Shown here: in pieces, positions 1-44,759 of the stretch
Layout: each line of letters begins with the position of its first letter
How positions within the stretch are numbered: position 1 is the first letter of the stretch
Source: Deltaproteobacteria bacterium
GTDB lineage: Bacteria > Desulfobacterota > Desulfobacteria > Desulfobacterales > JAUWMJ01
Direction: 5' to 3'
DNA length: 44,759 bases
Assembly (NCBI GenBank): GCA_030638575.1
Contig: DAOWEJ010000097.1
Span: forward strand, 1 to 44,759
Made by a program: the position numbers and the translations under genes
Notes under the pieces: generated by a model
What the model was told of the DNA's origin: nothing
What the model saw: only the letters and a program-made list of their open reading frames with translations
The model's database searches: none

Positions 1-2
1 AT

Positions 3-965
3 CCCTTTGTTGAATCAATTGAAGAGGGCATTTCTGAATTAAATGGTTTTTCTATAATAATTGCATTTAAACCAGAGAGTTTTCGTGAAGAAGGATTCAA
101 TTTTATTTTATCGATACATAATGGAAAAAATTGCGATCAATTATTGGTGGGGCAATGGCGTTCATACATTATTGTCATGAACGGGGATGATTACCCTAAT
201 AAGAGAAAAATACCTAGAATTGTGGCAAACATATTTTCCCCTATTCCAAGAAAGATAATTTTAACCATTAGTACTGGCAAAGAAGGCACAAAACTATATG
301 TTGGCAGCCAACTCGTAAAAACAAACTCGGGTTTAATACTTAAATTTCCCAAAGGAGACAAAACAAGACTTATCTTAGGCAATTCCGTATATGGCAAGCA
401 TTCCTGGAATGGTGAAATTTATGGTTTAGCTTTTTATAATTTTCCCTTAAATGCTCATGAGACTGTATTTCATACAAAAAGGTGGTATAAGGAAAAGGAT
501 CTATCGTTTGCTAAAAAAGGCAAACCAGTAGTTTTATATCTTTTTGACGAAGGGGGGGGTATAAGGGCTTTTGATCATGGAGAAAAAAAGCTTCATCTCG
601 AGATACCACCCAGAATGCAAGCTTTAGAGAAGATAATTCTGTCTCCGCTATGGATTGGGTTGAAGCTAAACAGAAAATTTTTTATAGATATAATTGTAAA
701 TTTTATAGGATTCATTCCTTTAGGATTTGTCATAGCTGCTACTTTGATTGAGATTAATGTAACCTCTAAGAAACGTATCGTTTTAATGACAGTTGCTTCG
801 TGTTTTATATTAAGCTTGACTATTGAAATCGTTCAAGCGTGGGTGCCGTCGAGAATTTCAAGCATGGCGGATCTTGCGTTCAATACGAGTGGGGCGTTGA
901 TAGGGGTGGTGATATACCTATTAATTGTAAGGCTTGGAGTGAAAGGACTAAGGACTGAAAATTAA
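3..965 (+). CDS. LamG-like domain fused to a VanZ-like membrane domain (5' end outside window)
   Basis: The reading frame is open to the left edge of the window, so the N-terminus is missing and any internal start is arbitrary. The first ~150 visible residues are beta-rich, with a pattern typical of LamG/concanavalin-like sugar- or protein-binding domains (for example SIIIAFKPESF and LYVGSQLVKT). The last ~90 residues form about three hydrophobic helices with the VanZ-like signature EIVQAW followed by R..S..DL.FNT.GA..G. VanZ-like domains are membrane modules often found in exopolysaccharide and exosortase loci; their biochemical role is poorly defined. The sugar transferase downstream on the same strand supports a surface-polysaccharide context. 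I infer a membrane protein with an extracytoplasmic LamG domain. A glycopeptide-resistance role is unlikely, since VanZ here is only a fold name. Confidence 0.8.
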   Translation, partial: PFVESIEEGISELNGFSIIIAFKPESFREEGFNFILSIHNGKNCDQLLVGQWRSYIIVMNGDDYPNKRKIPRIVANIFSPIPRKIILTISTGKEGTKLYVGSQLVKTNSGLILKFPKGDKTRLILGNSVYGKHSWNGEIYGLAFYNFPLNAHETVFHTKRWYKEKDLSFAKKGKPVVLYLFDEGGGIRAFDHGEKKLHLEIPPRMQALEKIILSPLWIGLKLNRKFFIDIIVNFIGFIPLGFVIAATLIEINVTSKKRIVLMTVASCFILSLTIEIVQAWVPSRISSMADLAFNTSGALIGVVIYLLIVRLGVKGLRTEN

Positions 966-1486
966 GAGATCGGGTTGCTTTTTTTAAAAAAGTGACACGG
1001 TTTTTTATTGTTAAAGATGTATCAAGGACAAAATTGATTCGTGGATTTTTAGCAGGTATTTTGTTTTTTCCCTCCTTCGGATTTTTATTAAAATGTAACA
1101 CAAGTTGTACACATTGTCAATCCATTATCCCGCTGGCAGTTTGGCGGGCTGTTTTGAAATTGGCTCGCATATAATCAAAAATCCCTCTTTTAAGTGTGGC
1201 ATAAACTTCCCATACTATGTAATATTGTATCGTATTTCTGATAAAAAAATTACATAATATCCTGGTTTCCCTTAACTGCTCAGCCCAACCTAATATCAAT
1301 AATAATAAGTTAAATCAGTATGATAACCATCTTTATCGATGCATGGCACAAAAATTGAATTGATCCTTCTTAAATATATAGGCGCTTAGCAAAATTTGAG
1401 GAGAATAAAAAAGGTTTTTCTCTAATAAGCAAAAGCCAATGCAGGATTTATGGAATTTAATATAAGAGCCAAGAGGTGAGTGTTAG
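966..1486. other. Intergenic region, 521 bp
   Basis: No credible gene: the short open frames on both strands lack ribosome binding sites and protein-like composition. It is AT-rich. The only candidate signal is a sigma-54-like site listed separately at 1344-1359. A ribosome binding site, AAGAGGTGAG, at 1471-1480 serves the next gene. Confidence 0.6.
1344..1359 (+). promoter_or_regulatory. Possible sigma-54 (-24/-12) promoter
   Basis: TGGCAC at 1344-1349 is followed by AAAAATTGAA, so GG and GA are separated by ten bases as in the sigma-54 consensus TGGCACG-N4-TTGCW. The -12 element has GA where GC is expected, which is a serious mismatch. It lies about 130 bp upstream of the sugar transferase. 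Sigma-54 control of exopolysaccharide genes is common in deltaproteobacteria, but this is only a weak candidate. Confidence 0.3.
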
Positions 1487-3172
1487 ATGGCAAGTACGCA
1501 AAGTAGTGATGAAGCATTGGAATTAGTACCATTAATAAACAGGAGTAATGTTGTTTCAAAAAAAAATAAGATAAATGCATTTTCACCGTATAAGCTGGCT
1601 TTAATTGCAAACGATCTGATAGCGGCAGGTCTGACCTTTGGCCTTGGTTCATGGATAACCGGATTGGGTTTCTTTGAGAAAGGGAATTTAAGTTATTCCG
1701 TTGTTCTTTTAGCCCTTTCATTTGTGGTTGTAGCATTTTTTTCATCTTACAATCTTTATAACTATCACCTCATTTTTTTAAAAAAGAATCATTTAACAAG
1801 CCTTTTGAAATCCTTCTTCTGGAGTCTGGTTACATTTACCATCATTGCATTTCTATATACCTTTCCGAATCTTTTTGGGGATATTCCTTTAATTACAGGA
1901 TTATTTTATTTAATCGCTGTTGCAGGAATTATGCTGTTTGCAAGATATTTTTCTGATTACCTGTTAAATTTACTCAAGTCGATTGGAATCAGTTTTTTAA
2001 CTGTTGGAACGATCGGGCTGGTAATAGGAAATGAAGTGCCGATAGCTCTATCAAATAAGTTTACCATACCTTTGTGTTTTTTACTGGCAATCGGAACAAT
2101 CCTATCCATCAGATTTTTTCTGGTTCATCTGGTTTTCAATATTTGGATGCGCCGTAAATTCAGGCGTCAATTGGCTATTGTTGGATCTAATAATGAGGCG
2201 GAAAGAATAACTGATTTTATTATTGACCACAATGCTCCTTTCTGGGTTTCCGGTACTGTTGGCACTCCGGATGAATGTGGATTTGAAGTCTTAGTGCCTA
2301 AAAGTTGCATAGGGGCTTTAAATGAACTGCCAAACATTGTGTCGAATAATAATATAAATGAAATAATAGTCACAGATGAGAACCTTGATAAGAGATCCCT
2401 TATTTCCCTTCTGGATTATTGTACTTCCGAAGGGATAGATGTCTGGTTTCCTCCTAAGTTGATGCCAATTATTGATATGAAACTGTATATCGATAACTTT
2501 TGCAGTATTCCGATGATCAGATTGTGTTCACAACGGAGTAACTGGCTTTTTGACAAGGTTAAACATGGATTTGATGCCCTTATAACCCTGCCGGTCTTTA
2601 TTTTGCAACTGCCGTTATTTTTACTGATTTGTGCAGCAATCAAACTGGATTCAAAAGGGTCGGTATTTTATCGGGCCAAGTCTGTGGGTAAAAACGGTAA
2701 TTTTTTTTCAATGTTTAAATTTAGATCCATGGGGGTCAATAATAAAAGTGAAATCCATAAGAATTACGTTACCAAATTGATCAAAGGTGAAATTAATAGC
2801 GAAGATAATAAAGGCAAGCCATTAAAGATAACCAATGATCCCAGGGTCACCAGAGTGGGTAAGTTTTTAAGAAAATTCAGCCTGGATGAATTACCTCAAC
2901 TTATCAATGTATTAAAAGGCGATATGAGTCTTGTTGGACCGAGACCGTGCCTTCCGTATGAATATGAAATATATAAAGACTGGCATAAAAAGCGAACTTC
3001 AATTCGTCCTGGTATTACAGGTTTATGGCAGGTAACGGGCAGGAGTGAGGTATCTTTTGAAGATATGATTCTTTTAGACCTGTATTACATATACAACAGA
3101 AGTTTGGTGATGGATCTGAGTACTTTATATGAGACAATTTTCGTAGTTTTGAATAAGAGAGGTGCGTATTAG
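1487..3172 (+). CDS. Undecaprenyl-phosphate sugar phosphotransferase (exopolysaccharide initiation)
   Basis: This inner-membrane enzyme would transfer a sugar-1-phosphate from a nucleotide sugar to undecaprenyl phosphate, the first step of exopolysaccharide or O-unit assembly. The 561-residue protein has the usual two-part plan: an N-terminal region with about five membrane helices (roughly residues 30-215) and a CoA-binding-like middle, then a final helix near 365-390 and the conserved bacterial sugar transferase domain (about 360-561). Visible signature blocks are FRSM, DELPQLINVLKGDMSLVG, GPRP and RPGITGLWQVTGRS. ATG at 1487 follows AAGAGGTGAG at a good distance. The length matches the WbaP/EpsE/exopolysaccharide polyprenyl glycosylphosphotransferase family. 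Substrate (glucose, galactose or other) cannot be told from sequence. No other glycosyltransferase is in the window, so the rest of the pathway must lie elsewhere. Confidence 0.92.
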   Translation: MASTQSSDEALELVPLINRSNVVSKKNKINAFSPYKLALIANDLIAAGLTFGLGSWITGLGFFEKGNLSYSVVLLALSFVVVAFFSSYNLYNYHLIFLKKNHLTSLLKSFFWSLVTFTIIAFLYTFPNLFGDIPLITGLFYLIAVAGIMLFARYFSDYLLNLLKSIGISFLTVGTIGLVIGNEVPIALSNKFTIPLCFLLAIGTILSIRFFLVHLVFNIWMRRKFRRQLAIVGSNNEAERITDFIIDHNAPFWVSGTVGTPDECGFEVLVPKSCIGALNELPNIVSNNNINEIIVTDENLDKRSLISLLDYCTSEGIDVWFPPKLMPIIDMKLYIDNFCSIPMIRLCSQRSNWLFDKVKHGFDALITLPVFILQLPLFLLICAAIKLDSKGSVFYRAKSVGKNGNFFSMFKFRSMGVNNKSEIHKNYVTKLIKGEINSEDNKGKPLKITNDPRVTRVGKFLRKFSLDELPQLINVLKGDMSLVGPRPCLPYEYEIYKDWHKKRTSIRPGITGLWQVTGRSEVSFEDMILLDLYYIYNRSLVMDLSTLYETIFVVLNKRGAY

Positions 3173-3187
3173 ACAGGAGGGGGGAAC

Positions 3188-3350
3188 GCCCTCTTTCGAA
3201 GTCTGCGCTTATCTGTCCAATCTCCGCGTCTGCCCCGTGGAATGCGTAGCCTATTCCTATAGGGCCAGACTCAAATTTTGACCCGCCTGAGGCGGCTTAA
3301 TCCTCGAAATACTCCAATGTATTCCTGTGGTTAAAATCTCGGTCTTCCTT
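3188..3350 (+). repeat. Degraded copy of the GAGACC inverted-repeat element (fragment A)
   Basis: The segment starting CTTTCGAAGTCTGCGCTTA and containing CCGCCTGAGGCGG matches the interior of the elements at 14147-14372 and 16789-16993, in the same order of blocks. Neither terminal GAGACC end nor a target duplication could be found, so both ends appear lost. The approximate right limit is uncertain. Confidence 0.6.
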
Positions 3351-3404
3351 GATCTTCTGAAAACTATCTTATTTCTGGATAGACACTACCTAAAAACAAA
3401 CTTA

Positions 3405-3483
3405 ATCAATACCAGGATGCCGCATTTCTTGGAAATAGTGTTGTAGGTATTGATTTAGGGGGCAGACTGTACACAAGGCCCCC
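3405..3483. repeat. Two adjacent inverted repeats (10-bp and 6-bp stems)
   Basis: AATCAATACC (3405-3414) pairs perfectly with GGTATTGATT (3446-3455). Two bases further on, GGGGGC (3458-3463) pairs with GCCCCC (3478-3483). As RNA this would give two consecutive hairpins. There is no clear T-tract for a terminator, and the neighbouring sequence is non-coding. Confidence 0.5.
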
Positions 3484-3647
3484 CGAACTGAAAAAATATT
3501 AGGATTGGGGCAAGTTGGAAGGATTGGTATTTCCAGATAAAAAAGGAAGGGTTTTATGACTCAGAAATCGTTTTCCGGCCACGAAGCTCAAATTATCGCT
3601 TTGTACATTTTGAGCTTAAACCTTTCACTAAGTGCAATACCACAAGT

Positions 3648-3889
3648 ATGAGACAAGTAAAATTAGCCTGGGAGGACAATTCTGCGAATGAATTAGGTTT
3701 CAAAATAGAGAGGAAGAATGGATCAGGGGGACTTACAGTGAAATAGCCACGGTTGGTCCGAACGTGACCAGCTACAAGGATACTGGACTGAGTCCAGCAA
3801 CAACCTGTTTCTATCGTGTGCGCGCCTATAACTCGGCCGGATATTCTTCTTATTCTATCGAGGTGAGTGTTAAGACATCTGCTAACTAA
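3648..3889 (+). pseudogene. Frameshifted fibronectin type III domain remnant
   Basis: Conceptual translation from ATG 3648 reads VKLAWEDNSANELGF and KIERKNGSGG, the first strands of a fibronectin III domain. It then hits TAG after a frameshift near 3729-3735. In the shifted frame it continues TYSEIATVGPNVTSYKDTG, LSPATTCFYRVRAYNSAG and ends VSVKTSAN with TAA at 3887-3889. Together these give one nearly complete domain with the conserved W, the Y-R-V-R-A-YN-aG block and a natural C-terminus. The upstream part of the parent gene is not recognisable. It was probably the tail of a secreted or surface protein of the kind common in exopolysaccharide/exosortase loci. An assembly error in the run of G's near 3725-3730 would also explain the break. 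Confidence 0.75.
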
Positions 3890-4309
3890 AAAAAAAAGAA
3901 AAAAGGAGGCAGAGAAATAATAAATTTCGCTATCTATCAGCGGTGAGTGATTAGTTTGAAAGAAAAGAAGTCAGAAGATAGGCGTCAGGAGCCAGAATTA
4001 GAAAAAGTGGACGCAACATGTAGTAGATTTCCCTTATCCTTTAATGGAGAAAAATTACGATTCTGATGTGATTCTAAAACTGATTCATCTTGACTTTATA
4101 AACATTTTGTTGTTTCTTAATTAGAGTTTTTCTTTTGTTTTTTTAGTCTGTTTTCTGAGGTCACGCATGGAGCAGCCACTCAAATTGTGCCTATCTCTCT
4201 TCTGACGGGACATTGTTTTGTTAGGAGAGAGACCAATTAATCTGCCCAAATAATTAAAACACAAACGTAATATCGTTCTGCTGTTTATCAGTTGGAGAAA
4301 GGGGGAAAG
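3890..4309. other. Intergenic region, 420 bp
   Basis: It begins with a poly-A rich stretch containing AAAAGGAGG, which resembles a ribosome binding site but has no open frame after it. Otherwise it is AT-rich and featureless. A ribosome binding site at 4294-4306 (GGAGAAAGGGGGA) serves the next gene. Confidence 0.5.
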
Positions 4310-4603
4310 ATGTTAAGTCGAATAGGAATATTCTTGATTCTAATGACTATTGTTCTTCTGACTTTGTCCTGTGCTAAAGTCGGATCAGTTTCCGGGGAAG
4401 GAGATTTGGTCTCCGAGGCGTTACCTAATGTGGACTCAATACCTTCGAAATATGGAAACCTCGTTTCGGTGAGTAGCGTGACCGAGTATCCGGATTGGGT
4501 CCAGCTTTGGTTCCAGGACGAGAACGGTAACATTCGCATGGTGCGCTATTCAGTGCGTGAAAACCGTTTCGCAAAAGACTGTAAATTGGTTACTCGGAAG
4601 TAG
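4310..4603 (+). CDS. Small predicted lipoprotein, unknown function
   Basis: ATG at 4310 follows a strong purine-rich ribosome binding site (GGAGAAAGGGGGA); a TTG 18 bases upstream is less likely. The 97-residue product has a short basic start, a hydrophobic stretch and a lipobox LTLSC at about residues 17-21, so it should be lipidated at the cysteine and leave the cytoplasm. The mature part is about 77 residues, with aromatic-rich strands (YPDWVQLWFQDENGN) suggesting a small beta-structured domain. I do not recognise the family. It is followed twelve bases later by a small membrane protein gene, which suggests a two-gene transcription unit. Confidence 0.7.
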   Translation: MLSRIGIFLILMTIVLLTLSCAKVGSVSGEGDLVSEALPNVDSIPSKYGNLVSVSSVTEYPDWVQLWFQDENGNIRMVRYSVRENRFAKDCKLVTRK

Positions 4604-4615
4604 GGAGGTAGAATT

Positions 4616-4840
4616 ATGGAACGATTAATAAGCATTGTTTGTCGGGCTGTTTTTATTGTAGCCTCTATCCTGGCTGGTCTCGTTGTGTGGGAAAAGCTTG
4701 CCAATTTTTTTGGTTTCACATTGTTGAGAGCTCATGATCCGTGGCGTATTCTGGAGTTGTCCGCAGTAGCCCTGCTTTTCGTAATTGCGCTCCAATTGCG
4801 AGAGATAAAGACAATTTTTATCGCAAAAGGCTCAAACTAG
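4616..4840 (+). CDS. Small two-helix inner-membrane protein, unknown function
   Basis: The 74-residue protein has two predicted membrane helices (about residues 9-27 and 46-62, the second AVALLFVIALQLREI) and a short polar tail. ATG at 4616 is preceded by GGGAGGTAGAATT, a good ribosome binding site, just 12 bases after the lipoprotein stop. Short proteins of this plan with an 'ILELSAVALLFVIALQLREI'-like second helix seem familiar from deltaproteobacteria, but I know no function. The pairing with a lipoprotein suggests a small envelope unit. Confidence 0.65.
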   Translation: MERLISIVCRAVFIVASILAGLVVWEKLANFFGFTLLRAHDPWRILELSAVALLFVIALQLREIKTIFIAKGSN

Positions 4841-5489
4841 TAAGATAAGAAAAGTACAGTTGCGTGCCTATAAAGGCCCTGCTAATCAGGTTTGTAAGAG
4901 TAGAGTTCTGACGGATTAGCCTATATTCCTCCTTATGATAATGCTCTCTCAACGTGTACCTTTTAGTACTCCCCTTTTTACCTCAAGGTTTTTACCTGTT
5001 TTATCTTGTAGGATTCGGGAGGATGTTTAGAAAAAGTTAACAAAAAATTAACCATCACCGATTCAAAGCAGGGCTTTCAAAGACCGTGCTGTTTCAAATG
5101 CACTACCATATCGTGGTCAAAAGCCATAAAAGATTTACTTTCTATAAGGGGGTCAGGCACCGACCCCCATCCACGAACTTCTTCAATACTAGATCACAAG
5201 AAGCCTGCATACACTCAAGTTTCAGCGCGTAGCCACCGAAGTCAGTAATAGTGCTCAACCGTTCAGGATTTCTCCGGTATTATATAGAACGCTGGCGAAA
5301 AAATATGGTCACTCGTTGCATAGGATCAGGTCTGTGTTTAGAACAGGTGACATCTTATTGGTAAAGGGATAACGATGCCTATGTCCGGGACTTATTACAT
5401 CCGACAACATCACCTGGACAGGATTCAGATAGTTGCGGAAGATGGGTAGCAAATGATAGCCAACTTCAGTGAGAGATAAGCGAAACTCG
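4841..5489. other. Intergenic region, 649 bp
   Basis: No convincing gene. A minus-strand open frame at 5309-5500 encodes a protein-like string (RLSLTEVGYHLLPIFRNY) but overlaps the murJ start and has no ribosome binding site. The region carries a hairpin at 5148-5168 (separate entry) and may include debris of an old mobile element, which I cannot identify. Confidence 0.45.
5148..5168. repeat. REP-like palindrome
   Basis: GGGGGTC (5148-5154) and GACCCCC (5162-5168) form a perfect 7-bp stem with a 7-base loop AGGCACC. Related unpaired words GGGGACAGGCAC (about 7117) and GGGGACAGGTC (about 7834), and a GGGTCA/TGACCC hairpin at 43501-43526, occur elsewhere in the window. They suggest a scattered REP-type family. 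Confidence 0.5.
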
Positions 5490-7082
5490 ATGAATAGCAT
5501 TCCATCTCAAGGCTCTTCAAACAAAAGAATAATCCGTGCCACCGTTATAGTGATGGGAATCGCAGTGGCGGGAAAAGTTCTGGGGTTTGTGCAAAACCTG
5601 CTCATCGCATACTTTTTTGGGACAAGTATGGAAGTGGATGCGTATTTTGTAGCATTTAGCATTCCAGTAATATTGTTTATTTTGGTCAGAGAGATCATTG
5701 AACCCGCATTTCTTCCCACCTTTATGGGAGTCATGGAAAAAGATGGAGAGATAGCAGCCTGGAAACTGTTCAGCACAACTATCAATGCATTGTTAATTCT
5801 ATTTGCAGTGCTCACGTTTCTGGGAATAGTGGGATCACCGTTTCTGGTTTCTATCCTTGCCCCCGGATTTGAGGGGATGAAAAGAATAATTACCATAAAG
5901 TTGACCAGAATAGTTCTGCCGGCTTCCGTGTTTTTGGGTGTTTCCGCTGTAACCTACATCACGCTCAATTCCTACAAGCGTTTCACGGTGCCAGCTCTTG
6001 GGGATTGTTGTTTTAAAGTATTTATTATTATTATGTTTTTAGTTTCTGTTAGGGTAATGGGGATAGTCGGATTGGCAATAGGAGTTGTTGTGGGAGCTCT
6101 GGTAAGATTGCTTGTCCATTTGTTAGGCTTATGGAAAAAACGGAATTTGTATAAATATACCTTAGATTTTAAGTATCCGCCAATGAAAAAAATGCAGAGA
6201 TTGATGCTACCTTTAATTGTTGGCATCACTTTTTCGCAATTAGGCTATATGGTCGACAACGTATTTGCATCAACTTTAGAAACGGGTAGCTTGTCTGCTC
6301 TCACCTATGCCAAGAAAGTGGTGCAGATGCCTCTTGTTGTGCTTCCCTATACTTTAGCTATAATCATCTTCCCCTTTTTCTCGGAGTTGGCGCTAAGCAA
6401 TAAGAAGAAAGATCTACTTGAAATGTTCATGCAAGCAACCAAGCTGCTGACCTTTCTCTTCATTCCAATGGCTATAGGATTGATAGTGCTACGTACGCCC
6501 GTGGTGCGATTGCTTTTTGAGAGGGGAGCATTTGATCTGTATTCTACACAAATTACTTCTTCTGCGGTCTTATATTATTCACTTGGCCTTCCTTCCTGTG
6601 CGCTTGAAGCCATACTCGTACAATTCTATTTTTCAATGTCAGATACCAAAACGCCTGTTGCTGTCGGCATGCTTTGCGTGGTGTTGAATTTTTTGCTCAT
6701 TGCCGTCTTAATCAAACCCTTGACTCATTGCGGGATCGCCCTTGCTTTCACAATAGCGACAACGGTTAGGATCTCGATAATGTATGTTTTGATGAAGAGA
6801 AAAATCCCTGATATCCGGCTGACAGATCCCCTCATTTTCTTACTAAAGGTGGGGTGTGCAAGCTCTGTGATGGGGTTATCTGTCAGTTTTGTTTCCCATC
6901 GATTAGCCCATTCGAATCTAACTTCCCTCACAGAGCAGAGTGTTGGTCTGCTCGTTTCGGTACTTGTTGGTATCCTTGTATTTTTCACAACAGCCTATCT
7001 GATGAGGGTGGAAGAAATGAAACTATATTGGAGACAGGTAAAGTTTTATTTCATAAAAGTGAGGAAGCAGCAAATTAAATGA
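5490..7082 (+). CDS. murJ: MurJ/MviN-family lipid flippase
   Basis: MurJ proteins of the MOP/MATE superfamily flip lipid-linked sugars, chiefly lipid II, across the inner membrane. The 530-residue product is hydrophobic throughout, with about 14 predicted helices. It has the family landmarks: an N-terminal AVAGKVLGFVQNLLIAYFFG block with the A.FVAF.IP region, a central GITFSQLGYMVDN.FAS segment, and the late LPSCALEAILVQFYFSM.DTKTP motif. ATG at 5490 is preceded by a weak GAGAGATAAG; a GTG at 5469 in the same frame would add seven residues. Its position next to a sugar transferase could mean a polysaccharide-unit flippase rather than the housekeeping lipid II flippase. The motifs favour MurJ/MviN, but the substrate is not decided by sequence. 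The C-terminus ends at TGA 7080-7082. Confidence 0.88.
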   Translation: MNSIPSQGSSNKRIIRATVIVMGIAVAGKVLGFVQNLLIAYFFGTSMEVDAYFVAFSIPVILFILVREIIEPAFLPTFMGVMEKDGEIAAWKLFSTTINALLILFAVLTFLGIVGSPFLVSILAPGFEGMKRIITIKLTRIVLPASVFLGVSAVTYITLNSYKRFTVPALGDCCFKVFIIIMFLVSVRVMGIVGLAIGVVVGALVRLLVHLLGLWKKRNLYKYTLDFKYPPMKKMQRLMLPLIVGITFSQLGYMVDNVFASTLETGSLSALTYAKKVVQMPLVVLPYTLAIIIFPFFSELALSNKKKDLLEMFMQATKLLTFLFIPMAIGLIVLRTPVVRLLFERGAFDLYSTQITSSAVLYYSLGLPSCALEAILVQFYFSMSDTKTPVAVGMLCVVLNFLLIAVLIKPLTHCGIALAFTIATTVRISIMYVLMKRKIPDIRLTDPLIFLLKVGCASSVMGLSVSFVSHRLAHSNLTSLTEQSVGLLVSVLVGILVFFTTAYLMRVEEMKLYWRQVKFYFIKVRKQQIK

Positions 7083-8084
7083 CCTCTTACAAATGGGAGC
7101 GAAAGAAGAGGAAAAGGGGACAGGCACTTAATATAAGGCCTGGAAGCTATGAAGTTAGGAGGCGAAAAGGCTTGGAAGCCATGAGGCTTGTTGGAGTGAA
7201 AAGAAAATTATTCTTTATCGGCAAAAGAATAGGGGAAAGGAATGTTCTTTTATATGCTTTTCACTGAACAGCCTGTGGGCGTGGAATGGGGAATGGGGGT
7301 CGGGCCACGCTAAGTGGTTGTTATTTCGGGGTAAGAGTGAATAATCAAACCTGTTTTTGGTCTTGAATGACCTATTTTGAGGCCAAAATGGCGGTTTTAA
7401 GGAAATTGAAAAGATAGAGTTAAGGCTGGTTGGAGGGAAGGGAAAACCCCGATTTATCGAGAGTGGAGAAAAAACTATGAGACTATAAGGTTGGGAAGCG
7501 AGTGGGCTAAAATAAGGGAATGAATGAGGATGAAGGCTTATAAATTTTTATTACACACGAGCACCGATTTAACTGTATGTATTTTTTATTTGTCTTAAAA
7601 CCGGTCTATTTTTGCATAAATATTGTATTTTTTTAAGCTTGATTTTTTAATTTAATACTTATACGAAAACAGATCGTTGCGTTTAATAGGCAAAAAGACA
7701 GCAGAATCAGGCTTTTAATAAAATCGTCTATGAGCGGAGTTAAAAAATGAGACATGTGATGAATTCTAAAAGATAAAAGTAGGCTATGGCGAGGAGGCGA
7801 AAAGAAGCTGATAGGCGATAGCTCATAGGGCAAAGGGGACAGGTCTTCCATGAAGAAAGCACTCGACCCCTTGAATCCTTCAATCCTCGAACCCTTTGCA
7901 TCAACTAATCTGGAGGAGAACCAAAAATATTAATAAAAAGATGGCCATACCTGTTTGTAAGGAATTCAGCATGAAACGGTTGGATATTTTCGACTCATTT
8001 GACAGAAAAGAATCTTGATTCCTTTTAGCAAAAGTGATTTAATATAATAAAATTTATTTGACCATTTAAAATAAGAAGGCAGAC
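7083..8084. other. Intergenic region, 1.0 kb, with degenerate purine-rich repeats
   Basis: No gene is supported. An open frame at 7079-7267 overlapping the murJ stop encodes a basic, low-complexity string and arises from the repeats. The region holds repeat words of the type GGAAGCTATGAAG (7136-7188, about 7480-7510, about 7780-7830), two GGGGACAGG words, and a degenerate CCTTGAATCCTTCAATCC stretch at about 7868-7890. An AT-rich part near 7550-7670 shows no clear signal. Confidence 0.55.
7136..7188. repeat. Direct repeat of a 21-mer in purine-rich array
   Basis: The 21-mers at 7136-7156 and 7168-7188 (core GGAAGC-ATGA-G) differ at only four positions, all of them transitions. They lie in a longer stretch of similar degenerate words (AGGAGGCGAAAAGG, GAGGCTTGTTGG). 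The same words reappear near 7480 and 7790. Confidence 0.6.
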
Positions 8085-8585
8085 ATGGCATTAAAACACA
8101 CCGGATTATTTCTCTGTATATGGCTCCTTTTATTTTCACTTGGTTGTGCAACTGGGATTTCCCGCCAGGTGCGCTCACAGGTGACCTATACCGGCCCATT
8201 TTCAGATGTGCAAAAGGCCCCTGATAAATACATGGGAGAAATTGTTATATTGGGAGGAAAAATCTTAAATAACAAGGCTTCACAAGTATCCTCCGAACTT
8301 ACAGTCCTTCACCTGCCCACCGGCAGCGGGAATCGGCCTAAGGATAACGATCAGTCCGAAGGCCGTTACCTAATCCAAACAGATCAATTCCTCGATCCGG
8401 CCATCTATAAAAAAGGAGACCTGTTAACTGTGGCCGGAAAGCTCAGCGGCAGTGAATTCAGGACTATCGGAGGATTTGACTACATTTATCCAAAGTTGAA
8501 GGCAATTGAGATTAAACTCTGGCCCAAGGAAGACCATAATTATCCGAGATTTCATATTGGTATCGGGGTCGGGAAAACGTTTTAA
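8085..8585 (+). CDS. slp: Slp-family outer membrane lipoprotein (paralogue 1)
   Basis: This is a 166-residue lipoprotein: signal peptide about 1-20 with lipobox SLGCA, then a domain of about 145 residues. The Slp family (starvation lipoprotein of Escherichia coli, outer membrane) is recognised by the block PDKYMGEIVILGGKIL, the LTVLHLPTGS.NRP segment, the S.GRYLIQTDQFLDPAIYKKGDLLTVAGKL block and the Y.YP.L...EI.LW ending. ATG at 8085 follows AAGAAGGCAGAC. A closely similar second gene starts 22 bases after its stop, so the two form a tandem pair and probably one transcript. Slp proteins are thought to stabilise the outer membrane under stress; the exact role here is unknown. Confidence 0.87.
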   Translation: MALKHTGLFLCIWLLLFSLGCATGISRQVRSQVTYTGPFSDVQKAPDKYMGEIVILGGKILNNKASQVSSELTVLHLPTGSGNRPKDNDQSEGRYLIQTDQFLDPAIYKKGDLLTVAGKLSGSEFRTIGGFDYIYPKLKAIEIKLWPKEDHNYPRFHIGIGVGKTF

Positions 8586-8607
8586 GCACATCAGGATTAT
8601 CGGCACC

Positions 8608-9165
8608 GTGAAAAGCAGGCGCAAAAGTGGGCAAATTGCCCTGTTACTTCTTCTATTTCTGGTTTACAGCAGCCTGACGGCCTGCGCTCCAGCCATTTCT
8701 AAACAGTTTCGTGAGAAGGCCATGCCGCCTGTGCCCTTCAATGAACTACTCAGTACTCCAAATGACTATGAAGGCAGAAATATTATTTTAGGGGGCTATA
8801 TTCTTGAGGTAAAAAACAAGCAGGGCGGCTCCTTGCTGACCATTCTCCAGGCGCCACTCGATTTTCAAAACAGACCTCACTCCCGAGATAAATCCAAAGG
8901 CCGATTCCTGGTACGGACTGACAAATTCATAGAACCGGAAATTTACAAGAAAGATAGAAAAATTACAGTTGGAGGTAAGATTGCCGGGGTCTCGGTGCAA
9001 CCATTAGGAGGTCACGTATATCGTTACCCGATTATAGAGGTTAAGGAATTACATCTATGGGCTGAGGAGCTAGACCAAGATTTGTTATACGATCCCTATT
9101 GGGATTACTGGGGACATCCCCGGTATCCTTATTATCGTTCAATGCCACCTTATCATTACCGGTGA
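8608..9165 (+). CDS. slp: Slp-family outer membrane lipoprotein (paralogue 2)
   Basis: This is a second Slp-family lipoprotein, about 185 residues from GTG at 8608. I chose this start because it places a basic n-region (VKSRRKSGQ), a hydrophobic core and lipobox LTACA correctly; the frame is open further upstream but would overlap the first slp gene. AGGA lies eleven bases upstream. It shares the NDYEGRNIILGGYILE, LTILQAPLDFQNRP and KGRFLVRTDKFIEPEIYKK blocks with its neighbour, so the pair arose by tandem duplication. It differs in a C-terminal extension of about 25 residues rich in Tyr, Pro, Trp and His (YDPYWDYWGHPRYPYY). Such extensions occur in some Slp relatives, but their function is unknown. 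Confidence 0.85.
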   Translation: MKSRRKSGQIALLLLLFLVYSSLTACAPAISKQFREKAMPPVPFNELLSTPNDYEGRNIILGGYILEVKNKQGGSLLTILQAPLDFQNRPHSRDKSKGRFLVRTDKFIEPEIYKKDRKITVGGKIAGVSVQPLGGHVYRYPIIEVKELHLWAEELDQDLLYDPYWDYWGHPRYPYYRSMPPYHYR

Positions 9166-9174
9166 TAGCCTCTT

Positions 9175-9191
9175 CCCTCTTTAGCTGAGGG
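9175..9191. terminator. Short hairpin between convergent genes
   Basis: CCCTC (9175-9179) and GAGGG (9187-9191) flank the stop codon of the minus-strand ThiF-like gene, in the 15-bp gap between convergent genes. On the plus strand it is followed by TAAATTTATT. The stem is only 5 bp, so this is a weak, possibly bidirectional terminator. Confidence 0.3.
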
Positions 9192-10056
9192 TAAATTTAT
9201 TAAATTCCCCGCTTTCAAGATCAACATGAACCATTGTATTTCTGAAAAGTTTTCCCCGTTTTAGAATGATTTTTATCACTTCCATTGCCTGGAGCGTTGC
9301 GATAAAGTATGGTGCTATCGCCGGCACTCCAAGGATAGCTTCAGGACTTTTGGTTTTATTTTTTTTTGCCCCATCGCTTCCGTAAATAGATTTCAGACCC
9401 TGATCTTCCGGGAATATGGTCATCACCTGGCCTTCAAAACCTGCTACCGCACCGTGAACAAGAGGAATTTTCAGTTTTCCGGCTGCGTTCTCCAAAACAA
9501 ATCTGTCTGTAATATTATCAAGGGCATCCACAACCACATTCACATCGTTTAGTATTTCAGAGGCATTGGATGGATCAATTTTTACCCGAAAAGGAATCAC
9601 TTTAACACCGGGATTGATGGATTCGACCATGCGGACTGCCGAGTCGGATTTAGACAGTCCTATGGTTTCTATGCTGGATATTGCCTGGCGATTCAGATTG
9701 GTTTCGTCAAAAACATCATGATCGACTACGATAATATGCCCGACTCCCACCCTTGCCAGAGTCAAAATTAAATGTCCGCCCAGACCGCCTGACCCGACTA
9801 TGGCAACCTGAGACTTTGCCAGCCGTATCTGTTCGTTAAGGGCGATGGATTTTCTATTGCGAATATATCGATGAGGATATATCCCGGAATTCATAGCTTC
9901 AATGTAAACATCATGAAAACTTCTTTTGAATTGATCTGCAAGTTTTAATACCTTCTCATCTTCCAGGATTTGAACCGAACGTCCTGCAGAGTCCAGGATT
10001 TTTCTCGAATGCTCATGAAGCACTTTAGATAGTTGTATCTGTCTTTCCGAACTCAT
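9181..10056 (-). CDS. ThiF/MoeB/HesA-family adenylyltransferase-like protein
   Basis: E1-like enzymes of this family adenylate the C-terminal glycine of ubiquitin-like sulfur carriers (ThiS, MoaD) for thiamine, molybdopterin or related sulfur transfer. The nucleotide-binding motif GSGGLGG is at about residues 88-94, followed by the VDHDVFDETNLNRQ block, VVDALDN.TDRF and PLVHGAVAGFEGQV. The zinc-binding CxxC pairs of many ThiF/MoeB proteins are absent, and there is no rhodanese domain. About 70 helical residues precede the Rossmann part. ATG at 10056 gives 291 residues; a TTG at 10089 would add eleven. Neither start has a good ribosome binding site. It lies 80 bp downstream of the thiolase gene on the same strand but no carrier-protein gene is adjacent, so its partner is unknown. 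Confidence 0.8.
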   Translation of the reverse strand: MSSERQIQLSKVLHEHSRKILDSAGRSVQILEDEKVLKLADQFKRSFHDVYIEAMNSGIYPHRYIRNRKSIALNEQIRLAKSQVAIVGSGGLGGHLILTLARVGVGHIIVVDHDVFDETNLNRQAISSIETIGLSKSDSAVRMVESINPGVKVIPFRVKIDPSNASEILNDVNVVVDALDNITDRFVLENAAGKLKIPLVHGAVAGFEGQVMTIFPEDQGLKSIYGSDGAKKNKTKSPEAILGVPAIAPYFIATLQAMEVIKIILKRGKLFRNTMVHVDLESGEFNKFTLS

Positions 10057-10135
10057 TTTTTTATCTATGGATGTATTGTTCAAGAGCAATTTTTCATTTC
10101 AAATTTGTGTAACATGGTTAGCTTTTTTTTTAAAA

Positions 10136-11320
10136 CTAATCACATAGTTCAAAAAGTGCTGCCGCGCCCATTCCGCCACCTATGCACATGGATTCTACAC
10201 CAAATTTTACACCTCTTGTCTTCATATTAGCAAGAAGCGTGGCGCACAGTTTTGCACCTGTGCACCCCAAAGGATGCCCAAGGGCAATAGCGCCGCCGTG
10301 AATATTTATTTTATCCATATCCTTATCCAGGCCGAGCTCTCTTATACAGTATAGCGCTTGGGAAGCAAAGGCTTCATTTATCTCAAACAGGCCTATATCC
10401 TTAATGTCCATGCCCGCCATTTTCAAAAGTTTTGGAATGGCATATCGCGGCCCCACGCCCATCTCATCAGGCTCACAGCCGATTGTTGTGTAATATTTCA
10501 ACTTAGCGATGGGCTTCACTCCCAGTTCCTTTATTTTTTCTTCGGACAGAATAACACTTACGGCAGCGCCGTCTGTTGTCTGGGAGGAATTTCCTGCTGT
10601 AACAGATCCGTTTGCAGCAAAAACAGCCCGCAGATTAGCAAGCCCTTCCTTTGTTGTTGACTCCCTGATACCGTCATCGAAGTCTTGCAGAAACGTCTCT
10701 TTTTTGTAGGTTCCGCCCTCCTGCTGAATAAACCTGGCTGCCGGAGTAGGCACTAACTCTGTAAAAAGTTTTTCCGCCTTGGCTTTGGATGCCTTCATCT
10801 GGGAATTATAGGCAAACTCATCCTGATCTTCCCTGGATATTTTATATCGATTGGCAACATTCTCCGCTGTAATACCCATGGAAGTATATAAATCGGCATG
10901 TTTTTTTGTATGTTCAGGGTGGGGCCTTGGAAGATAGCCGCCCATGGGAACATAGGTCATGGATTCTATTCCGCCGCCAATTGTAATATCCGACCATCCT
11001 GCCATTACCCTCAGACAGGCAAGTGAAATCGCCTCCAGCCCGGATGAACAGAATCTGTTTATGGTGGCTCCGGAAACTTCGACCGGAAAACCTGCAATCT
11101 GATTTGCCAGTCTTCCGATGTTAAGTCCTTGCTCTGCTTCAGGAAAAGAGCAGCCTATCATAATATCCTCAACATCCTTTTTTTCAAGGCCGGGGGTTTT
11201 TTCTACAGCATCGGTCAGTATAAAGGAAAGAAGATCTTCCGGCCTTGTATCTTTAAACGCCCCCTTATTTCTCCTGCACCCGGGGGTTCTTATTGATGTT
11301 ACTATATATGCATCTCTCAT
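10136..11320 (-). CDS. fadA: Acetyl-CoA acyltransferase (thiolase)
   Basis: The enzyme catalyses thiolytic cleavage of 3-ketoacyl-CoA, the last step of beta-oxidation, or the reverse condensation. The 394-residue length is standard. The nucleophilic cysteine is in NRFCSSGLEA (Cys91). The C-terminal signatures EINEAFASQ, GGAIALGHPLGCTGA and CIGGGMGAAALFE supply the catalytic His and second Cys. ATG at 11320 follows GGAGGAAATAGCC. It starts 13 bp after the stop of fadN, so the two are cotranscribed and together provide hydratase, dehydrogenase and thiolase activities. Gene order and the FadN-type partner support fatty-acid oxidation rather than ketone-body or butyrate metabolism, though chain-length preference is not visible. 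Confidence 0.93.
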   Translation of the reverse strand: MRDAYIVTSIRTPGCRRNKGAFKDTRPEDLLSFILTDAVEKTPGLEKKDVEDIMIGCSFPEAEQGLNIGRLANQIAGFPVEVSGATINRFCSSGLEAISLACLRVMAGWSDITIGGGIESMTYVPMGGYLPRPHPEHTKKHADLYTSMGITAENVANRYKISREDQDEFAYNSQMKASKAKAEKLFTELVPTPAARFIQQEGGTYKKETFLQDFDDGIRESTTKEGLANLRAVFAANGSVTAGNSSQTTDGAAVSVILSEEKIKELGVKPIAKLKYYTTIGCEPDEMGVGPRYAIPKLLKMAGMDIKDIGLFEINEAFASQALYCIRELGLDKDMDKINIHGGAIALGHPLGCTGAKLCATLLANMKTRGVKFGVESMCIGGGMGAAALFELCD

Positions 11321-11333
11321 GGCTATTTCCTCC

Positions 11334-13739
11334 TTAATTTCTTAACGGCTTACCGGTCTTTAACAAATGATCAATTCTGGCAATTGTTTTCTCTTCTTTT
11401 ATAAAATCGATGAATGCCTCCCTTTCAAGTTTCAAGATGGCGTCTTCGTCAATTTCACTATTTGCTCTCACATCTCCGCCACTCAAAACATAGGCAATCC
11501 GTTTTGCCAGGAATGCATCATGTTTGCTTACGAATTTTGCGCTCAGCATGTTGAAGATCTCTGCATTGATCATGCCCTTGGCTGATTCCCCAAAAACCCT
11601 TATCTTTCTTTTGACTTCAGGGGCATATCCTTCATCTACCATCTTTAAAACTTCCTTTTTAGCTTCGCCTATAAGATAATCCCTGTTAAAGACTATTCTA
11701 TCTTCGGGCCCCAAAAACCCGTTTGCCCTTGCTTCAGCAGCAGACATGGAGACTTTGGCCATTGCTATTGCCATAAATGTCGGGACAAAGAATTTTGCAA
11801 GGTCAACATCTGTTACTGCTTCAGGAATGGAACTGACAAATTTCTTCCACAAGTTCAAACAGCCGCTACCTGCAGGAAGCAGTCCCACACCTATTTCCAC
11901 AAGCCCCATGTAAAGCTCGGCATGGGCTACTATCCTGTCGGCTCCAAGGCATACTTCACATCCACCGCCAAGGGTCAATCCGTAAGGTGCTGCCACAACA
12001 GGAAAGGATGCATATCTTGCTTTTTGAATTCCGGCCTGTCCTTTTTCCAGAAAGGCTTCTATTTCAGAATACTTTTTATCCTTTGCCAGATCCAGGATAT
12101 AGGCCAGGTCGGCTCCGGCGGAAAAAGCGCCGGGCATTCCGCCGGCCTGATTTCCGATAACAAGTCCGACGCCGTTTTCGTCAATATAATCTAGAGCCTC
12201 TCCTATAAAGTCAATAATTTGACCATTTAACGCATTCATCTTAGTATGAAATTCGCAGCAGAACACACCGTCTCCGATATCAATAAGTGATGCGGAAGAG
12301 CATGTCTTTACAACCCTGTCTGCACCTCTAAGAGCCTTAAGAGATATAATATTTTCGCTGACGACCAGTTCTTTGTAATCCTTTGATTTAAAATCATAAA
12401 AAAATACCTTTCCTTTTTCAGATCTGTAAAAAGATAAATTGCCCGATTCGATCATCTTTATGACCAGTTCAGGCACCTTTAAGCCTTCCTTTTTCATCTT
12501 CTCCACAGATTCTTTTACACCAATGGCATCCCATGTCTCAAAGGGGCCCATTTCAAAATTGAATCCCCATTTCATTGCATTATCGATATCGACAATGGTA
12601 TCTGAAATTTCGGGAATCCTGTTCGCTGCATAAATCAGGTTGTCTGCAACAGCCTTCCATGCAAATTTTGCCCCCTTGTCATCACCATAGAGCACGGCCT
12701 TCATTTTTTCAGGGAGTGTCGCGGCCTTTTTTGCCTCGGCAAGACAGGAAAAATCAGGGGCATCATACTCTGCATACTCAAAGGTGACTGGGTTTATCAC
12801 CTTTCTAATCTTCTTCCATTCAGGTGTAAGGTCGGTTTTGTAAAAACCGCTTTGGGTTTTTTTCCCGAGAAGGTTCTTTTCTATCATCTTATTTACAAAC
12901 TCAGGTATTACAAAGCTTTCCCTGGCCTCATCATCTTTCACCAGATCATAGGTGTTTTTAGCAACATGCCCCATGGTATCAAGACCGACAAGGTCGGATG
13001 TTTTAAACATGGCTGTTTTGGGCCTTCCCATAACCGGACCAAAAAGCGCATCAACTTCGGAAATTGTAAGCCCATCTTCGAGCATAAGTTGCATTGCCTT
13101 TACAATACCCTGAACACCGATCCTGTTTCCTACGAAGTTCGGAGTATCCTTAGCCCATACAATACCTTTGCCGAGAATCCTCTCCCCGTAATCAGCCATG
13201 AATTCAACGATTTCAGGTAGTGTCTCCTCGCCTGCAATAATTTCAAGGAGTTTCATATACCTTACAGGATTAAAAAAATGTGTGCCCAGAAAATGTCGAC
13301 GAAACTCCTTGCTCAAACCTTCCGACATCGCCTTTAAGGGTATACCGGATGTATTGGACGAAACAATGGAGCCTTTTTTTCTTACCGGGTCTATGCGTTT
13401 GAAAAGATCCCTTTTAATCTTCAAGTTCTCCACAACGACTTCAATAATCCAGTCACAGCCCGCCAGCTTATCAAAATCGTCTTCAAGATTGCCTATTGAA
13501 ATTAGATCAACATCCTTTTTCTGCATTAAAAGTGATGGGCTCGACATAAGCACCGTATCCAGCCCGGCCTTTGCTATCCTGTTTCTGGCCCCAGGATCGT
13601 TTTTCTCTTCATCTTTCAGATCAAAGGGAACGATATCTAATAATAAAGTTTTAACACCGGCTCCGGCCAGAATAGCGGATATTCCACCGCCCATAACTCC
13701 GGAACCGATAACCGCAGCCGATCTGATTTTTCTATTCAT
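11334..13739 (-). CDS. fadN: 3-hydroxyacyl-CoA dehydrogenase / enoyl-CoA hydratase fusion (FadN type)
   Basis: This bifunctional beta-oxidation enzyme has the dehydrogenase first and the hydratase last, the order of Bacillus FadN (YusL) and the opposite of Escherichia coli FadB. The NAD-binding GSGVMGGGISAILAGAG starts near residue 13. The SNTSGIPL and GTHFFNPV.YM.LLEI blocks mark the dehydrogenase. A crotonase domain begins about residue 490, with the oxyanion-hole FSAGADL and GLTLGGGCEVCLGAD. The C-terminus ends in the family hallmark EREAFI...KT..RI.H.LKTGKPLRN. ATG at 13739 is preceded by AGGAGGTAATT. It is the first gene of a fadN-fadA unit, and the palindrome at 13810-13829 upstream is a likely operator. 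At 801 residues it is full length. Confidence 0.93.
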   Translation of the reverse strand: MNRKIRSAAVIGSGVMGGGISAILAGAGVKTLLLDIVPFDLKDEEKNDPGARNRIAKAGLDTVLMSSPSLLMQKKDVDLISIGNLEDDFDKLAGCDWIIEVVVENLKIKRDLFKRIDPVRKKGSIVSSNTSGIPLKAMSEGLSKEFRRHFLGTHFFNPVRYMKLLEIIAGEETLPEIVEFMADYGERILGKGIVWAKDTPNFVGNRIGVQGIVKAMQLMLEDGLTISEVDALFGPVMGRPKTAMFKTSDLVGLDTMGHVAKNTYDLVKDDEARESFVIPEFVNKMIEKNLLGKKTQSGFYKTDLTPEWKKIRKVINPVTFEYAEYDAPDFSCLAEAKKAATLPEKMKAVLYGDDKGAKFAWKAVADNLIYAANRIPEISDTIVDIDNAMKWGFNFEMGPFETWDAIGVKESVEKMKKEGLKVPELVIKMIESGNLSFYRSEKGKVFFYDFKSKDYKELVVSENIISLKALRGADRVVKTCSSASLIDIGDGVFCCEFHTKMNALNGQIIDFIGEALDYIDENGVGLVIGNQAGGMPGAFSAGADLAYILDLAKDKKYSEIEAFLEKGQAGIQKARYASFPVVAAPYGLTLGGGCEVCLGADRIVAHAELYMGLVEIGVGLLPAGSGCLNLWKKFVSSIPEAVTDVDLAKFFVPTFMAIAMAKVSMSAAEARANGFLGPEDRIVFNRDYLIGEAKKEVLKMVDEGYAPEVKRKIRVFGESAKGMINAEIFNMLSAKFVSKHDAFLAKRIAYVLSGGDVRANSEIDEDAILKLEREAFIDFIKEEKTIARIDHLLKTGKPLRN

Positions 13740-13809
13740 AATTACCTCCTAAAATATAGGTTAAACCGTAACATTTTATCCTTACTAAATAAATACGTTA
13801 AATCGATAT

Positions 13810-13829
13810 ATGAATGAACATTCATTCAT
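13810..13829. promoter_or_regulatory. Palindrome resembling a FadR (TetR-family) operator
   Basis: The 20-bp site ATGAATGAACATTCATTCAT has TGAATGAA and TTCATTCA arms around two unmatched central bases. It closely matches the box recalled for the TetR-type fatty-acid regulator FadR of Bacillus (TGAATGAMTANTCATTCA), differing at one defined position. It lies about 70 bp upstream of the fadN start, where it could overlap or sit just upstream of a promoter (a possible -10 TAAAAT lies between it and fadN). Acyl-CoA-responsive derepression is inferred. Confidence 0.65.
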
Positions 13830-13990
13830 TTAACAAAATGACTGCTTACATGTCAAGAAAAATCCTATACTGTAAGAAGGATGACTAAAATATTTATTAT
13901 ATATATGATTCAGGTAGTTATATATTTTATAATAAAATTCTATCTTTTCCGGTAAATATTTTTACCATGATTTAGTCATATGGAAGCGGC

Positions 13991-14004
13991 TGAATATATA
14001 TTCA
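13991..14004. promoter_or_regulatory. Perfect 14-bp palindrome TGAATATATATTCA
   Basis: This exact palindrome is about 180 bp upstream of the FadR-like site and 252 bp upstream of fadN. Its TGAAT/ATTCA ends resemble the arms of that operator. It might be a second, weaker regulator site, or chance in AT-rich sequence. Confidence 0.3.
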
Positions 14005-14141
14005 TTTATTATTTGAAAGAGGTAGGAAAATATTGTGTATTGCCCATATTTAGACCGGGACATTTTTAATCATATTCTGGTTTGTTATGGGTGCAAAATA
14101 AAAAACAACATGCCGGCTGAGATCGAAAACAAATTGTCGAT

Positions 14142-14377
14142 ATGATGAGACCTTTGAAAAATGGTAATTTTAGTTCGAGTTCAAGGAAGGCGATCCGCCT
14201 CAGGCGGATCGAGGATAGCGCTGAAGGTTAGCGCTGATGCTTCACTTCGTGTCACTAAAGTGCCGAAATTTGAGCCTGACCCCAGAGAAATTGGCTTCGC
14301 ATTTCACAGGGCAGGCGTAGAAATTGGGCAGATAAGCGCAGACTTCGAAAAGTGACGTTTTGCAAAGGTCTCATGAT
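14142..14377 (-). mobile_element. Non-coding inverted-repeat element (GAGACC family, copy B) with 5-bp target duplication
   Basis: The 226-bp element at 14147-14372 begins GAGACCTTTGAAAAATGG and ends CAAAACGT-reverse...GCAAAGGTCTC, so the ends are inverted repeats of about 15 bp. It is flanked by perfect ATGAT duplications (14142-14146 and 14373-14377). The interior includes a strong hairpin GATCCGCC-TCAGGCGGATC and the family core (CGAAGTCTGCGCTTA on the minus strand). No transposase is encoded. Removing the element and one ATGAT leaves a sequence that matches an uninterrupted site at 41101-41133 at 28 of 33 positions. This is what is expected of a non-autonomous transposed element. Confidence 0.85.
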
Positions 14378-14394
14378 GTTGCTAAGCGCCTAAC

Positions 14395-15735
14395 TTATTG
14401 CAGGAAAATCCGTTCGGACTGTTCCGGAAGAGCTACATTTTCTTTTGAGCGTTTTTCAAAGCATATCCTTTTGAAAATTTCTTCATGTGCCAGAAAAGCA
14501 TCCACAACATCAGGATCAAAATGGGTACCTTTCAAGTTGACAATAATTTCCCTGGCTTTTTTGTGTGAAAAAGCTTCTTTATAAAACCTCTCTGTTGTCA
14601 ATGCGTCGTATACATCGGCCAGAGCAACAATCCTGGCTGACAGGGGTATCTCTTTACCTTTCAGGCCGTCAGGATATCCTGTACCATCCCATTTCTCATG
14701 ATGGTAATAGGCTATCTCCTTTCCAAGAATAAGGAATGATCTTCCATTGATCTGGGACTCAATTTCGGCAAGTGCATCACCGCCTAATACGGAATGGCGT
14801 TTTATTATTTCGAACTCTTCATCGGATAGTTTACCAGGCTTTAGCAGTACAGCATCCTCTATACCGACTTTTCCTATATCGTGAAGAATCGATGACTGGT
14901 AGATATCGTCTATGTATTTCTCTGTAACATAGTCTTTATAGGCCGTTATTTTAGCCATCTCCACTGTAAGCATCTTTGCATACTCCCGTATTCTTTCAAG
15001 ATGTTCACCTGTTCCTTTATCCCTGTATTCCGCCAGCTTTGCAAGGCCCAAAATAGTTGCAGTCCTTGCATTATGGAGCTCATTTTCCAGTTTCCTTCTT
15101 TCTCTCTCTGCATCCAAACGTTCTGTCATATCGCGGGCTACTCCCCTGAAACCTATGGGCCGGCCTTCTTGATCCTTCCTGAGGGAAACTGATAACTCAA
15201 GATTCCTTTTACTTCCACCTTTTTTGATGACTTGATACTCTGAAATATCTGCGCTCTTTCCTGAAGTATAAACGTTGTTAAATACCTGGTACATTTTTTT
15301 AGCACTTTCAGGAGTCGAAAATACCCGGTTATTCATGCCCATTAATTCTTCTTTTGGATAACCTGATATACTGCTTACTGAATCATTAAAAAATGTAAAA
15401 TTCCCTTTAAGATCAACCTCAAAGTAGCCTTCTTCTATGCTCTCTAAAATATTTCGGTATTTTTTTTCACTTACCACCAAGGCTTGCTCGGCCTTCTTCC
15501 GTTTATTAATAGTGTACTGGACATGTGAGCCAAAAATTGCAAAAAGACACAATACTATAATCCGAGGCCAGATTGCATCAATATCAGGCGGGAATAATTG
15601 ATATAAAATATCAACTTGCTCGGTTGTAAAAAGATTCAAAACAGACTCAATCGCCCAGTAGACTGCAGCGAGTATAATTCCGATTAGAAGCATAGAATCA
15701 GCTATGCTTACACGATCCTTAATCAATTTTTTCAT
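14395..15735 (-). CDS. Membrane PAS-HD-GYP phosphodiesterase
   Basis: HD-GYP proteins hydrolyse the second messenger cyclic di-GMP, at the cytoplasmic face here. The 446-residue protein has two membrane helices (about 14-32 and 56-74), a PAS domain (about 88-205, with NDSVSSISGYPKEEL and the PAC-like GFRGVARDMTER), a short coiled coil, and a complete HD-GYP domain (about 230-425). Catalytic signatures are intact: HDIGK at 285-289, LLKPGKL, HS.LGG, HHEKWDGTGYPDGL (345-358), and ADVYDALTTER. ATG at 15735 follows AAAGGTTTTAAA. It is monocistronic, bracketed by GAGACC elements on both sides: copy B 22 bp after its stop, and the 35-bp copy D 30-65 bp before its start. PilZ protein genes nearby suggest linked cyclic di-GMP signalling. 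Confidence 0.92.
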   Translation of the reverse strand: MKKLIKDRVSIADSMLLIGIILAAVYWAIESVLNLFTTEQVDILYQLFPPDIDAIWPRIIVLCLFAIFGSHVQYTINKRKKAEQALVVSEKKYRNILESIEEGYFEVDLKGNFTFFNDSVSSISGYPKEELMGMNNRVFSTPESAKKMYQVFNNVYTSGKSADISEYQVIKKGGSKRNLELSVSLRKDQEGRPIGFRGVARDMTERLDAERERRKLENELHNARTATILGLAKLAEYRDKGTGEHLERIREYAKMLTVEMAKITAYKDYVTEKYIDDIYQSSILHDIGKVGIEDAVLLKPGKLSDEEFEIIKRHSVLGGDALAEIESQINGRSFLILGKEIAYYHHEKWDGTGYPDGLKGKEIPLSARIVALADVYDALTTERFYKEAFSHKKAREIIVNLKGTHFDPDVVDAFLAHEEIFKRICFEKRSKENVALPEQSERIFLQ

Positions 15736-15760
15736 TTTAAAAACCTTTGTCGAGTATAAC

Positions 15761-15805
15761 AGTCAGAGACCTTGGCAAAATGTCCCCTTTCGAAGGTCTC
15801 AGTCA
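15761..15805. mobile_element. 35-bp minimal GAGACC element (copy D) with 5-bp target duplication
   Basis: The core at 15766-15800 runs from GAGACCTTGGCAAAATG to TTTCGAAGGTCTC. It is flanked by exact AGTCA duplications at 15761-15765 and 15801-15805. It matches the left ~30 bp of copy C joined directly to the last few bases of the right end, so about 170-190 internal bases are missing. It lies in the 5' leader or promoter region of the HD-GYP gene. Confidence 0.8.
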
Positions 15806-16208
15806 ATAATGCTTGATTACTTAGTAAAAATGCCGTTTTGCAGCATAACTGAGCTTATTTTAAATGCATTAATATTAAATAGTTAAAATTCAAGTTCATA
15901 AACTCACCCCAAAACTGAAACTTGAAAAACTCTCTTGCCTCATAATTGTTATCGGTTATTTATTTTCTTTCTTTAGAAGCAATTTTTTTTTGATAAATAT
16001 GGTTTTTTATGACTTGATCAATAATATAAAATATATTTAAAATTTATTATAGATAACGCACTGATATCATATTTATTTATTCGTGTAAAATATTAAATAG
16101 CTGCACTCAACGCTGCCTGGAGCAAAAGCTCATCCATAATTTCCCTATGGTACTGAGTACTGATGTTGTCAAACCAGATTGATTTGCCCTTCTTTATAGT
16201 TTTTACCC
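15806..16208. other. Intergenic region, AT-rich
   Basis: No gene is visible on either strand. The sequence is A/T-dominated with no clear terminator or promoter. It precedes a second type of inverted-repeat element at 16224-16365. Confidence 0.5.
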
Positions 16209-16380
16209 CCAATAATCTTGATGGAGTCGTGAAAAGTCCCATCTACTGCGTTGTAGCTGTTTTTCAGGCACTCGGCATACTACATGTATTGCCTCGTCCC
16301 TGAAAAACCACTACGCCTTGCATATAGAACTTTTTACTTAGCCATCGGCGTTACTTTTCACGATGCCAATAATCTTGATG
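16209..16380. mobile_element. Second inverted-repeat element (TCGTGAAAAGT termini) flanked by 15-bp direct repeats
   Basis: The element between 16224 and 16365 has TCGTGAAAAGT near its left end (16227-16237) and ACTTTTCACGA near its right end (16353-16363). Its interior folds strongly: TTTTTCAGG pairs with CCTGAAAAA, extended by GCG-TGTAG against CTACGC. It is bounded by exact copies of CCAATAATCTTGATG at 16209-16223 and 16366-16380. It contains no open frame. The long duplicate is unusual for a DNA-transposon footprint. A related element with TCGTAAAAAGTC termini lies at 44597-44725. Confidence 0.75.
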
Positions 16381-16450
16381 TTTTCATAATAGATAAATCT
16401 AATCAGTATTGACCGGAAACAATTAAACTGATAAAATAAATGGTAAAAAT

Positions 16451-16470
16451 AACTTTTTACAAAGGTCTCA
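16451..16470. repeat. Isolated right end of a GAGACC element (fragment E)
   Basis: AACTTTTTACAAAGGTCTCA matches the terminal 15-20 bp of the GAGACC family (right-end orientation). No matching left end is visible upstream, so this is a truncated copy. It sits 23 bp before the start of the next gene and ten bases before its ribosome binding site. Confidence 0.55.
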
Positions 16471-16492
16471 ACCATATAACAGGAGGAAGCCA

Positions 16493-16786
16493 TTGGTTAA
16501 GAGAATAAAGCGCTACATTATCATCGGTATTTTACTTGCTGCTGGATATTTCTTTGCAGCCTATCATATAATAATTTATGACAAAAAAGAATTTGAAATA
16601 TTAAAAAAATCATACCTAACATTTGAATATACCTTTTACAATGCCACTAATAAAAAGCCTGAAGTTATCATGAAAATCGATCTGCTTCGTGAAGCCGGCA
16701 TCGGAGATCTCCTGGTTGATATAGGCATGCTAAGCCAGACACAGAAGGAAGCACTTGATGACAGGTTCTATTCAGAAGATTATTAG
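16493..16786 (+). CDS. Small membrane-anchored protein, unknown function
   Basis: The 97-residue product has a basic start (VKRIKRY), one hydrophobic helix (about residues 8-26, ending FAAYHIIIY) and a polar C-terminal domain of about 70 residues with a Lys/Asp-rich helix. I do not recognise the family. The TTG at 16493 is five bases after a near-perfect ribosome binding site AGGAGGA (16481-16487), which decides the start; no ATG lies near. The TAG stop (16784-16786) coincides with the first three bases of the target duplication of the element that follows. Before that insertion the gene would have overlapped the convergent cNMP-PilZ gene at the 3' end. Confidence 0.7.
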   Translation: MVKRIKRYIIIGILLAAGYFFAAYHIIIYDKKEFEILKKSYLTFEYTFYNATNKKPEVIMKIDLLREAGIGDLLVDIGMLSQTQKEALDDRFYSEDY

Positions 16787-16998
16787 TCGAGACCTTTGCA
16801 AAACGTCCCCTTTCGAAGTCTGCGCTTACATGGCAGATTAGCGCTAAAGCTTCACTAAAGTGCCTGCGTTGGACTCAATTTTTGGCACTTTAATGAAGCT
16901 TCAGCGCTATCCTCAATCCGCCTAGGCGGACCTCCGGTTAAAAATTTCGTCCGCCTTGAACTATGCCAAAATTGAACATTTTTCAAAGATCTCTAGTC
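16784..16998 (+). mobile_element. GAGACC inverted-repeat element (copy C) with 5-bp target duplication
   Basis: The 205-bp element at 16789-16993 starts GAGACCTTTGCAAAACG and ends TTTTTCAAAGATCTC. TAGTC is duplicated exactly at 16784-16788 and 16994-16998. The interior carries the family core CGAAGTCTGCGCTTA, paired AGCGCT words and CCGCCTAGGCGG. It is the whole spacer between two convergent genes, whose stop codons lie in the left and right duplications. Confidence 0.85.
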
Positions 16999-18120
16999 AT
17001 TGTACAACATATCTGCAAAAACAACCAGCATGCCGCTCATTTTGGGAGTCATATCTTTAAACTGAATTCCCAAAGCAAGAGTTTTTTTCCCATTATTAAA
17101 AACTTTTTTGCTCCAGGTAATATTACCGGCAAAATTAAGCGTAAAAGCTTCACCAGGCAGCGATATCTCTATCCCGGCATTTTTAATGGTCTCGTCTATG
17201 GAATCGACATTCGTATTTTTTGGATCCAGCACTATACAAACCCCGCCAACCGATATATCCTTGGAATACCCGTCAATAATGAACGGGGGATAGTCTGCCT
17301 CCTTTGGTAGAACCCTCACCTTCATCTGTATGGGTAGTGACTGTCGACCGGCCTTTCGATCAGGCCGCAAAGATCCCTCTTTTGCGGCAACTGAATAGTC
17401 CTCAAACAGTTTAATTATAGCACGTGCAACATTGGGATAACTCTTGCAAACCCTTATCAGGCCAAGTTTTGATATTTTTCCTGACTCAACGGAAGTAACA
17501 GCCTCGGTATAGGATTGAGATAATTTTTCCTCTTCAAACGGAAATATATCTCCTAAAACATCACTCTCGGACAGGTAAACTACAGATTTACTGTGGACCT
17601 TTTCTTCCCTGTTCAGCGGCTTATAAGTAGTGTCTTTCAAGGTGCCGGACGCGATAAAGTAGAGGTTGTCTTCAGCATCCCCTATCTTTTTTATTATTTT
17701 GCCTTTAGAGAAACGGACCCTCTCCAAACGATTCGTGATTGCGACCATTTCAGCAAATGACAAACTTTTAAAAAAAGCCTGTAGAGGCATTTGATTGAAG
17801 GCGGCCCTGCGAAGGGTTGAAAAAAAAGGACGGATCTCATGAAGGGTGGGCCTTATAATGCGCCATTGAAGAACTTTAGAAAAAATAGCGGGGAACATCT
17901 TCCCCGAAGCTATTAAAAGACTTGCTGCCTTTCCATAAGATTTGGCAGCGGTTTTATACGATTTCTTTTTGAACAACAAGTCGGCAAAAGCATTATAAAG
18001 CGCCGGATCATTGGGAAAGAGCTTTAACATGTTTTCGAACTCAGAAACGGAATCGATTGTAATTGAACCGTCAATGATGTGTTTGGCAATACTTCTTTGC
18101 TTGTTAATCTGCTCGCTCAA
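16993..18120 (-). CDS. TPR - cyclic-nucleotide-binding-like - PilZ signalling protein
   Basis: The 375-residue protein combines a short helical repeat pair resembling TPR (about 22-72; FPNDPALYNAFADLLF then KKSYKTAAKSYGKAA), a cyclic-nucleotide-binding-type beta-roll (about 125-235; FSKGKIIKKIGDAEDNLYFI and DVLGDIFPF) and a C-terminal PilZ-type domain (about 250-365; D.RKAGR then DGYSKDISVGGVCI). PilZ domains bind cyclic di-GMP through an RxxxR and D/NxSxxG pair; here DISVGG is clear and the upstream arginines are in RPDRKAGR. The cNMP domain lacks an obvious phosphate-binding RTA-like arginine, so it may not bind cAMP. TTG at 18120 follows AGGGAG. It lies three bases after the gene upstream, indicating one operon. 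Confidence 0.8.
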   Translation of the reverse strand: MSEQINKQRSIAKHIIDGSITIDSVSEFENMLKLFPNDPALYNAFADLLFKKKSYKTAAKSYGKAASLLIASGKMFPAIFSKVLQWRIIRPTLHEIRPFFSTLRRAAFNQMPLQAFFKSLSFAEMVAITNRLERVRFSKGKIIKKIGDAEDNLYFIASGTLKDTTYKPLNREEKVHSKSVVYLSESDVLGDIFPFEEEKLSQSYTEAVTSVESGKISKLGLIRVCKSYPNVARAIIKLFEDYSVAAKEGSLRPDRKAGRQSLPIQMKVRVLPKEADYPPFIIDGYSKDISVGGVCIVLDPKNTNVDSIDETIKNAGIEISLPGEAFTLNFAGNITWSKKVFNNGKKTLALGIQFKDMTPKMSGMLVVFADMLYND

Positions 18121-18123
18121 AAA

Positions 18124-18387
18124 TTACTCCCTGATTATATCCAGAATTTTCTCTGCGATATCATCATCAAGCAAATATGAAAGCATGACGATAAATTTTT
18201 TCGGCGCCTGCTTAAGTTTAAGTTCTTCCAGCCATGTATTTAAAGCCGATTTTCTGTTGAAACTGTCTAGGGTAAGAAGCGGCTTGAGTTTGTTTCTAAT
18301 ACGCAGGTCTTCCCCCAGCACTTTCATTAATGCTACAAAATCATCGTTATCAGCAAGCATACGCTTTTCTTTTTTAAAAGATTTCAT
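18124..18387 (-). CDS. Small helical protein upstream of cNMP-PilZ gene, unknown function
   Basis: The 87-residue protein is rich in Lys, Leu and Asp, is predicted helical throughout, and has no membrane segment. I recognise no domain. ATG at 18387 has only a weak GAAAAG upstream. Its stop is three bases before the TTG of the TPR-cNMP-PilZ gene, and that gene's ribosome binding site AGGGAG lies inside this gene's 3' end. Translation is therefore likely coupled and a partner or regulatory role is a reasonable guess. Confidence 0.65.
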   Translation of the reverse strand: MKSFKKEKRMLADNDDFVALMKVLGEDLRIRNKLKPLLTLDSFNRKSALNTWLEELKLKQAPKKFIVMLSYLLDDDIAEKILDIIRE

Positions 18388-18661
18388 GGCATTTTCTTTT
18401 CAAAAAAGCCCGGCGAGTCTATACTCCCGAAAAACATATAAATATTACTTCATTATTAAAAAAAAATCAACTACTAAGCTGCGTAACTCAGGATAAACGC
18501 ATTTGGAAAAATAAAATCAGAATAAGTCAGTTTTTAAGCCCCGGACAAGTTGCAAAGGTAACACTATTTTAAAAATGCGTTTACCCTGCTGAATAACCGC
18601 TAAATGTACCAATTGGCACACATCGTCGGTTTTTCTGTGTCACACTATGGGTTTACTCAGT

Positions 18662-21175
18662 TCAAGGCAGGACTTCGCAATGTACATACGGTTTGATCTT
18701 AAGCAAGTGACCGTCTGTTGCCATGGTTATTGCGCCGTGGATATCGGTGCGGAATACTTTAAGACCTTTATCCGTGTATCTTTTTAGAACATCAGGATGG
18801 GGAAATTTGAATCTGTTTTTCCAGCCGGAAGATATAACGACATATTCAGGGTTAACTTTGTCTATAAACAAACCGGTATTTGAAGATTTGCTGCCGTGGT
18901 GAGGCGCGACCAGGACAGTGCTCGATAAATTTGTTCCTGCCACTGAAATAATTTCTTTTTCCGCTCTTTTCATAATATCACCCGGAAAAAGTAATGAATG
19001 GGTTCCGAAAGTTGCCTTTACCACCAGGGAATTATTATTTGTATTGCGCCATTTTTCTTTTTTTCTTTTATCAAGAAAATCCTTTTGAGGATAAAGAATT
19101 TCAAAATTTACACCATTTATGTTGCATGTACGGGGCATATCGTTGAATTCAGGCATATTGATTTTCTTTTTTTCAATGATATCAATTAATTTTCGATATC
19201 CGAAAGTATTTCTTTCTTCACTATTTGTCCATACGCTTTTTACATTAAAATTTTCTGCTATATAAATAAGCCCGTTTAAGTGATCACTGTTTGGATGGGA
19301 TAAGATAAGAGTATCAACGGTTTTAATCTTTTTCCGCCATAAAAACGGAGCAATTACTCTTGCCCCCATATCAAAAACAGAGTTGTCATAAAAACCGCCC
19401 CCATCTGCAAGAACGCAAGGGCCTCCAGGCAATTCCAAAAGTGCCGAACTCCCCTGCCCGACATCTATAATCGTTACCCTTAAATCATCGTGCCGGAATC
19501 TTTGGTGCAGCCAATAAAAAACATCTCCCACCAGTATTAATGCAACGACTGCAATAAGAATTTGGGCTGCTTTTCTTGTTAAATCCCCCTTTTTCATTTC
19601 TGATGTTTCAGGGCCTGCTCTTATTAAATTTAAAACCGCCCAGGCAAGTATATAATAGCAGCATATCTCAAGGCGCGAAGGTGTTATGGTTTTTACAGCC
19701 GCAAAAGGCAATTGGGCAAAAAAATTAACTATGCTGATAGCCTTAGACAACATTGCCCCGCTGATTTGCATGAACCAGGATGCCGCCTCAGGGCTTATGG
19801 GGTATAAAAATACGGAAAATAAACCTGTTGGAACAACAACAAAGCCGATAACAGGGATAATTATAAAGTTAGCAAAAATACCAACAAGGGATGCCTGGTT
19901 GAAATAAAACATGACAAAAGGAAGTGTACCGAGAATGGCAAAAAGAGAAACCAGGAAAAATGTAAACAGCTTGTTAATTGCCCGGATGCCCAGGTTAATA
20001 TTCTGCCTGTCTGCAACAAGCAACCGTCTATTGCGTACTTTTGATAAGCCATATATTATAGAGGTTGCGGCTGAAAAAGAAAGCTGAAACGAAATAGAGA
20101 AAAGGGAAGGCGGATGGACAATCAGGATAATCATGGCTGCCGTTGCCAGGGTGTTTATCAGGTCGTGTTCTTTTTCAAAAAGAAATGTCATAAGAAAAAC
20201 AGCAACCATGATGACCGCTCTTTGTGTAGAAGGCGACATCCCTGAAAGAAGACCATATATAAATATGGGGAAAAAGGCTAATATGGCAGCCCCTTTGCGT
20301 GTCCGGGCATTCCACAGCAGCAGTTTAAAACGAGAAAGCGCCCATGAAAAAAATAAAAATGCAATTGTGGCTACAATGCCTATATGCAGCCCTGAAATGG
20401 CAAGGATGTGCCCCACACCGGCTCTGTTAAAGGCATCACGAAGATCAGGCGTTATCTGGTGTTTATCTCCTATGATAAGTGCTTTTAATACTCCCTGATG
20501 TTTTCCCTCCACTGACTTTGTAATAAAAGAAGAAATCTGATGTCGTGCATTATTTATTAGCCTCTGCATTCCCCTTTTTGAACTTCTGCTTAGTATTGCA
20601 ACATCTTTTCCACGAGTGTATGCCGACCCGAAGACGCCTTTAAAAGCCATGTATCTTTTATAGTCAAACCCGCCGGGGTTTTTAAAATTTCTTATCGATC
20701 TGATCCTTGAAATAAGATATATCCTGTCACCAAAAGATATTTTAGGCCCTTCTCCCGCAACAGTTACACGGATTTTTCCTGTCACTGGAAATGTTTTATT
20801 CTCTTTATCAAGGCTTTCAGCACGTAAAATAAATTTCTGCCTGTCTTTATATTTTTTAACAGATTGATCAACTACACCGACAATTTTCAATTTATTGGAA
20901 TCTGTAAAATGGATGATGTGATTGAAAGGAAATTTAGGAACAATCCATGGTTGTATTGAAAGGTAACCAAGAGCAAAAAAAAGGACAATAGGTGAAAGAG
21001 AATTGATTTTCCAGTATGACCTGGAAATTAAACTGCATAATATCAGCCCGGCAGAGATAAAAACAAGTAGGTACGCCCATACTATAAAACTTGGCACTGC
21101 GCATCCTGCTGCTATGCCGAATATCATAGATACTAAAAGCGGGATAACAGGGCGAAAATATATCTTGTGAGTCAT
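18662..21175 (-). CDS. comEC: ComEC/Rec2 DNA-uptake channel
   Basis: ComEC forms the inner-membrane channel for single-stranded DNA in natural transformation. The 837-residue length and domain order are standard: N-terminal helices, an OB-like extracytoplasmic DUF4131 region (about 60-200), the competence domain with many helices ([18 protein letters not shown] near 250; [13 protein letters not shown]), then a C-terminal metallo-beta-lactamase domain (about 575-825). The latter has [24 protein letters not shown] and [11 protein letters not shown]. In the metal-binding block, Asn replaces the more usual Asp or His in HPxxDH. ATG at 21175 overlaps the murA stop (ATGA), so translation is coupled to murA. 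Competence pilus genes are not in the window; many sulfate reducers carry comEC without known competence. Confidence 0.92.
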
Positions 21176-22425
21176 CCCTTAACTCGTTTAATTGCAGCAC
21201 CAAGCCTTGCAAATTTCTTTTCTATGGACTGGTACCCTCGATCTAAATGATAGATACGATTGATTTCAGTTGTCCCCCCGGCGACAAGGCCTGCCAGAAC
21301 AAGCGAAGCACTCGCCCTTAGGTCAGTCGCCATGACCGGTGCACCGGATAATCTCCTGACCCCTTGTATCATTGCAGTATTGCCGGATACCTTTATATTT
21401 GCTCCCATGCGCTTAAGTTCGCTCACATGGATAAAACGGTTTTCAAAGACAGTTTCAGAAATAATACTAAGACCTCTTGCAACAGACATAAGTACCATGA
21501 ATTGCGCCTGCATATCTGTTGGAAAACCGGGATACGGAAGGGTTTTAACATCCACGCTTTTAATCTCATCGCTTCCCAAAACTCGCATTGCACTTTCGTC
21601 TATAGTTATGTCGGCGCCGGTAAGGCTTAATTTATGAATAACTGCTTCAAGATGATCAGGTTCACAGCCTGTAAGTGTTATATCGCCGCATGTGGCAGCC
21701 GAGGCAATCATGAATGTTCCTGCTTCTATGCGATCCGGTATAATCGAAACAGATACGGGCTTAAGTGAGGAAACCCCCTTTATTGTGATTTTAGATGTAC
21801 CCGCTCCTTTGATATCGGCTCCCATTTTGTTCAAAACATCAGATAACGCCACGATTTCCGGTTCACGTGCTGCATTCCGAATTACTGTTTCACCTTGAGC
21901 CAGGACGGCCGCCATCATAATATTTTCGGTTCCGGTTACCGTCGTTATGTCAAAATAGATTGTATTCCCCTTTAAGCAATCGGCCTTGGCTTCAATATAG
22001 CCATGCTCCATATCAATCGAAGCACCAAGCCTGGATAACCCCTTGAGGTGAAGGTTAATCGGCCTTGCTCCAATTGCACACCCCCCGGGCAAAGATACCC
22101 TGGCCTTTTTAAGGCGAGCAACCAGAGGGCCGAGGACTAAGATGGAAGCCCGCATTTTTCTGACAAGATCGTACGGTGCTTCATAGTTGTTGAGACCGCT
22201 TGCATTTATTCGAACAGTATCTTTTTCTCTTTCTATCTTTGCTCCAAGTTTTGAAAGTAGCATTATTGTACTCTCTATATCCTTCAAGTCCGGAACATTG
22301 GTATATGTATTCCATCCATCAGCAAGGAGTGAGGATACGAGTATCGGAAGGGCTGCATTTTTAGCGCCGCTTATCTTACCCTCCCCCTTAAGAGGGTGTC
22401 CGCCTTCAATTATAATTTTGTCCAT
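21172..22425 (-). CDS. murA: UDP-N-acetylglucosamine 1-carboxyvinyltransferase
   Basis: MurA transfers enolpyruvate from phosphoenolpyruvate to UDP-N-acetylglucosamine, the committed step of peptidoglycan synthesis in the cytoplasm. The 417-residue product is full length. Substrate-binding SGAKNAALP is at about 19-27, and the catalytic cysteine is present in [11 protein letters not shown] (Cys116), so it should be fosfomycin-sensitive in principle. [10 protein letters not shown] and the C-terminal [12 protein letters not shown] blocks are typical. ATG at 22425 follows AGAGGCCAAA. It lies downstream of the terminator that closes the qrc operon, so it probably has its own promoter. Its TGA overlaps the ATG of comEC. 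Confidence 0.96.
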
Positions 22426-22440
22426 TTTGGCCTCTGCACA

Positions 22441-22487
22441 AACAAAAAAGCGCTCCTCCGGGATTAATTGATGGAGTAAGCGCTTTT
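22441..22487 (-). terminator. Rho-independent terminator after the qrc operon
   Basis: On the minus strand, AAAAGCGCT (complement of 22479-22487) pairs with AGCGCTTTT (complement of 22446-22454), with an inner CTCC/GGAG pairing, followed by TTTTTTGTT. It lies between the small gene after qrcD and murA. Confidence 0.75.
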
Positions 22488-22508
22488 GACTTTTACAATT
22501 TTTAAACT

Positions 22509-22667
22509 CTAGTGGTTATGGCCGCCCTTTCCCTTATAGGTATCCCAGGCCGCCTTAATAATACAGTAGGTCATGCCAAGACCCATTATATTCAGAGCAT
22601 ACCAAAGTCCTCCGTGGAATACTATATGGTCCATATCCCAAACCCATTCAAAGCTAAATGGAAACAT
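22509..22667 (-). CDS. 52-residue membrane protein following qrcD
   Basis: ATG at 22667 follows TGGAGGATGAAAA, an excellent ribosome binding site, and TAG is at 22509-22511. The protein starts [17 protein letters not shown], has one hydrophobic helix ([18 protein letters not shown], about 20-38) and ends with a histidine-rich GKGGHNH. The gap to qrcD is 21 bp and the operon terminator follows directly, so it belongs to the qrc transcript. It resembles the small accessory subunits that stabilise respiratory complexes, but I know no assigned function. It could be an extra Qrc subunit or assembly factor. Confidence 0.75.
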
Positions 22668-22688
22668 TTTTCATCCTCCAAAAATTTT

Positions 22689-24029
22689 TTATGCTTCTGC
22701 CGGCTGCATTTCCGGTTCCGGGGCATTAGAAGCTTCTTGAGTCTCTACAGGTTCTTCCTGCTCCTGTTTATCTTCCTCGGCATATGTCGGCGGTTCAATC
22801 GGATTCAATTCCGCTTCCTGTGGGAAGATCGGCAAATAACGGTAAGATATCATTATTAAAATAATGCCGTATGCCACAGGCAGAATCGTTGTTGCTATTT
22901 CCTGCCAGCTTGGAAAATACATGTGCCAGCTAATAAACGGCATGACCGGTACGGCAAGTATCTGAAGCACCATTACCCAACGGTTCAGGCAAACGCCTAT
23001 TACTGCCAGAATCACGGCTGCCCAGAGTGCAAAAGAAGTTTTACGTCCCTTATCGGTAATAAGGATAAGAGCCGGCAGCACACCACAGATACCGACTTCC
23101 AGGATAAGTATCCAGATACCGTACAACGGATTGTTTGAATAAAAATCCATCAGGGTAAAGCCCTTTGAAGGTGCGGTAACAGTTGCCCAGTACCAGGTAT
23201 CTGCAATCTTTGCTACGCTGTAGGTAAGGAGCATCCACCCGGAAATCTTGGCCAAAAGCTCTATAACATTATCCTTAACAAGCTTCTTTCTCGCAATTGC
23301 TTCGGTAATTTTTGTAATTAGTATGGTAAAACAGGGACCGCAAGCTGCTGCCGACCATGTAAAAAGGAAAAACGTCCAGGGCCAGATTAAAACCCCTTCT
23401 CGAAAGCCGAAAGGACGTCCGAAAAGCACACCGGCAACGCCACCAAGAGAGCCTTGGTGGAAAAAGGAAAGAAATGCGCCTGTTGCTGCAAATACAGCCA
23501 TAATTTCGTGCATGTTGTGGCTCAGGTTGTGAAAGAAAGGCACCTTGTCGATCTGGCGATTTTCAAGAATAAGGGGGAGATACTCAATACACAGAACTCC
23601 AAAGTAACATGAAAGACAAAACGCTACCTCTGTCAGCATGGAATGGACATTGGCATGCCAGAAAATAAACCATCCCCTCAAAGGCTGCCCTATGTCGATA
23701 GCAAGGATTAAAAGTGCCGAACTGTAACAGATAAACCCGATAAGTACGGCAAAATTGATGATATTTTTTAGTTCATCCTTTCCGACAATATATCTTAAAA
23801 ATCCGGTAAAAAAAGCGCCGCCGCCCACTGCAATTACTGCTAGGTCCGCCCAGATCCATATTGCGAACCCGTAAGCAGTGTTCATATTTGTCTGGTTTAG
23901 GCCCTTTATCCAGCAAAGCAGCATGGCAAAAACGCCCCACAAAAGAACAGCACCGACAATAACGATCCCCAAAATAAATTGCCATGTAGGACAGCGTTTA
24001 ACTCCCCTGGGTATTAATGCAGAATCCAT
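22689..24029 (-). CDS. qrcD: Qrc complex membrane subunit QrcD (NrfD family)
   Basis: QrcD is the NrfD/PsrC-type integral subunit that carries the menaquinone site of the Qrc complex in the inner membrane. The 446-residue protein has about ten helices and typical NrfD landmarks (GWFIFWHANVHSMLTEV, and W.Y.TVTAPS in the second half). The C-terminal ~45 residues are an acidic, Pro/Glu-rich tail (EEDKQEQEEPVETQ) that is probably disordered. ATG at 24029 follows TAGGAGCACAGATTTT. It is 52 bp downstream of qrcC. The gene order A-B-C-D and subunit types match Qrc of Desulfovibrio and exclude a simple polysulfide reductase, which lacks the multihaem QrcA. Confidence 0.93.
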   Translation of the reverse strand: MDSALIPRGVKRCPTWQFILGIVIVGAVLLWGVFAMLLCWIKGLNQTNMNTAYGFAIWIWADLAVIAVGGGAFFTGFLRYIVGKDELKNIINFAVLIGFICYSSALLILAIDIGQPLRGWFIFWHANVHSMLTEVAFCLSCYFGVLCIEYLPLILENRQIDKVPFFHNLSHNMHEIMAVFAATGAFLSFFHQGSLGGVAGVLFGRPFGFREGVLIWPWTFFLFTWSAAACGPCFTILITKITEAIARKKLVKDNVIELLAKISGWMLLTYSVAKIADTWYWATVTAPSKGFTLMDFYSNNPLYGIWILILEVGICGVLPALILITDKGRKTSFALWAAVILAVIGVCLNRWVMVLQILAVPVMPFISWHMYFPSWQEIATTILPVAYGIILIMISYRYLPIFPQEAELNPIEPPTYAEEDKQEQEEPVETQEASNAPEPEMQPAEA

Positions 24030-24081
24030 AAAATCTGTGCTCCTAAATATATTCGGTTTTAATTATTAGACTGCTGGTTTT

Positions 24082-24873
24082 CTATTTACTTTCGTTTTTA
24101 AGATAATTATCATCCATACTCCGCACCCATTCCCGGCTTGTCAGATAATAAACCTTTGGGTTCGTTCCCAATCTCTCAAGAAGTCTGAATGCCTTGGGGT
24201 TTTTAGGTTTTCCGCCTTGCTTGTGGTCAGGTTTTACCATCCTATAAACAGTATGCTTTGGATTATTCAGATCACCGAATGTAATTGCCCCTGCAGGGCA
24301 GGCCTGTGTACATGCAGTTTGATATTCATCCTCTTCAAGCTCCCGCCTTCCTTCCATATGCGCCTTGTCCATGGTAAGCTGATATCTATGGAAACAGAAA
24401 CTGCATTTTTCAACAACGCCACGCATTCGGACGGAAACATTCGGGCTTAGAGACTTTTCCATTCCATCGGGCCAGACAGGATCCCACCAGTTAAAAAGAC
24501 GTACATGATACGGGCAGGCAGCCATACAGTATCTGCATCCAAAGCACCGGGTATATATCTGGCTGACAATCCCGGTCTCTTCGCTGTAATCTGTTGCTGT
24601 TGCCGGGCAGACAGAAACGCAAGGAGAGTGACCGTGATGACCTTCACAGTGCATACATGGCCTCGGAAGATAACATATATCCGTATCAGGAAAAGGTTTC
24701 CCGTTTGTCAACTTGTAAACACGCATCCATGCGATGCTAAGAAGCTTGTCTGATTCATCCTCCCTGAACGGCACATTATTCTCAGCCATGCATGCCACCA
24801 TGCAGGAGCCACATCCCGTGCATTTATCAAGATCTATGACCATTCCGTACTTTTTAGCTTTTTCTTGTTTCAT
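24082..24873 (-). CDS. qrcC: Qrc complex iron-sulfur subunit QrcC
   Basis: QrcC carries electrons between the QrcA/QrcB part and the membrane subunit. The 263-residue product has four cysteine clusters typical of DmsB/PsrB proteins, starting CTGCGSCMVAC at 18-28. These are followed by CMHCEGHHG..PCVSVCP, CFGCRYCMAACPYH and a late CSFC...CTQACP arrangement. I chose ATG at 24873 because AAAGAGGTTTCG precedes it; a longer reading frame upstream would overlap qrcB and lacks a site. It has no signal peptide. Related subunits are exported together with a Tat-signal partner, here QrcB. Confidence 0.93.
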   Translation of the reverse strand: MKQEKAKKYGMVIDLDKCTGCGSCMVACMAENNVPFREDESDKLLSIAWMRVYKLTNGKPFPDTDICYLPRPCMHCEGHHGHSPCVSVCPATATDYSEETGIVSQIYTRCFGCRYCMAACPYHVRLFNWWDPVWPDGMEKSLSPNVSVRMRGVVEKCSFCFHRYQLTMDKAHMEGRRELEEDEYQTACTQACPAGAITFGDLNNPKHTVYRMVKPDHKQGGKPKNPKAFRLLERLGTNPKVYYLTSREWVRSMDDNYLKNESK

Positions 24874-24898
24874 CGAAACCTCTTTGAATTGACGATTT

Positions 24899-27112
24899 TC
24901 AGGCTTTGGCAAGCTTCGCACTGATTCCCCAGGCTGTATCATGACCGGAGGCGGTATCTTCTACCGGACCGATTAGTTCGTTAAAATTAATACCCTTGCC
25001 GGCTAAAAATTTGTCATATGCTGTATGGCCCAACCCCCTGGGCATAGCAATTATACCCGGCATTATTCCGTCAAAAAGATGCACTTTGACTTTTGCACTC
25101 CCTTTAGGAGTAGTCAAATTTGCGTATCTTCCCTCGGCCAAACCGAGCTTTTTTGCAGTTGCCGGATTAATCTCTATAAGAACATCTTTACCCTTAAGAA
25201 CTGTATCTTCAACAGTTTTTATAGCAAAAGGCGGATCACCGATGAAACCGCTTGCAAGCCTCATGGAATCATAAGGTATAAGTACAAGAGGATAGGAGGC
25301 TTCATCCCCTTCAGGTTTTACCGGTGAAAAGCGTGAAAGGGAGTTTATTTCATCATTGGTGAATTCGAATTTCGTTGAAGCGGTTTCAAATCCCTGAGCC
25401 CAGGCCGGAGGTGCGAAGTTTGAATCTGTCCAGTATCCCTCTTGGACCAAGGTGTCCCACTTATCACCTAATGTTGTTTGAAGGCAGTCTTCATAGGTTT
25501 CCCACGGAAAAGCATTGGCTATAAAATCTCCCATAGATTTTGCCAGTTGAATAATTACATCTCCGACATGCTTTGTGTTAAACTGTGGATCTACCACCGG
25601 TTTGGAAAGTCCGATTATCGGCTTTTGAAATCCTGCCACTGGCGGCACATCTTCGTAACGTTCCAGAAAAACGTGATTCGGAAGGATAAAATCGGCTATT
25701 TCAGCAGTTTCATCTATGTAAGGTGAAAAACTTACAACAAGCGGTATCCTTTCAAATGCCTTTTTCACCGACGCCGTGTCTGGCAAAGTGTAACAGGGAT
25801 TTGATCCTGTAACAAAAAGAGCCTGAACAGGGGATACTTCTGCAGAATTGATGATTTCAGGTAATCGGTTAAGCAGATATTTCGCATGCGGGTATTCCCC
25901 GCTCCCTGCACCATCGATGCGTCCTTCCTGCATACCCCTTGAGGCTGCGGAGTCCATTTCCAGTTCAGGCCAGTTTATATAATCCGGTTCGGCGAGCCCC
26001 CAGATGCCTCCCTCTTTGTTTATATTCCCCACAAGCGCATTTAAAGCATTAACAGCCATAAACTCTTTTAGACTTCCCGGAGTCCATCCCTGTCCTCTAC
26101 CGCAAATTGCCAGTGGTTTTGAAGCACGGGCAAAATCCCTGGCTAAAGATACTATAACAGATTTGTCTATGCCGGTAATCTTTGCAACAATTTCAGGGCT
26201 GTATCCGTCCATAACATGCCGCTTCCATCGATTAAACCCGGTTGAATAATTATTCACAAAGCTGCTGTTGTAAAGGGACTCTTTTATTATGATATGGGCA
26301 AGCCCAAGGGCCAGAGCGCCTTCCGTCCCCGGATTTATAGCAATCCATTTATCTGATTTAGCTGCCGTGTTTGACAGACGCGGTTCAACCTGAATTACCT
26401 TCCCGCCATTATCTCTCCAGTTGCTATTAGCCTTGAACATGCGCACAGGTGATCCCCACCCGTCGATTACACCACTTGAAAAGCTTAAGATAAAATCAGA
26501 ATTTTCAACATCGAATCCGGGCATACCCTGCACGCCATGCATAAGGTGCAGCGTAAGTTCATAGGAATCCTGAATAGATGGTGTACGTATAAAATTGGGT
26601 GAACCATATACTGTCAGGAACCTGTTGAAAAGTTCAGGCACTGTCCCGCGATCCGACCCTGCAATACAGGCAACTTTATAAGACTCGCCTTTAGACCTTA
26701 ATTCAACGAGTTTTTTCGAAATCTCGGATATGGCTTCATCCCAGGAAATTTTTTTGAATCTTCCGTTAACCTTTTTTAAAGGCTCCCTGACGCGCATCTG
26801 TCCGTAAAGGAGTTGTGCGCCCGAAAGGCCGAGAATGCATATCCCGCCATCGTTTACAGGATGTCCCTTCATCCCTTCAATCTTTACAACACGGTTGTCA
26901 ATTTTACGAACCGTAATGCCGCAACCACCAGGGCACAGGGTACAAACGGAATTTACATAACTTACTTCACCATCCGTCGGAACAGGCACCCACGGCCAGG
27001 TCTGTGTCCATATTGACAAATCGTCCGTCAGTTTCCAGGGTAATGGTGAAAGGGCTGTCCCTGCAGCTCCGCCAATTACAAATGACAAGAAACTTCTTCT
27101 GTCTATTTTCAT
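24899..27112 (-). CDS. qrcB: Qrc complex molybdopterin-oxidoreductase-like subunit QrcB
   Basis: QrcB belongs to the molybdopterin oxidoreductase superfamily, but in Desulfovibrio Qrc it is reported to lack the Mo cofactor. The 737-residue product starts with a Tat signal (DRRSFLSFV, residues 4-12), so the complex faces the periplasm. An N-terminal [4Fe-4S] ferredoxin-like motif is present: CTLCPGGCGITVR with a fourth Cys in GGICILG. The family blocks follow (GRFKKISWDEAI; ADFILPNHVFLERYED, FSPYIDETAEIAD). I see no Cys or Sec at the usual active-site position. ATG at 27112 follows AGGGGAAAATCT. It is 44 bp after qrcA and 25 bp before qrcC. A nitrate- or DMSO-reductase role is unlikely in this context. 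Confidence 0.93.
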   Translation of the reverse strand: MKIDRRSFLSFVIGGAAGTALSPLPWKLTDDLSIWTQTWPWVPVPTDGEVSYVNSVCTLCPGGCGITVRKIDNRVVKIEGMKGHPVNDGGICILGLSGAQLLYGQMRVREPLKKVNGRFKKISWDEAISEISKKLVELRSKGESYKVACIAGSDRGTVPELFNRFLTVYGSPNFIRTPSIQDSYELTLHLMHGVQGMPGFDVENSDFILSFSSGVIDGWGSPVRMFKANSNWRDNGGKVIQVEPRLSNTAAKSDKWIAINPGTEGALALGLAHIIIKESLYNSSFVNNYSTGFNRWKRHVMDGYSPEIVAKITGIDKSVIVSLARDFARASKPLAICGRGQGWTPGSLKEFMAVNALNALVGNINKEGGIWGLAEPDYINWPELEMDSAASRGMQEGRIDGAGSGEYPHAKYLLNRLPEIINSAEVSPVQALFVTGSNPCYTLPDTASVKKAFERIPLVVSFSPYIDETAEIADFILPNHVFLERYEDVPPVAGFQKPIIGLSKPVVDPQFNTKHVGDVIIQLAKSMGDFIANAFPWETYEDCLQTTLGDKWDTLVQEGYWTDSNFAPPAWAQGFETASTKFEFTNDEINSLSRFSPVKPEGDEASYPLVLIPYDSMRLASGFIGDPPFAIKTVEDTVLKGKDVLIEINPATAKKLGLAEGRYANLTTPKGSAKVKVHLFDGIMPGIIAMPRGLGHTAYDKFLAGKGINFNELIGPVEDTASGHDTAWGISAKLAKA

Positions 27113-27156
27113 AGATTTTCCCCTAAACTTCTGTCAATCGGCTTATAAATTAACTA

Positions 27157-27864
27157 TTATTTGTGGCATACAAAGCATGCATCTTTTTTAGTCTGAACGC
27201 TTGATTCCATGCCCTTCTCTTTTGCATGGCACTCGGCGCAGTCGTCCATTTTCATCCGGTCCCATGAATTCTTTTTATATCCGGACATGTTCTTTCCCCA
27301 TATATCACGGCTGTAACCGGTAATTCGATTCTCCTCATAAATCTTAAGGTTCGTCGATTCACCAATATGGCCATGGCATTGTGTGCAGTCTATCTGGGCA
27401 GTTTTAACATGCACAACGTGGGAAAAAAATACGCAGTCGGGCTGCCTTGAATAAACAAGCCAAGGAACCTCTTTTTGTTTTTGAACATATTCTTGCACAA
27501 ACACAGCTTCATTTTCGGTTTCGCCCTGAACCTCTTCGTGGCAATCAATACATTGTGCAAGTTTTGGAACACCGGAGTAACTACCGTCTTCACGGAAAAA
27601 ATGGCAGCTTTCGCAACCATCATCGACAAGGTCCATATGAATGGCGTGATTAAAATCTATAGGCTGCTTTTTCTGGGAATAGAGAAGTTTCGGATAAATT
27701 ATCCAACCTAAAATAAGGCTTGCGATAAGCCCGATGAAAAAAAACAGGATTATGAATCCACCGGAACCATCTACCTGATTACCTTCTTTTTGAGTCGGTG
27801 TTTCAACAACCCTGTCCGCAACATCTTCAGAAACCTCTTTGGCCTGATCATCTAATGTGCTCAT
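27157..27864 (-). CDS. qrcA: Qrc complex multihaem cytochrome QrcA
   Basis: QrcA accepts electrons from the periplasmic type I cytochrome c3 and feeds the Qrc complex. The 235-residue product from ATG 27864 (preceded by GATGGAGTTTCC) has a cytoplasmic N-terminus, one membrane anchor (about 36-58) and a periplasmic haem domain. Five CxxCH sites are visible: 84-88, 105-109, 160-164, 209-213 and 230-234, plus several free His (FNHAIH, FFSHVVHV) that can be distal ligands. Qrc of Desulfovibrio vulgaris is described with six haems in QrcA; no sixth CxxCH is seen here, and CVFFSH at 144-149 may be the altered position. An ATG at 27927 in the same frame is less likely. Confidence 0.9.
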   Translation of the reverse strand: MSTLDDQAKEVSEDVADRVVETPTQKEGNQVDGSGGFIILFFFIGLIASLILGWIIYPKLLYSQKKQPIDFNHAIHMDLVDDGCESCHFFREDGSYSGVPKLAQCIDCHEEVQGETENEAVFVQEYVQKQKEVPWLVYSRQPDCVFFSHVVHVKTAQIDCTQCHGHIGESTNLKIYEENRITGYSRDIWGKNMSGYKKNSWDRMKMDDCAECHAKEKGMESSVQTKKDACFVCHK

Positions 27865-27948
27865 GGAAACTCCATCATGCTTTGGTTGAAGATTTTGAAA
27901 ATATTTTAAGGGTGTGTACCTTGACATATTTTTTTTGTCAAGGAAAAA

Positions 27949-28794
27949 TCATTGTCCCATTGCACCGTAGCTGTGCAAACCAGGCAGCAAATTTACACCA
28001 AAGTATGTAAAAAGAACCGCTGCAAAACCGATGATGGAAAGGTAGGCAATCCTTTTACCGTGCCAGCCTCGCATCATCTTGGCGTGCAGCAGCGTGGCAT
28101 AGACAAACCATGTGATTAAAGACCACGTCTCTTTTGGATCCCAGCCCCAGTAACGTCCCCACGCCGAATTGGCCCATACCGCCCCTGTAATTATTCCAAC
28201 GGACAGGAAAAGAAAACCGAACATCACCATCTGATGTGTCAGCTCTTCGAGCATATTCGCTGAGGGAAACCGGTCAAGCAATTGGCTTTTGCCTTCCTTA
28301 TCCTTTTTTTTAAGAAGGTACATCCAGCTTATGCCGAAAGCTATGGCAAAAGCAGCGTAACCTATAAAACAGGTAATAACGTGAGCTATAAGCCAGTTGC
28401 TTTTCAATGCAGGAATAAGAGGCTGGATGCGATCAGAGATATTAGGTGAAAGGGAGGCATATGCTATTGCAAAAAAGGCAAGGGGTGCTACGAATGCTCC
28501 GATAGTGCGATTTTTATATTTTTTTTCAACAAATAGATAAATTACAACAATTGTCCACGAAAAAAAGACTAAAGACTCATATAGATTGGAAAGAGGGGCA
28601 TGACCTATGCCCAGTTGGTAAGATTCTATCCATCTTAAGATAATACCGGCAGTATTTCCTGCCAATCCAAAAACAGTCGTCCAAAGAGCCAGTTTGCCGG
28701 GAGCTTGTTTTTTAAAAACCCACGACAGGATATATAAAAACGCCGATAGGCCGTAAACAAATGTTGTAACTGATAATATGTTGGAACTATTCAT
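27949..28794 (-). CDS. ccsA: System II cytochrome c biogenesis protein CcsA
   Basis: CcsA works with ResB/Ccs1 to export haem and attach it to apocytochrome c in the periplasm. The 281-residue protein has about eight helices, the tryptophan-rich WWD-type motif WGRYWGWDPKETWSLITWF near residue 215, and conserved His residues in the periplasmic flanks. ATG at 28794 follows AGGATAAATT. It is 84 bp upstream of qrcA and 132 bp downstream of resB on the same strand, so the haem-insertion machinery is likely expressed with the multihaem cytochrome it serves. The name CcsB is used for the same protein in some annotations. Confidence 0.92.
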   Translation of the reverse strand: MNSSNILSVTTFVYGLSAFLYILSWVFKKQAPGKLALWTTVFGLAGNTAGIILRWIESYQLGIGHAPLSNLYESLVFFSWTIVVIYLFVEKKYKNRTIGAFVAPLAFFAIAYASLSPNISDRIQPLIPALKSNWLIAHVITCFIGYAAFAIAFGISWMYLLKKKDKEGKSQLLDRFPSANMLEELTHQMVMFGFLFLSVGIITGAVWANSAWGRYWGWDPKETWSLITWFVYATLLHAKMMRGWHGKRIAYLSIIGFAAVLFTYFGVNLLPGLHSYGAMGQ

Positions 28795-28926
28795 AATTTA
28801 TCCTTTTTCCTCCTGCAAATGTCGCTTCAAACAGCAATCTGATTTCTCTTAAATATCTTTAGTTGTATTAATTTAGCCTTTTCAAAAACTTAGATTATCT
28901 GAATGCGGCTTTTTACGAATCCATCA

Positions 28927-30303
28927 TTATTTCAATTTGGCAAGTTTTTCCGATATTATCCCTACCTTCCTTTGCATCCCCATTTTATTTTTGCTTGATC
29001 TTCCTGCAACCATGACCAGACTTTTATCTCCACTCTTGCTTACTTCAACGCAAAGCCGCTGATGTGACATGAAAAAAGTTATGAAACATCCGACAATTAT
29101 TAAAATAAATCCGGAATAGACAACCCACACGCCGGGATCTTTTGTCACCTGAAGACCGGTATAATATATGTGATTGTGGCTTGCCACGGCAATAACCACA
29201 TCACCCCTTCTCATCTTGTCAAAACTGGGAAAGCGCAGAGGAAGCAATATATTAGTATTATTTCCGGTTTTTGACTCCAGAACACCAATAAAAGCCTCTC
29301 CAATATTATGGCCTTTAAAACCTGCAGAACTTCTGTAATCTTTTATTGTAAAAGTTCCCAGATCTTCCGGTATATCAACCGGCCTGTTAACGGCAGCCTT
29401 TTCCTTGTATTCCATCCCGGTTTCCCTGCTTGTAAAGCTCAATGTTACTTCCTCGGGTGGAAGTGTGCCATAACTTGACTGGAATATGTTAATCCCTTTA
29501 TAACGGAGAGGGTCATTTACAATTATATCTTTTTTAATAACCGGCTTTGTATTTTCAATAATGGTTAAACTTGAACGGTATTCCTTAGGTGCACCTGTAT
29601 CATAAAAACTGATATCAAAATCTTCACACTTTATCTCAAAATTGAGAATATGCTCTTTAGCGGTGTTTCTTAACCTGATACTCTTTGTTGACTCACCTTC
29701 GGGAATGTTGACAAATCCTTCAAAACCGAAGATAGAACCGATCAAACCGCCAAGTAACATGAAGATAATACTCAAGTGTACGACATAAACACCAAGGCGG
29801 GTCCAGCGCCATTTTTCGGCAAAAAGACAAAACCCATTTTCTCTCTCCTCGACCCTTGTGTATCCAAAGCCTTTGGAAATAAGCGGTTTATAGATCCGTT
29901 CCAATTGATCAGGCGTTCTATTGTCGGAAAACTCCTTTTTACTTTTCATACGCCTGAACCTTTCAACATTAAACGGCGGAACTTTGATGAATATAATCTT
30001 TAATGTTGCAGAAAAGCGATCAATTGAACAGACAACCACATTAATGGTCAGCAGAAGAAGCAGAATCTGAAACCACCAGGAATGGTACATGTCAAAAATA
30101 TCAAATATTGAGTCAAAAAAAGATAAGAATTTGTACCAGAACTCTCCATACTTGTGAAAGTATTCGGATGAAGTGCCGCTTTGCGGAATGATCGTTCCTA
30201 TAATCGAAGTGGCTGCAAGTGAAAGCAGAAGAATAACGGTTAACCTGACGGAAGTGAAAAATTTCCAGATCCTGTTTAAAGCAGAGGTCTCCTTTTTTAT
30301 CAT
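28927..30303 (-). CDS. resB: System II cytochrome c biogenesis protein ResB/Ccs1
   Basis: ResB is the partner of CcsA in haem ligation, and holds the apocytochrome in the periplasm. The 458-residue product has three N-terminal helices (FFTSVRLTVILLLSLAATS near 15-33, another near 75-92, a third near 173-192), the typical GTIIPQ after helix 1, a large extracytoplasmic domain (about 200-380), and a final helix near 390-410. ATG at 30303 follows AAAGGATAAATA. It lies 132 bp upstream of ccsA. Together they are the complete two-subunit system II, and no ccmABC genes are visible. Confidence 0.9.
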   Translation of the reverse strand: MIKKETSALNRIWKFFTSVRLTVILLLSLAATSIIGTIIPQSGTSSEYFHKYGEFWYKFLSFFDSIFDIFDMYHSWWFQILLLLLTINVVVCSIDRFSATLKIIFIKVPPFNVERFRRMKSKKEFSDNRTPDQLERIYKPLISKGFGYTRVEERENGFCLFAEKWRWTRLGVYVVHLSIIFMLLGGLIGSIFGFEGFVNIPEGESTKSIRLRNTAKEHILNFEIKCEDFDISFYDTGAPKEYRSSLTIIENTKPVIKKDIIVNDPLRYKGINIFQSSYGTLPPEEVTLSFTSRETGMEYKEKAAVNRPVDIPEDLGTFTIKDYRSSAGFKGHNIGEAFIGVLESKTGNNTNILLPLRFPSFDKMRRGDVVIAVASHNHIYYTGLQVTKDPGVWVVYSGFILIIVGCFITFFMSHQRLCVEVSKSGDKSLVMVAGRSSKNKMGMQRKVGIISEKLAKLK

Positions 30304-30392
30304 TATTTATCCTTTGATAAATTCGTAAAATTTCGTTTCGCTCATATCAAAACATTTATCATGAAGCAACAGGATAAAAATCAGCCTGATGC

Positions 30393-33344
30393 TTACTTGA
30401 GATTTCTGTCCTCAGGTCTTACAAAAACCGTTGCCGCCTTGCTGTTATCAAGATATTTTTTTGCAAGGGTTGAAATTCCATCTGTTCTGATTGAGGAATA
30501 GTCTTTCAAAATTGTCCTGCTCCACTGCAGTTGCTGGGGATGTACTGTGGATTCAGAAAGCACGGTATTTAGCCAGTAGCCGTTTTTTCTTAGCATTTCT
30601 TTGATACTGGTAATGGTAGGTTTAAGGGCGCGCTTTAACTCGTCCTCGGTTACGCCGTTTTCTGAAATATCTGTTGCTATTTTCTTTACTTCCGACTCAA
30701 CCATACCGGTCTGCCCTGGATCTACCTGCACCATTGCCTGAAACACCCCATAGCCGGGATAGGCCCGGCTGGGTCTGTTATACGCAAAAGCAGAATAGGC
30801 AGCACCCAGCTTTTCCCGTATATTCTCCCGGAGCCTATCTGAGAATATTTCCGCCAGGATCGATAAACGTCGTGTTCTGTTGATGTCCCACAAATCTTCG
30901 GTAGGATAAGCTACAACTACAATCCCTTTTTTAATCTTTGTCGGAACGTCCATCTTTAAAGATTGAGCCACCGGAAATTCGGGCAAATCGGATCTTTTTA
31001 CAGGCGCGACTCCCTGCCTGGTCGGAAGACTTCCAAGATATCTGGATGCAATTTCTATCACGGAATCAACGTCAAAATCTCCCACCACAGACACCTCCAG
31101 TCTGCTGCGTCTTAACGGTCCATCGATCCATGATCGGATATCATCAAGAGTCAATTCTCTTAGCTTATCATAAGCAGGAAGCCCGAAGCGGCTGTCTCCC
31201 CCGGCCAGAAAGCGGCTGCCGCGTAAGATCATAGCGCCGTCTATGGAGCGGGAAAGTGCCTTGTATTCCTGTTTGAACCGTTCCATTGAAAGAGTAAAAG
31301 CATCTTCCCGATATCCGGGATCTACAAGGTGGGCATAAAGGAGCTGGAAAAGTAAAGGAACCTCTTTTGTCACTGATCTGCCGCTAAAGAAAAAACTCTG
31401 CTGTCCAATATCAAAAAAAACATTTGTATTTTTACCTGCCAGGGCACGTTCAATATCATCTTTTTCAAGTGAGCCGAGTCCGCTTTCATTTATCACCGCT
31501 TCACCTAATGCGGCAAGCCCAGCCTTTTCAGAAGGCTCGGCCGATCTGCCGGAACCGAAAACAAGCTTAACCCTCACATCATCCGCCTTAAAATCGGTTT
31601 TTTTGATGTTAAGGTGCACGCCATTTTCAAATTCTACCTGTACAATTCCGAGGTCAGACACCATGGTCCTGGCAATTATTTGTCCTTTTTCTTTTGGTTC
31701 CGGCAGATATGGAAATACGACCGATTTTTTCTCAACAGGTCTTGATACCTTCACATTACTGCTTTTGTTAAATGCAGCGAGCATTATATCTTCGGGATTT
31801 TCTTTGCCGGAAGAAATGTTTGCATTGCCGGTGACAAGGACAAGCCTGTGTCCGGGCTCCCAGGTCTTTTTAAATGAATTGTGCACTTCATTTAATGTCA
31901 GAGAATTGATGACCGGAGCAAAAAGCTCTCGTTCCTGTTTGGGCGACATCAGCACCCTGTTGCTATTTATGCTTCTAATAATTCTTCGTGCAAGAAAACG
32001 GCTGTTTCTGGTTGATGCCCTGTTTACCGCATTATCGAGATCCGACAGGAAGTCTTTTTTTACCCTTTCCAGTTCTGATTTTGTAAACCCGTATTTTATG
32101 GCCTGTCTTAATATCTGTTCTATAATTGACAGAGTTTTCTCCCAGTTTTCAGGACTGCAATCAGCGGTAATATCGGCATATTCTATCTGCCGCATGTAAA
32201 CTCCGGAGCTGATAGCCGCCGAGGTAAATGGTGTATCCGGTTTGCCGACCAGTGAATCTACTCGATCCTGGACAATTCTGTCTGCAATGCCTTTTATGAG
32301 AAATTTTTTCTGCAACTCAAAGGAATCAGGCTTTTGCATAACCTTTTTTACAACTTCGATGCTAAATGTGGTATTTCCCGCTTCCTTTTCAAAGTGGTAG
32401 AATGTCTTGATCCCCTTGTGATCTATCCGACCTATATCGGCATCCGGTTTTCGGGAGGCCATGGCAGATATTAAAGAAAATTTTTCTTTTATGAGTGACG
32501 CAGCCAGGCCCGAATCAAAATCTCCCACCATGACAAGTATCATTTTCTTCGGCCTGTACCACGTATCGTAAAATTTTTTCAAAACGCTGCGATCTACATT
32601 TTTAATAACCTCTTCCTTGCCGATGGGAAGTCTTTTGGATATTCTTGTGTCCGGAAGCTCAAATTCTAAAGTTGAGATAAATGTACGATATGATGCACTG
32701 TCACGGGTCCTTTTTTCCGCCAGAACAATTTTTCTTTCCTTGTCGATCTCTGATTGTAAAAGAAGTGCACCTACTGCATAGTCCTCTATAATGATAAGAC
32801 CTTTCTCAAGACTTTCTTTGTCTCCTTCCGGCAAAAGAACATCATAAACCGTTTCAAAAAATCCAGTGTGAGCATTTGCGTCAGGTCCAAACTGCATCCC
32901 GATACTCTGGAAGTATTTTACAAGTTCTCCTGGTTTAAAATGCGTAGATCCGTTAAAGAGCATGTGCTCAAGAAAGTGCGCGAGACCCTGCTCGCTTTCT
33001 GATTCGTTCACTGAACCTGCCTGGATGTTCAGGTGCATACTCACCCTGTTCTTAGGCTCGTGATTTTCAAGTAATACATATCTGAAACCATTGGGCAGTT
33101 TTCCAAAAACCAGTGCCGGATCAGGAAGAAGATCGCTTTTTTCATGGGGCCAACAAGAATATTCATTTATCACACCGGCAGTAGCATCCGCAGGTCCGGG
33201 ATACGCGTGGATGTATTCTGAAGGTATGTTTTTGCTTCGGCCATCTTTATTAAAATCTATGGATGGAAATGAAAAAAAGATAAATAAAATAACAGCACAT
33301 GCTGAAAATTTTAAAGCAAATCTTTTTAAAGTTTTATTGGACAT
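30393..33344 (-). CDS. M16-family zinc metalloprotease, periplasmic
   Basis: Insulinase-family (M16) peptidases degrade or process peptides. The 983-residue product is the long form with two catalytic-like halves. The inverted zinc motif HFLEH at about 123-127 (H..EH) is intact, with the distal Glu in the EIDKERKIVLAEKR stretch. A basic start and hydrophobic segment (about 8-28, FALKFSACAVILFIFFSFPS) suggest a signal anchor and periplasmic location. ATG at 33344 is preceded by GGAGTATTTAC, while a TTG seven codons upstream has no site. It is the first of the - strand genes that run into resB, 89 bp apart. A role in qrc or cytochrome quality control is conceivable but not shown. Confidence 0.9.
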   Translation of the reverse strand: MSNKTLKRFALKFSACAVILFIFFSFPSIDFNKDGRSKNIPSEYIHAYPGPADATAGVINEYSCWPHEKSDLLPDPALVFGKLPNGFRYVLLENHEPKNRVSMHLNIQAGSVNESESEQGLAHFLEHMLFNGSTHFKPGELVKYFQSIGMQFGPDANAHTGFFETVYDVLLPEGDKESLEKGLIIIEDYAVGALLLQSEIDKERKIVLAEKRTRDSASYRTFISTLEFELPDTRISKRLPIGKEEVIKNVDRSVLKKFYDTWYRPKKMILVMVGDFDSGLAASLIKEKFSLISAMASRKPDADIGRIDHKGIKTFYHFEKEAGNTTFSIEVVKKVMQKPDSFELQKKFLIKGIADRIVQDRVDSLVGKPDTPFTSAAISSGVYMRQIEYADITADCSPENWEKTLSIIEQILRQAIKYGFTKSELERVKKDFLSDLDNAVNRASTRNSRFLARRIIRSINSNRVLMSPKQERELFAPVINSLTLNEVHNSFKKTWEPGHRLVLVTGNANISSGKENPEDIMLAAFNKSSNVKVSRPVEKKSVVFPYLPEPKEKGQIIARTMVSDLGIVQVEFENGVHLNIKKTDFKADDVRVKLVFGSGRSAEPSEKAGLAALGEAVINESGLGSLEKDDIERALAGKNTNVFFDIGQQSFFFSGRSVTKEVPLLFQLLYAHLVDPGYREDAFTLSMERFKQEYKALSRSIDGAMILRGSRFLAGGDSRFGLPAYDKLRELTLDDIRSWIDGPLRRSRLEVSVVGDFDVDSVIEIASRYLGSLPTRQGVAPVKRSDLPEFPVAQSLKMDVPTKIKKGIVVVAYPTEDLWDINRTRRLSILAEIFSDRLRENIREKLGAAYSAFAYNRPSRAYPGYGVFQAMVQVDPGQTGMVESEVKKIATDISENGVTEDELKRALKPTITSIKEMLRKNGYWLNTVLSESTVHPQQLQWSRTILKDYSSIRTDGISTLAKKYLDNSKAATVFVRPEDRNLK

Positions 33345-33499
33345 GTAAATACTCCATAAGGACAAGGATAAAACAGATTGTGAAAAGTGACATTCCTTGA
33401 AGGTTTCAGCTTAAAAGTGGAATTATTTCTCCAGCGAATATTTGACTTTTTGCTAAATTGCCAATCTTTAGAGTAAAAGGATTTGTTTTTTCAAGCGAA

Positions 33500-33553
33500 A
33501 AAAATAAAAAGTCTTCAGCTTGCGGAATTTGACACATTCGGCGGACTGAAGAC
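33500..33553 (-). terminator. Rho-independent terminator after the histone-like gene
   Basis: Read on the minus strand, GTCTTCAG and CTGAAGAC form a perfect 8-bp stem with a 27-base loop, followed by TTTTTATTTTTTTCG. It lies downstream of the histone H1-like gene and upstream of the M16 gene. The loop is long, so efficiency is uncertain. A second small inverted repeat GGTGTA/TACACC lies at about 33579-33593. Confidence 0.6.
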
Positions 33554-33627
33554 CTTATTTTAATTGCCTGCGTGTTAGGTGTAGTATACACCACTAAAAC
33601 GGAAAGATACTTTAAAAATAAGAGAGA

Positions 33628-34092
33628 TTATTTTTTCATATAAACGCCGCGGGATATTGCTTTGATTTTGCCTTTGTTTGAAAGCTTGTAAAGTGCATTG
33701 CTAAGTTGCCTGGTATCAAGTTTTGTTTTTTCCTTAAGTTTAGCGATAGCAACCCCTTTTTTACTCCTTTTGATGATATCAAAGACACTGTCAAGAACTG
33801 TCACGCCTTTTGCAGCCGCCGGCTTTTTAACTCCTGCTTTTTTGCGTACAGCAGGTTTTTTCTTTGTAGCCGGTTTTTTCTTTGCAACGGTTTTTTTCTT
33901 TGCAGCCGGTTTTTTCTTTGCGACCGCTTCTGCAGCCTGTAACTTGTCCACATGCCTGGAAATTTTCTCCAGCTGTTTTGAAAGGTTTACAAGAGACTTT
34001 GACGCTGTTACCAGTTGTTTTTTTAACTGCTGCTTTGAAAGTGTTACCAGTTTTTTTTGTACTGTTTTTAGCTGATTTTTTACTTTTTCCAT
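33628..34092 (-). CDS. Histone H1-like lysine-rich DNA-binding protein
   Basis: The 154-residue protein has three parts: an N-terminal coiled coil (1-55, heptad-like LKTVQKKLVTLSKQQLKK), a Lys/Ala/Pro-rich central tail (about 58-97, repeats of AKKKPA), and a C-terminal winged-helix-like domain (about 98-154, VFDIIKRSKKGVAIAKL with a D-type terminus GKIKAISRGVYMKK). Central tails of this type resemble eukaryotic H1 and AlgP-like proteins and bind DNA non-specifically. ATG at 34092 follows CAGGAGGAAAATAAAAA. It is divergent from the UvrD-type helicase and ends at a terminator. The combined coiled coil and winged helix suggest a bridging nucleoid protein; this is inference. Confidence 0.85.
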   Translation of the reverse strand: MEKVKNQLKTVQKKLVTLSKQQLKKQLVTASKSLVNLSKQLEKISRHVDKLQAAEAVAKKKPAAKKKTVAKKKPATKKKPAVRKKAGVKKPAAAKGVTVLDSVFDIIKRSKKGVAIAKLKEKTKLDTRQLSNALYKLSNKGKIKAISRGVYMKK

Positions 34093-34153
34093 TTTTTATT
34101 TTCCTCCTGAGTTTATTTGTAAATATTTATAAGAATCGGCTCTTCTCTCAAGA

Positions 34154-34180
34154 AGTATATAATACTCTTTTAATTGTCAA
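34154..34180 (-). promoter_or_regulatory. Candidate promoter of the histone-like gene
   Basis: On the minus strand a perfect TTGACA (complement of 34175-34180) is followed, 15 bases on, by TATACT (complement of 34154-34159). The spacer is short of the ideal 16-18 bases. The same segment contains AGTAT-ATA-ATACT, a small palindrome (34154-34166). The gap to the divergent helicase start is 127 bp and may hold shared control. Confidence 0.4.
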
Positions 34181-34219
34181 CAATTTATGCGATAAAGCAA
34201 TAGAATTATTGACAAGGTG

Positions 34220-36244
34220 ATGATTTCTGTGAAAGATATTTTTCTCATAAATAAAAACCCATATACCATATCGAGTTATAAAATGCCGGAGCAATTACAT
34301 CTTCCAGACTATAAGGAACACTTTAATATCAAATACGAAGAAGAGCTTAATCCTTCCCAGATAGAAGCTGTAACTTCTCTTGACGGCCCAATGCTCGTTA
34401 TCGCCGGTGCCGGTAGTGGAAAAACCCGAACACTTACCTATCGGGTTGCACGTCTTGTTGAAAAGGGAATTTCACCTGCCGCAATTCTACTTTTAACATT
34501 CACACGCAAGGCTTCCATGGAAATGCTTACCCGGGCGACGAAACTTCTAGACAACAGGTGCGAAAGGGTCTCCGGAGGCACTTTTCACTCTTTTTCCAAT
34601 TCCATGCTGCGAAGGTATGCCTCATATATTGGATTTGATAATAAATATACAATACTCGACCGTGTAGATGCAGAGAGTTTGATCGGTATGATAAGGAAAG
34701 AATTGGCTCTCGGATCGAAAAAGCGCGCATTCCCAAGAAAACAAACCCTGGGAAATATTTTCAGCAGATCCGTTAACAAAGCTCTGTCGGTTGAAGATGT
34801 TGTCTATGATGATTATCCCCATTTTACACACATCATAGAAGATATTCTTATACTCTTTGATATGTATAAAAACCGTAAGGCAGAGCATAACTTTTTCGAC
34901 TATGACGATCTTTTAGTCTATTTTCATCTTCTTTTGAAAAATCATCCGGATATTCGTGATAGAATATCTTCATCATACAAATATATTATGGTTGATGAAT
35001 ACCAGGATACAAACCATATACAGGCAGGAATCTTATACCTTCTCACCAGCGCCAATAAAAACGTTATGGTTGTTGGAGACGACTCTCAGAGTATCTATGC
35101 TTTCAGGGGGGCAAATTTCAAAAACATAATTGATTTCCCAAAAATGTTTCCAGAGACTAGGATAATCACCCTGGAAGAAAATTATCGCAGTGGACAGCCC
35201 ATATTAGACCTGACCAACGTTATTATCGACAGGGCAGCAGAAAAATATTCAAAGAAACTTTTTACCAGAAAACCCGGAGGATCGACGCCTGTTATTATTG
35301 GTACACGTAGTGAAAACAGCCAGTCAAGATTTGTTGTTGAAAAAATTCTACAGTTGAATAAAAGCGGAATTTCTTTAAGCCGGATAGCAGTTTTATTCAG
35401 GGCCGGTTTTCACTCGTTCGATCTTGAAATAGAACTTGCCCGGGAGCAGATCCCTTTTATTAAGGTGGGAGGGTTCAAATTTATTGAATCCGCACATATT
35501 AAGGATGTTTTAGCCCACCTGAGGGTTATTTACAACCCTTATGACAGAATAAGCTGGTACAGGATTCTCCTTCTCTTAAACAAAATAGGCCCCAAAACCG
35601 CCCAGGACATATATGAAGCAATAAGCTCAGAAAAGTCAGGTTACAGCGGCATCTTTACCATTAAACATAAGGCGGGACGGTCACAGGGCATAGACCGGCT
35701 TAAGGAATTTTTTTCAACTATCGATTTGAGACCCATGTCGGTGGCTGAAATGGGTGAAACTGTTTTGAACTACTATGCTCCTATCTTAAAGGACAAATAC
35801 GACGATCATCCTAAACGCGCAAGGGATCTCGAACATCTTTTAACTATTATGCAAAGATATGATAATCTCGAACAGTTTTTAACCGATATGGCCCTTGAAC
35901 CCCCTAATACCAGTATAGATGATACATTTTCTGCAGATTCTCCGGACGACGACCGCCTGGTTCTTTCAACTGTCCATTCTGCAAAGGGTCTCGAATGGCA
36001 CACGGTCTTTATTATCTGGGCGCTTGATGGCCGGTTCCCTTCAATACATGCCTTAAACAGCGAGGAAGAACTTGAAGAAGAACTAAGACTTATGTATGTT
36101 GCGGCAACCAGGGCAAAAGAGAATCTTGTTTTTGCCTATCCTAATCAAATTTACGACAGGAGCTCCGGTATGACATTGAGCCGTCCATCCCGTTTCCTTG
36201 ATATGATACCGGGCAATATACTTGAAAAGTATTATGTTGATTAA
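34220..36244 (+). CDS. UvrD/PcrA-type superfamily I DNA helicase
   Basis: This ATP-dependent 3'-5' helicase is of the UvrD/Rep/PcrA group, with DNA repair or replication roles. The 674-residue protein has motif I GAGSGKTRTLTYR near residue 59, motif Ia TFTRKAS, motif II DEYQDTN, motif III GDDSQSIYAFRGA, motif IV ENYRSG, and late motifs VLSTVHSAKGLEWHTVF and LMYVAATRAKENL. It is somewhat shorter than Escherichia coli UvrD (720). ATG at 34220 or the adjacent GTG at 34217 are both preceded by GACAAGG; the choice changes one residue. It is divergent from the histone-like gene and precedes the phosphate transporter by 110 bp. Which of UvrD, PcrA or Rep it corresponds to is not decided. Confidence 0.92.
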   Translation: MISVKDIFLINKNPYTISSYKMPEQLHLPDYKEHFNIKYEEELNPSQIEAVTSLDGPMLVIAGAGSGKTRTLTYRVARLVEKGISPAAILLLTFTRKASMEMLTRATKLLDNRCERVSGGTFHSFSNSMLRRYASYIGFDNKYTILDRVDAESLIGMIRKELALGSKKRAFPRKQTLGNIFSRSVNKALSVEDVVYDDYPHFTHIIEDILILFDMYKNRKAEHNFFDYDDLLVYFHLLLKNHPDIRDRISSSYKYIMVDEYQDTNHIQAGILYLLTSANKNVMVVGDDSQSIYAFRGANFKNIIDFPKMFPETRIITLEENYRSGQPILDLTNVIIDRAAEKYSKKLFTRKPGGSTPVIIGTRSENSQSRFVVEKILQLNKSGISLSRIAVLFRAGFHSFDLEIELAREQIPFIKVGGFKFIESAHIKDVLAHLRVIYNPYDRISWYRILLLLNKIGPKTAQDIYEAISSEKSGYSGIFTIKHKAGRSQGIDRLKEFFSTIDLRPMSVAEMGETVLNYYAPILKDKYDDHPKRARDLEHLLTIMQRYDNLEQFLTDMALEPPNTSIDDTFSADSPDDDRLVLSTVHSAKGLEWHTVFIIWALDGRFPSIHALNSEEELEEELRLMYVAATRAKENLVFAYPNQIYDRSSGMTLSRPSRFLDMIPGNILEKYYVD

Positions 36245-36304
36245 CCATTTATGCCATGATATGCACGCAATCCGAATCAGCTGATGAGCTGGTAAGATAG
36301 GGAT

Positions 36305-36353
36305 CGTAACCCGTAACCCGTAACCCGGAACCCGCAACTCGCAACCTGTAACT
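36305..36353 (+). repeat. Seven-unit heptamer tandem array ending at a start codon
   Basis: Seven consecutive 7-base units (three CGTAACC, then CGGAACC, CGCAACT, CGCAACC, TGTAACT) fill 49 bp exactly. The last base of the array is the base before the ATG at 36354. The units decay toward the gene. The stretch has no purine-rich ribosome binding site, and on the plus strand it puts a TAA (36321-36323) in frame with the transporter. Confidence 0.85.
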
Positions 36354-37580
36354 ATGTCACCAGAATATTATATTCTAATTATCGGTTACATTTTTGGGTT
36401 TTACATGGCCTGGAACATCGGCGCAAACGACGTTGCCAACTCCATGGCGTCTGCTGTCGGAGCAAAGGCGATTACAATTCGCCAGGCCGTATTCATCGCC
36501 GGTATCTTGAATGTACTTGGCGCTACATTTATCGGCTCCCACGTTACGAATACAATACGCAAAGGAATCGTTTCGACTGAAATCCTGGCAGATCCCCACC
36601 TTGCCCTTATCGGCGCCCTTTCCGCTCTTCTTGCCTCCGCCCTGTGGGTAAGTTTTGCAACCTGGAAATCATTGCCTGTTTCCACAACCCATTCTATTGT
36701 TGGCGCCATGATAGGATTCGGAATCATGGCAGGCGGATTTTCCGTGATTAACTGGGGAAAATTGGCTGCTGTTGTTATGAGCTGGGTTATTTCTCCAGTC
36801 TTTAGTCTTATCATTGCTTTTTTCATGTTTAAACTAATAGTAAATGTAATAATATCAAAAAAGGACTCTTTTAACCGGGCATTAAAATTTTCCCCCTTTT
36901 TTATTGGCATTACACTTTTTGTTGTAATTTTATCATTTCTGTTCAAAACTCCTCTAGGCAAAAAATTATCTCTTGGCACTCCGATGTCACTGTTTATTGC
37001 GTTCTGTCTTGCCGTCATTTTAAGCATCGCCGGGATGAAGGCTTTGAAACGTTTTATTAGACCTGAAAAGTCAAACAGCGCAGAGGAGGTGTTCCGTTTT
37101 GTCCAGGTCGGAACATCGTGTTATGTAGCACTGGCCCAAGGTGCAAATGATGTGGCCAACGCAATCGGTCCTCTAGCTGTAATCTACTTTCTTGTTAAAA
37201 CAGGGGGGGTAGGAGCCCAAGTGCCTGTACCTACATTTTTACTTTTGTTTGGTGGTGTGGGAATTCTATGCGGAATCTGGATGGCAGGCTACCGGGTTAT
37301 GGATACTCTCGGCAAAAAAATTACTACTCTAACCAACACACGCGGATTTTCCGTTGAATTTGCGGCAGCAACAACCGTACTTATTGCTTCAAAAATGGGT
37401 CTCCCTGTTTCCACCACACATGCTGCTGTGGGTGGCGTCATGGGGGTAGGTATTGCACGGGGACTCGAAGCAGTCAACTTTTCTATTGTTTTTAAAATCA
37501 TGGTTTACTGGGTTTTAACCGTACCGGCGGCTGCCGTTACCAGTATGGCCATTTTTAAAATACTTCAAATAATTATATAA
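36354..37580 (+). CDS. pit: PiT-family inorganic phosphate transporter
   Basis: PiT proteins import phosphate with a cation (H+ or Na+) across the inner membrane. The 408-residue protein has about ten to twelve helices and the two inverted PHO4 repeats: GANDVANSMASAVGAKA near residue 23 and GANDVANAIGPLA near residue 263, with paired LPVSTTHSIVGA and LPVSTTHAAVGG blocks. The DUF47 gene starts 11 bp later, as in many PiT operons. No ribosome binding site precedes the ATG; it follows the heptamer array directly, so initiation may be weak or leaderless. The next in-frame ATG (codon 18) would remove part of helix 1. Confidence 0.92.
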   Translation: MSPEYYILIIGYIFGFYMAWNIGANDVANSMASAVGAKAITIRQAVFIAGILNVLGATFIGSHVTNTIRKGIVSTEILADPHLALIGALSALLASALWVSFATWKSLPVSTTHSIVGAMIGFGIMAGGFSVINWGKLAAVVMSWVISPVFSLIIAFFMFKLIVNVIISKKDSFNRALKFSPFFIGITLFVVILSFLFKTPLGKKLSLGTPMSLFIAFCLAVILSIAGMKALKRFIRPEKSNSAEEVFRFVQVGTSCYVALAQGANDVANAIGPLAVIYFLVKTGGVGAQVPVPTFLLLFGGVGILCGIWMAGYRVMDTLGKKITTLTNTRGFSVEFAAATTVLIASKMGLPVSTTHAAVGGVMGVGIARGLEAVNFSIVFKIMVYWVLTVPAAAVTSMAIFKILQIII

Positions 37581-37591
37581 AGGAGATAGCT

Positions 37592-38260
37592 ATGCGACTG
37601 CCTTTTTTATCAATGTTTATGACTTCACCTTTTGACGGGCTACAGGAGCATGCGGAAAAGGTGAAAGAATGTGCATGGGCGTTTCAACAGGCCATGGAAT
37701 GTCATGTTTCACACAGATGCAAAACCTTTGAAGAATTCAGGCAGGAAGTCGATAACCTGGAAAGCCAGGCTGATGCCATCAAGAGACGCATCCGGGGGCA
37801 TCTGCCCAAGGGAACAATGATGCCTATGGATAAATTCCAGCTTTTCAGATATTTAAGAGAACAAGACCATGTCCTTGATGCCATGGAGGACGTGCTTGAC
37901 TGGCTTTCTTACAGACCGGAACCCGGAATTCCCAAAGAACTCGAAAAGGACTTTTTTCTTCTAGTTGATGCAATTGTCTATCCGGTAGAAGAAATGACAA
38001 GGATGGTGACCGAAGCAAGGAACTACTTTAAAAATTTCTCTGAAAATCAACGAAGCCTTGTCAAAGATATTATCCGGGAACTGCGCAGTTATGAACATGA
38101 AGCAGACAAGTTGGAAGACAAGATAAAACAAAAAGTCTTTAACATGAATATAGATCCGGTAACCGTATTCCATACCATCAGACTGGCGGAATTCATCGGC
38201 TCTATTGCTGATCATGCTGAAAATGCCGGTGATATGATGAGAGCAATGCTGGCAAGGTAG
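37592..38260 (+). CDS. DUF47 (PhoU-like) phosphate-transport accessory protein
   Basis: DUF47 proteins are all-helical relatives of PhoU that sit next to PiT transporters and are thought to modulate them. The 222-residue protein shows the domain throughout: M.SPFDGLQEHAEKVKECA, FRQEVDNLESQADAIKRRIR, the conserved LPKG, YEHEADKLEDKI, and the C-terminal RLAEFIGSIADHAENAGD. ATG at 37592 follows AAGGAGATAGCT, a strong site, and the gap from pit is 11 bp, so this is an operon of two. The contrast with the weak start of pit itself is notable. Confidence 0.9.
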   Translation: MRLPFLSMFMTSPFDGLQEHAEKVKECAWAFQQAMECHVSHRCKTFEEFRQEVDNLESQADAIKRRIRGHLPKGTMMPMDKFQLFRYLREQDHVLDAMEDVLDWLSYRPEPGIPKELEKDFFLLVDAIVYPVEEMTRMVTEARNYFKNFSENQRSLVKDIIRELRSYEHEADKLEDKIKQKVFNMNIDPVTVFHTIRLAEFIGSIADHAENAGDMMRAMLAR

Positions 38261-38273
38261 TGTGGCCCAATTA

Positions 38274-38840
38274 TCAGGATTCGGAAAAGTATTCTGCTTC
38301 GTATATTTTTACCACAGTCTCCTTATTCTTCCAGCACTCTTTTTCCATACCTCCTTTCCGGCAAAGGTGTTCCAGGAAGTCTTCCTTGTCAGGAAGCTGC
38401 TCCCAGACCTGGGGGAGAAACGTAGCGCTATGCCACCCTCGTGATAATATAACACCGTGAATTCCAGGTTTAAGCTTCTCCTTAAGATCTTCACCATCTT
38501 TAAAATCAAGAACTACAGGTACAGTAAGCACGCTGATTTCAATATCAATAACGGATAGTTCATCCATTTTTACGGCAGGAAACCTGGGATCATGGAAAGC
38601 TGCATTCAGTGCGTTTTCTTCTACATTGGCAATTAAGGACCGTACAGGTTCGATGGTACCGATACACCCCCTTAAAATTCCTTCTTTATGAAGAGTAACA
38701 AAACAGCCGCGTTTTTCCTTTAACCCTGAAGTAATTTTTTTAGGCCGCAATATTTTTAAACCGGCTTTTAGCTCAGACTTTATTGTACTGAGAGCCAGTT
38801 TAAGCAGGTTTTTTCTATCTTCATCCGTCAACGCAGCCAT
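38274..38840 (-). CDS. AMMECR1 domain protein (AmmeMemoRadiSam system protein A type)
   Basis: AMMECR1 proteins often occur with a MEMO-like protein and a radical SAM enzyme; their biochemistry is unknown. The 188-residue product is a single AMMECR1 domain: GCFVTLHKEGILRGCIGTIEP, ALNAAFHDPRFPAVK, VDIEISVLTVP-like strand, and GVILSRGWHSATFLPQVWEQ. ATG at 38840 follows GGAGACCCCTTAAAGC with a long gap. It converges with DUF47 at 13 bp distance. Neither a MEMO nor a radical SAM gene is in the window, so its partners are elsewhere or absent. A small zinc-ribbon gene precedes it by 27 bp on the same strand. Confidence 0.9.
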   Translation of the reverse strand: MAALTDEDRKNLLKLALSTIKSELKAGLKILRPKKITSGLKEKRGCFVTLHKEGILRGCIGTIEPVRSLIANVEENALNAAFHDPRFPAVKMDELSVIDIEISVLTVPVVLDFKDGEDLKEKLKPGIHGVILSRGWHSATFLPQVWEQLPDKEDFLEHLCRKGGMEKECWKNKETVVKIYEAEYFSES

Positions 38841-38867
38841 GCTTTAAGGGGTCTCCTTATCCTAATA

Positions 38868-39095
38868 TTATAAAAATGCCCACCAGATATATATAGCAAG
38901 CGCTACAAACGCTACAAAGAATCCGCCATAAGCCATCCAGTCTGTCTTTCTTTTTGCCATACCGTGCTTTTGGACATCACCAAGCTTGGTCTTGCATCCA
39001 GGACAGATTTTAGTGCGAAGCGGAACGTAGTTTAAACATTCCGGGCATCTCTTGGTAGCGTGAATTACACCTTTGCTTTCCGTATCATCAGGCAT
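38868..39095 (-). CDS. Small zinc-ribbon membrane protein
   Basis: The 75-residue protein has a cytoplasmic zinc ribbon (RCPECLNYVPLRTKICPGC, about 16-35) and one membrane helix near the C-terminus (GGFFVAFVALAIYIWWAF). ATG at 39095 follows AAAGGAGAACATATAT. It lies 17 bp after the ppiD-like stop and 27 bp before AMMECR1, so the three genes may be one unit. I know no function for this family. Confidence 0.75.
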   Translation of the reverse strand: MPDDTESKGVIHATKRCPECLNYVPLRTKICPGCKTKLGDVQKHGMAKRKTDWMAYGGFFVAFVALAIYIWWAFL

Positions 39096-39112
39096 ATATA
39101 TGTTCTCCTTTA

Positions 39113-40999
39113 TTATAGAAAACCGTCCTCAACTGAAATATCACTTTTACTCTTTAACTGTGCCAGCCACTCATTAAAAGTTTTGAACTTTTTTTGCTGC
39201 AGCAGTTTTTGAGTTAAATCTTTCTTTTTCATAGCAAATTCGACTATCAGCGGATTTTTTTTCTTTTTAAACCTGATAACATAATATCCTTTTTTCCCTT
39301 TTATGACATCATCCGGTAATTTCTTTTTATTTGAAAGCAAAAAAGCGGCACCAGCAAGCTCTCTTTCAGATCCTATGTTCGGAATCGAACCATTTCTTTT
39401 AAAAAATCCGGTTGTCTCCGCTTTTAAATCATATTTACCACTCTCTGTTTCCATGGAACCACCGGCTTTCAAGGAGTCTAAAAATGCATTTGCATCCTTA
39501 CTTGCCTTTTCATCCTGTTTTTCTTCTACCAGGCCTGCTTTTACTTTCTCTCTCACATCCTTTAACTCTGGTATTTTTTCATCAATTTTCTCTATTACTT
39601 GAATGATGTAATATCCGTCTTCCATATCCTGGATATCGCTTATCTCCATAAGAGAAAGATTAAAAGCAGCAGACGTAAATTTAGAGCCGTTTTTTACGCC
39701 CTTAATAGGATCTTTTTGAGTAAAAAAATCTGTTGTATGTAATTTAAGACCTCGGGTATCAGCAATTGCCTCAAGATCGTCTCTATCAAAAGAGGCTTCA
39801 TAAACCGCGTCCGCTTCATCATATGCAAGACTATTAGCTTTCTGAGCTGATAATTTCTCTGTAATTTTCGGCTCGGCTTCGTCAAAAGTAAGTGTATTTT
39901 CTTCGTTTATCTTTTCTATCTTTATAATGTGCCAACCGAATCTGGTACGTACCGGCTCGCTGATCTCTCCCGGTTTCATCGAAAAAGCCTTGTCCGAAAA
40001 GGGTTTTACCATATCTCCTTTTTTAAATGAGCCAAGGAATCCACCCTTGAACCTGGTGGGACCTTCCGAGTACTTTTTTGCAAGCTCCGAAAAATCTTCT
40101 CCGTTTCGGGCCATCTTCATTATTTCAAGAGCCATTTTATTTGCTTTTTCAGCATCACCGGCGCTGGCATCCTGATCAACTTTTAGTAAAATATGCCTCG
40201 CCTCAACGGTTTTAGGTGTATGAAATTCTTTCCGGTTTGTTTCATAGTAATCGAACAATTCGTCTTCATCAATTGCTACCTTTGACACGTATGTATCGGG
40301 ATTAAAATATAAATAACGCACCTTTAATTTTGGCTCTGTTTTATACGACTCTTTGTGCTCTTGGAAATAGATCTTTATCTCTTCATCGGACGGCTTTATG
40401 TTTTTATATCTGCCAGATGCAAAAAGCACAAAATCAATGTCTACAGAAGCATCCTCGTAATTGAACCATTCTCTTGCTTCCTGTTCCGATACCTTTACAT
40501 TCTCAGCAATAAAGGCTCTTAACTTTCTTATAAGCATGTCCTCTTTTTGCTGCACCTCGAATGTTTCCGGTGTCAACCGGACCCTGTTTAGGATATCGTT
40601 ATACCTGCGGCTGTCAAATACTCCGGCTATCTTAAATGCTTCAATATTTCTGATTGCAATGCCCAGTTCTTCATCCGTAACTCTAAAATTGAGCTTTTTT
40701 GCTTCCTGAATCATCAGCTTATGTTCCACAAGCTGATTTAATGCCTGTTTTCTTAACCCAAGATTCTCTATCATTTCGTCATTTAACCTGTTTCCGAATC
40801 TTTGGCTGACCTGTTCTTTAAGATCGTCGTATGCCCTGTTATATTCATCAAGTGAAATCAGATCGCCGTTGACACTTGCTATCTTACTTTTGTCTTTTTC
40901 ACTGATATTAAATCCCCAGAAAACAAAAACAACGGCAATGACAAATATAGTTACCTTTATCATCCAGCTGCCGGCCTTTTTTCGCATTAAACTTAACAT
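39113..40999 (-). CDS. ppiD: PpiD-like SurA-N / parvulin membrane foldase
   Basis: PpiD is an inner-membrane-anchored periplasmic chaperone of the SecYEG exit site. The 628-residue product has an N-terminal anchor (about 13-31, VTIFVIAVVFVFWGF), a SurA_N_3 chaperone domain (about 35-200, KIASVNGDLISLDEYNRA) and a parvulin rotamase domain (about 265-365, ARHILLKV...GDFSELAKKYSEGPT-like and F.WHIIKIEK). A degenerate second PPI-like C-terminal domain follows (about 400-620). ATG at 40999 follows AAAGGAATCAC. The overall length (623 in Escherichia coli) and arrangement agree with PpiD. The rotamase may or may not be active. Confidence 0.9.
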   Translation of the reverse strand: MLSLMRKKAGSWMIKVTIFVIAVVFVFWGFNISEKDKSKIASVNGDLISLDEYNRAYDDLKEQVSQRFGNRLNDEMIENLGLRKQALNQLVEHKLMIQEAKKLNFRVTDEELGIAIRNIEAFKIAGVFDSRRYNDILNRVRLTPETFEVQQKEDMLIRKLRAFIAENVKVSEQEAREWFNYEDASVDIDFVLFASGRYKNIKPSDEEIKIYFQEHKESYKTEPKLKVRYLYFNPDTYVSKVAIDEDELFDYYETNRKEFHTPKTVEARHILLKVDQDASAGDAEKANKMALEIMKMARNGEDFSELAKKYSEGPTRFKGGFLGSFKKGDMVKPFSDKAFSMKPGEISEPVRTRFGWHIIKIEKINEENTLTFDEAEPKITEKLSAQKANSLAYDEADAVYEASFDRDDLEAIADTRGLKLHTTDFFTQKDPIKGVKNGSKFTSAAFNLSLMEISDIQDMEDGYYIIQVIEKIDEKIPELKDVREKVKAGLVEEKQDEKASKDANAFLDSLKAGGSMETESGKYDLKAETTGFFKRNGSIPNIGSERELAGAAFLLSNKKKLPDDVIKGKKGYYVIRFKKKKNPLIVEFAMKKKDLTQKLLQQKKFKTFNEWLAQLKSKSDISVEDGFL

Positions 41000-41100
41000 G
41001 TGATTCCTTTCTGTTGGTTACCTGGTAATTTAAGCAGACTATGCATTTTTTTAACACAAAGTTTAAAAAATATAGCTCTTTCAGAGCAGCGAGTAACAAT

Positions 41101-41133
41101 AAATTGATGATATGATGTTGCTAAACGATTAAC
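41101..41133. other. Uninterrupted site homologous to the target of element copy B
   Basis: This 33-bp segment (AAATTGATGATATGAT then GTTGCTAAACG...) matches the sequence flanking copy B at 14131-14146 joined to 14378-14394, with 28 of 33 identities and without the element. It overlaps the last codons of the small zinc-ribbon gene. The two sites are presumably copies of another short dispersed sequence. Confidence 0.6.
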
Positions 41134-41369
41134 GTAGTCGGTTGTTGTTGTCGATCAATCTTTGTCCCAACAGGCTCCAGGCAAACTGAACACAGGTATA
41201 TATACTTGTCTCCTTCAGGAAGAACAAGAAGAAGGCGTTTTCTTACAGGAACGGCCCGTTTGCATTGAGGACAATAAAGTTCGGTTGCATCGAACTCTTT
41301 GAACATTTCCGGCCGTTTTCCTTGCCCGGCAAAACCGCTGTTTTGTTTTATAAAATTTTCCGGATTCAT
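41121..41369 (-). CDS. Small zinc-ribbon protein, unknown function
   Basis: The 82-residue cytoplasmic protein has a likely zinc ribbon of two CxxC pairs (LYCPQCKRAVPV near 32-43 and LCSVCLEP near 59-66) and no membrane segment. ATG at 41369 has ACAGG upstream. The block VRKRLLLVLPEGDKYIYLC is familiar as a conserved deltaproteobacterial hypothetical family, but no function is known to me. The last seven codons overlap a short dispersed repeat (41101-41133). Confidence 0.7.
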   Translation of the reverse strand: MNPENFIKQNSGFAGQGKRPEMFKEFDATELYCPQCKRAVPVRKRLLLVLPEGDKYIYLCSVCLEPVGTKIDRQQQPTTLIV

Positions 41370-41510
41370 TATAATACCTGTCCCTATGAAAAATCTTAAA
41401 AATTTATAAACTGTAAATTTTAGTTACTTACCCGGCTTTTGTCAAGAAATTACATCACTGTTCAGCAATTCTCAGTGAATGTCTTTTTTCAATGAAAAGA
41501 GCTTAAGCAA

Positions 41511-41740
41511 TCAAGGCTCTCCCATAAACACAAACGCTCCCCAGAATAATGGGTTAGCGTTGCCGTATCTTACCCTAACAGTCTTAAGTTGTTTAAGAGC
41601 CGCCTGACGCAGGGCCTGACACCGGTTCATTTCGAAGTCTGCGCTTATCTGCCGGATTTGATATTTTTGTAAAACTCCACCATCAGCTCTTTTGTTTCCT
41701 GGTCCGGCACCTGCCACATGCTCATCACCAGACTCCGGGT
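41511..41740 (-). pseudogene. CHAT-domain protease C-terminus remnant (copy 1)
   Basis: Read on the minus strand, the segment from about 41740 encodes TRSLVMSMWQVPDQ then ETKELMVEFYKNIKSGR, which are typical CHAT-domain strands (caspase-like proteases, often TPR-fused). The frame is broken by a 24-bp insert (41630-41653) matching the core of the GAGACC element. It resumes NRCQALRQAALKQLK, RVRYGNANPLFWGAF and FMGEP with a stop at 41511-41513, the normal end of a CHAT domain. The catalytic His/Cys region is not present. A near-identical second remnant lies at 44256. The single open frame reported across it is a chimera of frames. Confidence 0.8.
41630..41653. repeat. 24-bp core fragment of the GAGACC family inside a CHAT remnant (fragment F)
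   Basis: TTCGAAGTCTGCGCTTATCT in this position is the inner core of the element copies at 3188, 14147 and 16789. It lacks both terminal repeats and interrupts the CHAT reading frame. Confidence 0.6.
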
Positions 41741-41838
41741 TCTCGATTTAAACCTTTTTGCCGGCCTGTTTTGCATCCAATGGAAATCCTTCGGGATATC
41801 CATTAAAAATGAAATCATATTGCAAGTTATTTTGTTTT

Positions 41839-43233
41839 TTAATGACCCGAAAGCTTCGAAAGCTGGATCAAAAAAATCGGTACCGGAATCAAACAGATTG
41901 ATTGATGCTTCTCAAAATCTTGTTTTGTAATAATATTTAACCGATCCGTTTTAGAGCTTATGGTTGTAAACCATTGAAACTCTCCGGCAGAGACCTTCTC
42001 TTGATACTTAACCTCAAAAAAATTTAGTTCGCCGTCCTTTATAGCAACAAAATCGATTTCTTTCCGGCCCTGCCAATAAAACAAATTCCGATAGTATCGA
42101 AAAATATGCATTCCCACCACCGATTCTACTAATTTCGACTCGCTTACAGGATCATTTAAAAATCTTTTACATTCTGTGAAAAAATTGTCTGCTATTCCAA
42201 AGTTTTTCCCGGAAAAACAATGGAAAATTAGCGGGTCCTGAAAATAGAGTTTCTTATTCTTTCGGTACATAGGCAATTTGGTTGATAAATCGATAAACGG
42301 AACAGACCGCAAAACATACATCCTTTCCAAAATCTCAATATACTCCTGAACCGTAGCATGGGAGGCTATTCCGGATTCTCTGCTAAGACCGTACCAGCTG
42401 ACTCCTGTACACATATGCGCCAGGATTCTTGACATTATCTGATAAAGATTACGCTCTAACTTTCCTGCACGTCCTATGTCGCCCTCAATCCAACTTAAGT
42501 AAAGCTGATACACATAGGAAGAAATGTTATTTCCGGAGAAGAAGCTGTTTACTGCAAGAGGAAAGCCACCGGTGATCAGATACTCTTTAAATCTGCGCAA
42601 AAGAAGGTCCTTGTGATACATAAGACTATTGATATCAGTTGCTTCAATCCCGGGTTCGATCAAATTAATAAATTCGGCGAATGTCATAGGCAACTGTTCA
42701 AAATCAATTTTAGAAATTTTTCCTCTTCGGCCCGGCAGTCGCTCGGCCCCTTTATAGATATCAATTAAGTTTGAACCTGTGAGCAGGAGAGTCACATTTT
42801 TAAGTTTTCCTTCATCTGCCAGCGCTTTTACTCCTCGCTGCCATTTGCGAACAAATGATATCTCATCAAGAAAAATATAGAGACGCTGTTGGTTCCCAGG
42901 CCTTAGATTCCGAAGATAGCAATCAATCAATTCATAGAGTTGATTAAAATCTTCAATCCTGTCGAGCGAAAAATAAAAAACATGCTTTTTGGGTACCTGA
43001 AATTCAAGTAAAAGCCTGCGGATAAGCAACTTCATACTTGTGCTTTTCCCAATTTGCCGTGGTCCCCGAAGTGTCAAAATTGCATCCCTATCCTCGGGAT
43101 ACTCTATCATGACCGGAGGAATATACTGATAGCTTTCTCGTTCAAAGTCCACTATCTTCTCATCGTCCAATATCAATTCTTCACGAAACCACCATGGGTT
43201 GTGCTGCTGTAAAAGCTGGAATGAAATTTCCAC
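41839..43233 (-). CDS. AAA ATPase with DUF4143 domain
   Basis: The 464-residue protein has an AAA_14-type ATPase domain with Walker A GPRQIGKSTS near residue 56-65, Walker B LYIFLDEIS near 118-126 and the sensor-like LLLTGSNLIDIYKG. A C-terminal DUF4143 nuclease-like half follows (about 200-455, with LSRESGIASHATVQEYIEIL and the REIDFVAIKDGELNFFEVKY block, which carries a D...E.K pattern of restriction-like nucleases). The GTG at 43233 is preceded by GGAGGTGTC, so GTG is the start. Such ATPases are scattered, often in pathogenicity or defence islets, and their function is unproven. It lies between two CHAT remnants and next to a toxin-antitoxin pair. Confidence 0.85.
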   Translation of the reverse strand: MEISFQLLQQHNPWWFREELILDDEKIVDFERESYQYIPPVMIEYPEDRDAILTLRGPRQIGKSTSMKLLIRRLLLEFQVPKKHVFYFSLDRIEDFNQLYELIDCYLRNLRPGNQQRLYIFLDEISFVRKWQRGVKALADEGKLKNVTLLLTGSNLIDIYKGAERLPGRRGKISKIDFEQLPMTFAEFINLIEPGIEATDINSLMYHKDLLLRRFKEYLITGGFPLAVNSFFSGNNISSYVYQLYLSWIEGDIGRAGKLERNLYQIMSRILAHMCTGVSWYGLSRESGIASHATVQEYIEILERMYVLRSVPFIDLSTKLPMYRKNKKLYFQDPLIFHCFSGKNFGIADNFFTECKRFLNDPVSESKLVESVVGMHIFRYYRNLFYWQGRKEIDFVAIKDGELNFFEVKYQEKVSAGEFQWFTTISSKTDRLNIITKQDFEKHQSICLIPVPIFLIQLSKLSGH

Positions 43234-43607
43234 GACACCTCCAGAATGTATTTAGCATATACATAAACTATAGCAAATATAGTATTTGATAGATACAATA
43301 TTTTTGTATAAAAATAAAGAAAAAAGTTTGCCTTTTTGTTTAATCCTATAAGGAGTTGTATCTGGAAAGGTTTTTGAATTGTTCTATCAAATAAAATAAG
43401 CTATTCTCTGTGTTCTCTGCGAGCGCAGTGGTGAAAAATGGCTTTTTACGGAACCGTCAATTTTAGGTTGCAATTTCTATCCGTCGCTTCTTTCAGAAAA
43501 ATGGGGTCATTCTGCTTTTGACCCATGCAAGAAGAAATATTATTTATTCCAACATGTCACGTCCACTTAAAAAAAGAACACATCTAATGCCCTGCTCAAT
43601 TACCTTC
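43234..43607. other. Intergenic region, 374 bp
   Basis: No gene. It holds a GGCTTTTTACGGAACCGTC word at about 43440-43458 similar to the TCGTAAAAAG ends of the element at 44597, and a palindrome ATGGGGTCA/TGACCCAT at 43501-43526. It leads into the brnT promoter. Confidence 0.5.
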
Positions 43608-43636
43608 TTGACAATAAATTACAACATATTTACAAT
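43608..43636 (+). promoter_or_regulatory. Strong sigma-70 promoter of brnTA
   Basis: TTGACA (43608-43613), a 17-base spacer and TACAAT (43631-43636) are close to consensus in all three parts. A start seven bases downstream would fall at 43643, the A of the brnT ATG, suggesting a leaderless transcript. An inverted ACAT/ATGT pair surrounds the -10 element and could be the operator for BrnA autorepression. Confidence 0.75.
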
Positions 43637-43642
43637 GTATTT

Positions 43643-43936
43643 ATGAAATCAATAAGATTTTCCTGGGACGATCGGAAAAATTTAGCCAATCAAAAGAAAC
43701 ACAGGGTATCATTTGAGGAAGCTCAATCAGTTTTTTTTGATGAACATGCCATCGAGTATTATGATCCTGACCACTCAGAATCTGAAGATAGATTCTTGAT
43801 GTTGGGCCTCAGTTACCAAGTTCGAATTTTGGTTGTAAGCTACACGTTAAAAAAAGACGGGGCAGAAATCAGGGTCATATCAGCCAGGAAAGCGACAAAA
43901 AATGAACAAAAAGCATATACCGGAGAAAAATTATGA
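43643..43936 (+). CDS. brnT: BrnT-family toxin (ribonuclease)
   Basis: BrnT is a type II toxin of the RelE-like fold that cleaves RNA. The 97-residue product shows the family pattern: FSWDDRKNLANQKKHRVSF near 6-24, the VFFDEHAIEYYDPDHSE segment, R.LMLGLS, and the C-terminal VISARKATKNEQKAY with the key Arg/Lys residues. There is no ribosome binding site; the promoter puts the transcript start at the ATG. The brnA start overlaps its stop (ATGA), so both are translated from one RNA, toxin first. It lies in the accessory segment between CHAT remnants. Confidence 0.92.
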   Translation: MKSIRFSWDDRKNLANQKKHRVSFEEAQSVFFDEHAIEYYDPDHSESEDRFLMLGLSYQVRILVVSYTLKKDGAEIRVISARKATKNEQKAYTGEKL

Positions 43937-44151
43937 AGAAAGAATACGATTTTGCAAAAATGAAAGGACGCAAAAATCCTTATGCGAAAAGGTTGAAGAA
44001 ACAAATAACCATTCGAATGGGTATCGATATCATCGAATATTTTAAACAGATGTCAGAAAATACTGGAATACCTTATCAGAATTTGATCAACCTTTATTTA
44101 AGGGACTGCGTTCAATCGGGTCGCAAGATTTCGATTAAGTGGGCATCCTAA
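43933..44151 (+). CDS. brnA: BrnA-family antitoxin
   Basis: BrnA binds and neutralises BrnT and represses the operon through a ribbon-helix-helix domain. The 72-residue product has a basic start (DFAKMKGRKNPYAKRLKKQ) and the RHH-like segment ITIRMGIDIIEYFKQMSEN then GIPYQNLINLYLRDC. ATG at 43933 overlaps the brnT stop by four bases (ATGA), giving translational coupling. Confidence 0.88.
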   Translation: MKKEYDFAKMKGRKNPYAKRLKKQITIRMGIDIIEYFKQMSENTGIPYQNLINLYLRDCVQSGRKISIKWAS

Positions 44152-44255
44152 AAGGGAAAGCATAGGGATCATTATGTATCCTTTTAAAAACATCCGTGCT
44201 TTCTTAGATAATTAAGGGTTCGCGTAAAAATAAGTTCGCAAATTTCGCGCGAGCC
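44152..44255. other. Short intergenic stretch with a 10-bp hairpin
   Basis: AGGGTTCGCG (44215-44224) pairs with CGCGAGCCCT (44248-44257), nine matches plus one T-G position. The loop is AT-rich. It might be a terminator-like hairpin of brnTA, although no T-tract follows, or the edge of an inserted unit. Confidence 0.45.
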
Positions 44256-44376
44256 CTAAGGCTCTCCCATAAACACAAACGCTCCCCAGAATAATGGGTT
44301 AGCGTTGCTGTATCTTGCCCTGACAGTCTTTAGTTGTTTAAGAGCCGCCTGACGTAGCGCCTGGCAACGGTTTTCG
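44256..44376 (-). pseudogene. CHAT-domain C-terminus remnant (copy 2)
   Basis: The last ~40 residues of a CHAT domain (ENRCQALRQAALKQLK, ARYSNANPLFWGAF, FMGEP, stop at 44256-44258) are present on the minus strand. The DNA matches copy 1 at 41514-41628 with about eight differences in 115 bp, and the first 51 bases are identical. The upstream sequence is different and not CHAT-like, so only this end is preserved. Confidence 0.8.
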
Positions 44377-44448
44377 GACTGATCAAATTACGTTTGAAGG
44401 TTGGTGGATGCAGGTTTTATTAAAAATATTTCATTAAGCAAGTAAAAT

Positions 44449-44586
44449 TTAATCAAAAGGATTGGTAATCTGAACTTCTACTTTTTTAAAATCTTCAGTG
44501 TTTCTTGTAACAAGGTGCAAATTTGCTGTTTTTGCAGTTGCGGCAATGATCGCATCCGGTAGCTTGATACGAATTTCACTTCTAAT
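44449..44586 (-). pseudogene. Truncated PIN-domain (VapC-like) toxin remnant
   Basis: Read on the minus strand the final ~45 residues of a PIN domain are intact: RSEIRIKLPDAIIAATA, then KTANLHLVTRNTEDFK and a natural stop at 44449-44451. The LPDAIIAATA block with its Asp and the VTRN-DF block are hallmarks of VapC ribonucleases. The N-terminal part is gone, cut near 44587, next to the inverted-repeat element at 44597-44725. A vapB antitoxin gene is not visible. Confidence 0.8.
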
Positions 44587-44596
44587 TTAGACGGTC

Positions 44597-44725
44597 TCGT
44601 AAAAAGTCAAAAAACCACTTTTTACGAAACGTTTTAAGGTTTAAGTCACTGTTAAGACAGATAATATCATTAACCTAAAACATAAAACTTAACACCTAAA
44701 ACCTGATGAATTCGACTTTTTACGA
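44597..44725. mobile_element. Inverted-repeat element with TCGTAAAAAGTC termini
   Basis: TCGTAAAAAGTC at 44597-44608 and GACTTTTTACGA at 44714-44725 are exact 12-bp inverted repeats bounding a 129-bp non-coding segment. A second ACTTTTTACGA at 44615-44625 makes a tight hairpin with the left end. It lies against the truncated PIN gene. The termini resemble those of the element at 16224-16365. No target duplication is evident. Confidence 0.65.
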
Positions 44726-44759
44726 ATTAATCAATTTTGAAAGGTAAATAATAATATTG

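Follow-up and report, generated by a model that had tools for sequence, protein, structure and literature searches.

Organization of the convergent junction

The window, meaning the whole stretch of 44,759 nucleotides that was analysed, contains two convergent genes whose 3' ends are separated by a 205-bp sequence flanked on both sides by the pentanucleotide TAGTC (Table 1). The plus-strand gene encodes a 97-residue protein with no match in Pfam or NCBIfam, and the minus-strand gene a 375-residue protein with a PilZ domain and a cNMP-binding-like domain that scored slightly below the Pfam cut-off. Open reading frames (ORFs) were called by length rather than by a trained gene finder. The 205-bp element, which starts with GAGACCTTTGCAAAA and finishes with TTTTTCAAAGATCTC, fills nearly the whole spacer between the two genes. 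A search of the window against Rfam matched no family.

Table 1. Coordinates of the features at the convergent junction (positions in the window).
Feature	Position	Strand	Remarks
97-aa gene	16493..16786	+	conserved beside the PilZ gene in congeners
Left TAGTC copy	16784..16788	none	5-bp target duplication; holds the whole TAG stop (16784-16786) of the 97-aa gene
205-bp MITE, non-autonomous IS5-type element	16789..16993	+	high-copy in the genome, with family-wide 5-bp duplications
Left terminal inverted repeat, GAGACCTTTGCAAAA	16789..16803	+	identical 15 bases listed for ISNme1 (PMC4596501)
Internal hairpin	16837..16907 (bounds approximate)	none	25-nt module AGCGCTAAAGCTTCACTAAAGTGCC in left arm, near reverse complement in right arm
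Right terminal inverted repeat, GAGATCTTTGAAAAA	16979..16993	-	1 mismatch to family motif
Right TAGTC copy	16994..16998	none	its TA and the element's terminal G form the present minus-gene stop
375-aa cNMP-binding and PilZ protein gene	16993..18120	-	67% identity in both congeners

The element is a MITE of a high-copy family

The element between the two convergent genes is a MITE, a real and well-formed insertion of a known kind. It is 205 bp long, has 15-bp ends with few mismatches and lacks a transposase-sized ORF; its copies are dispersed and carry target duplications, and empty orthologous sites exist. When used as a query against its own genome (G000, 2.3 Mb and about 76% complete), it gave 83 BLAST matches, and the end motif GAGACCTTTGMAAAA was found there 211 times as an exact match, while the reversed control pattern was found 0 times. 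Copy statistics were drawn from a sample of 69 delimited copies, 68 of them with both flanks; perfect 5-bp duplications were seen in 40 of these 68, against 0.78 expected when flanks were re-paired at random. The congeners G001 and G002 held 58 and 34 matches, respectively, and a 142-bp form with 5-bp duplications was present in many Desulfobacterota bins. The viral contigs yielded a single match, within an apparent phage gene, which was judged to be due to chance. Within the collection of literature searched, no work dealt with MITEs of Desulfobacteraceae or with MITE insertions at convergent stops.

Two further observations concern the range of the family. In the Chloroflexota bins G005 and G006 (behind L137 and L120), the end motif GAGACCTTTGCAWAAC is repeated many times, reflecting either inter-phylum spread or mis-binning. 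Mini-elements of 35 bp, comprising little beyond two ends, were also observed (window 15766-15800; L102 11605-11639; L104 1197-1231; L013 140-174; L035 1481-1515; L056 1481-1515), those in the window and in L056 having perfect 5-bp duplications. Their sequence suggests that they derive from deletion between TTTTCGAAG and TTTTTCAAAG within a longer copy, and both crossover variants were seen.

Empty orthologous sites and the rebuilt stop codons

The PilZ gene was present in two other genomes of the genus, and in both the junction lacks the element. The small gene shares 4 nt with the PilZ gene in L033 (G002, computed) and lies 3 nt away from it in L032 (G001, read from the sequence); the small protein of the window's own genome aligns lengthwise with its L033 counterpart. 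Joining the flanks of the element with a single TAGTC yields GATTATTAGTCATTG (...GATTATTAGTCATTGTAC...), in which a plus-strand TAG and a minus-strand TAA overlap by 4 nt. Based on the joined flanks and one congener, and with both congeners being distant (67% protein identity), a 4-nt overlap was probably the ancestral arrangement. Upstream of the 97-residue gene, a second high-copy repeat of ~145 bp was observed at window positions 16218-16363 (54 matches in G000, 47 in G001 and 41 in G002), and in L032 a sequence resembling it precedes the orthologous gene.

It was also conceivable that the flanking TAGTC copies are coincidental and that the spacer is old resident intergenic sequence that was lost from the relatives, given that a lone 5-bp match is weak evidence. 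However, 5-bp duplications are family-wide, the same element occupies dozens of unrelated sites, and the joined flanks recreate the L033 arrangement, making this explanation extremely improbable.

Under the insertion reading, what was a 4-nt overlap is now a 206-nt spacer, and the presence of the element makes no difference to either protein. The plus-gene stop lies entirely within the left duplication. The minus-gene stop, TAA in the joined flanks, is now a TAG at 16995-16993, made of TA from the duplication and the first G of the element. The preliminary description had placed the element and its duplication correctly, and its proposal of an insertion at a formerly overlapping convergent junction is supported by the empty orthologous sites; the TAG/TAA overlap that it predicted upon removal of the element, with both proteins unchanged, was recovered, and the uninserted overlap that it suggested seeking in relatives was found as the 4-nt overlap in L033, next to the 3-nt gap in L032. 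Its statement that TAGTC holds the stop codons is accurate for the complete plus-strand stop but not for the minus-strand stop, and the target comprises 5 bp rather than the four bases it had given.

Candidate source of the transposase

The ends of the element connect it to the IS5 family, to which belong both ISNme1, ending in GAGACCTTTGCAAAA, and ISPg1, ending in GAGACCATTGCA (PMC4596501). Full-length elements with 5-bp duplications were identified in the same order in L281 (1423 bp), L286 (1427 bp) and L280 (1418 bp). Their ends (GAGACCTTTGCA in L281 and L286, GAGAGCTTTGAA in L280) are like those of the MITE, and each contains a homologue of the L254 transposase, which scored 162.6 bits against the NCBIfam IS5 model (cut-off 140). 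Ends and duplication length are thus common to the MITE and to autonomous IS5-family elements, and an IS5-family transposase acting in trans is the likely mobilizer.

G000 yielded neither a DUF772 match nor, at E<=1e-20, any homologue of the L254 transposase, and the partner may be missing there because the assembly is incomplete (about 76%). Insertion sequences often break contigs. In the examined stretches of the genome and its relatives, no long end pairs accompanied by perfect 5-bp duplications were seen. A DDE_Tnp_1 transposase, L065, located beside a copy on C45, was considered as a parent and rejected, as the adjoining copy is a 160-bp MITE of the ordinary kind and the other side of the transposase, where the contig stops, showed no family end.

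Landing sites relative to genes and stop codons

Only 2 of 55 copies were located inside ORFs, while ORFs hold 81% of the sites. Among 52 permitted insertions, the duplication overlapped a stop codon in 5, against 1.7 expected (p=0.026, a single test chosen post hoc). Stop codons had been rebuilt as TA|G in L010 and in the minus gene of the window, and as T|GA in L052 and L005. The L005 copy is a second instance at overlapping convergent gene ends, where one protein lacks its last residue; among several landings of this sort, the one in the window is therefore the cleanest.

The excess of stop-codon landings, together with the two sampled copies at overlapping convergent ends, could be taken as targeting of stop codons or convergent 3' ends by the family. 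However, only a small excess was observed, in a test picked after the case had been seen; for most insertions the distance to gene ends is tens to hundreds of bases, and the target duplications display only A/T-leaning ends. Stop-codon landings recur because ends starting with GA rebuild a stop, and these ends together with selection account for them. Selective filtering is enough to explain such landings, and targeting was considered very unlikely.

Possible effect on transcription termination

The preliminary description had stated that the element pulls apart two overlapping 3' ends, which is a fact of the sequence, and had further proposed that its hairpin could terminate both transcripts. 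An element retained as a bidirectional terminator or insulator, keeping convergent transcripts out of each other's genes, would be in keeping with the change from overlap to spacer, with the strong folding of both strands (z-scores of -6.1 for the plus and -10.3 for the minus strand) and with the slightly raised number of copies between convergent genes (12 versus 7.5 expected). Strong folding is expected of any long inverted repeat. The convergent excess, however, was not significant (p=0.11), spacers between tandem genes hold most copies (24 of 46), and the congeners cope with ends that overlap or are 3 nt apart. Furthermore, a simple scan of positions 16400-17400 on either strand for intrinsic terminators (a GC-rich hairpin followed by a T tract) returned 0 sites. 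Bidirectional termination by the element is therefore possible but unsupported, and retention for this function was judged improbable.

Modular hairpin arms

Two cassettes, one of 17 nt (CGAAGTCTGCGCTTATC) and one of 25 nt (AGCGCTAAAGCTTCACTAAAGTGCC), were found in one arm of the hairpin, mirrored in both, or in neither. The cassette junctions are constant, and the cassettes are present in both sequence subfamilies (in G000: window 16789-16993, L094, L002, L007, L029, L047 and others). Such modular arms could have arisen through template switching between hairpin arms or through recombination between copies. A more elaborate scheme, in which the arms consist of exchangeable 17-nt and 25-nt cassettes with swapped palindromic tips, copies such as that in the window grow or shrink by arm-to-arm cassette copying, and the GA-ended elements spread into gene junctions without causing damage, appears rather doubtful.

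A small palindrome, ATCCGCCTNAGGCGGAT, was observed at the hairpin tip and at other sites of the MITE, and also outside it (L102 16401, L101 15738, L109 19888); it resembles a tiny mobile palindrome. Elsewhere in the window, a 115-nt direct repeat occurs at 41513-41627 and 44258-44372 (93% identical), and a copy of the 17-nt cassette is located at 41633, directly after the first of these repeats.

Proposed course of insertion and relation to known elements

Taken together, the findings make it very probable that an IS5-family transposase, working in trans, placed the MITE in a 5-bp TAGTC lying across the overlapping stops of the two convergent genes, its location being the outcome of selection and of stop-rebuilding ends. 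The transposase would have made a staggered cut in TAGTC, and fill-in of the cut would have produced the 5-bp duplication. The plus gene would have retained its TAG inside the left duplication, and the minus stop would have changed from TAA to TAG because it now joins the closing TA of the duplication to the G that opens the element. As neither protein was changed, the insertion would have been tolerated. More generally, strong selection against intragenic insertion, combined with GA... ends that remake stops as T|GA or TA|G, would determine where copies persist.

The family resembles the IS5-family elements with GAGACC ends (ISNme1, ISPg1 and ISPg9) and MITEs such as BrickBuilt of Porphyromonas gingivalis (PMC4596501) in its near-identical terminal repeats (that of ISNme1 being GAGACCTTTGCAAAA), and shares with BrickBuilt-type MITEs the lack of an internal transposase, intergenic placement and the existence of filled and empty sites (PMC4596501). 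Unlike BrickBuilt, which has a 23-nt tandem array and variable duplications (PMC4596501), the Desulfobacterota family has a folded palindrome, is mostly 142-227 bp in length and has uniform 5-bp duplications, with its end motif also present in some Chloroflexota bins. MITEAba12 of Acinetobacter is likewise short, non-autonomous and moved by a resident IS, and can form gene ends and bring stops, but it differs in its 9-bp duplications and in having related IS ends of the GGCTTTGTTGCA type (PMC6382973). RUP, Correia/NEMIS and other small bacterial mobile repeats are also high-copy and mostly intergenic, with terminal repeats and target duplications, but have mostly TA-type ends and other sequences, NEMIS being an RNase III substrate (PMC2229807).

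The insertion is ordinary mobile-element biology, and the site, though neat, is one among many copies in the genome. It nevertheless offers a clean natural case of a high-copy element settling in a gene-dense genome, in which stop-rebuilding ends allow entry even into a 4-nt gene overlap with neither protein altered, and it provides a precise filled/empty pair for asking whether convergent genes that have been separated change in expression.
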